Below are positions 1 through 45,598 of a stretch of DNA of 45,598 nucleotides, in pieces. The stretch comes from Lachnospiraceae bacterium (GTDB lineage Bacteria; Bacillota; Clostridia; Lachnospirales; Lachnospiraceae). Every line of letters begins with the position of its first letter. Position 1 is the stretch's first letter. Under the pieces are notes generated by a model. That model saw nothing but the letters and a program-made list of their open reading frames with translations. It ran no database searches and was not told where the DNA came from. The position numbers and the translations under genes are program-made. Where the stretch lies: NCBI GenBank assembly GCA_024403555.1, contig JAKSRP010000010.1, forward strand, positions 1 to 45,598. Reading direction: 5' to 3'.

Positions 1-469
1 ATACAGATTTTTGTTTTGCAAGCCACTCTTTATTTTCACCAATACCACGGATTGTCAACATAATATGTGCATGCGGATTACCATCATCTTTATCATGCAA
101 AGCCCAGTCTGCAATCATTCCTTTTGAAACAAAATTCTCCTGAATATATTTTCTTACACATTCAATCTGTTCTGCTCTGGTCATTTCTATTGGTAGAGAA
201 ACTTCTATTTCTCTCGCAAACTGTGCATCTGATCGTTTTTCAATACTCTGAACATCGTTCCACAATTTCTCTCTATCTAAAAAGCGTTCCGGTGCATTCT
301 CTGGAAGAAGTATCTCTGACATTACAACACCTTTTTTTCTATTAAAATCATGTGTCAGTCCTGTTTCTTCGTTGTATAGTTTTTCTCCTGAACGATAGGC
401 TGCAGAAGCAATAGCAGATCTGCCACCCTTGCGATTGATGATTTTAATTGAACAATGATATATTGACAT
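1..469 (-). CDS. MobA/MobL (MOBQ) relaxase, N-terminal 156 residues, cut by window edge
   Basis: The frame opens at an ATG at 467-469 behind a strong AGGAGG and stays open to the left edge, so only the N-terminus is present. The start MSIYHCSIKI followed by the AAYRSGEKL block is the family signature. Tyr25 sits where the catalytic tyrosine of RSF1010 MobA lies, and a metal-binding NPHAHIML motif (His133, His135) follows. Family knowledge: this HUH-type enzyme nicks oriT and leads the transferred strand. It is the last visible gene of the leftward mobile-element operon and lies directly downstream of the predicted oriT. The C-terminal part, which may include a primase or helicase domain, cannot be judged. 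The relaxase call is firm; the mobilization range is unknown. Confidence 0.9.
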   Translation of the reverse strand, partial: MSIYHCSIKIINRKGGRSAIASAAYRSGEKLYNEETGLTHDFNRKKGVVMSEILLPENAPERFLDREKLWNDVQSIEKRSDAQFAREIEVSLPIEMTRAEQIECVRKYIQENFVSKGMIADWALHDKDDGNPHAHIMLTIRGIGENKEWLAKQKSV

Positions 470-518
470 TTTCGCATACCTCCTTCCTTATATATTTCTT
501 TGCGAAATGGAAATCTAT

Positions 519-680
519 GGGATTCCATAAGGGCAACGCCCTTTGGTGCTGTCTGCATAAGACCCGCCGACGGAACGAGCCCGGCAGCTCATAAGAACTG
601 ACCGGTCACCAAATGGTGAACTTATGTCATGTGGGCTGCGCCCACATATAAGTGCGCCCTTACTACGTAATGGAATCCGG
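519..680 (+). other. Predicted origin of transfer (oriT), MOBQ type
   Basis: The 244-base gap between the TraD-like gene and the relaxase holds TAAGTGCGCCCT at 649-660, which matches the nic core known from RSF1010/pIP501/pGO1-type MOBQ plasmids; the expected nick is after 656. Just upstream, GTGGGC-TGC-GCCCAC (631-645) is a perfect hairpin. A second perfect dyad, AAGGGC-AAC-GCCCTT, lies at 529-543. GGATTCCATAAGGGC (520-534) is repeated inverted, with a spacer, as GCCCTTA...ATGGAATCC at 657-679. The nicked strand and exact site are inferred from the family. Confidence 0.8.
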
Positions 681-713
681 GAAAATACTTCTAAAGAGAA
701 TGTTTTATCGAAT

Positions 714-983
714 CTAACCTGCCACTTCATTCATTGCTTTGGAAAAATACTTTCCATTTGTTTCCTGCTTTTTCAAGAAATTCATGAATCGAATTTTATC
801 TTCTTCGCTAAATTCTCTACCAAGAACAGATTCTGCAATTCCGCCGATCTCAATCAATCTTCTAGTACGTCTTTTTCGATCTTCTTCTGATTTTCTTTTT
901 TTCAAATCTCGCTCTCTGGCTTTTAACTGTTCCTGTTTTCTAATGTTCTCTTCAATTCTTTCGTCAATTGTTTTTCTAGCCAT
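714..983 (-). CDS. TraD-like small conjugal transfer accessory protein
   Basis: An 89-residue, highly charged protein. The first half is Lys/Arg/Glu-rich and probably helical or coiled coil; the second holds a TRRLIEIGGIAESVLGREF block that resembles the conserved core of small TraD proteins found beside MobA-type relaxases. The start ATG at 983 has a good AAGGAG site and follows the MobC-like gene by 3 bases. It lies between that gene and oriT, which supports a relaxosome role. The exact family (TraD versus a DUF3847-like group) is not certain from reading alone. Confidence 0.65.
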   Translation of the reverse strand: MARKTIDERIEENIRKQEQLKARERDLKKRKSEEDRKRRTRRLIEIGGIAESVLGREFSEEDKIRFMNFLKKQETNGKYFSKAMNEVAG

Positions 984-986
984 TAT

Positions 987-1349
987 TTACTCCTTCCCAT
1001 ACAGGTTTTCTAACATCTCAAGAATCATACGGAGAGATTCCAATCTGCAATCTTCTAATCCCTCCAGATTAGGATTACGATTAATTGCTTCTGCAATTTC
1101 CTTTACCTGCTTTCTTATCTCATCAAACACGCGAATATTTCCTTTGATCATCACATTCTGATATAAGCAACTTTCAATAAAATACTTCGACTTTGGAAGA
1201 CCAGTTAATGCAATTCTGGATTCGATCAATTTCTTTTCTTTCTCAGAAACTCTAAAGTTCATCGTAACATTTCGTTTTCTATTTTTCTTCTTTTTCTGCT
1301 CCTGTTTTTTACCATCTGACATGGTAACTCTTCTGAAAATCTTATCCAT
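987..1349 (-). CDS. MobC-like relaxosome accessory protein
   Basis: A 120-residue protein with a very basic N-terminus (KKQEQKKKKNRKRN) followed by TMNFRVSEKEKKLIESRIA, which is typical of the ribbon-helix-helix part of MobC-type plasmid mobilization proteins, and a helical C-terminus. Family knowledge: such proteins bind near oriT and help the relaxase open the nic region. The start at 1349 has GGGGAGG upstream, overlapping the end of the integrase gene, so translation is probably coupled. An internal ATG (MSDGKK, residue 10) is possible but has no comparable binding site. Confidence 0.75.
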   Translation of the reverse strand: MDKIFRRVTMSDGKKQEQKKKKNRKRNVTMNFRVSEKEKKLIESRIALTGLPKSKYFIESCLYQNVMIKGNIRVFDEIRKQVKEIAEAINRNPNLEGLEDCRLESLRMILEMLENLYGKE

Positions 1350-1352
1350 TAT

Positions 1353-2444
1353 TTATTCCTCCCCACTGAATGCTTTATCAAGGCTATTTGCCATCTCTCG
1401 CTGTACAGAAGGATACAAATGAGAATATCTTTCTGTAATCGTCACACTTTCATGACCTAATCTTTCTGCAATCTGAATTGGCGAATAACCAAGATTAATC
1501 AACAAGGCACAACTGGAATGTCTAAGATCGTGAATACGAATTCTTTTCACTCCTGATATACGACACCCACGATCCATCTCATGATGGAGATAACTTTTGG
1601 TCACTGCAAAGATGCGGCTATTTTCATCCACTTTATAAAGAGAATCGAAGAATTCTTCCATCTCCACACACAGAAATTCTGGGAGGTCGATGAGTCGATT
1701 TCCTTTTTCTGTTTTCGGTGAAACAATCATTTTCTCTCCTTTTATCACCTGAAAGTTTTTGTTAATTCGCAAAATACGTTTCTCAAGATCAAAATCTGCC
1801 TTTGTAAGTGCCAATAATTCGCCACAGCGGATTCCAGTCCAGTAAAGAATCTGAAATGCATAGTAGGAAATCGGTTTATCCTTCATTACTTCAGAAAACT
1901 GCAAATATTCTTCCTTTGTCCAGAAAAGCATTTCCTGTGCTTTAGCTCTTCCCATCTTCTTATTAACGATGCAAGGATTCTTAGGAAGATCATAATATTT
2001 GACTGCATGGTTAAAAATCGCATTCAGCTGATTCTGTATTGTTCTAAGATAGGTTGGAGAATATCCTTTCCCATTCCCATCTCTCAGACCAAGTAACGCA
2101 TTCTGCCACTGAAGGACATCCGTAGATGTCACTTCAGATAGACTTTTATTCTCAAAATATGGCCTGATGTGAGTGTTAATGATGTTTTCCTTTGTAGCAA
2201 ATGTACTGGCCTTTATCTGTGGCTTCAGATCATCCATATAGATGTCTACAAACATCCCAAATCCCATATTAATGTCTTTCGTTTTCTTAGCCAGAAATTC
2301 TCTTTCATATGCCAATGCTTCTTTCTTCGTAGCAAATCCTCTTTTTTCATGTTTCCTGCGAATCCCTTTCCAATCTGTATAGTAACAGGCAACACGCCAG
2401 CTATTTCCTTTATATCCATTCCATTTGTCTTTATAAACTGCCAT
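1353..2444 (-). CDS. int: Tyrosine recombinase / integrase of the mobile element
   Basis: A 363-residue site-specific recombinase. Residues ~1-50 form a small N-terminal arm-binding domain (YTDWKGIRRKHEKRGF), followed by a SAM-like core-binding domain (~55-150) and the catalytic domain. The catalytic residues are visible: Arg in YWTGIRCGELLAL, the HDLRHSS box, the His of LGHESVTIT and the nucleophile Tyr in ERYSHLYP. Full length for the Tn916/phage-type group. It starts on the last base of the dnaC-like gene and is followed at 3 bases by mobC, so it is part of the leftward operon. It presumably integrated the element beside guaA, although the integrase gene lies ~4.6 kb from that junction. 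Confidence 0.95.
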   Translation of the reverse strand: MAVYKDKWNGYKGNSWRVACYYTDWKGIRRKHEKRGFATKKEALAYEREFLAKKTKDINMGFGMFVDIYMDDLKPQIKASTFATKENIINTHIRPYFENKSLSEVTSTDVLQWQNALLGLRDGNGKGYSPTYLRTIQNQLNAIFNHAVKYYDLPKNPCIVNKKMGRAKAQEMLFWTKEEYLQFSEVMKDKPISYYAFQILYWTGIRCGELLALTKADFDLEKRILRINKNFQVIKGEKMIVSPKTEKGNRLIDLPEFLCVEMEEFFDSLYKVDENSRIFAVTKSYLHHEMDRGCRISGVKRIRIHDLRHSSCALLINLGYSPIQIAERLGHESVTITERYSHLYPSVQREMANSLDKAFSGEE

Positions 2445-3157
2445 TATGCCACACCTCCATATAAGCGATAATTAAGCTCCTTACCCATAAAATAAATGAT
2501 ATTTCCTCTGCACATTTCAATTAAACGACTGGCGATCGCCTCATCAAAATTAATGAGCTCATCCGGTGTTTTTTCTGTACTAATGATGATTGGAAGATTA
2601 TTGTTATATCGATAATTCACAATTTCATAAATGATATTGACATCTGACTCTGTAATCTTCCCTTTCAAAAAGTCATCAATGAAAAGAACCGAAGCATTCT
2701 TATATCTGCTTAACTCTCGATTATATTTTTCCGAATCAAGTATGGAAGCTTTTAATTCTGTCATCTCATCTCGATAACCCATATATATTACAGCTGTTCC
2801 ATCATGAATGAGTTGTATGCTGCATGCCGTTCCTAAATGTGTTTTTCCTGCTCCTACCTGTCCACAAAGCATAAGTGAATTGTAACGTTCATTCTTAAAA
2901 GTTAAGAATTCATCTGCATATCTTTCAACCGTATACTTTGCATCCATTAAAATCGGATTATTTTCCGTATAATAATTCTGAAAAGTCTTTTCCTTGAATT
3001 CCTTTGCAAGGCCACTTCTCTCCAGACGTTCCATGGCAATTTTAATTTCCTGGCACTTACAAGGTGCACAATATTCATGCCCGTCTCTTATTGTGAAAAC
3101 ATAGCCTACATCATTACACACTGGACATTTATCTTTTTCTTTATTCTCAAAACTCAT
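2444..3157 (-). CDS. DnaC/IstB-like AAA+ ATPase (helicase loader type)
   Basis: A 237-residue protein. An N-terminal zinc-ribbon-like stretch (CPVCNDVGY ... CAPCKC, residues ~12-33) precedes an AAA+ module with Walker A GQVGAGKTH and Walker B VLFIDDF; the sensor segment is IIISTEKTPDEL. Proteins of this type load replicative helicase onto an origin. It follows the replication-initiator gene by 3 bases and overlaps the integrase start by one base. The pairing suggests that the element replicates autonomously after excision. An IstB transposition role is less likely because no IS21 transposase is nearby. Confidence 0.85.
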   Translation of the reverse strand: MSFENKEKDKCPVCNDVGYVFTIRDGHEYCAPCKCQEIKIAMERLERSGLAKEFKEKTFQNYYTENNPILMDAKYTVERYADEFLTFKNERYNSLMLCGQVGAGKTHLGTACSIQLIHDGTAVIYMGYRDEMTELKASILDSEKYNRELSRYKNASVLFIDDFLKGKITESDVNIIYEIVNYRYNNNLPIIISTEKTPDELINFDEAIASRLIEMCRGNIIYFMGKELNYRLYGGVA

Positions 3158-3160
3158 AAT

Positions 3161-3886
3161 CTACCTTCTTTCCTGAATCAATTCCACCATTCGTTCCGAA
3201 TGCTTGGATGTTTGTGTTGCTGGGATCGCTACTTTATTGTTGTATTTGTGTTCTTCACACCAATCTGAAATTCTCTTTTTATTCAGACATCCATGATATG
3301 GCTTTGTAAGGATCCTGTGAATCACACTATCTACAATAGAAACACCATATATAGAAACCAATTCCTGATATTCGCTTTCAGTAAGGATTTCCTGATCCAA
3401 CTGATACTTCACAATATCTGTGTGTCGCGTTTCGTTACTACACTCTCCTATACTAACCTGACCTATACTATCCTGACCTACACTACACTGTGCGGCCCAT
3501 GTGCCGTCCGTGGACGGTCCAGATTTTTTCCCTATATCTGATCTGGTTTTTGCTTCAAGAAGCTCCAAATCTGGAAGAACCTGAACTAACAAATCTTTAT
3601 AAATGCTATCTTTTTTTCGATCTGCGCGAATTTTATTGCTTTCACGCCAATCCATGATATACGACACCAGATCCTCGTTGAGAATTACAATAAATTTTTT
3701 ACTATAAAGAATTCTTAGGTCATCTTCTGATGCCTTAATCAAATTCATAACCGGATATGCTTCTACAACTCCATCGTCATCCGCGTTCAGGCAAAGATGA
3801 AAATATAGATTCTGCGAAGAAGGCGGCATCTTTAAGAATCTGGCACTTTCCACAATTCGTTTTGAAATCATTCTTCTATCTGCCAT
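3161..3886 (-). CDS. Replication initiator / replisome organizer-like protein
   Basis: The ATG at 3886 (MADRRMISKRIVESARFLKM) was chosen because AAAGGAGG lies 10 bases upstream; an upstream ATG in frame lacks such a site. The first ~100 residues resemble the N-terminal DNA-binding domain of phage and ICE replisome organizers (SSQNLYFHLCLNADDDGVV). Residues ~125-145 hold a short internal repeat (CSVGQDSIGQVSIGE) encoded by 15-bp direct repeats at 3446-3490. The C-terminus is DnaD-like in tone. Located directly before the DnaC-like gene. A small terminated RNA is predicted on the opposite strand over its leader (3950-4005). Function is inferred from layout and the N-terminal motif. Confidence 0.7.
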   Translation of the reverse strand: MADRRMISKRIVESARFLKMPPSSQNLYFHLCLNADDDGVVEAYPVMNLIKASEDDLRILYSKKFIVILNEDLVSYIMDWRESNKIRADRKKDSIYKDLLVQVLPDLELLEAKTRSDIGKKSGPSTDGTWAAQCSVGQDSIGQVSIGECSNETRHTDIVKYQLDQEILTESEYQELVSIYGVSIVDSVIHRILTKPYHGCLNKKRISDWCEEHKYNNKVAIPATQTSKHSERMVELIQERR

Positions 3887-3914
3887 ATGGCTTATACCTC
3901 CTTTCATTTTTCGA

Positions 3915-3943
3915 TTGAAAAGATGCACTTACCATGCTAATAT
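3915..3943 (+). promoter_or_regulatory. Promoter of the predicted antisense RNA
   Basis: TTGAAA (3915-3920), a 17-base spacer, then TAATAT (3938-3943) on the plus strand: a near-consensus sigma-A promoter. It points into a 60-base interval that ends in a terminator and contains no rightward gene. Confidence 0.7.
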
Positions 3944-3949
3944 GAATTT

Positions 3950-4005
3950 GCGAGATTGCATGCCAGCAATGGTATGTGCTGCCCCTTTTCGAAGGGGCTT
4001 TTTTC
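3950..4005 (+). ncRNA. Predicted short antisense / counter-transcribed RNA
   Basis: Starting ~7 bases after the TAATAT box, the plus strand can form stem 1 GCATGCCA-GCAA-TGGTATGT (3958-3977; GNRA-type tetraloop, two G-U pairs). It is followed by a terminator stem GCCCCTT-TTCG-AAGGGGC (3981-3998) and a T6 tract, giving a transcript of ~55 nt. The RNA is exactly complementary to the leader between the excisionase-like gene and the replication initiator in the leftward operon mRNA. It may act like a plasmid copy-control RNA. Promoter, structure and terminator are visible; the regulatory role is inference. Confidence 0.65.
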
Positions 4006-4020
4006 TTTTTAATTGTCCCA

Positions 4021-4221
4021 TCAATGTGCACCTGTTCTTAGACAAGCCTCTTCATACCAGATTCGATTTACTTTACCTGCAACTACAATTGCGCGAGGAT
4101 TCTGTTCTTTCATCTCCTTGTTCAACTGCTTAATAACCTCATAAGCTTTCGCTCTTGAAACTCCAAGATCAAAAATAACAGTTTCCACACCTACAAATAA
4201 TGGTAAACGTTCTTCTTTCAT
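4021..4221 (-). CDS. Small HTH protein, probable excisionase / directionality factor
   Basis: A 66-residue basic protein with an HTH-like segment (VIFDLGVSRAKAYEVIKQLN) and a conserved-looking tail ending NRIWYEEACLRTG. Size, HTH position and its place as first gene of the integrase operon fit Xis-type proteins or a small MerR-like helix-turn-helix. The start at 4221 has AAAGGAG upstream. It is transcribed from the promoter at 4287-4315 flanked by two operators, so excision and replication genes would be switched together. It could instead be a second small regulator; no catalytic residues are expected. Confidence 0.65.
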   Translation of the reverse strand: MKEERLPLFVGVETVIFDLGVSRAKAYEVIKQLNKEMKEQNPRAIVVAGKVNRIWYEEACLRTGAH

Positions 4222-4259
4222 TCGTTTGTCTCCTTTCTTTATATCTCAACGTTCTATTT

Positions 4260-4279
4260 CAGACATATTTTTATATCTG
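4260..4279. promoter_or_regulatory. Operator 1 (dyad AGACATA-TTTT-TATATCT)
   Basis: A 7-4-7 inverted repeat extended by C/G at the ends, lying at the predicted transcription start of the leftward operon. It matches operator 2 in arms and spacer. A similar half-site TTATGTCTG lies at ~4365-4373. The divergent XRE protein is the likely binder. Confidence 0.65.
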
Positions 4280-4286
4280 TATAATG

Positions 4287-4315
4287 ATAATACAGCCAAA
4301 ACTATTCTTTGTCAA
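4287..4315 (-). promoter_or_regulatory. Promoter of the excision/replication/mobilization operon
   Basis: On the minus strand TTGACA (4315-4310), a 17-base spacer and TATTAT (4292-4287) form a near-perfect sigma-A promoter. It is bracketed by operator 1 downstream and operator 2 just upstream of the -35 box, which fits tight repression in the integrated state. Confidence 0.8.
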
Positions 4316-4322
4316 TAACAAA

Positions 4323-4340
4323 AGATATATTTTTATGTCT
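4323..4340. promoter_or_regulatory. Operator 2 (dyad AGATATA-TTTT-TATGTCT)
   Basis: The same 7-4-7 architecture as operator 1, with the variable base pair swapped between arms. It lies between the leftward promoter and the regulator gene, so one protein could control both directions. Confidence 0.65.
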
Positions 4341-4421
4341 ATTTCATTCATTTCTCTTTATTTTTTATGTCTGTTATGATAAAATGAAGTTACATTTTTT
4401 AGAGTAAGGAAACATATACAT

Positions 4422-5387
4422 ATGAAACTTGGAGAAAAAATCAGAAGATTAAGGGTTATGGCAGGGCTTACCCAAAAAGAATTAGGAAAAAAGATAGGAT
4501 TTTCAGCAGCTACTGCCGACTCCCGAATGAGAAAATATGAAAGCTGCCAGATGGCACCTAAAGAAGATATAAGAACCAAACTTGCAGAAGTTCTTGATGT
4601 AGATATGTCTGCTTTGTCAGATATTGATATCCAAACATACGAAGATGTAATGCATGTTCTCTTCCTCCTGGAAGAAGAATTTGGAATGAAAATCGAAAGA
4701 ACTACAGAGAAAACCAGTCTGGTGTTTGATAATAATGCAAACACAGCGTCTATTCTGAATGGATATCTTTATATATGGGACGCGCAAAAGAGAAAATATG
4801 AGCAGTCTATTGATGAAGTAAAAGACGAAGCAGAAGATCAATATAAAAGATGGAAGGCTCGCTTTCCAAAAGATATCCAATCATACTGTAGTGATCAGTT
4901 GTATAAACTCAGCCAATTCTATGCGCCATTTGTACAAGCAGCACAAGAGTCCGGATGTACGATTTCTACTGTATCTGACTTTATTGTTCAGATCAGAGAA
5001 TTATGCCAATGTCCTCTTACCATAGAATCAGAAACCAAATTATATAAACCTGGTGATGGTGCTCTGGTACTGACATTTCTCCTCTCCGAACTTCTTGCGC
5101 CAGAGCAAGCTGAGACACACAAAAGATTCGGTGAATATCTCTACATGCTTTCCGTAATGGAATCTTTCGGAATGCTTATTGATAAGGATCTTTTCACCAC
5201 AGAATGTGGCACACAAATCTCTTATACTTTACATATGAGTACTTTAATGGCTCTGAAGTCAATTATTCGGGACATTCAGCGCTTCGAGAAGCAGGCAGAT
5301 AGCAATGATTGGGATAAAGAAATGTTTGAGATGGATTATGAAGATACACTCAGACAATTTAACATAAGTATTGCTGAAAACATTTGA
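4422..5387 (+). CDS. XRE-family transcriptional regulator of the element
   Basis: A 321-residue protein. Residues 1-65 form a Cro/C1-type HTH (MKLGEKIRRLRVMAGLTQKE ... FSAATADSRMRKYES). The remainder is a long helical region with no recognised catalytic motif. It is divergent from the excisionase operon, with the paired operators between them, so it is the probable element repressor. AAGGA lies ~11 bases before the ATG. It is followed after 18 bases by the AlbA_2-type gene and probably co-transcribed with it. No peptidase (ImmA or LexA-type) domain is visible, so how it would be relieved is unknown. Confidence 0.85.
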   Translation: MKLGEKIRRLRVMAGLTQKELGKKIGFSAATADSRMRKYESCQMAPKEDIRTKLAEVLDVDMSALSDIDIQTYEDVMHVLFLLEEEFGMKIERTTEKTSLVFDNNANTASILNGYLYIWDAQKRKYEQSIDEVKDEAEDQYKRWKARFPKDIQSYCSDQLYKLSQFYAPFVQAAQESGCTISTVSDFIVQIRELCQCPLTIESETKLYKPGDGALVLTFLLSELLAPEQAETHKRFGEYLYMLSVMESFGMLIDKDLFTTECGTQISYTLHMSTLMALKSIIRDIQRFEKQADSNDWDKEMFEMDYEDTLRQFNISIAENI

Positions 5388-5405
5388 TCTGAGAGGTAAA
5401 ATACT

Positions 5406-6872
5406 ATGACAGATATTTTTGATATTTCCCAATTTGATTCCTATAGAGAAGATAACCGCCGTGAAGTCAAAAAGGCTCGCGATGGCCTTCCAGTTTCACT
5501 TTGGGATACATACTCAGCCTTTGCTAATTGCTATGGAGGTGTCATAATCCTTGGAGTAAAAGAAGGAAAAGATGGTAGTTGGCATACAACAGGATTAAAA
5601 AATGCATCCAAACTCCAAAAAGAATTTTGGGATATTATAAATAATACTAAGAAGGTCAGCATCAATCTCCTCACTGAAGATGCAGTAGAAATTTATGAGT
5701 ATAACGACGATATCATCATGGTAATCCATGTTCCTGCAGCACGCAGAGAACAGAAGCCGGTTTTCATTAATGATGATATGTTTGGTGGTACTTTCCGAAG
5801 AAATTATGAAGGTGACTACCATTGTACTCGTATTCAGGTTAAAACGATGCTTCGTGATCAGGCCGATGATACTATAGATATGTCTGTTCTTGATAATTTA
5901 AACATGGATATTTTTAACATGGACTCCGTCCGAGGTTACAGAAATACCTTTGCCGGACTGAAAGACGGGCATCCATTTCTAAGACTAGATGACAATGAAT
6001 TCTTACGCAGCATCGGAGCTGCTGCAATCTCTGACAAGGACAATCAACTGCATCCAACAGCCGCTGGCCTGTTAATGTTTGGAAATGAATATGATATTGT
6101 TCGTCAATTTCCTGATTATTTTTTGGATTATCGCGCTTTACTTGACCCTAACATTCGCTGGACAGATCGCATCAACTCCAGTTCCGGTGATTGGTCAGGT
6201 AATATTTTCGATTTTTATTTCCGTGTCTACAATAAATTAAAGCAGTCTCTGAATGTTCCTTTTAAGTTATCAGGACTCACTAGAATCGACGATACCCCTA
6301 TGCATGAAGCCATTCGTGAAGCTCTTGCCAATTGTTTAATAAATGCAGATTACTTTGGTTCCAGAGGAATTGTAATCACTCTCCAGCAGAATCAGATTAT
6401 GCTTTCTAATCCTGGCTATAGCAGAACAGGAAAAGTTCAGATGATTCGAGGAGGAGTTTCAGATCCTAGAAACCGAGGCCTTATGAAAATGTTTAATCTC
6501 ATTGATATTGGTGAACGTGCTGGAAGCGGTATTCCACATATTATTAATATATGGCAAGATGAAGACCTAAAAGATCCTATCATTCAAGAGGAATTTGGTT
6601 CAGATCGTACCAGCCTAATTTTATCGCTTGAAAAAAAACAAGCGATAAAAACAAGCGATAACGAACGTTCTTCTTCTCCTGTAAGAGGAAAGAAAACGAT
6701 AGAAAATCAACAAAAGATCTTAGAATATTTAAAGGATAACGGTCGTTCCAAATGCTCAGACATCGCTATTTTCCTCAATCTTAGCGAAGCACGCACACGA
6801 GCACTCCTCTCTGGAATGGATGAAATAGAGGCTGTTGGAAGTAATCGAAATAGAACCTACCGAATCAAATAA
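5406..6872 (+). CDS. AlbA_2/Schlafen-type ATP-binding protein with C-terminal winged helix
   Basis: A 488-residue protein. An N-terminal AlbA_2 (divergent AAA-4) domain spans ~10-150, with the typical E-x-K near REVKKARDG and the AFANCYGGVIILGV block. A central HATPase_c_4-like region follows (MHEAIREALANCLINADYFG, and later GLMKMFNLIDIGERAGSG). A winged-helix tail (~435-488, LEYLKDNGRSKCSDIAIFL) completes it. Such proteins are often annotated as RecG-like or putative transcriptional regulators. It is cargo of the mobile element in one unit with the XRE gene. A 28-bp hairpin inside the gene is repeated as its terminator. A role in regulation or in defence is possible; the sequence does not decide. 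Confidence 0.8.
   Translation: MTDIFDISQFDSYREDNRREVKKARDGLPVSLWDTYSAFANCYGGVIILGVKEGKDGSWHTTGLKNASKLQKEFWDIINNTKKVSINLLTEDAVEIYEYNDDIIMVIHVPAARREQKPVFINDDMFGGTFRRNYEGDYHCTRIQVKTMLRDQADDTIDMSVLDNLNMDIFNMDSVRGYRNTFAGLKDGHPFLRLDDNEFLRSIGAAAISDKDNQLHPTAAGLLMFGNEYDIVRQFPDYFLDYRALLDPNIRWTDRINSSSGDWSGNIFDFYFRVYNKLKQSLNVPFKLSGLTRIDDTPMHEAIREALANCLINADYFGSRGIVITLQQNQIMLSNPGYSRTGKVQMIRGGVSDPRNRGLMKMFNLIDIGERAGSGIPHIINIWQDEDLKDPIIQEEFGSDRTSLILSLEKKQAIKTSDNERSSSPVRGKKTIENQQKILEYLKDNGRSKCSDIAIFLNLSEARTRALLSGMDEIEAVGSNRNRTYRIK
6619..6650. repeat. Hairpin repeat copy inside the AlbA_2 gene
   Basis: TTTTATCGCTTG, eight A, CAAGCGATAAAA form a perfect dyad within the coding sequence, at the linker before the winged-helix domain. 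A further half-site CAAGCGATAA follows at 6652-6661. The 28-bp core is identical to that of the terminator hairpin at 6877-6916. Confidence 0.85.
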
Positions 6873-6876
6873 AAAG

Positions 6877-6916
6877 TGGCGTTTATCGCTTGAAAAAAAA
6901 CAAGCGATAAACGCCA
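6877..6916 (+). terminator. Terminator of the XRE-AlbA_2 unit
   Basis: Four bases after the stop, TGGCGTTTATCGCTTG - A8 - CAAGCGATAAACGCCA makes a perfect 16-bp stem followed by a T-rich tract. It shares its inner 28 bp with the in-gene copy at 6619-6650. Confidence 0.85.
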
Positions 6917-7029
6917 TTATTTTATTATTTTCAGTGGCTCAAAAACTCTCCTTATAGATTCTGATTCCATGAAAAATATCATATAAAATTTTTCAATCCA
7001 AAAGTGGAAAATCTTTTTTTCAAAATATG

Positions 7030-7046
7030 GTAGACATTTTGTAGAC
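7030..7046. other. Candidate element end / integrase core region beside guaA
   Basis: GTAGAC occurs twice with an 11-bp period (7030-7035, 7041-7046) immediately before the guaA terminator. The mobile element must end somewhere between its last terminator (6916) and guaA (7095). This short direct repeat is the only recombination-like signal seen there. The matching left end is outside the window. Confidence 0.35.
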
Positions 7047-7054
7047 GTAAAAAA

Positions 7055-7083
7055 CGGAGAGCCTTATAAATAAAGGCTCTCCG
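7055..7083 (-). terminator. guaA terminator (bidirectional)
   Basis: CGGAGAGCCTT (7055-7065) pairs perfectly with AAGGCTCTCCG (7073-7083). In the guaA direction it is followed by six T; the other side also has a T-tract. Confidence 0.85.
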
Positions 7084-7094
7084 CTGTTTTTTTA

Positions 7095-8675
7095 TTATTC
7101 GAACTCAATTGTTTCTGGTGGTTTGGATGTTAAATCATAGAACACTCTGTTAACGCCACGAACTTCTTTGATAATTCGGTTCATTACGATCTGAAGTACT
7201 TCAAATGGAAGGTCTGCTGCTTCTGCTGTCATGAAGTCGATGGTTCTTACTGCACGAACAGCTACTGCGTAGTCGTAAGTTCTTTCATCACCCATAACAC
7301 CTACAGATCTCATATTTGTAAGTGCTGCAAAGTACTGGTTTGGCATCCATGGTGCTTCTACGCCATGTTCTTCCTTGTAAGCCTTTGCTGCTTTGTCTAC
7401 TTCTTCTCTATAAATATAGTCTGCATCCTGTACGATGCGTACTTTATCGCCTGTTACTTCACCAATGATACGGATTCCAAGACCTGGGCCTGGGAATGGC
7501 TGACGGTATACTAAGAATTCAGGAAGTCCAAGTTCAAGACCCGCTTTACGAACTTCATCTTTGAATAAGTTACGAAGTGGTTCAATGATTTCTTTGAAAT
7601 CTACGAAATCTGGAAGACCACCTACGTTGTGATGAGATTTGATTACTGCAGATTCTCCACCTAAACCGGATTCTACAACGTCTGGGTAGATTGTTCCCTG
7701 AGCAAGGAAATCAACAGCACCGATTTTCTGTGCTTCTTCTTCAAAGATACGGATGAATTCTTCACCGATGAGTTTACGTTTTTCTTCTGGTTCTGTAATA
7801 CCAGCTAATTTTGCATAATATCTTTCCTGTGCGTTAACACGGATGAAGTTGATATCAAAGTTACCCTTTTCACCGAAGATACCTTCTACTTCATCACCTT
7901 CGTTCTTTCTCATAAGACCGTGGTCAACGAATACACAAGTAAGCTGTGGTCCGATTGCCTTTGCAAGTAAAGCTGCAAGTACGGAAGAATCTACACCGCC
8001 GGAAAGAGCAAGTAATACTTTACCTTCTCCAACCTTTTCACGGATTGCCTGTACCTGGGATGCAACGAAGTCGTCCATTCTCCAGTCACCTGCACAGCCA
8101 CAGATGTTACGAACAAAGTTAAAGATCATCTTTGTTCCTTCTGGTGTGTGAAGTACTTCTGGATGGAACTGAATACCATATAATTTCTTTTCTGCATATT
8201 CAGCTGCTGCAACTGGACAGTCTTTTGTATGTGCGATGGATACAAATCCTTCACCCATAGCACTGATATAATCAAAGTGGCTCATCCAACAGGTTGTTTC
8301 TTCTGGAACTCCTGCAAATAATGGAGATTCTGTATTCACCTTAATATGTGTTTTACCGTATTCCTGAACATCTGCACGTTCAACCTTACCGCCTAAGATA
8401 TGCTGCATAAGCTGAGCACCGTAGCATAAACCAAGTACTGGAATACCTAATTCAAATAATTCTTTTGTATAAGTTGGAGCACCTTCTTCATAGCAGCTGT
8501 TTGGTCCGCCAGTTAAGATAATGCCCTTTGGATTCATCTCTTTGATCTTTTCAATATCTGTTTTATAAGAATAAATTTCACAGTATACGTTACATTCACG
8601 AACACGTCTTGCAACTAACTGATTATACTGTCCACCGAAGTCGACAACGATGACTAATTCGTTCTGCATTTGCAA
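7095..8675 (-). CDS. guaA: GMP synthase (glutamine-hydrolysing)
   Basis: A 526-residue, full-length enzyme converting XMP, glutamine and ATP to GMP. It has an N-terminal class I glutamine amidotransferase ([15 protein letters not shown]; nucleophile Cys in [18 protein letters not shown] catalytic His-x-Glu), then an ATP-pyrophosphatase domain with P-loop [10 protein letters not shown], then the dimerisation domain ending [15 protein letters not shown] precedes the ATG. A separate extended -10 promoter lies just upstream. The 3' end of guaA is a known integration hotspot for genomic islands, which fits the element next to it. No riboswitch is seen in its ~30-base leader. Confidence 0.98.
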
Positions 8676-8708
8676 CCTCCTAATAGTGTAAAAAATGAGT
8701 AGGCTTCA

Positions 8709-8717
8709 ATTATATCA
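8709..8717 (-). promoter_or_regulatory. Extended -10 promoter for guaA
   Basis: The minus strand reads TGATATAAT (8717-8709), a consensus -10 with the TGn extension. No good -35 box is visible. It lies ~34 bases before the guaA start. Confidence 0.5.
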
Positions 8718-8734
8718 AAATTACCAGCCTTTTG

Positions 8735-9829
8735 CTAGAAATATTTTTTGATTCCTTTTACGATTCCTTTTGCAACTTTATCTACCTGAGTATCGGATGT
8801 AGATGATTTACGGTCACCTACTTCAATATCAACGGATGCAATCGTAGAATAAGATGTCTGTGTCAAATCAATTGCCATTCGGCCAGAGCTAAAAATCTTT
8901 ACTCCGGAATCTTTTAAGCCGGCAACAAGTTCTTTTCCTAATGCTTCATGCTTTTTATAATTGCTGCTTACCGGGCTCATCTTACGATATTTCCCATCCG
9001 GTACACCAATGTAAAATGCACCTTTGTTTGATGTTGTAGAATCATAATGAATCGCAATATGACAATCTGCATGCGCATTTGCCATGACAGTTCTTGCTAC
9101 GTTGTCAAGCTGAATATCACTATCCTGACGAATCATTAAAACATTATAGCCTTCTGCTAATAATTTGCTCTTTACTTTTTTTGCTACAGCTAAATTACAG
9201 GATGCTTCGGATTTAGATCCAACCGTTGTACCGCCGCTAACAGCTGTTGCATATTTAGAACCTGCGGAAGTACTTCCTCCCGTAACCTTTGCGGATCCAT
9301 CTGGATGGCATAAAGTTTTTTTGCTAGCGCCACCTTTTGTACCATGTCCGGCATTCACTGCAACTGTGATTCCTTTTTTATTCTTTGTTGCATAATATTT
9401 TACGCCTGGATCAGAATGAATTTCGGAATTTTTCGCATATTTCCAGCTTGTCTTCCAAACAATAAGTTTTACTTTTCCACTCCATTTAGAATAAGTTGTT
9501 ACTCCGTCTACTGTTTGATAACAGCGCATACGAATCCATGTATTTGCTTTTGTGGACACTTTATCTTTTGCAATTGTTGTGGATACAGTAGCCGCTTTCT
9601 TTACCTTTACCGTTGTAGCTTCACTGTAATCACTGTTTGTGGAATACTGAATCTGATAACCAGTAACACCTGATACTTTTCCCCATTTAATAGTCACATC
9701 ACCTTTGCCTTTTCGACTAACTGTGCTGATAGATGGTGCCTTAATCGTTGTATCTTCTGCAAATGTTACCATCGAAAAGCTCATGATTACAAGCAATGCT
9801 AATGTTAATAATGCTGCAATTTTCTTCAT
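8735..9829 (-). CDS. Secreted N-acetylmuramoyl-L-alanine amidase with fibronectin III-like domain
   Basis: A 364-residue protein. A signal peptide (MKKIAALLTLALLVIMSFSM, cleavage near FAED) is followed by a fibronectin type III-like domain (~35-130, VTIKWGKVSGVTGYQIQYST) and an amidase_3 domain (~150-364) with the zinc-site motifs VAVNAGHGTKGG and CHIAIHYDST and the late catalytic Glu of ASVDIEVGD. It would cleave the amide between MurNAc and the stem peptide outside the cell. It is last gene of the larB-larC-lipoprotein-CsoR operon, 17 bases after the sensor gene. That linkage is unusual and may simply reflect read-through. Confidence 0.88.
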   Translation of the reverse strand: MKKIAALLTLALLVIMSFSMVTFAEDTTIKAPSISTVSRKGKGDVTIKWGKVSGVTGYQIQYSTNSDYSEATTVKVKKAATVSTTIAKDKVSTKANTWIRMRCYQTVDGVTTYSKWSGKVKLIVWKTSWKYAKNSEIHSDPGVKYYATKNKKGITVAVNAGHGTKGGASKKTLCHPDGSAKVTGGSTSAGSKYATAVSGGTTVGSKSEASCNLAVAKKVKSKLLAEGYNVLMIRQDSDIQLDNVARTVMANAHADCHIAIHYDSTTSNKGAFYIGVPDGKYRKMSPVSSNYKKHEALGKELVAGLKDSGVKIFSSGRMAIDLTQTSYSTIASVDIEVGDRKSSTSDTQVDKVAKGIVKGIKKYF

Positions 9830-9846
9830 GTTTCATTCTCCTCTTA

Positions 9847-10191
9847 TTATTTCATAAACTGATCAATTGCTTTGTTCAGTTGATTGATTGCTTCCATGTC
9901 ACCATCCTGGACCGCATCTACGATACAATGTTCAATATGGTCTTTTAATATGACTTTTCCGGTATTATTCAATGCCGATTTTACTGCGGCCAGCTGAATA
10001 AGCACTTCTGAACAGTCTCTTCCATCTTCCACCATTCGTTTAACGGACTCTAGATGACCGATTGCCCGGGAAAGACGATTTATGACTGCCTTTGTATGTG
10101 CATGACTATGCGTATGCCCGTGCCCAGATTCATGACTGTGAGCAATTCCATGTTCATGCATGTATTCATGATTCATATTTTCATGATCCAT
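9847..10191 (-). CDS. CsoR-family metal sensor with His-rich N-terminus (InrS-like ligand spacing)
   Basis: A 114-residue protein. Residues 1-32 are His-rich (MDHENMNHEYMHEHG ...), followed by the four-helix CsoR/RcnR/FrmR DNA-binding core (INRLSRAIGHLESVKRMVEDG). Cys60, His85 and Cys89 reproduce the C-x24-H-x3-C triad, and His28 sits 32 residues before Cys60. From memory this matches the H-C-H-C set and spacing of the cyanobacterial Ni(II) sensor InrS. Operon context with larB and larC supports nickel; the triad alone would equally fit Cu(I)-sensing CsoR. Its start overlaps the lipoprotein stop by one base. No G-tract operator was found upstream of larB, so its target may lie elsewhere. Confidence 0.85.
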   Translation of the reverse strand: MDHENMNHEYMHEHGIAHSHESGHGHTHSHAHTKAVINRLSRAIGHLESVKRMVEDGRDCSEVLIQLAAVKSALNNTGKVILKDHIEHCIVDAVQDGDMEAINQLNKAIDQFMK

Positions 10192-10994
10192 TATTTCTTA
10201 TGCCTCCAGTAAATCTTTGTTACCAGTTTCTCTCCGGTATTCTTATCTTCCTTAATTCGGATTTTTAAAATATCTCCTTCACTAGAAGTCTTCATAATAG
10301 TCTTTAAGGCATTATAAGTAACACGGTAATTATTAATCTGTGCCCCTACTCGCATACGATAAAATTCTCCATCCACAGATCCAATAAAGATTGCTTCTGT
10401 ATCGTATACATCTAAATTATTGCTGCTAGAGACAGCACTCACACCTGGCGTATAAACATAAAAGCTTTCATAGGAATTTCCCATAACAAGTGTCTTGCCG
10501 ATTTCCTTAATTTCAAGGGCACTGTCTTCCGGACCATAATAATAAATTATAAATCGATCATCGCCCTTTGCATAATGCTTTCGAAGCGTTTCTTTGATGC
10601 TGTCTAAAACCGTCGCATAATAATTTTCTGTTCCATTTACATAGAATTCATCATCTTTATCGAGTTTTTCAGCGGTATAAAACAAAGACTTCTTCGAAAA
10701 TACGACTTTATAACCATTATCCTTATCGATGGATACATTCTGCTCTAAAGCAAGATTCCATCCTGTTGTGTCTTCAATCCCTTTGATCAGCTTTTCTGGT
10801 GTCAGTTTCCCGGTATAAGCCATGTTGTAAGCACCATAATCATCTCTGCTTCCAACATACACCTTTGTCATCTTAATAATTTCTGTTGTTTTTGCTGTTT
10901 CGTCTTTCTCTTCCTTTTTATCACGTCCACATCCAGTAAACATCATAAGAATCATACATAAGACGACAGCAAGCACGAAATATCTTTTTTTCAT
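10191..10994 (-). CDS. Lipoprotein of unknown function in the lar operon
   Basis: A 267-residue protein with an N-terminal hydrophobic segment and lipobox MFTGCG (Cys ~22), so it is probably anchored on the outer face of the membrane. A charged linker (DKKEEKDETAKT) leads to a soluble domain. The stretch YTGKLTPEKLIKGIEDTTGW slightly resembles the start of GerMN-type domains, but I do not assign a family. It contains no His or Cys cluster, so metal binding is not evident. It lies 16 bases after larC and overlaps the sensor gene by one base, so it is tightly co-transcribed with nickel-cofactor genes. Confidence 0.75.
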   Translation of the reverse strand: MKKRYFVLAVVLCMILMMFTGCGRDKKEEKDETAKTTEIIKMTKVYVGSRDDYGAYNMAYTGKLTPEKLIKGIEDTTGWNLALEQNVSIDKDNGYKVVFSKKSLFYTAEKLDKDDEFYVNGTENYYATVLDSIKETLRKHYAKGDDRFIIYYYGPEDSALEIKEIGKTLVMGNSYESFYVYTPGVSAVSSSNNLDVYDTEAIFIGSVDGEFYRMRVGAQINNYRVTYNALKTIMKTSSEGDILKIRIKEDKNTGEKLVTKIYWRHKK

Positions 10995-11010
10995 TTCTAC
11001 TCACCCCTGT

Positions 11011-12369
11011 CTATTTCCATTCAGACACAATCTGCTGATATACCTCAAAAAATGGTCTGTTCTGTTCTTTTGCAAGCATAGCAACGCTTTCATATTCTGG
11101 ATATGCTCGTTCAAATCCTTCCCCGTCGCTGCAGACCTTTACGCTTACTTCTCCCATACTAGTGGCAAATGTTTCGTTTCTGCGTCTTAATACCGTTCGT
11201 TCCATCTTCATTTTGCGAATGCCGATGGTTGTTGTTTCAGTAAAAATGATATCTTCCAGCTCAGAAACTTTGGATTCGTCACAGATTACATTTAACAAAT
11301 AAGCCGGGCGGTTCTTTTTCATAAATACCGGAATATAATGCACATCTCTTGCTCCGGCTGCCATGAGACGCTCCATAGTATAACCAAGAGCTTCCCCACT
11401 GCAATCATCGATATTACTTTCTAATTTGTAGATTGCATCACTTTGAGTACCTGTTTTCTCAATAAACATTGCACGAACAAGACTTGGACGTTCGTATTCA
11501 CGTTTGCCTGCCCCAATGCCCATCTTTGTGATTTTATAAGATGATGGAAGTTTCTTATCCGTCATCAAGGCTGCTGCAATTGCTGCTCCTGTTGGAGTGA
11601 CAAACTCCCCTTCAATGCCAAGTGGATGAAGCACTAGTCCATGTGCTGCTACAATATTCGCGGTTGCTGGTACTGGCACCGGAATCATGCCGTGCTGACA
11701 ACGAATAAATCCTTTCCCTTCTGATAATTCTGGAATGATCACTTCTTCAATATCGAGTAAATCCACACAAACAGCTGCTGCAATGATATCTACAATCGAG
11801 TCAACTGCCCCAACTTCATGAAAATGCACCTGATCCTTAGGAAGTCCATGCGCTTTGCTTTCTGCTTCTGCCAAAATATCAAAGATTTTTACTGCCAGTG
11901 CTTTTGCACGGTCAGAAATTTCTGTATGTTCAATAATATGTAAAATATCCGGTAGCCCACGATGTTCATGATGGTGATGATGATTCTGGTCATGGCCATG
12001 ATGATGGTGATGACCATGTTCGTGGTCATGATGATGGTGGTGACCGTGCTCATGGTCGTGGTGATGGTGGTGACCGTGCTCATGGTCGTGATGATGGTGG
12101 TGATCATGCTCGTGATCATGATGATGACCGTGAAGATATTCCATGTCATGATCATGATTTTCATGAACTGCATCTAATAATACAGAAAAATCACACGCAT
12201 CCAGACCACTTTTCGATACTCTTGATATTTTAATATCATAACCATGAATCGGAATGGACTTCAATGCTTTTAATAATGCTTCCTGATCTGCTCCTAAATC
12301 AAGCATGGAAGCAACAAACATATCTCCACTGATTCCGGAATTGCATTCTAGATATAATGTTTTACTCAT
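11011..12369 (-). CDS. larC: LarC, nickel insertase for the nickel-pincer cofactor, with large His tract
   Basis: A 452-residue protein. The start MSKTLYLECNSGISGDMFVA is the LarC/DUF111 signature. Residues ~69-136 carry about 40 histidines in D-H-E-H-G-H5 repeats. The C-terminal part (SNIDDCSGEALGYTMERLM ... VFMKKNRPAYLLNVIC) is the LarC2-type domain. Family knowledge: LarC inserts Ni into the pincer-dinucleotide made by LarB and LarE for lactate racemase-type enzymes. In Lactiplantibacillus the two halves need a programmed frameshift; here they form one continuous frame. It starts 8 bases inside the end of larB. larE and larA are not in the window. Confidence 0.93.
   Translation of the reverse strand: MSKTLYLECNSGISGDMFVASMLDLGADQEALLKALKSIPIHGYDIKISRVSKSGLDACDFSVLLDAVHENHDHDMEYLHGHHHDHEHDHHHHHDHEHGHHHHHDHEHGHHHHHDHEHGHHHHHGHDQNHHHHHEHRGLPDILHIIEHTEISDRAKALAVKIFDILAEAESKAHGLPKDQVHFHEVGAVDSIVDIIAAAVCVDLLDIEEVIIPELSEGKGFIRCQHGMIPVPVPATANIVAAHGLVLHPLGIEGEFVTPTGAAIAAALMTDKKLPSSYKITKMGIGAGKREYERPSLVRAMFIEKTGTQSDAIYKLESNIDDCSGEALGYTMERLMAAGARDVHYIPVFMKKNRPAYLLNVICDESKVSELEDIIFTETTTIGIRKMKMERTVLRRRNETFATSMGEVSVKVCSDGEGFERAYPEYESVAMLAKEQNRPFFEVYQQIVSEWK
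11998..12117 (-). repeat. Tandem 30-bp repeats encoding D-H-E-H-G-H5
   Basis: Four in-frame 10-codon units of Asp-His-Glu-His-(Gly/Asp)-His5 inside larC (residues ~85-124). Such arrays change copy number easily, so the length of the nickel-buffering tract may vary among strains. Confidence 0.85.
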
Positions 12370-13114
12370 CTGCTTTTACTCCTAAACGATTGATCTGAGT
12401 TGCCATATAACCTGCGCCATAGCCGTTGTCTATATTGACTACCGCAATACCATTTGCACAGGAATTAATCATAGTAAGCAATGCGGAAACCCCGTGAAAG
12501 CTTGCTCCATAGCCGACGGATGTTGGGACTGCGATGACCGGTTTATCCACTAGACCACCAATCACGCTTGCTAAAGCACCTTCCATTCCTGCAACTGCAA
12601 TAATACAGTTTGCATCCTGAATGGCATCAAGTCTAGAAAGCAACCGATGAATGCCTGCTACACCCACATCGTAAATACGTTCCACATGAGTTCCAAAATA
12701 TTCCGCTGTCTGCGCTGCTTCTTCGGCTACAAATAAATCTGCGGTTCCGGCAGAACAGACGGCAACTTTACCAATCTTCTTCTTTCCTTCCTTTTCTATT
12801 TTAATAATTCGAGATAATGGATCGTAAGATGCCTCGCTGTATTGTTCCCGAATCATCTTCGCCTGTTCAGGATTACATCTCGTTCCAAAAACCTCTCCTT
12901 CTTCTTCGTATAATCTTGTAAAAATCTTCATAAGATGCTCATCGCTTTTTCCACTGCAGAAAATAACCTCCGCAAATCCAGAGCGAATTTTTCGATGGGT
13001 ATCTAATTTGGCAAACCCCATCTCTTCAAAAGGCTGTTTCTTTAAATATTTTTCGCCTTCTTCCACAGACATCTTACCAGATTGAATCTGTTCTAAGATT
13101 TCTCTTGTATCCAT
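12362..13114 (-). CDS. larB: LarB, pyridinium-3,5-biscarboxylate mononucleotide synthase
   Basis: A 250-residue protein. The N-terminal part (residues ~1-110) is LarB-specific; the C-terminal half is PurE-like (VAVCSAGTADLFVAEEAAQT, ~120-140, and GMEGALASVIGGLVDKPVIA). Family knowledge: LarB carboxylates and hydrolyses nicotinic acid adenine dinucleotide, the first step of nickel-pincer cofactor synthesis. It is first gene of the operon and overlaps larC by 8 bases. A TATAAT box lies 38 bases upstream. PurE itself is excluded by the long N-terminus and the larC linkage. Confidence 0.93.
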   Translation of the reverse strand: MDTREILEQIQSGKMSVEEGEKYLKKQPFEEMGFAKLDTHRKIRSGFAEVIFCSGKSDEHLMKIFTRLYEEEGEVFGTRCNPEQAKMIREQYSEASYDPLSRIIKIEKEGKKKIGKVAVCSAGTADLFVAEEAAQTAEYFGTHVERIYDVGVAGIHRLLSRLDAIQDANCIIAVAGMEGALASVIGGLVDKPVIAVPTSVGYGASFHGVSALLTMINSCANGIAVVNIDNGYGAGYMATQINRLGVKADE

Positions 13115-13151
13115 AAACCTTCCAACCTTAATTTCATAATTAGTCGATTAT

Positions 13152-13157
13152 ATTATA
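13152..13157 (-). promoter_or_regulatory. -10 box upstream of larB
   Basis: A perfect TATAAT on the minus strand, 38 bases before larB. The -35 region (TTTTAT) is poor, suggesting an activator or a weak promoter. The leader has no obvious metal-sensor dyad. Confidence 0.45.
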
Positions 13158-13184
13158 GCAGAAATACATCGAGAATAAAATAAA

Positions 13185-13223
13185 ATCAGAGCCTGTACCT
13201 AAAAATAATGTACAGGCCCTGAT
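13185..13223 (-). terminator. Terminator of the histidine-kinase operon
   Basis: ATCAGaGCCTGTAC (13185-13198) pairs with GTACAGGCcCTGAT (13210-13223), followed in the minus direction by a T-rich tract. Confidence 0.8.
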
Positions 13224-13236
13224 CAAAATCCATAAT

Positions 13237-14496
13237 CTATTCCGTTTGTTCTTCTGGTATTTTCATAATGACCGTTGTTCCAACATCGCGAACCATGTGG
13301 ATGTCAAAGGTTCCAAGACACATCTTTTCAATTCGTTCACGAACATTTTTTATACCAATATGTGTTTTTTGTCTTACGTTAGTCTGTGGTTTTACATAAC
13401 CAATGCCATTATCTTTGATTTCAATGACATGATTTTTTCCGTCAAAATAGGAAGAAATGATTACCACTCCATGTTCTCTGCCTCTGACACCATGCTTAAT
13501 CGCATTTTCTACCATTGGCTGAACACAAAGCGCAGGCACAAGAAAATCTTTGTCATCCACTTTATATTCGACGGAAATATTCTCAAAACGAAGCATCTCG
13601 ATATCCGAATAAATCTTGGTATGCTTCAATTCCTGTTCAAATGGAATCAAACGATCCGGATTGGCACTGACATCCAAATTGTTTCGAAGATAATCTGAAA
13701 ATTTTAAAACGGTATCTCCTGCCAGCTGCGGATTTTTTCTGCACAAAAAATAAATAATATTTAATGTATTGTACATGAAATGCGGCTGGATTTGCGAAAT
13801 CATCAAAGCATCCCTCTGGTCTCGCAGTCGTTTTTTCTGTTCTTCGAGCAGCTCATTTGCATAATGGATATGCAGATATAGATAATAGGCATAGCAACAG
13901 ATGATTACCGTTTCATTGATGCAATATCTGGACAAAAAGGTCTCTACGCATACCGAACCAAGCCCTACAACCATAATAAACACCAGAATATATTGAGATT
14001 TTTCTGCTTTTCCACCATAATTTTGCGAAGCATAATAGACGAACTGGACCAGACAAATCACAGAAATGATATGTACGGTAAATCCAAGTGGTCCTCGAAT
14101 AAACACATTATTCTCATCATAAGTAAATGCAATAGGTGAAAACAAAGCAGTTGCATAGACGAGACAGTTGATCAATGGAAACAGCCACATCAGTCGGTAT
14201 TTGAGAGTATGACTCATATGCAGGCTCAATGGCAAAATGATCACACATGGCTTAAAGCTGTAACAAATCCATGATACAATCACATGCGCTCTCGTTGGAT
14301 AAGGTAATTCCCCTAAGGAAATCTCCATACGCGTAAAAATGGACATCAAAATGATAATCAGACTTAGATTTTTTAAAAACTGTTTATCCTTTTTGATTGC
14401 CGGAGAATTCGGAACGAGAACAATCCAAAGACCAATAATCATAATCAGAAGAATATAATCTTCATATAAATATTCCAATAAAAATTGACTTATCAT
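13237..14496 (-). CDS. LytS/YehU-type membrane histidine kinase without an adjacent regulator
   Basis: A 419-residue protein. About seven hydrophobic segments occupy residues ~10-215, then a short coiled linker (ELLEEQKKRLRDQRDALM), then the His_kinase box with phosphoacceptor His in QIQPHFMYNTLNI and a GHKL ATPase (N box PMVENAIKHG, G box KDNGIGYV). This class normally pairs with a LytTR or AraC-type response regulator, but none is in the window. It lies 2 bases after the CpXC gene, so both are one transcript. Ligand unknown. Confidence 0.88.
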   Translation of the reverse strand: MISQFLLEYLYEDYILLIMIIGLWIVLVPNSPAIKKDKQFLKNLSLIIILMSIFTRMEISLGELPYPTRAHVIVSWICYSFKPCVIILPLSLHMSHTLKYRLMWLFPLINCLVYATALFSPIAFTYDENNVFIRGPLGFTVHIISVICLVQFVYYASQNYGGKAEKSQYILVFIMVVGLGSVCVETFLSRYCINETVIICCYAYYLYLHIHYANELLEEQKKRLRDQRDALMISQIQPHFMYNTLNIIYFLCRKNPQLAGDTVLKFSDYLRNNLDVSANPDRLIPFEQELKHTKIYSDIEMLRFENISVEYKVDDKDFLVPALCVQPMVENAIKHGVRGREHGVVIISSYFDGKNHVIEIKDNGIGYVKPQTNVRQKTHIGIKNVRERIEKMCLGTFDIHMVRDVGTTVIMKIPEEQTE

Positions 14497-14498
14497 AA

Positions 14499-15146
14499 CT
14501 ATAATCTTTCTAAATATTCCATGGCAATTTCCATGTCTACTTCAATTTCCTGATTAATCGGTGGAAGCTTGACTCCAATATCCTGATAAATGCCATCATA
14601 CATTTCTCTGCTGAAATTAACAGTCAGATGGTTTCCATCTGTACATAAAAATGCGATTTCATACTGGCCATTCTCATTCACATAGAATAAGCTTTCTGCT
14701 ATCTGAAGCTGCGGCATCTGTTTCTGAATTTCGGAAAGATAATAAGCTTTGATAATTTCTACAACACGATCATCTAATCCTTCATCGAAGATACGAATCG
14801 TTTCAGATAACTGATTTTGTGAAAGCACAATTCGGACAATTTCACTTGCTAATACAGTGCCACTATGTGCATCACGGTCTGCATAGACATTGATTGCCTG
14901 AACATAAGCATCTTCACTTGTTACAAGATGAAAATACCAGCCTTTTCCGATTTCCTGATAAATGGTATCGTAAGTGATTCTTCTTTTTGCACCACAATGT
15001 GGGCAGGTAAAGGTGAAAATCTCACCGGATAACACTTTGTCTTTTGTTTCTTTGCTAAACATTGGATCGATCATATCATAAAACTTAAATCCAGATTCTT
15101 CACCACAAGATATGCATCGAACCTTTTCCATATGTACCTTAGACAT
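14499..15146 (-). CDS. CpXC domain protein (zinc-ribbon-like)
   Basis: A 215-residue protein. The N-terminal CISCGEES and TFTCPHCGAKRR pairs (residues ~11-52) form the Cys4 knuckles that define CpXC proteins. The rest is an acidic alpha/beta domain with no catalytic motif that I recognise. The start is MSKVHMEKVRC with GGAAGAAG upstream. It is first gene of a two-gene unit with the LytS-type kinase and may feed that kinase a signal or share its regulon; this is inference. Function of the family is unknown. Confidence 0.75.
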   Translation of the reverse strand: MSKVHMEKVRCISCGEESGFKFYDMIDPMFSKETKDKVLSGEIFTFTCPHCGAKRRITYDTIYQEIGKGWYFHLVTSEDAYVQAINVYADRDAHSGTVLASEIVRIVLSQNQLSETIRIFDEGLDDRVVEIIKAYYLSEIQKQMPQLQIAESLFYVNENGQYEIAFLCTDGNHLTVNFSREMYDGIYQDIGVKLPPINQEIEVDMEIAMEYLERL

Positions 15147-15192
15147 AATTTCTTCTTCCTTTATCTATATAATTTGTATTATTTGTGAAATA

Positions 15193-15237
15193 GTAACGCT
15201 CTTGCGTCACAAAATACTCTTCCTGTGTCACATTATA
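15193..15237 (-). promoter_or_regulatory. Promoter -10 and dyad ahead of the CpXC-kinase unit
   Basis: TATAAT on the minus strand at 15237-15232, with TTGTTC 18 bases upstream as a weak -35. Downstream, in the leader, GTAACGC-TCTT-GCGTCAC (15193-15210) is a 7-bp inverted repeat. The neighbouring TGTGACACAGGAAGAG and TGTGACGCAAGAG look like a diverged direct repeat, so this could be a regulator site or an RNA hairpin. Confidence 0.5.
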
Positions 15238-15273
15238 GCATAATAAATTTGTGTTGAACAATCTTTCTATGAA

Positions 15274-15303
15274 TTTACAGTACCAATGAAAATGTGATAT
15301 GAT
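15274..15303 (+). promoter_or_regulatory. Promoter of the sulfite/nitrite reductase gene
   Basis: TTTACA (15274-15279), 18-base spacer, TATGAT (15298-15303), about 70 bases before the start codon. No riboswitch-like structure was recognised in the leader. Confidence 0.5.
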
Positions 15304-15377
15304 AAAAACAATTAATATAGAAGTTAAATAAATACTATTAAAGTACTAGGAAACATTACATATTGGAGGGTTTATTT

Positions 15378-16907
15378 ATGGGATATATTGAAGATTTCAA
15401 ATCTGAATTGCCGGAATTCAGACAGAAAACCTTAGATTTTTATTCTGGTGATATGAAAATGCCTGCTTACAAAGGCTACTCTGGAAAATTCGGAAGCTAT
15501 GCACAAAAAGGAGGCAAAGCTAGCATGCTTCGTCTTCGTATGGCCGGCGGCCGTCTGACAAAAGACCGATTAAAATACATCGCAGACAGCATCAAAAAGC
15601 ATAACGTTGACCGTGCACATTTTACTACCTGCGAAACCGTACAGCTTCACAATTTAAAACCAGAAGCAATTTTTGATATTATGGAAGGTGGAATCGACCA
15701 CAATATCATCACTTACGGTGGTGGCGGAGATTTCCCTCGTAACATCATGATGTCTCCATTATCTGGCGTTGACCCGGACGAAAATTTTGACGTCGTTCCT
15801 TACGTGGAAGCTGCTGCTACACATCTTTTATCTAAGATCAACGCAACGATGATGCCTCGTAAGTTAAAGGTTTGTTTCTCCACCGGTTCAGCAAATGTTC
15901 CTCACGCGACTTTCCGTGATTTAGGATTTGTAGCCCGCAAGGATGGATTATTTGATGTTTACAGTGCCGGAGGCCTAGGTAATAATCCACGTTTTGGCCT
16001 TTTAGTCGGGGAAGCGGTCGATCCAGCGAACATTCTTTACTACATTGACGCCATGAGAGAAACATTTATCGCGTATGGCAACTACGAAAACCGTGGAAAA
16101 GCAAGATCCCGCTACATTCAGGAAACCTTAGGTGAAGAAGGCTACGTAGCTGCTTTTAAAGAAAAGCTTACTGAAGTACTTGCCGGCGATGATTTAACAA
16201 TTGCTGTTGCTCCGATTTCTATTGCCAAGACAGGGGATGGTGAAATTAGTGATGCACGTGTAATCGCGCAAAAACAGCCTGGCTTATACGCTGTGAAATA
16301 TCACCCGCTTGGTGGCAATCCAGCACCGGAGAAATTCGGTGAAATTTATGAAGTAATTAAGGATATGGATGACGTAGAGCTTCGTATCTCTCCAGACGAA
16401 TCCGTATACATCATCAACTTAACGGCTTCCGAAGCCGAAAAAGTACTTGCCGTAACCAATGACGGCGCAAAAACATTATTCGAAACTTCCGTTTCCTGCG
16501 TTGGTTCCTCCATTTGTCAGGTTGGGCTCCGCGACTCCCAGGGCTTACTTATGGCTTTAATTGATGCAGCAAGAGAAGCTGGCATCAAGGATGGTGCACT
16601 CCCACAGATTCATATTTCTGGATGTACTTCCTCCTGTGGAACACACCAGACCGGCATTATGGGCTTTAATGGTGCAACAAAACTCATCGACAAAAAGCCT
16701 CAGCCAGCATTTAACTTCCATCTTGGTGGATGCGATACTCAGGGCAAAGAAGTGATGGGCGAACAGATTGGTATTATGTTAGAAAAAGACATTCCTGAAT
16801 TTATTGTATCCCTTGGTCGTATGGTTCAGGAAAGCGGCACGGACTTTGAAACATGGTTTGCAGATCACAAAGATGACGTTGTGGAACTTGCGAAAAAATA
16901 CATTTAA
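15378..16907 (+). CDS. Siroheme [4Fe-4S] sulfite/nitrite reductase family protein
   Basis: The start is placed at the second ATG (MGYIEDFKSEL), because the upstream in-frame ATG overlaps the GGAGGG binding site. The product is ~509 residues. Two ferredoxin-like repeats precede a siroheme/4Fe-4S half with the paired cysteines of SCVGSSICQVG (C-x5-C) and HISGCTSSCGTHQ (C-x3-C). The enzyme performs six-electron reduction of sulfite or nitrite in the cytoplasm, probably from ferredoxin. The sequence does not decide the substrate. A single-gene unit with its own promoter and terminator; no sulfate-activation or siroheme genes are adjacent. Confidence 0.88.
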   Translation: MGYIEDFKSELPEFRQKTLDFYSGDMKMPAYKGYSGKFGSYAQKGGKASMLRLRMAGGRLTKDRLKYIADSIKKHNVDRAHFTTCETVQLHNLKPEAIFDIMEGGIDHNIITYGGGGDFPRNIMMSPLSGVDPDENFDVVPYVEAAATHLLSKINATMMPRKLKVCFSTGSANVPHATFRDLGFVARKDGLFDVYSAGGLGNNPRFGLLVGEAVDPANILYYIDAMRETFIAYGNYENRGKARSRYIQETLGEEGYVAAFKEKLTEVLAGDDLTIAVAPISIAKTGDGEISDARVIAQKQPGLYAVKYHPLGGNPAPEKFGEIYEVIKDMDDVELRISPDESVYIINLTASEAEKVLAVTNDGAKTLFETSVSCVGSSICQVGLRDSQGLLMALIDAAREAGIKDGALPQIHISGCTSSCGTHQTGIMGFNGATKLIDKKPQPAFNFHLGGCDTQGKEVMGEQIGIMLEKDIPEFIVSLGRMVQESGTDFETWFADHKDDVVELAKKYI

Positions 16908-16953
16908 TTTTCCGCACAAAACCTATTTCGGAAACATTTTTTAGTAATACAAC

Positions 16954-16980
16954 AAAGGCAGCACCTTACGTGCTGCCTTT
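16954..16980. terminator. Bidirectional terminator between reductase and HAD genes
   Basis: AAAGGCAGCAC and GTGCTGCCTTT form a perfect 11-bp stem with a 5-base loop, between converging genes. Confidence 0.85.
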
Positions 16981-17011
16981 CCTTATATTTATTCACTTAT
17001 GCGCCAAAATC

Positions 17012-17821
17012 CTACTCAATAATTCCATAGTGTTTTAATGCATATTCAATGCCTTCTTCTTCCACAAGCTTAGTCACAAATTCTGCAATTTCTTCCATTC
17101 CAGGGCTGTGCTTTGCCATAATTGTCGCATGACCTGCTGCCTTAAGCATCGTCACATCATTTTCCGAATCACCGAAAGCATATACCTTATCGCGGTCATA
17201 TCCTGTCTTTTCAAGGATTGCTTCTAATGCCATGCCCTTTGTGCATCCAAACGGCATCACTTCTGCATAATTTTCAAGCGGATGATCGATAATCTCAATT
17301 CGTCCGGCAAATGTCTCGATCATCTCTTTAATTGCTGCCGGATCGGTATAAGCAATCGTCATCTTATGAAACCCTGTGCTGTAATCCCCTTCAAATGGAG
17401 AATACTGGCTTTCGTCCAAATTAAAATAAGCAATATTATGTTTATAAAGTGGAGTTCCATATGCAAGCGCTTTCGCACCCTCCTGTGTTTCAAAGTTTCC
17501 TGTGATACGATCTTCCTTGCCACTCATAAAGGTACGTATATCCTTTAACACATCTACTGGAATATACATATCATGATAGCTTTCTCCTAAGATTTCTGCA
17601 TGAGAGCCATTGCTTGTAATAAATCCATTAAAGTTATCTTTTACCGGAAGGACCATGGCAATGCTTCTTCCACTGGCTAACATAACGATATATCCATTGT
17701 CTCTTGCATCATTTAATGCTTTTAAGGTACGCTCGCTCATATCATGAATACCGATACTTCCATCTACTAATGTACCATCATAATCAAATAATAAAATACC
17801 TTTACTCTCTTGTAATGTCAT
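17012..17821 (-). CDS. Cof-type HAD phosphatase
   Basis: The ATG at 17821 (MTLQESKGILLFDYDGTLVDG) is preceded by GGAGGAG; an upstream extension of 20 codons has no binding site and overlaps the promoter. The ~269-residue protein has motif I DYDGTLVD, motif II LASGRS, a C2B cap with an FITSNGS stretch, and motif IV GDSENDVTML. Cytoplasmic Cof-like enzymes dephosphorylate sugar phosphates or flavin intermediates; the substrate is unknown. A single gene with its own promoter. Confidence 0.9.
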   Translation of the reverse strand: MTLQESKGILLFDYDGTLVDGSIGIHDMSERTLKALNDARDNGYIVMLASGRSIAMVLPVKDNFNGFITSNGSHAEILGESYHDMYIPVDVLKDIRTFMSGKEDRITGNFETQEGAKALAYGTPLYKHNIAYFNLDESQYSPFEGDYSTGFHKMTIAYTDPAAIKEMIETFAGRIEIIDHPLENYAEVMPFGCTKGMALEAILEKTGYDRDKVYAFGDSENDVTMLKAAGHATIMAKHSPGMEEIAEFVTKLVEEEGIEYALKHYGIIE

Positions 17822-17852
17822 CTTTTCTCCTCCACGAATCTTCTTATCTTCT

Positions 17853-17881
17853 ATTGTAAAGGATTGCAAGATTTTTTGCAA
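17853..17881 (-). promoter_or_regulatory. Promoter of the HAD phosphatase gene
   Basis: TTGCAA (17881-17876), 17-base spacer, TACAAT (17858-17853) on the minus strand, ~32 bases before the chosen start. Confidence 0.65.
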
Positions 17882-17962
17882 AATGCTATGATAATTTTGC
17901 GTAACTTTTTTGAGTTAGTATATAAAAATCATTGTAGAAATAAAATTAAATAGGAGACTGAC

Positions 17963-19111
17963 ATGAATTTAAATGAAAAAGCATTAAAGCTTCATGAAGA
18001 ATGGAATGGAAAGATCACAACCACATCTAAGTGCGAAGTAAAATCCAAAGAAGATCTTGCTCTTGCATATACTCCTGGTGTTGCAGAACCTTGTAAGGTA
18101 ATCGCAAAAGACCCGGAAGCTGCTTACACATACACAATCAAATCCAATACTGTTGCTGTTATCTCTGATGGCAGTGCCGTTCTTGGTCTTGGTAATATCG
18201 GTGCAAAAGCTGCTATGCCTGTAATGGAAGGCAAATGTGTACTTTTCAAAGAATTTGGTGGTGTGAACGCATTTCCGATCTGTTTAGATACACAGGATAC
18301 AGAAGAAATCATAAAGACTATTAAAAATATCGCTCCAGCATTTGGCGGAATCAACTTAGAAGATATTTCTGCCCCTCGCTGTATCGAAATCGAAAACCGT
18401 TTAAAAGAAGAATTAGATATTCCTGTATTCCACGATGACCAGCATGGTACAGCAATCGTTGTATTAGCAGGTATCATCAATGGTTTACGTGTTGTGAAAA
18501 AAGACAAAGAATCTGTAAAGGTTGTCATCAACGGCTGTGGTTCTGCCGGTATGGCAATCGGACGTCTCTTACTTCGTTACGGATTTAAGGATGTAACCAT
18601 GTGCGATATCAAAGGTATCGTATGCGAAGGTGACGAAGGTCTTAACTGGGCTCAGGCAGACATCGCGAAGCTTACAAACTTACGTCATGCTACCGGTACT
18701 TTAGCAGATGCTTTAGTTGGTGCAGATGTATTTGTTGGCGTTTCTGCACCTGGTATCGTATCTCAGGATATGGTGCGCTCTATGGCAGATGATTCTATTC
18801 TTTTTGCTATGGCAAATCCAGTACCTGAAATCATGCCTGATTTAGCACGTGAAGCTGGTGCAAGAGTCGTTGGTACAGGACGTTCTGACTTCCCGAACCA
18901 GGTAAATAACGTAGAAGTATTTCCTGGAATCTTCAAAGGTGCTTTAGAAGGCCGTGCAACTGCAATTACAGAAGACATGAAATTAGCTGCTGCAACTGCA
19001 ATCGCTTCCTTAATTACAGACGAAGAATTAAGTGATGTTAATATCTTACCAGCACCATTTGATCCACGTCTTGCTGACACTGTATCCAAAGCAGTAAAAG
19101 ACTTAATCTAA
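17963..19111 (+). CDS. Malic enzyme (malate dehydrogenase, oxaloacetate-decarboxylating)
   Basis: A 382-residue, short-form bacterial malic enzyme. N-terminal catalytic half with LAYTPGVAEPC and SDGSAVLGLGNIGAKAAMP, the conserved metal-site region VFHDDQHGTAIV, then a Rossmann NAD(P)-binding half (VVINGCGSAGMAIGRLLL) and the FAMANPVPEI block. It converts malate to pyruvate and CO2 with NAD(P)+ reduction in the cytoplasm. AGGAGA precedes the ATG. The next gene starts 24 bases after the stop and may be co-transcribed. The cofactor preference cannot be read with confidence. Confidence 0.95.
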   Translation: MNLNEKALKLHEEWNGKITTTSKCEVKSKEDLALAYTPGVAEPCKVIAKDPEAAYTYTIKSNTVAVISDGSAVLGLGNIGAKAAMPVMEGKCVLFKEFGGVNAFPICLDTQDTEEIIKTIKNIAPAFGGINLEDISAPRCIEIENRLKEELDIPVFHDDQHGTAIVVLAGIINGLRVVKKDKESVKVVINGCGSAGMAIGRLLLRYGFKDVTMCDIKGIVCEGDEGLNWAQADIAKLTNLRHATGTLADALVGADVFVGVSAPGIVSQDMVRSMADDSILFAMANPVPEIMPDLAREAGARVVGTGRSDFPNQVNNVEVFPGIFKGALEGRATAITEDMKLAAATAIASLITDEELSDVNILPAPFDPRLADTVSKAVKDLI

Positions 19112-19134
19112 TCTTTTTATATTTTGTATCAATT

Positions 19135-20076
19135 ATGAATGGAAAAGACTGGCACGGGAAACGTTATTATTCCTTCGATAGCTATATCAAGCATACATTT
19201 GGAACAAAATTATATAAGGTCTCTTTAGACGCAGGCTGTACCTGTCCAACGAGAGATGGCACAAAGGGTTTTGGAGGCTGCACCTTTTGCAGTACTGCCG
19301 GCTCCGGCGATTTCGCCTCCGCCGCACATAAATCCATCACCGAACAGATTGAAGATGGAATTGCCTTATTGAAAAACAAATTAAAAGATAAGGCCGAAAC
19401 AACAAAGTATATCGCTTATTTTCAAGCATTTACCAGTACCTACGGAGATGTAAATCGTCTCCGTAGCCTGTTTGTTGAGGCTGCAACGGATGAAAGAATT
19501 GCTGCCATATCTATTGGCACAAGACCGGATTGTCTCCCACCGGAGATACTAGATCTATTATCCGAGATTGCAAAGATTAAGCCATTATTTATTGAGCTTG
19601 GTTTACAGACCATCCATGAACAAAGTGCAATCGCTTTTCATCGTGGATATCCTCTAGAAACATTTGACCGCGCAGTTAAGGAACTTTACGCCAGGGATAT
19701 TCCAGTGGTTGTTCACCTGATTTTAGGACTTCCTGGAGAGACAAAGGAAGATATGCTTGCATCCGTAACTTATATGAACAAGCTTCCCATTCATGGAGTA
19801 AAGCTTTCCATGCTTCATATTCTTTCTGATACAGCAATGGGACAGGATTATGTGAAACATCCATTTCACGTATTTGAACTAGAAGAATACGTTGATTTTC
19901 TCATCACCTGTCTGGAACACTTAAGAGAAGATATCGTCGTTCACCGTATCACGGGCGACGGGCCAAAGGATCTTCTCATCGCTCCATTATGGAGTGGCAA
20001 TAAGCGTTTGGTACTTAATACCATCGCACACGAGATGAAACAACGACACACCTATCAAGGAGTGAAATACGAATGA
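19135..20076 (+). CDS. Radical SAM protein, TIGR01212 (YtqA/YhcC) family
   Basis: A 313-residue protein. The start KDWHGKRYYSFDSYIK and the cysteine block CTCPTRDGTKGFGGCTFCS are the family's [4Fe-4S]-binding signature, followed by a TIM-barrel core (SIGTRPDCLPPEIL, VHLILGLPGETKEDML). Cleaves S-adenosylmethionine; the physiological substrate of this widespread family is not known to me. The 3' end overlaps the DUF4364 gene by 4 bases (ATGA), so translation is probably coupled. No strong ribosome site is seen at its own ATG. Confidence 0.88.
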   Translation: MNGKDWHGKRYYSFDSYIKHTFGTKLYKVSLDAGCTCPTRDGTKGFGGCTFCSTAGSGDFASAAHKSITEQIEDGIALLKNKLKDKAETTKYIAYFQAFTSTYGDVNRLRSLFVEAATDERIAAISIGTRPDCLPPEILDLLSEIAKIKPLFIELGLQTIHEQSAIAFHRGYPLETFDRAVKELYARDIPVVVHLILGLPGETKEDMLASVTYMNKLPIHGVKLSMLHILSDTAMGQDYVKHPFHVFELEEYVDFLITCLEHLREDIVVHRITGDGPKDLLIAPLWSGNKRLVLNTIAHEMKQRHTYQGVKYE

Positions 20077-20594
20077 CACAGGATACCAATTTACTATACA
20101 AGTTAATCGTGCTTTTTATGTTAGATCAGGTAGAGTTTCCGCTTACGAACTCTCAGATTGTAGAATATGTCATTGACCGTGGTTATACGAATTACTTTAC
20201 TTTGCAGTCTGTCATTAATGACCTTGTGGAATCAGAGATGATCTATGTGGAAAATGTAAGAAATTCTTCTCTCTATCATATCCAGTCTGCCGGTCGCGAA
20301 GCCATCGAGATGTTCGGGGACCGTATGTCAAGCGCTATTAAGGAAGATATTCTTCTTTACTTTGAAGAAAATCGTTTTGAGCTTCGTAATGAAGTGGAAA
20401 TTACCGCAGAATATTACAATAACAAAAAAGACGATTATTTCATCCATGGTGTCATCAAAGAAAAAGGTAATATCTTATTAGAACTTACCTTAAATGTTGG
20501 CACAAAAGATGATGCCGTTCGAATCTGTGACCATTGGAACAAGAACAGTTCTGATGTATACGGAATGCTAGTAGAAAAGCTGATTCTGGGATAA
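20073..20594 (+). CDS. DUF4364 family winged-helix protein
   Basis: A 173-residue protein typical in length for DUF4364. Residues ~5-95 look like a winged helix (LTNSQIVEYVIDRGYTNYFT ... DLVESEMIYVEN), followed by a small mixed domain (EITAEYYNNKKDDYFIHG). The family is confined largely to Clostridia and is thought to be a transcriptional regulator; its targets are unknown. AAGGAG lies 10 bases before the ATG inside the radical SAM gene. It ends 7 bases before a bidirectional terminator. Confidence 0.85.
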   Translation: MTQDTNLLYKLIVLFMLDQVEFPLTNSQIVEYVIDRGYTNYFTLQSVINDLVESEMIYVENVRNSSLYHIQSAGREAIEMFGDRMSSAIKEDILLYFEENRFELRNEVEITAEYYNNKKDDYFIHGVIKEKGNILLELTLNVGTKDDAVRICDHWNKNSSDVYGMLVEKLILG

Positions 20595-20601
20595 AATGCA
20601 A

Positions 20602-20631
20602 AAGGTGCAGGAAATCAAATTCCTGCACCTT
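20602..20631. terminator. Bidirectional terminator between DUF4364 and engB
   Basis: AAGGTGCAGGAA and TTCCTGCACCTT form a perfect 12-bp stem between two converging genes, reaching to within 2 bases of the engB stop. Confidence 0.85.
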
Positions 20632-20633
20632 AT

Positions 20634-21239
20634 TTATTCTTCTACTTCTTCGATATTTGCTAATACTTCATCGATGAAATCATAGATTTCTTCTCTTCCC
20701 TGTTTTGTTAATGCACTGTATGGGAAGATTGGAGTATCTCCACGAAGCTTCATCTTTGTACGAATCACATTCAAATGTTTCTGTACCTGACTTCTCTTTA
20801 ATTTATCAAGCTTTGTTGCAATGATGACTGGATAGTAACCATTTGCAATGATCCATTCATACATCTGACGGTCATTTGCAGATGGATCGTGGCGAATATC
20901 AATCAAAAGGAATACTAAAACGAGAGTTTCAGACTTATGAAGGTAGTTTTCAATCATCTTGCCCCATTTTTTCTTTGTATCCTCATTCACCTTTGCATAA
21001 CCATAACCTGGAAGGTCAACAAAGTAAAGCTCATCATTGATATTGTAATAGTTGATGGTCTGTGTTTTACCTGGCTGTGCAGAAGTACGAGCAAGTGCCT
21101 TACGATTCATAAGCCCGTTGATCAAAGAAGATTTACCAACATTCGATTTACCGGCAAATGCGATTTCCGGAAGTTCATTCTTTGGAAGTGTGCTTGTAAT
21201 CCCACACACAGTTTCAAGATTTACGGTTTTGATAATCAT
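20634..21239 (-). CDS. engB: Ribosome biogenesis GTPase EngB/YsxC
   Basis: A 201-residue protein with G1 GKSNVGKSSLI, G2 around RTSAQPGKTQTINYY, G3 DLPGYGYA, G4 ATKLDKL and G5 PYSALTKQG. EngB GTPases act in late assembly of the large ribosomal subunit and are usually essential. It overlaps the 3' end of lon by 4 bases, so the two are translationally coupled; lon-engB adjacency is common in Firmicutes. Nothing unusual in length or motifs. Confidence 0.97.
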   Translation of the reverse strand: MIIKTVNLETVCGITSTLPKNELPEIAFAGKSNVGKSSLINGLMNRKALARTSAQPGKTQTINYYNINDELYFVDLPGYGYAKVNEDTKKKWGKMIENYLHKSETLVLVFLLIDIRHDPSANDRQMYEWIIANGYYPVIIATKLDKLKRSQVQKHLNVIRTKMKLRGDTPIFPYSALTKQGREEIYDFIDEVLANIEEVEE

Positions 21240-23536
21240 AACATCGCTCCTTTCAATACTTCTTTCACATGTTTTACATAAGTTATCTTAAGTCCATCTG
21301 TGATTTCTTCACTGATATCCTTCACATTCTTCTTATTAGAAGCTGGGACAAATACTTCTTTCACGCCCACATTCTTGGCTGCAAGCAGTTTTTCTTTTAA
21401 TCCGCCGATTGCAAGAACATTACCTCTTAAGGTTACTTCTCCTGTCATGGCAATATCGCCACGAACTTTTACATTCTTAATTGCAGAAAAAAGTGCGGTT
21501 GTCATCGTTACCCCTGCAGATGGACCATCCTTAGGAACAGCACCTTCTGGCACATGGATATGAATGTCATGAGTCTCAAAAAAGTCTGCTGGAATGTCAT
21601 TCTCTTCCGAAATAGAACGCACATAGCTAAGTGCAATCTGTGCAGATTCCTTCATCACATCCCCAAGAGATCCTGTCAGAATCATCTTGCCTTTTCCAGG
21701 CATCAAGCCAACTTCGATTAAAAGTGTATCTCCGCCAACTGAAGTCCATGCAAGGCCACGAACCACGCCTACTTGAGATTCCAAATAATCATCACTCTGG
21801 TCATGCATTGGCACACCCATCATCTCACGCACACGTTTTGGTGTGATTGTGATGGATTTTTTATCTTTCTCTAAGATAATACGAGCGGATTTTCGGCAAA
21901 TGTCTCCGATTTTGTGTTCAAGAGAACGAACGCCTGCTTCTCTTGTATAATGCTTGATCAGCTCTTCGATTGCTTCTTTTCTGAATTTTACCTGCTTTCC
22001 AGTTAATCCATTGGCTTTTAACTGTTTTTCTACCAAGTATTTCTTCGCAATATGGAACTTTTCATTTTCTGTATAACTAGAAACCACGATTACTTCCATA
22101 CGGTCAAAAAGAGGTTTTGGAATCATGGACGCATCATTTGCCGTGCAGATAAAGAGTACTTCACTTAAATCAATCGGCACTTCCATATAGTGATCGCGGA
22201 ATGCAAAATTCTGCTCACCGTCTAATACTTCAAGTAAAGCAGATGCTGTATCTCCACGCTGGTCTTTTCCTGTTTTATCAATTTCATCAAATAAAATCAG
22301 TGGATTAGCAACGCCTGCCTTTTTGATTGCTTCTGTGATTCGTCCAGGCATCGCACCAATGTAAGTTTTTCTGTGTCCACGAATTTCCGCTTCATCACGA
22401 ACACCACCTAAGGAAATACGCACATATTCCTTGTCAAGTGCTCTTGCGATGGAACGACCGATGGATGTTTTACCAGTTCCCGGAGGTCCGACTAAACAGA
22501 TGATTGGAGCTTCACCCTTCTTAGTAAGTACACGAACGGCCAAAAATTCCATAATTCGTTCTTTAATTTTATCTAAACCAAAATGGTCTTCTTCTAAGAT
22601 GTCAAATGCTTTTTTCATGTCCTGGTTTTCTGGTTTTGTATGATTCCAAGGCATCGCAAGCATTGTTTCAATATAATTTCTTAAGATTCCACTGTCACCG
22701 GCCATCGCTGGCATAGATTTGAATCGTTTGATTTCTTTAAATAATTTTTCTTTGATTTCATCCGATGCATCTAATTCTTCCGTTTTCTTAAGGAAAATAT
22801 CTGCATCCTCTTCAATGTTGGTTTCCCCTAATTCTTCACGAATGATATTCATCTGCTCGCGAAGCATATAATCTCTCTGATTTTTATCCACTGCTGCCTT
22901 CACACGTGCCTGAATGTCAGCAAGTACTTTACTAATCTCAGTTTCTTCTGCAAGAAGAACAAGAAGCTTCTTCGCACGCTCTTTTAAATCATCCATTTCA
23001 AGAAGTGCCTGTTTTTTCTCAATGGCAAATGGTGTGTGAGTCGCAATTTCATATACTAATGGCTCTACCTTCTGCATATGCATTGCTTTCATAAGAAAAT
23101 CCTGGCTTAACTTTGGATTTTTTGCTGCATAGTCAGAAAGAGAAGTATGAAGAGAAGCAAGATAAGCAGCTTCTTCATATTCCACAAAATCAGTAATGGT
23201 TTCTAAATTTTCTACTTCCACACGGAAGGATGGATCTGTTTCACAAAATTCAAGAATTTTTGCACGTTCTTTGATTTCTACATACACACGCGCAACATTC
23301 TTTGGAAGCTTGACAATCTGTTTGATGTCAGCAACAACACCAACATCATATAAGTCTTCTTCCTGGGGTTCATCGATACTAGGATCAATCTGATTACACA
23401 AGAAGATGGTCTGGTTATTCTGCATTGCTTCCTGCACTGCAGCTGCAGACATTTCTCGTGCCACATCAAAATGCACCGTTGTTCCCGGATAGATTACGAT
23501 GCCTCTGAGGGCAACCATTGGTAATACCTGTGTCAT
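21236..23536 (-). CDS. lon: ATP-dependent protease Lon
   Basis: A 766-residue, full-length LonA protease. N-terminal substrate-recognition domain (MTQVLPMVALRGIVIYPGTT), a helical linker, AAA+ module with Walker A GPPGTGKTS and Walker B LILFDEIDK, and a C-terminal serine-lysine protease with catalytic Ser in KDGPSAGVTM and Lys further down in GGLKEKLLAAK. Degrades damaged and regulatory proteins in the cytoplasm. AAGGAG lies before the ATG. Located 67 bases after clpX, behind a terminator, and ahead of engB. No CtsR or CIRCE heat-shock operator is recognisable in the short leader. Confidence 0.98.
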   Translation of the reverse strand: MTQVLPMVALRGIVIYPGTTVHFDVAREMSAAAVQEAMQNNQTIFLCNQIDPSIDEPQEEDLYDVGVVADIKQIVKLPKNVARVYVEIKERAKILEFCETDPSFRVEVENLETITDFVEYEEAAYLASLHTSLSDYAAKNPKLSQDFLMKAMHMQKVEPLVYEIATHTPFAIEKKQALLEMDDLKERAKKLLVLLAEETEISKVLADIQARVKAAVDKNQRDYMLREQMNIIREELGETNIEEDADIFLKKTEELDASDEIKEKLFKEIKRFKSMPAMAGDSGILRNYIETMLAMPWNHTKPENQDMKKAFDILEEDHFGLDKIKERIMEFLAVRVLTKKGEAPIICLVGPPGTGKTSIGRSIARALDKEYVRISLGGVRDEAEIRGHRKTYIGAMPGRITEAIKKAGVANPLILFDEIDKTGKDQRGDTASALLEVLDGEQNFAFRDHYMEVPIDLSEVLFICTANDASMIPKPLFDRMEVIVVSSYTENEKFHIAKKYLVEKQLKANGLTGKQVKFRKEAIEELIKHYTREAGVRSLEHKIGDICRKSARIILEKDKKSITITPKRVREMMGVPMHDQSDDYLESQVGVVRGLAWTSVGGDTLLIEVGLMPGKGKMILTGSLGDVMKESAQIALSYVRSISEENDIPADFFETHDIHIHVPEGAVPKDGPSAGVTMTTALFSAIKNVKVRGDIAMTGEVTLRGNVLAIGGLKEKLLAAKNVGVKEVFVPASNKKNVKDISEEITDGLKITYVKHVKEVLKGAML

Positions 23537-23561
23537 AGTTTCTCCTTAATTTAATAATAAA

Positions 23562-23592
23562 TACGTCCATAAAGCATTGCTCTACGGACGTA
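23562..23592 (-). terminator. Terminator after clpX
   Basis: Imperfect stem TACGTCC...GGACGTA spanning 23562-23592, followed in the minus direction by TTTATTATT. It separates clpP-clpX from lon. Confidence 0.7.
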
Positions 23593-23603
23593 CACGTTAT
23601 GCA

Positions 23604-24905
23604 TTAAGCAATATCATCATCATTCTTTTTCGCGCGTCTCTTGCTTCTCTTATTCGCACTCTTCTTTTCTTCTGCACGAATAATGACAGGTTCTGCGCCG
23701 TCTGTAACAACTTCCTTCGTGATGATACACTTTTCAATGTATTCATCGGATGGAATTTCATACATAAGATCCATGATTACAGATTCCATAATGGCACGAA
23801 GGCCACGGGCTCCTGTATCACGTTCAATCGCTCTTGCTGCAATCGCACGAAGCGCATCTGCTTCAAATTCAAGAGAAACTCCATCTAACTCAAAAAGTTT
23901 TACATACTGTTTTACGATTGCGCTCTTTGGTTCTGTTAAAATGCTTACTAATGCTTCTTCATCTAACTTATCTAAAGAAACGACAACCGGTACTCGACCT
24001 ACAAATTCAGGAATTAAGCCAAATTTTACCAAATCCTGAGGGAGTACTTTCTTTAAGAGAGCATCTAAATCTTTTTTGCTCTGCTGTTCGATCACTGCAT
24101 TAAAACCTAAAGATTTTTTGCCTGTACGGGATTCAATGATCTTTTCTAATCCATCAAAGGCTCCACCACAAATAAATAAAATATTGGTTGTATCAATCTG
24201 GATGAATTCCTGATGCGGATGCTTTCTTCCACCCTGTGGTGGTACGGAAGCTACGGTTCCTTCTACAATCTTTAATAAAGCCTGCTGAACACCTTCGCCA
24301 GATACATCACGGGTAATGGATGTATTCTCACCTTTTCTTGTAATCTTATCGATTTCATCAATGTAGATAATTCCACGTTCCGCGCGTTCAATATCATAAT
24401 CCGCTGCCTGAATGATCTTTAATAAGATATTCTCAACATCTTCACCAACATAACCAGCTTCTGTCAGTGCAGTTGCGTCTGCAATTGCAAATGGAACGTT
24501 TAAAATCTTAGCGAGTGTCTGTGCAAGTAATGTCTTACCGGAACCAGTTGGTCCAAGCATTAAGATATTACTCTTCTGCAATTCCACATCACTATGTTCA
24601 TTCGCCATGATTTTTTTATAGTGGTTGTATACAGCAACAGAAAGAACTTTCTTCGCTTCTTCCTGACCAATGACATACTGGTCTAAAAATGCTTTGATTT
24701 CTTTTGGTTTTAATAAATTGATGCCGTCCTGATCATCATAAGGTTCAAACTCATCCGCAATAATTTCCGTACACACTTCGATACATTCGTCACAAATGTA
24801 TACATTATTCACAGATGGTCCTGCAATCAGCTTACGAACCTGATCCTTTGTCTTTCCACAAAAGGAACAACGAACTCTGCTTCTGTCATCTAATCTGCTT
24901 GCCAT
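23604..24905 (-). CDS. clpX: ATP-dependent unfoldase ClpX
   Basis: A 433-residue protein. The N-terminal zinc-binding domain has paired cysteines CSFCGK and CDECIEVC (residues ~13-42), followed by the AAA+ module with Walker [13 protein letters not shown], Walker [10 protein letters not shown] and a sensor-2 GARGLRAI. The IGF-type ClpP-docking loop is probably the KSLGFNAV stretch. It unfolds tagged proteins for ClpP. It starts 3 bases after clpP ends, so the two are co-transcribed. The C-terminal tail is very basic ([14 protein letters not shown]). Confidence 0.98.
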
Positions 24906-24908
24906 AAA

Positions 24909-25493
24909 TTAAGCCCTCTTAGTGATGACACTGTCGATGATTCCGTAAGCAACTGCTTCTTCGGCATCTAACCAGTTATCTCTTTCTGTATCTGCACATA
25001 CCTTTTCATATGGCTGACCAGTATTTTCACTTAAAATTGTGTTTAATTTTTTCTTTGTCTTAATGATATGTCTTGTAACGATTTCCATATCTGTAGCCTG
25101 ACCCTGAGCACCGCCAGATGGCTGATGGATCATAATTTCTGCATTAGGAAGAGCCATTCTCTTGCCTTTTGCGCCACCAGCTAATAAAAATGCTCCCATA
25201 GAAGCTGCCATACCCATACAGATTGTAGATACATCACACTTGATATACTGCATAGTATCATAAATTGCCATACCTGCAGTTACAGATCCGCCTGGGCTGT
25301 TGATATATAAGGAAATGTCTTTGTCTGGATCTTCAGATTCTAAGAATAATAACTGAGATACGATAAGACTTGCTGTCACATCGTTAACTTCTTCTCCTAA
25401 GAAAATGATTCGATCCTTTAATAATCTGGAATAAATATCGTAAGAACGTTCTCCACGTCCTGTCTGTTCAATGACATAAGGTACTAAACTCAT
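24909..25493 (-). CDS. clpP: ATP-dependent Clp protease proteolytic subunit
   Basis: A 194-residue protein with the full Ser-His-Asp triad: nucleophile Ser in [14 protein letters not shown], His in [12 protein letters not shown], and the Asp near [13 protein letters not shown]. The N-terminus [20 protein letters not shown] is canonical. Tetradecameric peptidase partner of ClpX. AGGAGGAATC precedes the ATG. A bidirectional terminator isolates it from trigger factor upstream, so a separate clpP promoter is expected in 25494-25532, but I could not define its boxes. Confidence 0.98.
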
Positions 25494-25532
25494 AATGATT
25501 CCTCCTGTCTAAAAAATAGTTTATATATGCGT

Positions 25533-25563
25533 AAAGAAAGGGAAGAATTCCTTCCCTTTCTTT
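25533..25563. terminator. Terminator after trigger factor
   Basis: AAAGAAAGGGAAG and CTTCCCTTTCTTT form a perfect 13-bp stem around AATTC. Works in the tig direction and probably in both. Confidence 0.85.
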
Positions 25564-25615
25564 AATATTGCATAATTATTTATTCTATTCAATATCTGGC
25601 TGAATAAAACTTTTC

Positions 25616-26905
25616 TTACTGTACAGATTCAGCAACGATGAAGTCTACTGCTTTCTGTACTGCGATATCAGCTTTCATAGCTGCTTTCTGGTCTTCTGTT
25701 CCAAGGATGGATTTGATCTGTTCAACTTCCATCTGGTACATTTCAGCCATTTTTTCGAATTCAGCGTCAAGTTCTTCGTCGCTTACTTCGATATTTTCAG
25801 CTTTAACGATTGCTTCTAATACAAGTCTGGACTGGATTCTCTTAACAGCCTGTGGTTTCATCTCTTCAACCATAGCTTCAACAGTGTTACCTGTCATTTC
25901 TAAGTACTGATCCATTCTCATACCGAACTGCTGAACGATCTGCTGTTCGAATTCGTTAACCATTGTTTCTGCTTCTGCTTCAATCATAGCTTCTGGAATA
26001 TCGATTTCAGCGTTAGCGCAAGCAGCGTCAACTACTTTGTTTTCTCTGTCTGTTTTAGCAGCCATTTCTTTCTGACCAGCTAATTTTTCTTTAAGGGAAG
26101 CTTTGAATTCATCTAATGTTTCAAATTCAGATACTTCTTCAGCGAATTCATCATCGATTACTGGAAGTTCTTCTTTTTTGATTGCATTGATTTTAACTTC
26201 GAATAATGCAGGCTGTCCTGCTAAATCAGATACCTGGTAATCTTCTGGGAATGTTACATTAACTGCAACTTCTTCACCAATGTTTTTACCGATTAACTGA
26301 TCTTCAAATGTATCGATGAAAGAGTGAGAACCAATTACTAAATCAAAACCTTCTGCTGTACCGCCATCAAATGCTACACCGTCGATAGAACCAGCGAAGT
26401 CGATGTTAACTTTGTCGCCTTCTTCGATTGCTCTGTCTTCGATAGAGATTTCACGAGCGTTAGCTTTCTGTTCTTTTACTAATTCAGCTGCTACTTCTTC
26501 ATCTGTTACTTCTTCAACTTCAACAGCTCCGTCTAAGCCTTTGTACTGACCTAATGTAACTTCTGGTTTTAAAGCAACTTCACATGTGAAGATAAAGTCT
26601 TTGCCTTTTTCGATCTGTACGATATCGATTTCTGGACGGGAAACGATTTCTAAATCAGAGTCTTTTAATTCTGCTTCATAAGCAGGTCCCATACAGATGT
26701 TAGCTGCTTCTTCATAGAAGATTTCTGGTCCATACATTTTTTCAATGTACATCTGAGGTACTTTACCTTTACGGAAACCTGGGATGTTGAACTGATTTTT
26801 CTGTTTGTTGTAAGCCTGTGTTGTAGCTTTTTTGAATACATCAGCTGCTACTGTGATAGTAAGCTTCGCCATATTATGTTCTAATTTTTCAATCTGTAAA
26901 CTCAT
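25616..26905 (-). CDS. tig: Trigger factor, ribosome-associated chaperone
   Basis: A 429-residue protein. N-terminal ribosome-binding domain with the signature loop GFRKGKVPQMYIEKMYG (residues ~44-60), a central FKBP-type peptidyl-prolyl isomerase (~160-245, EGDKVNIDFAGSIDGVAFDGG), and an acidic helical C-terminal arm domain. It binds nascent chains at the ribosome exit. AGGAGGAATTTGT lies before the ATG. Transcribed alone from a perfect consensus promoter at 26983-27011, consistent with high expression. Gene order tig-clpP-clpX-lon-engB is conserved in many Firmicutes. Confidence 0.97.
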   Translation of the reverse strand: MSLQIEKLEHNMAKLTITVAADVFKKATTQAYNKQKNQFNIPGFRKGKVPQMYIEKMYGPEIFYEEAANICMGPAYEAELKDSDLEIVSRPEIDIVQIEKGKDFIFTCEVALKPEVTLGQYKGLDGAVEVEEVTDEEVAAELVKEQKANAREISIEDRAIEEGDKVNIDFAGSIDGVAFDGGTAEGFDLVIGSHSFIDTFEDQLIGKNIGEEVAVNVTFPEDYQVSDLAGQPALFEVKINAIKKEELPVIDDEFAEEVSEFETLDEFKASLKEKLAGQKEMAAKTDRENKVVDAACANAEIDIPEAMIEAEAETMVNEFEQQIVQQFGMRMDQYLEMTGNTVEAMVEEMKPQAVKRIQSRLVLEAIVKAENIEVSDEELDAEFEKMAEMYQMEVEQIKSILGTEDQKAAMKADIAVQKAVDFIVAESVQ

Positions 26906-26982
26906 TATACAAATTCCTCCTAAAGTTTATCTATTACACCCGACGTACGGGAGTATATATTTACATAAGTAGACATTTAAAG

Positions 26983-27011
26983 ATTATATCATAAGCATAT
27001 AACCATGTCAA
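26983..27011 (-). promoter_or_regulatory. Consensus promoter of tig
   Basis: TTGACA (27011-27006), exact 17-base spacer, TATAAT (26988-26983), with a TGn extension. A full consensus promoter whose -35 box lies 5 bases from the stop of the upstream gene. Confidence 0.9.
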
Positions 27012-27015
27012 AAAA

Positions 27016-29100
27016 TTATTTTTGAGAATTTAGCTTAAATACGTACTTTGGAGACCTTCTCAAGGTTCTTGGCGCTTTCGAAATGATGTCTACTTCGAAC
27101 GTATCTCCGTCCTGAATGTCTTCCTTGGAAATCTCAATCATATGATCATTATGGAAGGTAGTATTTACTTTATTACCTTCTACTAATACTTTCGCATAGC
27201 TTGTAAAGTTTTTACCGGTAATAAACACACTGTCTTCGGATTCATAAATCTTTGAAACCTTCAGATCCTTCACTCCGAAGGTAATATCGGTAGCCTCATA
27301 AGGATTGTTCTGATCCCAGAGATAATTCTTTCCATAGAAGGTATCATACTGCAGATTGGTCAAATCCTTGATATAAGATTTCGACTTTTTCTGAGTCTGA
27401 TGGAATCTTGTAAAGATACCTGTATGGATTCCAACACGGTTCATAATTTCGGATGCAAGCTGATAAGCCTCAATGTTGCCATCCTGCTTTGGAAGTCCGA
27501 TGTTATCCCAGATAAAGTAACTTGTCCAGTATTTTTCTCCATAAGTCAGATCTTCATCTTCAATATCCAAACTTGGAAGATGATCTCCATACATAACAAG
27601 GATGGTTGGTTCATCACGCTTTGCTAATGCCTGCACAAGATCATCAACAAAATCATCCATCTGATCAACCTGATTTGCATAATAAGTATACTTGCGATAT
27701 AAATCCGTGCCTTCTTCTATTCCATCTTCCACGAAGATTACCGGATTTTCTACGATTTCTGTTGTCGGATAATCTCCATGTCCCTGTACCGAAATGGTAT
27801 AAATGGCATCCTGCTCTTCTGTAGAATCCAGGCAATTTATAATCTGTTTTGTAAGGACTTTATCTTTCGCCCATCCATTCTCTGTCCATTCTTTAATATC
27901 CATGGTTTCCTTTGTCTGGAAACTGTCATATCCGATATTGGCAAATACTAAGTCTCTGTCGTAAAATGCTGCCGAATTATTATGAATGGCATGAGTTGCA
28001 TATCCTTCCTCTTTTAAATCCGTCAGGAAACTTTCGCAGGTGTTTTCCTGTAAAACTGTTTTATAAGGATATTCTGCCGCTCCAAACACATCTAAGTTCA
28101 TCTGTGTCATAATTTCAAATTCGGTATTTGCCGTTCCTGCTCCATAAGATGGCATCATCGTATGGCCAGAGGAATAATTTCTCATATAATAATGAAAATG
28201 TTCAAGCGGATCTTTATTAAATTTCACATTCTTTACCTGTGTAATATCAAAATGTGATTCTAACTGAACAAAGATAATATTTGGTGTCTGTTTCTTGTTC
28301 GTTTCCTTCTTTTCAAGCTTCTTAATTCCATCATCGGATTTCTTTAAAATCTTTTTGATATGCTTTTCGGAATAATTTGAAGGTGTACTGATACCAGTTT
28401 TCAATGCCGTTACACTAAAGCAATATGGGGTACCATAATCCGAATAAGCAAGTCGGATATTGTGGATCTTTGTTGTAATCATATCGTTCTTTAATCCGTA
28501 GAACGTAGTGCCCGCAAATGCTACCACAATGAATGCAAATAATCCAATATTCTTCATCCATCTGCTCTTTGTAAACTTCTCTTCTGTCGGAAGATACATA
28601 TAGCCACATACGATAAACAACAGTGCCGCCAAAATGCCTACAGCCATCATGACAATTTCAACGATGGAATAATAATTCGTTATAACCGGAAGTACCGCTT
28701 TCATCAAAGTAATATCTACGTAGGTAAATGGAGTGTTACGACTTGATAACATCATAAAGTTTACAAAGCCAACCATTCCCCACAGCAAGGTGATAATGGC
28801 ATAAATATACACTCTGTGCCGTACAATAAATACAATCGAATAAGAGAAGAAAATAATAAACATACTATATAAAAATATACTTGTCTTCTCTGTCATAAAT
28901 CCAAGTGTGCTAAGTGGAAATGTCTGTCGTCCTAACACTTCAAGCACAACCGCCAAAACAAAAGAAAGGACAATATTCATCAACAGTGGATATTTATATA
29001 AGAATACAAGTACCTTCCATACACCTTTTCCAATTGGTGTCAGAATACTTCGAAGTACGTTTCCTAACCTTTCTCTTAATTGAATCTTTCTATCTTTCAT
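27016..29100 (-). CDS. LTA synthase family membrane sulfatase-like protein
   Basis: The ATG at 29100 (MKDRKIQLRERLGN) has AGGTG 7 bases upstream; a longer frame starts only at a TTG without a site. The ~694-residue protein has five N-terminal membrane segments (~30-235) followed by an extracellular alkaline-phosphatase-fold domain (~270-600) with the nucleophile Thr in GAGTANTEFE, the HGDYPTT block and metal ligands in VMYGDHLP. A C-terminal beta-rich tail (~610-694) is extra. Transfers glycerol phosphate from phosphatidylglycerol or modifies a related polymer. The exact activity (LTA synthase, primase or phosphoglycerol transferase) is not decided. Confidence 0.88.
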   Translation of the reverse strand: MKDRKIQLRERLGNVLRSILTPIGKGVWKVLVFLYKYPLLMNIVLSFVLAVVLEVLGRQTFPLSTLGFMTEKTSIFLYSMFIIFFSYSIVFIVRHRVYIYAIITLLWGMVGFVNFMMLSSRNTPFTYVDITLMKAVLPVITNYYSIVEIVMMAVGILAALLFIVCGYMYLPTEEKFTKSRWMKNIGLFAFIVVAFAGTTFYGLKNDMITTKIHNIRLAYSDYGTPYCFSVTALKTGISTPSNYSEKHIKKILKKSDDGIKKLEKKETNKKQTPNIIFVQLESHFDITQVKNVKFNKDPLEHFHYYMRNYSSGHTMMPSYGAGTANTEFEIMTQMNLDVFGAAEYPYKTVLQENTCESFLTDLKEEGYATHAIHNNSAAFYDRDLVFANIGYDSFQTKETMDIKEWTENGWAKDKVLTKQIINCLDSTEEQDAIYTISVQGHGDYPTTEIVENPVIFVEDGIEEGTDLYRKYTYYANQVDQMDDFVDDLVQALAKRDEPTILVMYGDHLPSLDIEDEDLTYGEKYWTSYFIWDNIGLPKQDGNIEAYQLASEIMNRVGIHTGIFTRFHQTQKKSKSYIKDLTNLQYDTFYGKNYLWDQNNPYEATDITFGVKDLKVSKIYESEDSVFITGKNFTSYAKVLVEGNKVNTTFHNDHMIEISKEDIQDGDTFEVDIISKAPRTLRRSPKYVFKLNSQK

Positions 29101-29143
29101 AATTTCACCTATTTTGAGCCATTTTATCAAAGTTATCGTAGAA

Positions 29144-29152
29144 ATTATATCA
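29144..29152 (-). promoter_or_regulatory. Extended -10 promoter of the LTA synthase-like gene
   Basis: TGATATAAT on the minus strand, ~44 bases before the start codon; the -35 box is weak. Back to back with the glmS promoter ~85 bases away. Confidence 0.55.
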
Positions 29153-29233
29153 CTTTCATTCTTAACTATCTAGTTATAAACTCTTATGTTTTTCTTAAAA
29201 CTATTATTTTATTATTATATATGATATAATTAC

Positions 29234-29262
29234 TTGACTTTTATGTTAGTAAGGTTTATTCT
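29234..29262 (+). promoter_or_regulatory. Promoter of glmS
   Basis: TTGACT (29234-29239), 17-base spacer, TATTCT (29257-29262). It gives a ~60-base leader before the ribozyme cleavage site. Confidence 0.55.
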
Positions 29263-29331
29263 AATGCAAGATTTTTGCAATGGCAGCGAAAATGAGCAAT
29301 AAAACAAGGAGGTTTAACAAGTAAATAGCAA

Positions 29332-29521
29332 GCGCCAGATCCTATTAACAAAGCATTTTCTACGGAAATATGGATTTTCATCCAGAGATTTGTTAAGGAT
29401 GACGAGGAGAAGAGTAATCGAAAATTCGGCGGGAGCTCTTCCGTGTTCCCTGAACACGTATTTTCTGACAAACCCCGGAAGTAATTCCGGAATACAGAGA
29501 CAGGAATATCAGGGTGCCATA
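29332..29521 (+). ncRNA. glmS ribozyme / glucosamine-6-phosphate riboswitch
   Basis: The sequence after A29331 begins GCGCCAGAT, the conserved 5' end of the glmS ribozyme, with cleavage expected between 29331 and 29332. Conserved core pieces follow in order: AAGGATGACGAGGAGAAGAG (~29394-29413), the ATCGAAAATTCGGCGG segment, and the distal CCGGAAGTAATTCCGG hairpin (29475-29490). The 3' core is AGGGTGCCAT near 29520. It self-cleaves when glucosamine-6-phosphate accumulates, which leads to mRNA decay. It ends ~46 bases before the glmS start. The 3' boundary is approximate. Confidence 0.93.
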
Positions 29522-29566
29522 TTATAAGTTAAAAACTAGTGATATGAATAAAGGAGAATAATAATT

Positions 29567-31393
29567 ATGTGTGGAATCATTGGATTTACAGGTATTACTG
29601 AAGCAGCTGACATTTTGATCAACGGACTTGCAAGCTTAGAATATCGTGGATATGACAGTGCTGGTATTGCCTTAGTTCAGGATAATAATACAAAAATCAT
29701 TAAAACAACAGGAAAGGTTGCTGACTTACGTGACAAAGTAACAGCAACAGACAATACATATGGAACATGTGGTATCGGACATACACGTTGGGCAACTCAT
29801 GGTGGAGTTACTGAAACAAATGCTCACCCACATCAGACACCAAAACTTACATTAGTACACAATGGTATCATTGAAAACTATAAAGAACTTGCAGATGATC
29901 TTGCTACAAAGGGTTTAACACCTGTTTCTGAAACAGATACAGAAATCGCAGCATTATTAATCGATTCTTTATACAATGGCGATCCATTTGAAGCGCTTCG
30001 TGAAGCAGACAAAATCTTAGAAGGTGCTTACGGCTTCTGTGTTATGTTTAACGACCGTCCAGGTGTGATCTACTCTATGCGTAATGCAAGCCCATTAGTT
30101 GTTACACATACAGCAGACGGATCTTACATCGGTTCTGACGTAATCGCATTAATTCCTTACTCCAAGGATTATTTCGTAGTACCAGAAGAACACATCGTAG
30201 TTCTTGAAAAAGGTGCAGTTACATTATATACCATGGATGAACAGGTTGTAGAACCTAAGATGTTACACGTAGACTGGGATACAACAGCTGCTCAGAAGGG
30301 TGGTTATGACTTCTTCATGCAGAAAGAAATCTATGATCAGCCAGAAGCTGTTAAGAATACAATCCTTCCTCGTATCCACAATGGAAAGGTTGATTTCTCT
30401 GCAGATAAAATCAACGACGAATTATTTGAAGGCGTTAACAGAGTTATCGTTACAGCATGTGGTACTGCAATGCATTCTGGTTTAGTTGGACGTTCTATCA
30501 TCGAACAGCTTTGTCGTATTCCTGTAACTGTTGAAATCGCTTCTGAATTCCGTTACATGAACCCAATCATGGATGAACATACTTTAGTAGTGATCATCAC
30601 TCAGTCCGGTGAAACAGCTGACTCTCTTGCAGCTCTTCGTCTTGCAAATGAACGCGGAGCAAAAACAATCTCCATCGTTAACGTTAAGGGATCTTCCATC
30701 GCTCGTGAATCTGACTATGTATTATATACACATGCAGGTCCAGAAATCGCTGTTGCATCTACAAAAGCATTTACTGTACAGTGCTGTGGTATGTACTTAA
30801 TCACATTAAAGCTTGCAGAAGTTATGGGCATCTTAACAGATGAAGAAATCGCTGATTACCTTGCTCGTTTCGTTGCAGCAACAGAAACAATCCCAGCAGT
30901 TCTTGAAATGGATGAATATATTCAGAGCATTGCATACAAAATCAAAGATACATTCTCCGCATTCTACATTGGCCGTGGTCTTGACCATGCATTCGGATGC
31001 GAAGGTTCTTTAAAATTAAAGGAAATCTCCTATGTTAACTCCGAAGCTTACAATGCCGGCGAATTAAAACACGGAACTATTTCCTTAGTAACAGAAGGTG
31101 TTCCAATCATTGCAATCGCAACACAGGATCACGTATTCTCTAAAACAATGGCTAACGTTGAAGAAGTTAAGGCTCGTGGTGCTCACGTAATCTTAATCAC
31201 AGACGTAACAGAAGAAGAAGGCGGATATGCTGGATTATACGATGATTTAATTCTCGTACCAAAATGTGATGACTTCTTCGGTGGTTTCGCAACAACTGTT
31301 GCAATGCAGATTCTTGCATACCACACAACTGTTTACAGAGGCTACAATGTTGACCAGCCACGTAACCTTGCAAAATCTGTTACAGTAGAATAA
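29567..31393 (+). CDS. glmS: Glutamine-fructose-6-phosphate aminotransferase (isomerizing)
   Basis: A 608-residue, full-length enzyme. The N-terminal Ntn glutaminase starts MCGIIGFTG (nucleophile Cys2) with GIGHTRWATHG. Two SIS domains follow (VTACGTAMHSG, TQSGETADSL), and the C-terminus ends PRNLAKSVTVE as usual. It makes glucosamine-6-phosphate, first step to UDP-GlcNAc for the cell wall. GGAG lies ~13 bases before the ATG. Controlled by the ribozyme in its leader and ended by a strong terminator. Confidence 0.98.
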   Translation: MCGIIGFTGITEAADILINGLASLEYRGYDSAGIALVQDNNTKIIKTTGKVADLRDKVTATDNTYGTCGIGHTRWATHGGVTETNAHPHQTPKLTLVHNGIIENYKELADDLATKGLTPVSETDTEIAALLIDSLYNGDPFEALREADKILEGAYGFCVMFNDRPGVIYSMRNASPLVVTHTADGSYIGSDVIALIPYSKDYFVVPEEHIVVLEKGAVTLYTMDEQVVEPKMLHVDWDTTAAQKGGYDFFMQKEIYDQPEAVKNTILPRIHNGKVDFSADKINDELFEGVNRVIVTACGTAMHSGLVGRSIIEQLCRIPVTVEIASEFRYMNPIMDEHTLVVIITQSGETADSLAALRLANERGAKTISIVNVKGSSIARESDYVLYTHAGPEIAVASTKAFTVQCCGMYLITLKLAEVMGILTDEEIADYLARFVAATETIPAVLEMDEYIQSIAYKIKDTFSAFYIGRGLDHAFGCEGSLKLKEISYVNSEAYNAGELKHGTISLVTEGVPIIAIATQDHVFSKTMANVEEVKARGAHVILITDVTEEEGGYAGLYDDLILVPKCDDFFGGFATTVAMQILAYHTTVYRGYNVDQPRNLAKSVTVE

Positions 31394-31405
31394 TTAAAAA
31401 TTTAG

Positions 31406-31427
31406 CCCCGTGGAATTTTCCACGGGG
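31406..31427 (+). terminator. glmS terminator
   Basis: CCCCGTGG-AATTTT-CCACGGGG followed by a T-run, 13 bases after the stop. Confidence 0.9.
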
Positions 31428-31506
31428 TTTTTTATTCAAACTATTATTTTAAGCAAATATTAATCAATTTTAAATACTAATCAACTTTGCATTTATGGAG
31501 GATTTC

Positions 31507-32169
31507 ATGTTAAAAGCAGTAATTTTTGATATGGATGGTGTAATCGCTGATACAGAACCGGGATATAAAATCACCACCATAGAATTTCTTGCAGAAAATG
31601 GTATTACCATCGATAAGGATTATCTGATTCAATACACTGGAGTTACCAATGAAGAGATGTGGACCGGTGTATTCAATGACACTGGGCTTAGTGGCTATAC
31701 GATTCAAGAATGCATTAATATTGTCGACCATAAAAGAGACCTTCTCATGGCAAAAGAGGGCTTACAGCCAATCCCAGGAGTAATAAATCTGATTCGTCGT
31801 TTCCATAAAGCTGGATATACTCTCGCAATCGCATCTTCAAACAACTGGGGAGAGATTAACCGCGCCGCAGATACATTTGCCATTCGACCATACTTTGACG
31901 TATATGCCAGTGGAGAAGAATGTGCGCACGGAAAACCACATCCGGATGTATTCTTACTTGCTGCAAAGCTCCTTGAGATGGATCCAGCAGAATGTCTCGT
32001 AATTGAAGATTCCAAGAATGGACTCAAAGCAGCAAACCGCGCTGGTATGCGCTCCATCGGATTTAACAATCCGGAATTTTATCAGGAAGGACTTTCTGAA
32101 TTTGCAGATTTGCTCGTCTCAGACTTTGATGAACTGACAATAAAGATGTGTGAGGCATTGTTTGAATAA
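31507..32169 (+). CDS. HAD-superfamily hydrolase, beta-phosphoglucomutase-like
   Basis: The second in-frame ATG (MLKAVIFDMDGVIADTEP) is chosen because TGGAGG lies 8 bases upstream of it and overlaps the first. The ~220-residue protein has motif I FDMDGVIAD, an alpha-helical C1 cap, motif II IASSNN, the motif III lysine in GKPHPD and motif IV VIEDSKNG. Members include beta-phosphoglucomutase, phosphatases and sugar-phosphate hydrolases; the substrate cannot be told. A single gene ended by a terminator. Confidence 0.9.
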   Translation: MLKAVIFDMDGVIADTEPGYKITTIEFLAENGITIDKDYLIQYTGVTNEEMWTGVFNDTGLSGYTIQECINIVDHKRDLLMAKEGLQPIPGVINLIRRFHKAGYTLAIASSNNWGEINRAADTFAIRPYFDVYASGEECAHGKPHPDVFLLAAKLLEMDPAECLVIEDSKNGLKAANRAGMRSIGFNNPEFYQEGLSEFADLLVSDFDELTIKMCEALFE

Positions 32170-32184
32170 TATTGGCAGAAATTT

Positions 32185-32219
32185 AAAGGGCGATTGCACA
32201 AGGGTGCCATCGCCTTTTT
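32185..32219 (+). terminator. Terminator after the HAD hydrolase gene
   Basis: Stem AAAGGGCGAT(t)GCAC / GTGC(c)ATCGCCTTT with a short loop and a T-run, between converging genes. Confidence 0.75.
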
Positions 32220-32266
32220 GTTTTATCTTTTATCTTCAGTAATGCTTTTATTTCATAAGTATTATT

Positions 32267-33145
32267 TTACAAATCTCTTCGCTCTAAACAAAAACCGAAG
32301 AATTCTTTTTCTAATGGGGAGCGGAATGCATCCTTTCTTCTGATCATATAAAATGTGTTATTCCATTGTGGATCCGAAATTGGAATCGCTACTAATCCCT
32401 GTTTTTCAATATTCGGAAATTTCGGAAGAACCGCAATTCCAAAATCATAATAAATCATCTCTGTAATCAGGCTATCCTGTTCAATTTCATAAGAAACGAT
32501 TGGCTTTTCTTCAATGTTAGACCAGAATTCATCCATGGATTCCTTAATTGCACTTTTGTTACTGAATACAATCTGTGGATATTCCAATGTTTCATGTAAT
32601 GTAACGGATTCTCTTCCTGCTAATGGGTGATCCGGTTTTACGATTACAACCATCTCCTGCTTCTGAAATGGAACAACTTCTAAATCATCCTTCCAGTCTT
32701 GTTTAAAGCAAAATCCAATATTATACCTTCCGTCTCGAACGCCTTGAACAACCTGTGGCGTCATGTCCGTGTAAAAATGGAAATCTCCATCAGTGTCTGA
32801 CTGGTCTTTGAAATGTCGAACCAGCTGTGGCAGTAAAAGTCCTGCCATTCTTGTAACACCTGCTATGTGGATAATTCCACCTCCTGACGTGATATTAGAA
32901 AATGATTCTGTTGTCTTATCCACCATAGCAATAATTTTTTCTGCATCCTGTCTTAAAATCTGGCCATATTGATTCAGAACGATATTACGTCCTTTTTTTC
33001 GAAATAATGGCACACCAAGTTCTTCTTCCAGTGCAGAAATTGCATGGCTTAGACCCGGTTGAGAGATACACAGCTCCTCCGCAGCCTGTCTGTAATGCTC
33101 ACATCTTGAGAGCACCAGAAAATACCTTAAATGTTCCAAATTCAT
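32267..33145 (-). CDS. LysR-family transcriptional regulator
   Basis: A 292-residue protein. N-terminal winged HTH (MNLEHLRYFLVLSRCEHYRQ ... LCISQPGLSHAISALEEELG) followed by a periplasmic-binding-like effector domain (~90-290). Standard LTTR length. It is divergent from the lipid-kinase gene across 95 bases, the usual arrangement for an LTTR and its target. The intergenic AT-rich segment has no clear T-N11-A box that I can defend. The effector is unknown. Confidence 0.93.
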   Translation of the reverse strand: MNLEHLRYFLVLSRCEHYRQAAEELCISQPGLSHAISALEEELGVPLFRKKGRNIVLNQYGQILRQDAEKIIAMVDKTTESFSNITSGGGIIHIAGVTRMAGLLLPQLVRHFKDQSDTDGDFHFYTDMTPQVVQGVRDGRYNIGFCFKQDWKDDLEVVPFQKQEMVVIVKPDHPLAGRESVTLHETLEYPQIVFSNKSAIKESMDEFWSNIEEKPIVSYEIEQDSLITEMIYYDFGIAVLPKFPNIEKQGLVAIPISDPQWNNTFYMIRRKDAFRSPLEKEFFGFCLERRDL

Positions 33146-33240
33146 AACTTTTACCTCAAAAAACTAATACACACACAACAAATTTCTATTAATTCTATGT
33201 TACAATAATCTTGTAAAAATTGCAAAGAAAGAGGTTCAAA

Positions 33241-34233
33241 ATGCTTTATTTTATTATAAATTTGAAGTCCCGTGCGGGGAAAGGTGCCGGAATTATTAAA
33301 AGATTAGAAAAAACATTGACCGAGCGTGGTATAAACTATCGTATTTACCTGACAAGAAAAGCCGGAGATGCTGCTGTATTTGCTTCGAAGCTTTCAGGCG
33401 GTCCTAAAAAACGTACCGTAATTGTACTCGGCGGCGATGGAACACTCAATGAATTCCTGAATGGCTTAAAGCATCCGGAAAACATCTGCCTTGGTTATAT
33501 TCCGCTCGGCTCTGGTAATGATTTTGCTCGTGGCATGAAGATTAGTAAGAATATCGAAAAAGAAATGGGAAGAATTTTGGATGCTGTAGATAGTGCTGGT
33601 GCTGGCGCTTCGGGCGCTACTGGTGTTTCTGGCGCTTCAAGTGCCGATGGCACTCTGAAAGTAGCACACAAGAAATTGGATTTCGGCGTTCTACACTGTC
33701 CCGATGGTACTTCCAAACGCTTTTTCGTAAGCTGCGGCGTCGGTTACGATGCAAAAGTATGTGTAAAAGTGGAACAATCTCGCCTTAAGCCATTGCTCAA
33801 TCGTATCGGCCTCGGCAAGCTCATTTACTTGATTTTAGGGCTACGTTATCTCATCAACGCAGAGACTTATCACGCTACCCTTACCTTAGATGGCGAAGAC
33901 GTCTTATCCGGCGATCAGTTTCTCTTTGTTTCCTGGCAGAATCAACCTTATGAAGGCGGCGGATTCTACTTCAGTCCAAAAGCAGTTGCTAACGATGGTT
34001 TCTTAGATGTCTGCGTTGCCAAAGGCATCCCAAAATGGAAGATTCCATTTATCATTCCACTCGCAAAATTCGGTTTCCACACTAGATGTAAGGGCGTTTA
34101 TCAATTTCGCTGTAAAGAAGCTGTTATTTTCAGCGATCAGAAAAACTACGTCCACACCGATGGCGAAACAAGAAAGAATATGCAGGAATTACATATCGAA
34201 GTTGTTCCAGCAGCCATCGAATTTTTGCAGTAA
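33241..34233 (+). CDS. YegS/DgkB-type lipid kinase (diacylglycerol kinase family)
   Basis: The ATG at 33241 (MLYFIINLKSRAGKG) follows AGAGG; the in-frame extension upstream begins only at TTG. The ~330-residue protein has nucleotide-binding motifs VLGGDGTLNEFLNGL and IPLGSGNDFARGM and the C-terminal beta-sandwich (YEGGGFYFSPKA). Phosphorylates diacylglycerol or a related lipid at the membrane. Residues ~120-142 are an Ala/Gly/Ser-rich insert (SAGAGASGATGVSGASSADG) encoded by GGCGCT-type repeats, apparently a surface loop after the helix EMGRILDAV. Probably expressed divergently from the LysR gene. Confidence 0.9.
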   Translation: MLYFIINLKSRAGKGAGIIKRLEKTLTERGINYRIYLTRKAGDAAVFASKLSGGPKKRTVIVLGGDGTLNEFLNGLKHPENICLGYIPLGSGNDFARGMKISKNIEKEMGRILDAVDSAGAGASGATGVSGASSADGTLKVAHKKLDFGVLHCPDGTSKRFFVSCGVGYDAKVCVKVEQSRLKPLLNRIGLGKLIYLILGLRYLINAETYHATLTLDGEDVLSGDQFLFVSWQNQPYEGGGFYFSPKAVANDGFLDVCVAKGIPKWKIPFIIPLAKFGFHTRCKGVYQFRCKEAVIFSDQKNYVHTDGETRKNMQELHIEVVPAAIEFLQ

Positions 34234-34307
34234 AACTTGCTTTTCGCGCCTACTCGGCGCGAAATACTATTATTGATATTTACAAAATAGACTTCTCAAC
34301 TACTCCG

Positions 34308-34341
34308 GTGACACAGATTCTCGCTTTGAAATCTGTGTCAC
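34308..34341 (+). terminator. Terminator downstream of the lipid kinase
   Basis: GTGACACAGATT and AATCTGTGTCAC form a perfect 12-bp stem with a 10-base loop, followed by TATTTTTTT. It lies 74 bases after the kinase stop; the intervening bases show no gene. Confidence 0.85.
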
Positions 34342-34359
34342 TATTTTTTTGCTAAATTT

Positions 34360-34690
34360 GATTACATATTTTGATTTCCAAATTTGTGGTGTCAGCTTCC
34401 AGCAAATTTTGATTACAAATTTCAGTTTCTGAATTTGTGGCACTGATTTTTACAAAATTTTGATTACATATTTTAACATCTACATGTGTGGTACTGATTT
34501 TAGTGACACAAATTTCAATTTTCTTATATGTAATACTTTTCATCAAAAATTCAGTACCACACTTTTCATTCTTCCAATATGTAATACTTTTCATCAAAAA
34601 TTTAGTACCACACTTTTCATTCTTCCAATATGTAATACTTTTCATCAAAAATTCAGTACCACACTTTTCCATTTCCCCACCTGTATCACT
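34360..34690. repeat. Array of 51-bp direct repeats, AT-rich
   Basis: Units begin at 34360, 34411, 34462 (9 bp shorter), 34504, 34555 and 34606, with a partial one from 34657. The units at 34555-34605 and 34606-34656 differ at one base; the left three are diverged. The period is 17 codons, and the minus strand is open throughout (34352-34693) with a repeating E-K-C-G-T-E-F-L-M-K-S-I-T-Y-W-K-N unit, but that frame has only a GTG start and no convincing ribosome site. I call it a repeat and not a gene. Confidence 0.8.
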
Positions 34691-34760
34691 CACCCGACAA
34701 AATCACGACATAAATCAAGTCTAAACTCAATCTAAACCCAACCGAAACCCAGTTCATAGC

Positions 34761-34937
34761 ATTACAAGCTGCCGACTCTAACATCGAATCATTCGCTGGC
34801 TTAAGATAAAAAGACTTTAGAACAACAAAAAGGCCTGAGTGCTTTGCAATTTACAAAGCACTCAGGCTTTTTTTCGTTGTTCTTGTCTTTTTCAACTGCA
34901 AGGCGAAGATTCGATATTGGAATCTACAGCTTGTAGT
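34761..34937. terminator. ~177-nt imperfect inverted repeat with bidirectional terminator at its tip
   Basis: Paired blocks from outside in: ACAAGCTG/CAGCTTGT, ATCGAATC/GATTCGAT, TTCGC/GCGAA, AAAAAGAC/GTCTTTTT, GAACAAC/GTTGTTC, and the tip GCCTGAGTGCTTTG/CAAAGCACTCAGGC (34833-34846 with 34854-34867) with A- and T-tracts. The tip ends purB transcripts. The outer arms extend far beyond what a terminator needs and keep the same register, so the whole may be a folded RNA or a remnant of a small palindromic element. Confidence 0.8.
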
Positions 34938-34944
34938 CTACAAA

Positions 34945-36378
34945 TTATACATTAATCTCAGCTGTCATACCAAGAATGTCTTTGTTTGCTTCTAAGATTG
35001 GATTTACCACTTCAAGAATAAACTCTTCTGTCTGTTCTGGCGCACGTCCTACAAAGTTCTTAGGTTCCATAATTGCCTGTAATTCTTCCATAGTTGTGCC
35101 AAAAGCAGGGTCAGCTGCGATTCTTTCTAACAAATCATTTTCCTTGCCTTCAACCTTAACCACACGACCAGCTTCCATAGAATGAACACGGATTAATTCA
35201 TGAAGTTCCTGACGGTCTCCACCACGTTTTACCGCATCCATCATGATATTTTCTGTTGCCATGAATGGAAGTTCTTTCATTAAACGAGATGTGATTACTT
35301 TGTCATATACAACTAATCCGTCTACTACGTTTAAGTATAAGTCTAAGATACCATCAACAGCTAAGAAGCCTTCTGGTACGGAAAGACGTTTATTTGCGGA
35401 GTCATCAAGTGTTCTTTCAAACCACTGTGTGGAGGAGACAAATGCACCGTTCATAACGTTTGTCATTACAAAGTCTGCTAAGGAAGCGATACGTTCAGAT
35501 CTCATTGGGTTACGTTTGTAAGCCATAGCAGAAGATCCAATCTGAGTTTTCGCAAATGGTTCTTCGATTTCTTTTAAGTGCTGAAGAAGACGAATATCAT
35601 TTGTAAATTTGTGAGCGGACTGAGCGATTCCGGAAAGAACAGAAAGGATTCTGTAGTCTACTTTACGGGAATATGTCTGGCCGGATACCGGCTGACATTT
35701 ATCAAAGCCCATCTTTTCTGCGATCATACCATCAATCTTCTTGATTGTTTCATGGTCACCGTCAAATAATTCTAAGAAGGAAGCCTGTGTACCTGTTGTA
35801 CCCTTACATCCTAATAACATCATATTATCAATTACATGATCTAAGTCTTCTAAATCGTATAATAAATCCATGATCCAGAGAGTTGCACGTTTTCCAACAG
35901 TTGTAGGCTGTGCTGGCTGGAAATGTGTAAATGCTAATGTAGGAAGATCTTTATATTCCATAGCAAATTTGGATAATTCAGCGATTACATTGATTAACTT
36001 GGATTTTACGAGCTTTAATGCTTCTGTCATGATGATGATATCTGTGTTATCACCAACGTAGCAGGAAGTAGCTCCTAAGTGAATGATACCTTTTGCAGAT
36101 GGGCACTGTACACCATATGCATATACGTGAGACATAACGTCATGACGAACTACTCTTTCACGTTCTCTTGCAACATCGTAGTTGATGTCTTCAGCATGTG
36201 CCTTTAATTCATCAATCTGTTCCTGTGTGATATTTAAGCCTAATTCATGTTCAACTTCTGCTAATGCAATCCATAACTTTCTCCATGTTTTGAATTTCTT
36301 ATCCTGGGAAAAGATTGCCTGCATTTCTTTACTTGCATAACGTTCGCCTAATGGGCTTGAATAACGGTCTGTACTCAT
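34945..36378 (-). CDS. purB: Adenylosuccinate lyase
   Basis: A 477-residue member of the fumarase/aspartase superfamily. It carries the superfamily signature SSAMAYKRNPMRSERIASL, the TSCYVGDN block and the early RYASKEMQAIF. It acts twice in purine synthesis: releasing fumarate from SAICAR and from adenylosuccinate. It lies 38 bases after purF and shares its transcript; the large hairpin follows the stop. The MAYKRNP form of the signature differs from the MPHKRNP of Bacillus but occurs in a known subgroup. Confidence 0.96.
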   Translation of the reverse strand: MSTDRYSSPLGERYASKEMQAIFSQDKKFKTWRKLWIALAEVEHELGLNITQEQIDELKAHAEDINYDVARERERVVRHDVMSHVYAYGVQCPSAKGIIHLGATSCYVGDNTDIIIMTEALKLVKSKLINVIAELSKFAMEYKDLPTLAFTHFQPAQPTTVGKRATLWIMDLLYDLEDLDHVIDNMMLLGCKGTTGTQASFLELFDGDHETIKKIDGMIAEKMGFDKCQPVSGQTYSRKVDYRILSVLSGIAQSAHKFTNDIRLLQHLKEIEEPFAKTQIGSSAMAYKRNPMRSERIASLADFVMTNVMNGAFVSSTQWFERTLDDSANKRLSVPEGFLAVDGILDLYLNVVDGLVVYDKVITSRLMKELPFMATENIMMDAVKRGGDRQELHELIRVHSMEAGRVVKVEGKENDLLERIAADPAFGTTMEELQAIMEPKNFVGRAPEQTEEFILEVVNPILEANKDILGMTAEINV

Positions 36379-36416
36379 TTAAAAATACTCCTTCTATTTT
36401 TCTATAATATTTTTGG

Positions 36417-37847
36417 TTACCTGTCATAGTTACCACGAATATCCTCGGTCGGTGGAGCAAGTGGATAACTGCCGCTAAAGCATCCTTTGCAAATGCTCTT
36501 GCCTGGGACCATCTGCTCTAACCTTGAAAGATCGAGATATCCAAGGGAATCTGCACCGATTACCTGTCTGATTTCTTCGATCGTGCGGTTATACGCAATG
36601 AGCTGTTCTCTAGCAGGTACATCCGTTCCAAAATAGCATGGCCATAAAAATGGCGGTGAACTGATTCTTACATGTACCTCTGTCGCTCCCGCATCACGAA
36701 GCATTCTTACAATTCGGTCACTCGTTGTTCCACGTACAATCGAATCATCGATCATAATGACTCTTTTTCCTGCCACTGCACCACGAAGTGCGTTTAATTT
36801 GATGGATACCGAAGACTCACGATTCTTCTGTTTCGGCTTGATAAATGTTCTTCCCACATAGGTATTCTTTACAAATGCGGTTCCATACGGAATACCAGAT
36901 TCCATCGCATACCCCATAGCTGCCGCATTTCCTGATTCCGGCACGCCAACGACTACATCCGCATCCACCGGGCAATCCTTGGCAAGAAATCTTCCTGCTG
37001 CAATTCTTGCATTGTAGACACTAACTTCATCGATGTAGCTGTCTGGTCTTGCAAAGTAAATCCATTCGAAGATACATCTTCCACGCTTCTCTTCCGGAAT
37101 GCAAAGACTCTTGTCGGACATAATTCCGTTCGGAGTAATCGTCACCATCTCCCCAGGTTCTACATCACGGATAAACTCTGCACCAATCGTATCAAGGGCA
37201 CAGGTTTCCGATGCTAAGATGTAGGCATTGTCCCTTTTCCCAATACATAGTGGACGAAATCCCTGAGGATCACGAAGACCGATCAGCTTTCTAGGAGACA
37301 TCACGATAATGGAAAATGCTCCCTTAAGCTTTTTCGCTGCATTCATAACTGCCTCTTCAACAGAAGCTGTCTTTACTCGCTGTCTTGCGATGTGATAAGC
37401 CATCACTTCTGTATCAATGGTCGTCTGGAAAATAGCACCATCATATTCTAATTCACGTCTAAGTTCGTGGGCATTGATCAGGTTCCCATTGTGAACCAAA
37501 CCGAGCGTTCCCTTTATATAGTTTAATACAAGTGGCTGTGCATTTGCAATAGTACTTTCACCCGCAGTTGAGTATCGTACGTGTCCAACCCCGATATCAC
37601 CATGCATTTTTTCAAAATCTTCTGGTTCAAATACTTCGTTACAAAGCCCCATGCCTTTTTTCTGCTGCATATTTCCTAATGGTCCTTTGGTGTCAGACAC
37701 CGCAATCCCACAGCTTTCCTGCCCGCGATGCTGTAAGGCAAAAAGTCCATAATAAATAGAAGAAGCGACATCATTACCATCAAAATCGTAGATGCCAAAG
37801 ACGCCGCATTCTTCTTTTAGTTTGAAATCTGTATCATAATGATTCAT
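36417..37847 (-). CDS. purF: Amidophosphoribosyltransferase
   Basis: A 476-residue protein with a short propeptide before the nucleophile Cys in ECGVFGIYD, as in the Bacillus-type enzyme. The Ntn glutaminase domain (GHVRYSTAGES, LVHNGNLINA) is followed by the phosphoribosyltransferase domain with VIMIDDSIVRGTTS. The late cysteines (CYFGTD, CKGCFSG) would bind the [4Fe-4S] cluster of this class. First committed step of purine synthesis, transferring glutamine nitrogen to PRPP. GGAG precedes the ATG. Its 164-base upstream gap shows no clear PurR box or riboswitch. Confidence 0.97.
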   Translation of the reverse strand: MNHYDTDFKLKEECGVFGIYDFDGNDVASSIYYGLFALQHRGQESCGIAVSDTKGPLGNMQQKKGMGLCNEVFEPEDFEKMHGDIGVGHVRYSTAGESTIANAQPLVLNYIKGTLGLVHNGNLINAHELRRELEYDGAIFQTTIDTEVMAYHIARQRVKTASVEEAVMNAAKKLKGAFSIIVMSPRKLIGLRDPQGFRPLCIGKRDNAYILASETCALDTIGAEFIRDVEPGEMVTITPNGIMSDKSLCIPEEKRGRCIFEWIYFARPDSYIDEVSVYNARIAAGRFLAKDCPVDADVVVGVPESGNAAAMGYAMESGIPYGTAFVKNTYVGRTFIKPKQKNRESSVSIKLNALRGAVAGKRVIMIDDSIVRGTTSDRIVRMLRDAGATEVHVRISSPPFLWPCYFGTDVPAREQLIAYNRTIEEIRQVIGADSLGYLDLSRLEQMVPGKSICKGCFSGSYPLAPPTEDIRGNYDR

Positions 37848-38011
37848 TGTTTTTTCTCCAATCTCATGCTGATTTTGAATTCTTGCGAAAGTAACCCTTC
37901 AAATTCACCCAAAGAGTAGCACGCATTTTTACGAAAAACAACAAATTCGAGCCATTTATACAGAGTTTCGAAATATATTAAGTTTTCAATTAGTGAAGTT
38001 TATTATATTAG

Positions 38012-40183
38012 TCAGTTTATAATCTTATGAAACGTAATTTCCACCAAAAACTGATCGCCTGTCGTGTGAACTTCTAAATGCCCTCCACTTAAAGTTGTAA
38101 AGCTGTCTGCGATGGAAAGTCCAAGGCCACTGCCTTCTGTACTTCTTGCTTCATCACCACGACGGAATCGTTCGGTGATTTCTGCTTCATCAAAATCCAT
38201 CTGATAGGAAGCCGTATTGATGACTTCTAGTTTGATCTGATGATCCCCCACATCTTTTAAAGTCACATAAATTCTGCTGCCTTTTAACGAATATTTTAAC
38301 GCATTGTCCATCACATTCTGGATGACACGATACATACGATCCGCATCCGCCTTGATGGTAGCATTTTCTGACTCATACTTTTCGACAATTGCAAAACCAG
38401 ATTCTTCAATCGCATCTCCCATCTCTGCCAAAGTCTGCTGTGTAAGTCGACGAAGGTCGATTTCTCGTAAGTTGACGTCGACATTTCCCGAAGTAGTCTT
38501 TGCCAGGTCGAATAAATCGGTAACGATATTACGAAGTCGATCAGATTTCTTTTCTAAGATTGACACATAATCTCTGGATTCTTCAGAAAGTGTCTCATCT
38601 TTGGATAATAAATCTATGTAGCCAATGATCGATGTGAGCGGAGTTTTCAGGTCGTGGGAAACATTTGTAATCAGATCAACCTTCATACGTTCGCTCTTCA
38701 GCTGCTCTTTCATACTATTTTCAAGGCCCTGACCGATGCCCTCTAAGTTCTTGGTCGCCGCATAGTAGAGAGATTCTTCGCCAATATCAGTCTTTGCATT
38801 CAAATCTCCACCCGCGATTTCATCAATCTGAAGAAGAACCTTCTCAAAATCAAGCATATCCTGGATGGACATGCGATAATCCTTAAAAAGTCTTACGAAA
38901 ATCCAGATCATCGGTGTTTCAAATAGTACTCCAAAGAAGAAAAATATTCCATCATAATCAGTCAGAGAGAGGAATAAGATTGCCATCACTACAATCATCA
39001 CCGCATAGACGATGAGTGTTCGTTTCTTTCTCTTTAATTCTTTTTCACGAATTCTTAAGGTAGACGCTTCTTTGCTTCGAAGCTCATTCCACTGTTTGGT
39101 CTGATTTCCAATAGCAGAAAATGTTTTTGCCACGACTTTGTATACAATACTGCTTCTGAAATAATAATGATCTTTTAATTTACGGATTGCTGATATAATG
39201 AAATACAATCCTAAAAATTCGGCAGCTAACATGCCAATGTAACTTAACTGGACAAAATTATGGGTAAGTCCTTCTCCCCATGCTGCAAATCCCAATGCAA
39301 CACAGCCTAAACTTGTAAAGAAAAATCCCAGGAATAAAATCCAATGAATTTCAAGATAAATTCTGTCTACCCAGGCACCAACTTTTGTGCGGTCCTTTGG
39401 AGATGCACAAATTAAGATGAGTACACAGGCTGCAAGGATGATGCCAAAATAAGTTTCATATAATAAGATGTCGTGTTTAAGAAGATTTGTCCAGGTTTCC
39501 CAGTCATTTTGCACGGTTAATACTAACTCTGGATCAAGAATGATCTTAAGCTCAATCTTTTCAACGTCGCTCTTACTATTAATTCCTTTTGAATATGGGC
39601 CATCGGAGAAAGTTTTTGTCATCTCCTCATCATAAAACGTCGTCGTCTCCATAAAATAGTATTTACGTGGATTCCAGTGTCCATCTTCATCTTCTTCCTC
39701 TTCCACGTCCTGTTCCTGTAGAACTCTCGCATAATAGGTGTTCGGAAAGGTATTGAGCGCTTCTTCCACTTCTTTATACTGCCCTTTTTGATATGCAATT
39801 TCTTTTGTTTTCTTCTTGGACGCCTTTGTGTAATAGATTTTCCCGGTAACGGTCGCACGTTTTGCAATTTCTGCTCTTTCTTCACTCCATGCATGGTTTT
39901 CATCTTTGTTAAGCACTTTTTCACTTAAAAGGATGTCATCCATGTAATATTCCATCATCTCATCGCAAAGACTTCTGAATGCATAGCTATCACGAAATTC
40001 TGTTTTCTTAAACATTTCATCGATATTATAATTAACCATACCCTGGTTCTGCTGATAGAAGTTTTCTTCTGTCTGCGCAATATGAAGTCCTTCTCTGACA
40101 CCTAAGAGGGTTGTCGCCATAATCGCTGCTACTGCAGCCCATAATATAATTTGTCTAACGATACTTTTCCATTTTGTAGCCAA
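38012..40183 (-). CDS. Membrane sensor histidine kinase
   Basis: A 723-residue protein. One N-terminal membrane helix (~10-28), an acidic extracytoplasmic domain (~30-235), then several membrane helices (~238-440) and the kinase core. HisKA has the phosphoacceptor in NVSHDLKTPLTSIIGYID, and HATPase_c has NVMDNALKYS and GSGLGLSIAD. It overlaps the response-regulator gene by 29 bases, so it is the cognate partner. The stimulus is unknown; the large outer domain suggests an envelope signal. The downstream side has no evident terminator. Confidence 0.92.
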   Translation of the reverse strand: MATKWKSIVRQIILWAAVAAIMATTLLGVREGLHIAQTEENFYQQNQGMVNYNIDEMFKKTEFRDSYAFRSLCDEMMEYYMDDILLSEKVLNKDENHAWSEERAEIAKRATVTGKIYYTKASKKKTKEIAYQKGQYKEVEEALNTFPNTYYARVLQEQDVEEEEDEDGHWNPRKYYFMETTTFYDEEMTKTFSDGPYSKGINSKSDVEKIELKIILDPELVLTVQNDWETWTNLLKHDILLYETYFGIILAACVLILICASPKDRTKVGAWVDRIYLEIHWILFLGFFFTSLGCVALGFAAWGEGLTHNFVQLSYIGMLAAEFLGLYFIISAIRKLKDHYYFRSSIVYKVVAKTFSAIGNQTKQWNELRSKEASTLRIREKELKRKKRTLIVYAVMIVVMAILFLSLTDYDGIFFFFGVLFETPMIWIFVRLFKDYRMSIQDMLDFEKVLLQIDEIAGGDLNAKTDIGEESLYYAATKNLEGIGQGLENSMKEQLKSERMKVDLITNVSHDLKTPLTSIIGYIDLLSKDETLSEESRDYVSILEKKSDRLRNIVTDLFDLAKTTSGNVDVNLREIDLRRLTQQTLAEMGDAIEESGFAIVEKYESENATIKADADRMYRVIQNVMDNALKYSLKGSRIYVTLKDVGDHQIKLEVINTASYQMDFDEAEITERFRRGDEARSTEGSGLGLSIADSFTTLSGGHLEVHTTGDQFLVEITFHKIIN

Positions 40184-40874
40184 TTCCCCACACCACCTTT
40201 AAATATTTCGGAACCTTTGGGTTGATTTCGATTTTTTCTCGGATACGACGAACATGAACCATCACTGTGTTTTCAGGAGCGTAAGCCTGTTCCTGCCAGA
40301 CTCTCTCATAGATTTCTTCTGCGGAAAATACTCTTCCCGGATGCTTCATAAGAAGTTCCAAAATCTTATATTCCGTTGGAGTAAGTTTTACCGCTTCCCC
40401 ATCCACGTAAATCTGTTTTTCGTCAAGATTTAACTCAAGGCCACCATTTTTGATCGTATTCTTAGGATCCTGTGCAGATGCATTTGCCGGATTCGCCTGA
40501 TTCGACCAGAGAAGATAGCGTCTTAAGGATGATTTTACTCTTGCCACGAGCTCTGCCGGACGATATGGTTTTTCGATGTAATCATCGGCTCCCATGGAAA
40601 GTCCTAACACCTTGTCGGACTCCTCTGTCTTCGCGGATAAAAGTAAGACCGGAATGTTCTTTTTCTCACGGATTTTCATCAAAGTAGCCAGGCCATTCAG
40701 CTTCGGCATCATGATGTCTAAAATAATGAGATGAACATCCTCATCCATCATGCATTCAAGTGACTCTAAGCCATCATACGCAGTCAGAACCTGATATCCT
40801 TCCATTTCTAATAATTTTTTGATCGCGCCGACGATTTCCCTGTCATCATCAACTACTAAAATTGTCTGATTCAT
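40155..40874 (-). CDS. OmpR/PhoB-family response regulator
   Basis: The start MNQTILVVDDDREI at 40874 has AAGGAGG 8-9 bases upstream; the longer frame has none. The ~239-residue protein has an acidic pocket in VVDDDREI, phosphoacceptor Asp in LIILDIMMPKLNG, the Lys of EKPYRPAEL and a winged-helix DNA-binding domain (LTPTEYKILELLMKHPG ... TVMVHVRRIREKIE). It is first gene of the two-component operon. A perfect 13-bp palindrome at the promoter could be its own binding site. Confidence 0.95.
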   Translation of the reverse strand: MNQTILVVDDDREIVGAIKKLLEMEGYQVLTAYDGLESLECMMDEDVHLIILDIMMPKLNGLATLMKIREKKNIPVLLLSAKTEESDKVLGLSMGADDYIEKPYRPAELVARVKSSLRRYLLWSNQANPANASAQDPKNTIKNGGLELNLDEKQIYVDGEAVKLTPTEYKILELLMKHPGRVFSAEEIYERVWQEQAYAPENTVMVHVRRIREKIEINPKVPKYLKVVWGIGYKMEKYR

Positions 40875-40907
40875 ATTCGTGCCTCCTTGTTCCGATGGTT
40901 TAAGTCT

Positions 40908-40936
40908 ATTATAAACTTCTTTCAAACGGTTTGATA
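40908..40936 (-). promoter_or_regulatory. Two-component operon promoter overlapping a 13-bp palindrome
   Basis: TATAAT at 40913-40908 (minus) with TATCAA 17 bases upstream. The -35 box overlaps the perfect palindrome TCAAACGGTTTGA (40922-40934), a candidate operator. Confidence 0.5.
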
Positions 40937-40967
40937 GAAAACTTACAGAATTCTTAAGAATAGAATA

Positions 40968-40990
40968 AGGCCGTCGCATCGCGACGGCCT
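40968..40990 (-). terminator. Terminator of the suf-aldolase operon
   Basis: AGGCCGTCGC-ATC-GCGACGGCCT, a perfect 10-bp GC-rich stem, 27 bases after the aldolase stop. The T-tract is modest. Confidence 0.75.
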
Positions 40991-41016
40991 AAAACTCCTA
41001 ATACTATCATATAAAA

Positions 41017-42042
41017 TTATAAAATCTTAATCAATTTCTCTACATCTTCCATCTTTGTTGCCCAGCTTGTACAGATGCGAATGGCTGTGTGGGTATCATC
41101 GTATTTTTCCCAGAATGCCACATTCACCTTCTTTTCAAGCTCTGCTAATTTTTCATTATCCATGACAACAAAAGTCTGGTTCGTTGGAGAATCAATCAAA
41201 AACTGATAATTCTTTTCTTTTAATACATTCTTGATCTTCTTTGCAGTATCAAGCGCATTCTTACTGATTTTCAGATAAAGATCATCAGTAAATAATTCAT
41301 CAAACTGAACGCCTAACATAAAACCTTTCGCAAGAAGACCACCATGCTGTTTCATCTGTGTAACAAAATATTTTGGCGCATTGTGATGGGTAAATACGAC
41401 TGCTTCCCCAAACATCGCTCCAACTTTTGTTCCACCAATATAGAACACGTCAGTCAGTGCTGCCACATCTTTTAATGTAACATCACTTTCTTCGCAGGCA
41501 ACGCCGTACCCAAGTCTGGCACCATCAAGATATAATGGAAGCTTGAACTCGTCGCACACCTTTCGAAGCGCTACAAGCTCATCTTTCGAATAAAGCGTTC
41601 CAAATTCCGTTGGATGAGAGATATATACCATGCCAGGAAATACCATATGTTCATGATTTCCATCTGCATAAAATGTTTCTACCCAGTCAGCAAGCTCGCC
41701 GGCATCAATCTTGCCATCATGATGTGGAAGTGTTAATACTTTGTGACCGGAAAACTCGATTGCACCAGCTTCATGAGAAGCTACATGACCAGTTTCAGCT
41801 GCGAGAACTCCTTCATAGGGAGCAGTCATTGTATCAATGACAATCTGATTCGTCTGAGTACCACCTACTAAAAAGTAGATATCTGCATCCGGACAGTCAC
41901 ATGCCGTACGAATTTTTTCTTTTGCACTGTCACAAATCGTATCTGTGCCATAACCGGACTGTTTATCATACTGAATGTCAAATAATCTGTTTAAAATATT
42001 GCTGTGAGCAACTTCACTGTAGTCATTTACAAAAGATAACAT
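41017..42042 (-). CDS. Threonine aldolase / beta-eliminating lyase family PLP enzyme
   Basis: A 341-residue fold-type I PLP enzyme. LVGGTQTNQIV binds the cofactor phosphate, LDGARLGYG carries the Asp that contacts the pyridine, and the Schiff-base Lys lies in FYIGGTKVGAMFGE. Low-specificity threonine aldolases cleave threonine or allo-threonine to glycine and acetaldehyde in the cytoplasm. It starts 8 bases after sufB and is probably co-transcribed with the Fe-S genes. Specificity is not readable. Confidence 0.9.
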   Translation of the reverse strand: MLSFVNDYSEVAHSNILNRLFDIQYDKQSGYGTDTICDSAKEKIRTACDCPDADIYFLVGGTQTNQIVIDTMTAPYEGVLAAETGHVASHEAGAIEFSGHKVLTLPHHDGKIDAGELADWVETFYADGNHEHMVFPGMVYISHPTEFGTLYSKDELVALRKVCDEFKLPLYLDGARLGYGVACEESDVTLKDVAALTDVFYIGGTKVGAMFGEAVVFTHHNAPKYFVTQMKQHGGLLAKGFMLGVQFDELFTDDLYLKISKNALDTAKKIKNVLKEKNYQFLIDSPTNQTFVVMDNEKLAELEKKVNVAFWEKYDDTHTAIRICTSWATKMEDVEKLIKIL

Positions 42043-42050
42043 ACAATCTC

Positions 42051-42977
42051 CTAACGTAAGAATCCGTTGATGATCTGTTCTTCAGCCTGTTCTTCTGTAA
42101 GACCTAAAGTCATTAATTTGATAATCTGATCACCGGCAATTTTACCGATAGCAGCTTCATGAATTAATGCCGCATCAAGATTCTTAGCATCTAATTTAGG
42201 TACAGCAACAACGTGAGCATTCCCCATGATGATTGCATCACATTCTGCATGACCGGAACATACATTATCACCAATGATCGCTGCTTCAAAGATCTGTTCA
42301 GAACTATCTTTTGCTACAGAACGGGAAATAACATCAGTAGAAGAATTTTCCCCATTTAAGTATACATCATAGATACTCTTTGCATACTGATCACCATGTG
42401 TCATAAGACGTTCACGAACGATCATGGTTGCACCTGCTGCAAGTTCTGCCTTAGTTGTACGAACGGTGGAGTCTACACCCTTGATCTGAACCATCTCCAT
42501 CTCAACGTAAGAACCTTCTTCCTGATATACTTCTGTTTCAGGATTTAAGATACGCTTACCTGTTCCACCTTCACCTTCGCCGTAATGCTTTTCTACATAT
42601 TTTACTTTAGAATTCTTACCAACGAAGAAACGATGGATACCATCGTGCTGGGAATCCTGATTACCACAGTTGTGAATACCACATCCTGCTACAATTACTA
42701 CGTCACAGTCTTCCCCAATGTAAAAGTCATTGTATACTTTTTCACTGTGACCGGAATTACTAATTACTACTGGAATATGAACACTCTGGTTCACTGTTCC
42801 ATCTTTGATTTTGATATCAATACCGCTTACATCTTCTTTTGTTGTAATATCGATGCTCGCATTGGTATTACGTCCGATACTTTTACCATTTACACGAAAG
42901 TTATAAGCACCTGTTGGAATTTTATGAAGGTCCGCAACTTCCGCCAGAATTCTCTTCTGAATTACATCCATTTCCAT
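42051..42977 (-). CDS. sufB: SufB/SufD-type Fe-S scaffold protein (short anaerobe form)
   Basis: A 308-residue protein with the SufBD beta-helix core: regular repeats through VVIVAGCGIHNCGNQDS, VRTTKAELAAGATMIVRERL and DVISRSVAKDSSEQIFEA, and the C-terminal ALIHEAAIGKIAGDQIIKLM block. Much shorter than E. coli SufB, as usual in Clostridia and archaea with a minimal SufCB system. It assembles Fe-S clusters with the SufC ATPase encoded 15 bases upstream. GGAGG precedes the ATG. Since sufC has an in-frame stop, downstream translation may be affected, though this gene has its own binding site. Confidence 0.9.
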   Translation of the reverse strand: MEMDVIQKRILAEVADLHKIPTGAYNFRVNGKSIGRNTNASIDITTKEDVSGIDIKIKDGTVNQSVHIPVVISNSGHSEKVYNDFYIGEDCDVVIVAGCGIHNCGNQDSQHDGIHRFFVGKNSKVKYVEKHYGEGEGGTGKRILNPETEVYQEEGSYVEMEMVQIKGVDSTVRTTKAELAAGATMIVRERLMTHGDQYAKSIYDVYLNGENSSTDVISRSVAKDSSEQIFEAAIIGDNVCSGHAECDAIIMGNAHVVAVPKLDAKNLDAALIHEAAIGKIAGDQIIKLMTLGLTEEQAEEQIINGFLR

Positions 42978-42992
42978 TTTATTGTGGTCCTC

Positions 42993-43721
42993 CTATAATA
43001 ATTTGCTGCAGCCTTCCTTGATTGCTGCAGATGTGCCAAGAATTTCAGGAAGAATTTCTTCTTTTGATCCCTGTTTCTTTACTTTTCCATTTTCAATTAC
43101 AACGATTTCGTCTGCAATATTTAAGATACGTTCCTGATGGGAAATAACTAAAATTGTGCCATCAATCGTCTTTCTCATGTTTTCAAATACAGAAATTAAG
43201 TTGTTAAAACTCCATAAGTCGATACCAGCTTCTGGTTCATCAAAAATTGCAAGCTTTGTACCACGAGCAAGAACTGTTGCAATTTCAATTCTCTTTAACT
43301 CACCACCGGAAAGGGAAGCATTTACCTCACGGTTGATGTAGTCCTTTGAACATAAGCCTACTTTAGATAAATATTAGCAAGCTTCATTCACGGAGATTTC
43401 ATTGCCTGCTGCCAGACGAACTAAGTCAATTACAAGGATTCCTTTAAAATGAACTGGCTGCTGAAGTGCAAAGCTGATTCCTAAATTTGCACGTTCTGTA
43501 ATATTCTTTTCTGTGATATCTTCACCATCATAAATTAACTGACCTTCTGTGATTGGGTAAATTCCCATGATTGCTTTTGCAAGGGAAGACTTACCACCAC
43601 CGTTTGGTCCTGTGATTACAACAAACTTACCATCACCAATGGTAAGATTCATATGATCGATAATATTCTTTTTACGATCTTCTTCTTCAACCTGATAGGT
43701 TACATTTTTTATCTCAAGCAT
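42993..43721 (-). pseudogene. sufC: SufC ATPase interrupted by an in-frame TAA
   Basis: Reading from the ATG at 43721, the frame gives Walker A GPNGGGKSS, then stops at TAA (43374-43376) as codon 116. The same frame continues without shift through YLSKVGL, the ABC signature LSGGELKR, Walker B LAIFDEP and the VISHQ H-loop to the stop at 42993. Apart from this codon the ~242-residue protein is complete; AAA, CAA or GAA would each become TAA by one substitution. SUF is normally essential, so the choices are a sequencing error, a recent mutation in the strain, or readthrough. Split into two functional proteins is unlikely. Confidence 0.85.
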
Positions 43722-43772
43722 ATGTTTCTCCTGTCAAATTCATTTATCTTAAAATTAAAGATATACTACAAT

Positions 43773-43801
43773 ATAATAACGCATTTCATCCGCTTATGCA
43801 A
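43773..43801 (-). promoter_or_regulatory. Promoter of the sufC-sufB-aldolase operon
   Basis: TTGCAT (43801-43796), 17-base spacer, TATTAT (43778-43773) on the minus strand, ~52 bases before sufC. No convincing IscR-type box is seen. Confidence 0.65.
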
Positions 43802-43820
43802 ATGTTTATGCAAAGGAAAA

Positions 43821-43846
43821 AGGAGTCATCACAAATGATAACTCCT
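43821..43846 (-). terminator. Terminator after the PAP2 gene
   Basis: AGGAGTcATCA-CAAA-TGATaACTCCT, followed in the minus direction by TTTTTCCTTT, 12 bases after the PAP2 stop. Confidence 0.75.
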
Positions 43847-43857
43847 TGCTACTTTCA

Positions 43858-44499
43858 TTATTCATCTCCGATACATCCACCGTAAACATTAATTAAGGTA
43901 AGTCCTAATAATACCCCACCGCAAATGTCTGTGAACCAGTGTACACCAGAAATTAATCTTCCAACAACAATTATTACTAAAGCTGCGATAAGAATGATTT
44001 TAAAGATTCGTGCCACTGCTTTGCTTCTTACATAGCGATCCACAAGCATTGCTGCACTGCCTAAAATTACAAATGCAAGTAATGTATGAGAGGATGGGAA
44101 GGATGCTTCCGGAAAATCAAGTCCGTCTGTTAAGACTGGTCTGTAATTGATTACTAATACTTCAAATAAAATATAAAGTCCAATTACAACTACATACAAA
44201 CATCCAAGTAAGAAAATTTCTTTATCAACACCAAAAAGACTTCTGCTTGAAATGAGCTGTAGTAATCCAACTAAGGCAAATAATCCTGCAATGAGGAAGG
44301 ATGCATATCCTAAGATTTCAGTAATGGAATACCAAAGTTCATGTTCTCCAATCAAACTGTGTACTGCCCCATTCAGATGAGAAAGTCCAATGCTGGTTCC
44401 TGCAGGTCCAATTGCTGCAACATCTACAAATTTCACCATTGCGATCAGGATGAGAAATAAAACACCTGTCACACTGGCAGTTAATATTTTTTTATTCAT
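43858..44499 (-). CDS. PAP2-family membrane phosphatase
   Basis: The ATG at 44499 (MNKKILTASVTGVLFLILI) has AAAGGA 8 bases upstream; the longer frame overlaps the transporter gene end. The ~213-residue protein has six hydrophobic segments. The acid-phosphatase motifs are present: RPVLTDGLDFP, FPSSHT, and GRLISGVHWFTD. Probably acts on lipid phosphates such as undecaprenyl pyrophosphate or phosphatidic acid at the outer membrane face. Downstream of, and nearly abutting, the DMT transporter. Confidence 0.9.
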   Translation of the reverse strand: MNKKILTASVTGVLFLILIAMVKFVDVAAIGPAGTSIGLSHLNGAVHSLIGEHELWYSITEILGYASFLIAGLFALVGLLQLISSRSLFGVDKEIFLLGCLYVVVIGLYILFEVLVINYRPVLTDGLDFPEASFPSSHTLLAFVILGSAAMLVDRYVRSKAVARIFKIILIAALVIIVVGRLISGVHWFTDICGGVLLGLTLINVYGGCIGDE

Positions 44500-44531
44500 A
44501 ATTACATTCCTTTCACCTTTTTTCAAAGGCA

Positions 44532-45374
44532 TTATACCACATTTAATAAAATCAGTGAACCAAAAATCATTCCAATTGCTACCATTTTCTTTTTGCTCAG
44601 ACGCTCTTTAAACAAGAGAAAACTAAGCAGACTGATCACGACTATAGTAACGACACTGTATACCGGATACACAATCACTGCCGCGATGCTATGAAGTGCA
44701 CCCAACAGAAAACGTGAGGAAAAGTAATTTGGAATCCCAATACAGATTCCACAGATGACATCCCAAATAGATAAGCTCTGTTTTTCTTTGATCCATAAAA
44801 CAAAAGCACATACCGCCGCCATTACAAAGGTGAAAAACAGATAATGATTTTTTAATCCACTGCTTCCAAGCTTGTCATAAATATTTGCCATAGCATCAGT
44901 AAATCCACTGCCAACCATAAGCATGATCAGCAAAATCTTATAGTTTGCTTTCCCTGCATCTTCTTTTTCAAAATGGATCATAATAATCGCAGCAATTGCA
45001 AGGAGAATCCCCAAAATCTGCAATATTTTAGGTCGTTCATGGAAAATAACAATTGCCATGATTGTTGGAATCAACACCCCCAGCTTCATAAATGTTGCCG
45101 ACAGCACCACTCCATTCTTTCTTATGTTTAACTGAAGGAGCACAAAGCTGGCAAGATATAAAATACCGGAAATCACGCCTAGTAAAAGCACAGTGACCAT
45201 TCCGGAATCAGCCACAAAAAGATTCTTACCACCCATAAAAATAAGGGAAAGCAATGCACAAACGATATAGTTAGACACAAACATGCCCATATTATTTTTT
45301 ATTTTTTCTTCTCCTAAGCGCATGATCGTTGAAACCATGGCACTAGAGAAAATCGCAAGTCCTAGATATAACAT
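44532..45374 (-). CDS. EamA/DMT-superfamily transporter
   Basis: A 280-residue protein of ten hydrophobic helices in two five-helix repeats, with the pattern of EamA permeases (VLSATFMKLGVLIPTIMAIV; IAAVIVYPVYSVVTIVVISL). Exports or imports small metabolites; no substrate can be named. The ribosome site (AGGAAAG, distant) is weak. An extended -10 promoter lies 27 bases upstream. Probably co-transcribed with the PAP2 gene. The insertion-sequence tail lies only ~120 bases upstream. Confidence 0.88.
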   Translation of the reverse strand: MLYLGLAIFSSAMVSTIMRLGEEKIKNNMGMFVSNYIVCALLSLIFMGGKNLFVADSGMVTVLLLGVISGILYLASFVLLQLNIRKNGVVLSATFMKLGVLIPTIMAIVIFHERPKILQILGILLAIAAIIMIHFEKEDAGKANYKILLIMLMVGSGFTDAMANIYDKLGSSGLKNHYLFFTFVMAAVCAFVLWIKEKQSLSIWDVICGICIGIPNYFSSRFLLGALHSIAAVIVYPVYSVVTIVVISLLSFLLFKERLSKKKMVAIGMIFGSLILLNVV

Positions 45375-45400
45375 AAAATGAATCTTTCCTACTTCCTATC

Positions 45401-45409
45401 ATTATACCA
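45401..45409 (-). promoter_or_regulatory. Extended -10 promoter of the DMT-PAP2 unit
   Basis: TGGTATAAT on the minus strand; the -35 box is weak. Confidence 0.5.
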
Positions 45410-45490
45410 ACACAAATTATATCGAATTATTTTCATGTTCGTTAGCACTGCTTTTCGCAAATCGTAGCATTCTTCACTTCCACCGTTCCA

Positions 45491-45598
45491 TCACAGACGT
45501 GAACTACCCCGACTTATAGAAGTCAGAGCTTCTGGGGTGCTGCGCACCCGTTTAAGAAGTTTGATATTTAAGTTTCCACCTGATTCGTCAGGCAATCC
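45491..45598 (-). CDS. TnpB-like protein, C-terminal 35 residues, cut by right edge
   Basis: An open minus-strand frame enters from the right edge, ends TSISRGSSRL and stops at 45491-45493. Together with the RNA-like hairpins in the same bases, this fits the 3' end of a Clostridia IS200/IS605 tnpB gene, where the last codons overlap the transposon right end. TnpB is an RNA-guided nuclease of such elements. The catalytic RuvC and zinc motifs lie outside the window, so integrity is unknown, and the call rests on the tail and the end structure only. Confidence 0.6.
   Translation of the reverse strand, partial: GLPDESGGNLNIKLLKRVRSTPEALTSISRGSSRL
45507..45549 (-). mobile_element. IS200/IS605 right-end hairpins / possible omega RNA 3' scaffold
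   Basis: On the minus strand GGGTGC-GCA-GCACCC (45549-45535) is a perfect stem. It is followed by CCCCAGAAG ... GACTTCTATAAGTC-GGGG, in which GACTT/AAGTC (45524-45511) forms a small stem and CCCC/GGGG (45537-45507) can close around it. Such end structures serve as transposase-recognised ends and as the TnpB guide-RNA scaffold. The element tip is probably near GTAGTTCAC (~45500). Confidence 0.6.

What the first reader, a model, noticed from the sequence alone, without database searches (positions are those of the whole stretch)
3915..4005. Terminated small RNA antisense to the replication-initiator leader of an integrative element
A near-consensus promoter, a GNRA-capped stem, a UUCG-capped terminator and a T-tract occur within 91 bases on the strand opposite the leftward operon, with no gene to serve. 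This layout is that of plasmid copy-control RNAs and would let an integrated mobilizable element limit its own replication after excision. I do not know of a description in this element family.
Basis: partly seen in the sequence, partly recalled or inferred. Interest (0 to 1): 0.8.

Follow-up and report, generated by a model that had tools for sequence, protein, structure and literature searches.

The report
Antisense RNA in a mobilizable element
A small mobile DNA element carries what looks like a real, conserved short RNA gene running against the messenger for its replication and integration genes, probably to hold those genes down, though nobody has yet shown that the RNA is made.

Summary
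An extended -10 promoter (3915-3943) and a strong intrinsic terminator (3981-3998) on the + strand frame a predicted ~55-nt RNA opposite the xis-to-rep junction. By my criteria it is the only such unit on either strand of the window; 2 of 300 shuffles of bases 1-7100 gave one. Two homologues turned up, 78% and 69% identical, both keeping promoter, stem and terminator. Pairing survives the window-to-L003 changes better than under random placement (P 0.00075, or 0.004 within paired sites), but not significantly when the changed positions are held fixed (P 0.09). In the more distant element there is no initiator or helicase-loader gene: the RNA sits between xis and the integrase. So it is not a dedicated replication-initiator RNA. 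Best reading: a countertranscript that lowers expression of the xis-distal genes (rep-dnaC-int, or int alone), like plasmid pMV158 RNAII or pSK41 RNAI in layout. How it represses is open: a ribosome-site switch was supported in 1 of 3 leaders. It is rare (3 of 397 family genomes sampled). No transcript data exist here. New variant of a known kind.

The parts
3915..3943 (+). promoter of the small RNA: TTGAAA, 17 bp, TGC-TAATAT (extended -10)
   Evidence: 9 of 12, TG before second hexamer; kept, read by eye, in L003 (17 bp) and L004 (18 bp, TTGATA/TATTAT)
3950..4005 (+). predicted antisense RNA body, about 55 nt: single-stranded 5' tail, stem A, terminator
   Evidence: both ends are predicted, not measured
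3958..3977 (+). stem A, 8 pairs, loop GCAA
   Evidence: 8 of 8 pairs on + strand in window and L003, one double change; 6 and 7 of 8 on the - strand; energies favour + strand in window and L003, equal in L004
3981..4009 (+). intrinsic terminator: 7-bp G+C-rich stem and T-tract
   Evidence: more stable on + than on - in L003 and L004, equal in the window
3925..3979 (-). long imperfect inverted repeat B in the mRNA leader, spanning the promoter spacer and stem A's 3' arm
   Evidence: but more stable on the + strand and absent from the minimum-energy fold of one version of the L004 leader, so strand and form are not settled
3897..3904 (-). Shine-Dalgarno of rep (AAAGGAGG)
   Evidence: sequence
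4021..4221 (-). xis-like gene, 66 aa, related to the ICEBs1 excisionase
   Evidence: NF047858, E 8.5e-11, 41.4 bits, below the curated cut-off of 100
3161..3886 (-). rep-like gene: DnaD-like helicase loader, 241 aa
   Evidence: phrog_8489, E 5e-47; no Pfam or NCBIfam match at E 0.1
2444..3157 (-). DnaC-like helicase loader
1353..2444 (-). tyrosine integrase
987..1349 (-). NikA-like mobilization protein
2..469 (-). MobQ/MobA_MobL relaxase, cut by the contig end
4287..4315 (-). likely promoter of the xis operon, TTGACA-17-TATTAT, 11 of 12
4422..5387 (+). divergent HTH repressor-like gene

Best explanation
A short countertranscript gene sits convergently between xis and the next gene of a mobilizable element next to guaA. 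RNA polymerase would start at about 3950 on the + strand and stop at the terminator about 4005. The RNA is the exact complement of part of the untranslated stretch between the xis stop codon and the rep (or int) start codon. Its unstructured 5' tail can meet the loop region of the mRNA hairpin and zip into a full duplex. The expected result is less expression of the xis-distal genes (rep-dnaC-int, or int alone) while xis itself is spared, so the RNA would hold down replication and integration functions until the xis promoter is fully on. Shown here: layout, conservation, presence without rep. Moderately supported: paired changes. Inferred: transcription (about 0.75), pairing in cis (about 0.6), net repression (about 0.5). 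The way it represses (ribosome block, RNA cleavage, or collision of polymerases) is not resolved.
For: Only promoter-terminator unit in the window, rare in shuffles. Over the RNA with promoter L003 is 84% (81 of 96) and L004 80% (74 of 93, gaps left out) identical to the window, against 78% and 67% for the xis DNA and 68% for rep in L003; L003 to L004 is 73% against 67%. The covariance-model matches are strong, but L003 and L004 are members of the model. Window-L003 substitutions keep 20 of 21 B pairs, 8 of 8 of stem A, 7 of 7 of the terminator; null with random placement P 0.00075, within paired sites P 0.004. In L004 the B arms differ in sequence yet hold a 13-base exact inverted repeat. Stem A and terminator fold better on the + strand in 2 of 3 copies each, equal in the third. 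Leaders fold more stably than shuffles: z -3.9, -3.3, -4.1. The + strand ORFs listed to the left all overlap minus-strand genes with family support or the rep-like gene, so the terminator has no evident other client; I did not search those ORFs themselves. No conserved small ORF by eye on either strand. Precedent: pMV158 RNAII, 48 nt with single-stranded 5' tail (passages of PMC5703833 and PMC4387999).
Against: No expression data. Only three sequences, two of which share rep. With the 19 changed positions held fixed and only the new bases drawn at random, the pairing result is not significant (P 0.09): much of it comes from where changes fall. One B pair is broken in L003. Hairpin B is more stable on the + strand in 3 of 3, so it may be a DNA feature, and the L004 leader cut at other ends folds without B. 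Blocking the target region raises Shine-Dalgarno pairing in L003 only (0.62 to 0.98); window 0.76 to 0.78, L004 0.84 to 0.83; start-codon pairing goes 0.51 to 0.08 (window), 0.56 to 0.53 (L003) and 0.75 to 1.0 (L004). Shine-Dalgarno pairing of rep ranks only 7th of 30 genes in the window. Close xis relatives L023 and L024 (86% and 83%) lack the RNA.
Confidence: 0.47

Rival explanations
1. Plasmid-type copy control: the RNA exists to limit initiator synthesis after excision.
For: In the window and L003 the RNA lies opposite the leader of a DnaD-like gene followed by dnaC; layout resembles pMV158 RNAII and pSK41 RNAI (passages).
Against: L004's element has no rep or dnaC beside it and keeps the RNA before int. 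Relatives L023 and L024, with a close xis and a different downstream gene, have no RNA.
Confidence: 0.2
2. DNA-level switch: the inverted halves at 3925-3937 and 3966-3979 are binding sites of a protein, perhaps Xis, that controls the small promoter.
For: The halves stay complementary though they differ between copies; they lie about 41 bp apart, one in the promoter spacer; Xis is conserved with them while the repressor differs in L004; hairpin B shows no mRNA-strand preference.
Against: No excess of the motif: 17 matches with up to 3 mismatches in the window, these two included, against 16 expected. The bulge and mismatch sit at the same places in window and L003 (by eye), as in an RNA stem. 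It does not explain the terminator. It is compatible with the best explanation.
Confidence: 0.17
3. Conditional transcription attenuator of pT181/pIP501 type: hairpin B plus the following U-rich tract stops the xis transcript and the antisense RNA toggles it.
For: B is followed by AUCUUUUC, UUCUUUUC, UUCUUAUC; alternative pairings exist.
Against: U-tract interrupted; L004 stem base A+T-rich; no minus-strand terminator found by the scan in this interval; the RNA would prevent, not cause, B.
Confidence: 0.07
4. Type I toxin-antitoxin: the RNA silences a small toxin.
For: An ATG overlaps the xis stop in 3 of 3.
Against: The peptides (30 aa, 28 aa and a longer one) are in different frames and not conserved by eye.
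Confidence: 0.02
5. Chance: not transcribed.
For: Promoter score ordinary; pairing test not significant under the strictest null.
Against: Conservation of promoter and terminator and the shuffles.
Confidence: 0.07

Closest known systems
pMV158 RNAII (48 nt, antisense to repB)
   Same: Short, own promoter, single-stranded 5' tail, terminator hairpin, opposite the region just upstream of the start signals (passages of PMC5703833 and PMC4387999).
   Different: Plasmid with Rep_2 initiator and copG upstream; here xis is upstream, rep is DnaD-like or absent, and there is an additional stem before the terminator.
pSK41 RNAI (about 83 nt, antisense to the RepA_N leader)
   Same: Antisense to a leader whose folding could hide the ribosome site (passage of PMC5703833).
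   Different: RepA_N initiator, about 100 nt upstream; sequestration supported in only 1 of 3 leaders here.
Anti-Q of pCF10 and RteR of CTnDOT
   Same: Small RNAs that restrain transfer genes of mobile elements (passages of PMC6540685 and PMC9299015).
   Different: Different targets; anti-Q causes termination; RteR acts on a tra operon.
SGI1 S004-repA and sgm-sRNA
   Same: An integrative mobilizable element with post-transcriptional control of repA and a self-encoded RNA (passages of PMC7826253 and PMC9299015).
   Different: repA control there is by a leader peptide; the word antisense does not occur in that paper's main text; sgm-sRNA lies between mpsA and oriT.

Membership tests
plasmid copy-control antisense RNA | counter-transcribed to the leader of a replication gene | tested here: inconclusive
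   2 of 3 elements; in L004 it faces int and no rep lies there
plasmid copy-control antisense RNA | own promoter and intrinsic terminator | tested here: met
   predicted from sequence and kept in 3 of 3; activity not tested
plasmid copy-control antisense RNA | membership of a described RNA family | tested here: not met
   no Rfam match over the RNA at E 5
plasmid copy-control antisense RNA | sets copy number of the replicon | not testable with these tools
   needs an experiment
pT181/pIP501 attenuation | conditional intrinsic terminator on the mRNA before rep | tested here: not met
   no minus-strand terminator scored between 3884 and 4020 in the window; B has only an interrupted U-tract
pSK41-type translational control | antisense binding increases ribosome-site sequestration | tested here: inconclusive
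   rises in L003 only, 1 of 3
type I toxin-antitoxin | conserved small toxin ORF opposite the RNA | tested here: not met
   six-frame translations of three leaders compared by eye
integrative and mobilizable element | integrase, xis and relaxase without own mating pore | tested here: inconclusive
   integrase, xis-like, NikA-like and relaxase present, next to guaA; left end not seen because the contig ends, so a mating pore cannot be excluded

The most novel reading that the evidence does not exclude
Integrative mobilizable elements carry a dedicated countertranscript at the xis junction that sets the ratio of Xis to the downstream integration and replication proteins, so that one RNA times excision, replication and re-integration whatever module is plugged in behind xis; its promoter may in turn be switched by Xis binding the inverted halves.
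Probability: 0.3. Interest if true: 0.65.

Novelty: new variant of a known kind. Interest (0 to 1): 0.47.

Why it matters
The upkeep of excised mobilizable elements is called an unexplored world in a review (section heading of PMC5704250), in whose main text a word search found no antisense, small RNA, sRNA or copy number. A conserved antisense RNA at the xis junction would give such elements a control layer known from plasmids, and would make the balance between excision, replication and re-integration testable with one promoter mutation.

Tried and rejected
Rfam scan of 1-7100: 5 matches at E 5, none over the RNA, all below their gathering scores. Phage and plasmid collections: 5 phage and 2 plasmid records match in or at the edge of rep, or in dnaC, none over the RNA; xis by tblastn gave 2 plasmid and 1 phage records, 44% identical. 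Genome contigs by the rep protein: one distant locus. Viral contigs: 14 distant rep loci, none with the RNA (best L012, 21.7 bits, E 0.3, read as chance); integrase none; promoter pattern 0; looser pattern 17 loci, best 26 bits, none with a comparable terminator by eye, read as chance. A model hit in G430 (36 bits, E 0.0075, one of 395 genomes) has a palindromic operator in its spacer near an HTH gene and is read as chance. Search for other copies of two stretches of the RNA in the window, on both strands with up to 3 mismatches: none beyond its own locus.

Not upheld: the tidy switch model in which the RNA frees a pyrimidine tract to cover the ribosome site, since only 1 of 3 leaders behaves so and the control shows that such pairing is common. 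A coupled leader peptide: an ATG overlaps the xis stop in 3 of 3, but a ribosome at its end lowers Shine-Dalgarno pairing only in the window (0.71 to 0.53; L003 0.53 to 0.52; in L004 the ORF ran off the extracted stretch, so that row shows nothing).

Full report
Setting. Its left 7 kb hold a mobile element next to the 3' end of guaA; I did not find its exact ends. On the minus strand run a xis-like gene, a DnaD-like gene, a dnaC-like gene, a tyrosine integrase, a NikA-like gene and a MobQ relaxase cut by the contig end; on the plus strand lie an HTH repressor-like gene and a Schlafen/AlbA-domain gene. A strong promoter, 11 of 12, faces xis. I take the host to be a gut Firmicute of the Lachnospiraceae kind; that is recalled, not from a call.

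The observation. The promoter is weaker than claimed (9 of 12 with an extended TG) and is not significant alone. The combination is: with my criteria it is the only promoter-terminator unit in the window on both strands, and 2 of 300 shuffles of bases 1-7100 produced one.

Homologues. DNA search of 299 family genomes gave the window, G261 (78%), G252 (69%) and a 37-base match in G141 that I discard. A covariance model built from the three found the same three in 397 family genomes. It found 1 of 5, 1 of 2 and 1 of 8 in their genera, each the known copy, 2 of 395 relatives of G261 including the doubtful G430, 2 of 392 of the order, and 0 of 19 and 0 of 6 in two genera with close xis relatives. 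These samples overlap, and the large runs used stricter filters that lose weak matches. Xis relatives occur in 41 of 397 genomes; of the 30 xis loci fetched, 3 hold the RNA. So it belongs to a small sub-lineage. All three elements adjoin guaA.

What the third copy says. L003 has xis, RNA, rep, dnaC, int like the window. L004 has xis, RNA, int, NikA-like, relaxase, with no rep or dnaC there, and a different, shorter HTH protein in the repressor's place (genes of these two loci named by eye from the translations). The RNA therefore follows xis, not rep.

Structure and selection. Identity over the RNA with promoter is 84% and 80% to the window, gaps left out, against 78% and 67% for xis and 68% for rep in L003. 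Between the window and L003 there are 19 differences in 101 ungapped sites, 8 of them at paired sites. Placing them at random on sites of the same base breaks on average about 4 B pairs, 1.7 stem A pairs and 1.5 terminator pairs; the real ones break one, none and none (P for the sum 0.00075). Two stricter nulls give P 0.004 (reassignment within paired sites only) and 0.09 (positions fixed, new bases random). So the evidence from paired changes is moderate. Stem A is a better hairpin on the + strand in the window and L003 and equal in L004; the terminator is better on + in L003 and L004 and equal in the window. That wobble bias supports a plus-strand RNA. The minus-strand leader is strongly folded in all three (z -3.9, -3.3, -4.1). 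The long inverted repeat B appears in the full folds of all three, but not in the L004 fold. B is more stable on the plus strand in all three, and the predicted plus-strand RNA does not include its left arm, so B may be a DNA site or a leader structure; I cannot tell.

Mechanism. Full complementarity with the leader and the location, ending about 15 bases from the xis stop in the window and leaving the rep ribosome site uncovered, make a countertranscript the natural reading. I tested a switch in which binding exposes the ribosome site to a pyrimidine tract. Pairing of the site changed from 0.76 to 0.78, 0.62 to 0.98 and 0.84 to 0.83 in the window, L003 and L004, and pairing of the start codon from 0.51 to 0.08, 0.56 to 0.53 and 0.75 to 1.0, so the leaders do not agree. 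A control over 30 genes of the window puts the rep site 7th. The mode of repression is open. A transcription attenuator is not favoured. A toxin peptide is not conserved.

Known systems. pMV158 RNAII and pSK41 RNAI are the nearest in layout (passages of PMC5703833, and PMC4387999); anti-Q and RteR are small RNAs of conjugative elements (passages of PMC6540685 and PMC9299015). SGI1 shows that a mobilizable element can replicate under translational control of repA, by a leader peptide (passages of PMC7826253). My searches of the open-access library for antisense RNA or small RNA with integrative or mobilizable elements, excisionase, integrase or replisome organizer listed no paper that, by its title and the start of its abstract, describes this arrangement; one search listed 9 of 10 and only 10 of 36 papers found. 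I saw passages of eight papers, none in full, and subscription papers are mostly not held.

Verdict. A probable new antisense RNA gene of mobilizable elements, working like plasmid countertranscripts but not tied to replication; expression and effect unproven.

Noticed in passing
window 4019-4023 and the same place in L003 and L004: An ATG overlaps the xis stop codon (TGATG, TAATG, TGATG) in 3 of 3, opening a leader ORF through the antisense target; the peptide is not conserved by eye.
   Followed up: partly
window 6875-6918: An 18-pair inverted repeat just after the Schlafen/AlbA-domain gene contains CAAGCGATAAA, which also occurs inside the 3' part of that gene.
   Followed up: no
L073 285-3942: The rep-less element of G252 carries genes whose translations look like type I restriction-modification proteins near its relaxase (by eye, no family search).
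   Followed up: no
L054 1501-1607: A short terminated promoter unit with a palindromic operator (CACGAAATTCGTG) in its spacer, similar sites nearby, upstream of an HTH gene; model score 36 bits, read as chance.
   Followed up: partly
window 3914-3923 and 4004-4013: The -35 region and the T-tract are 90% complementary over 10 bases, so the whole small-RNA unit is a nested inverted repeat.
   Followed up: partly
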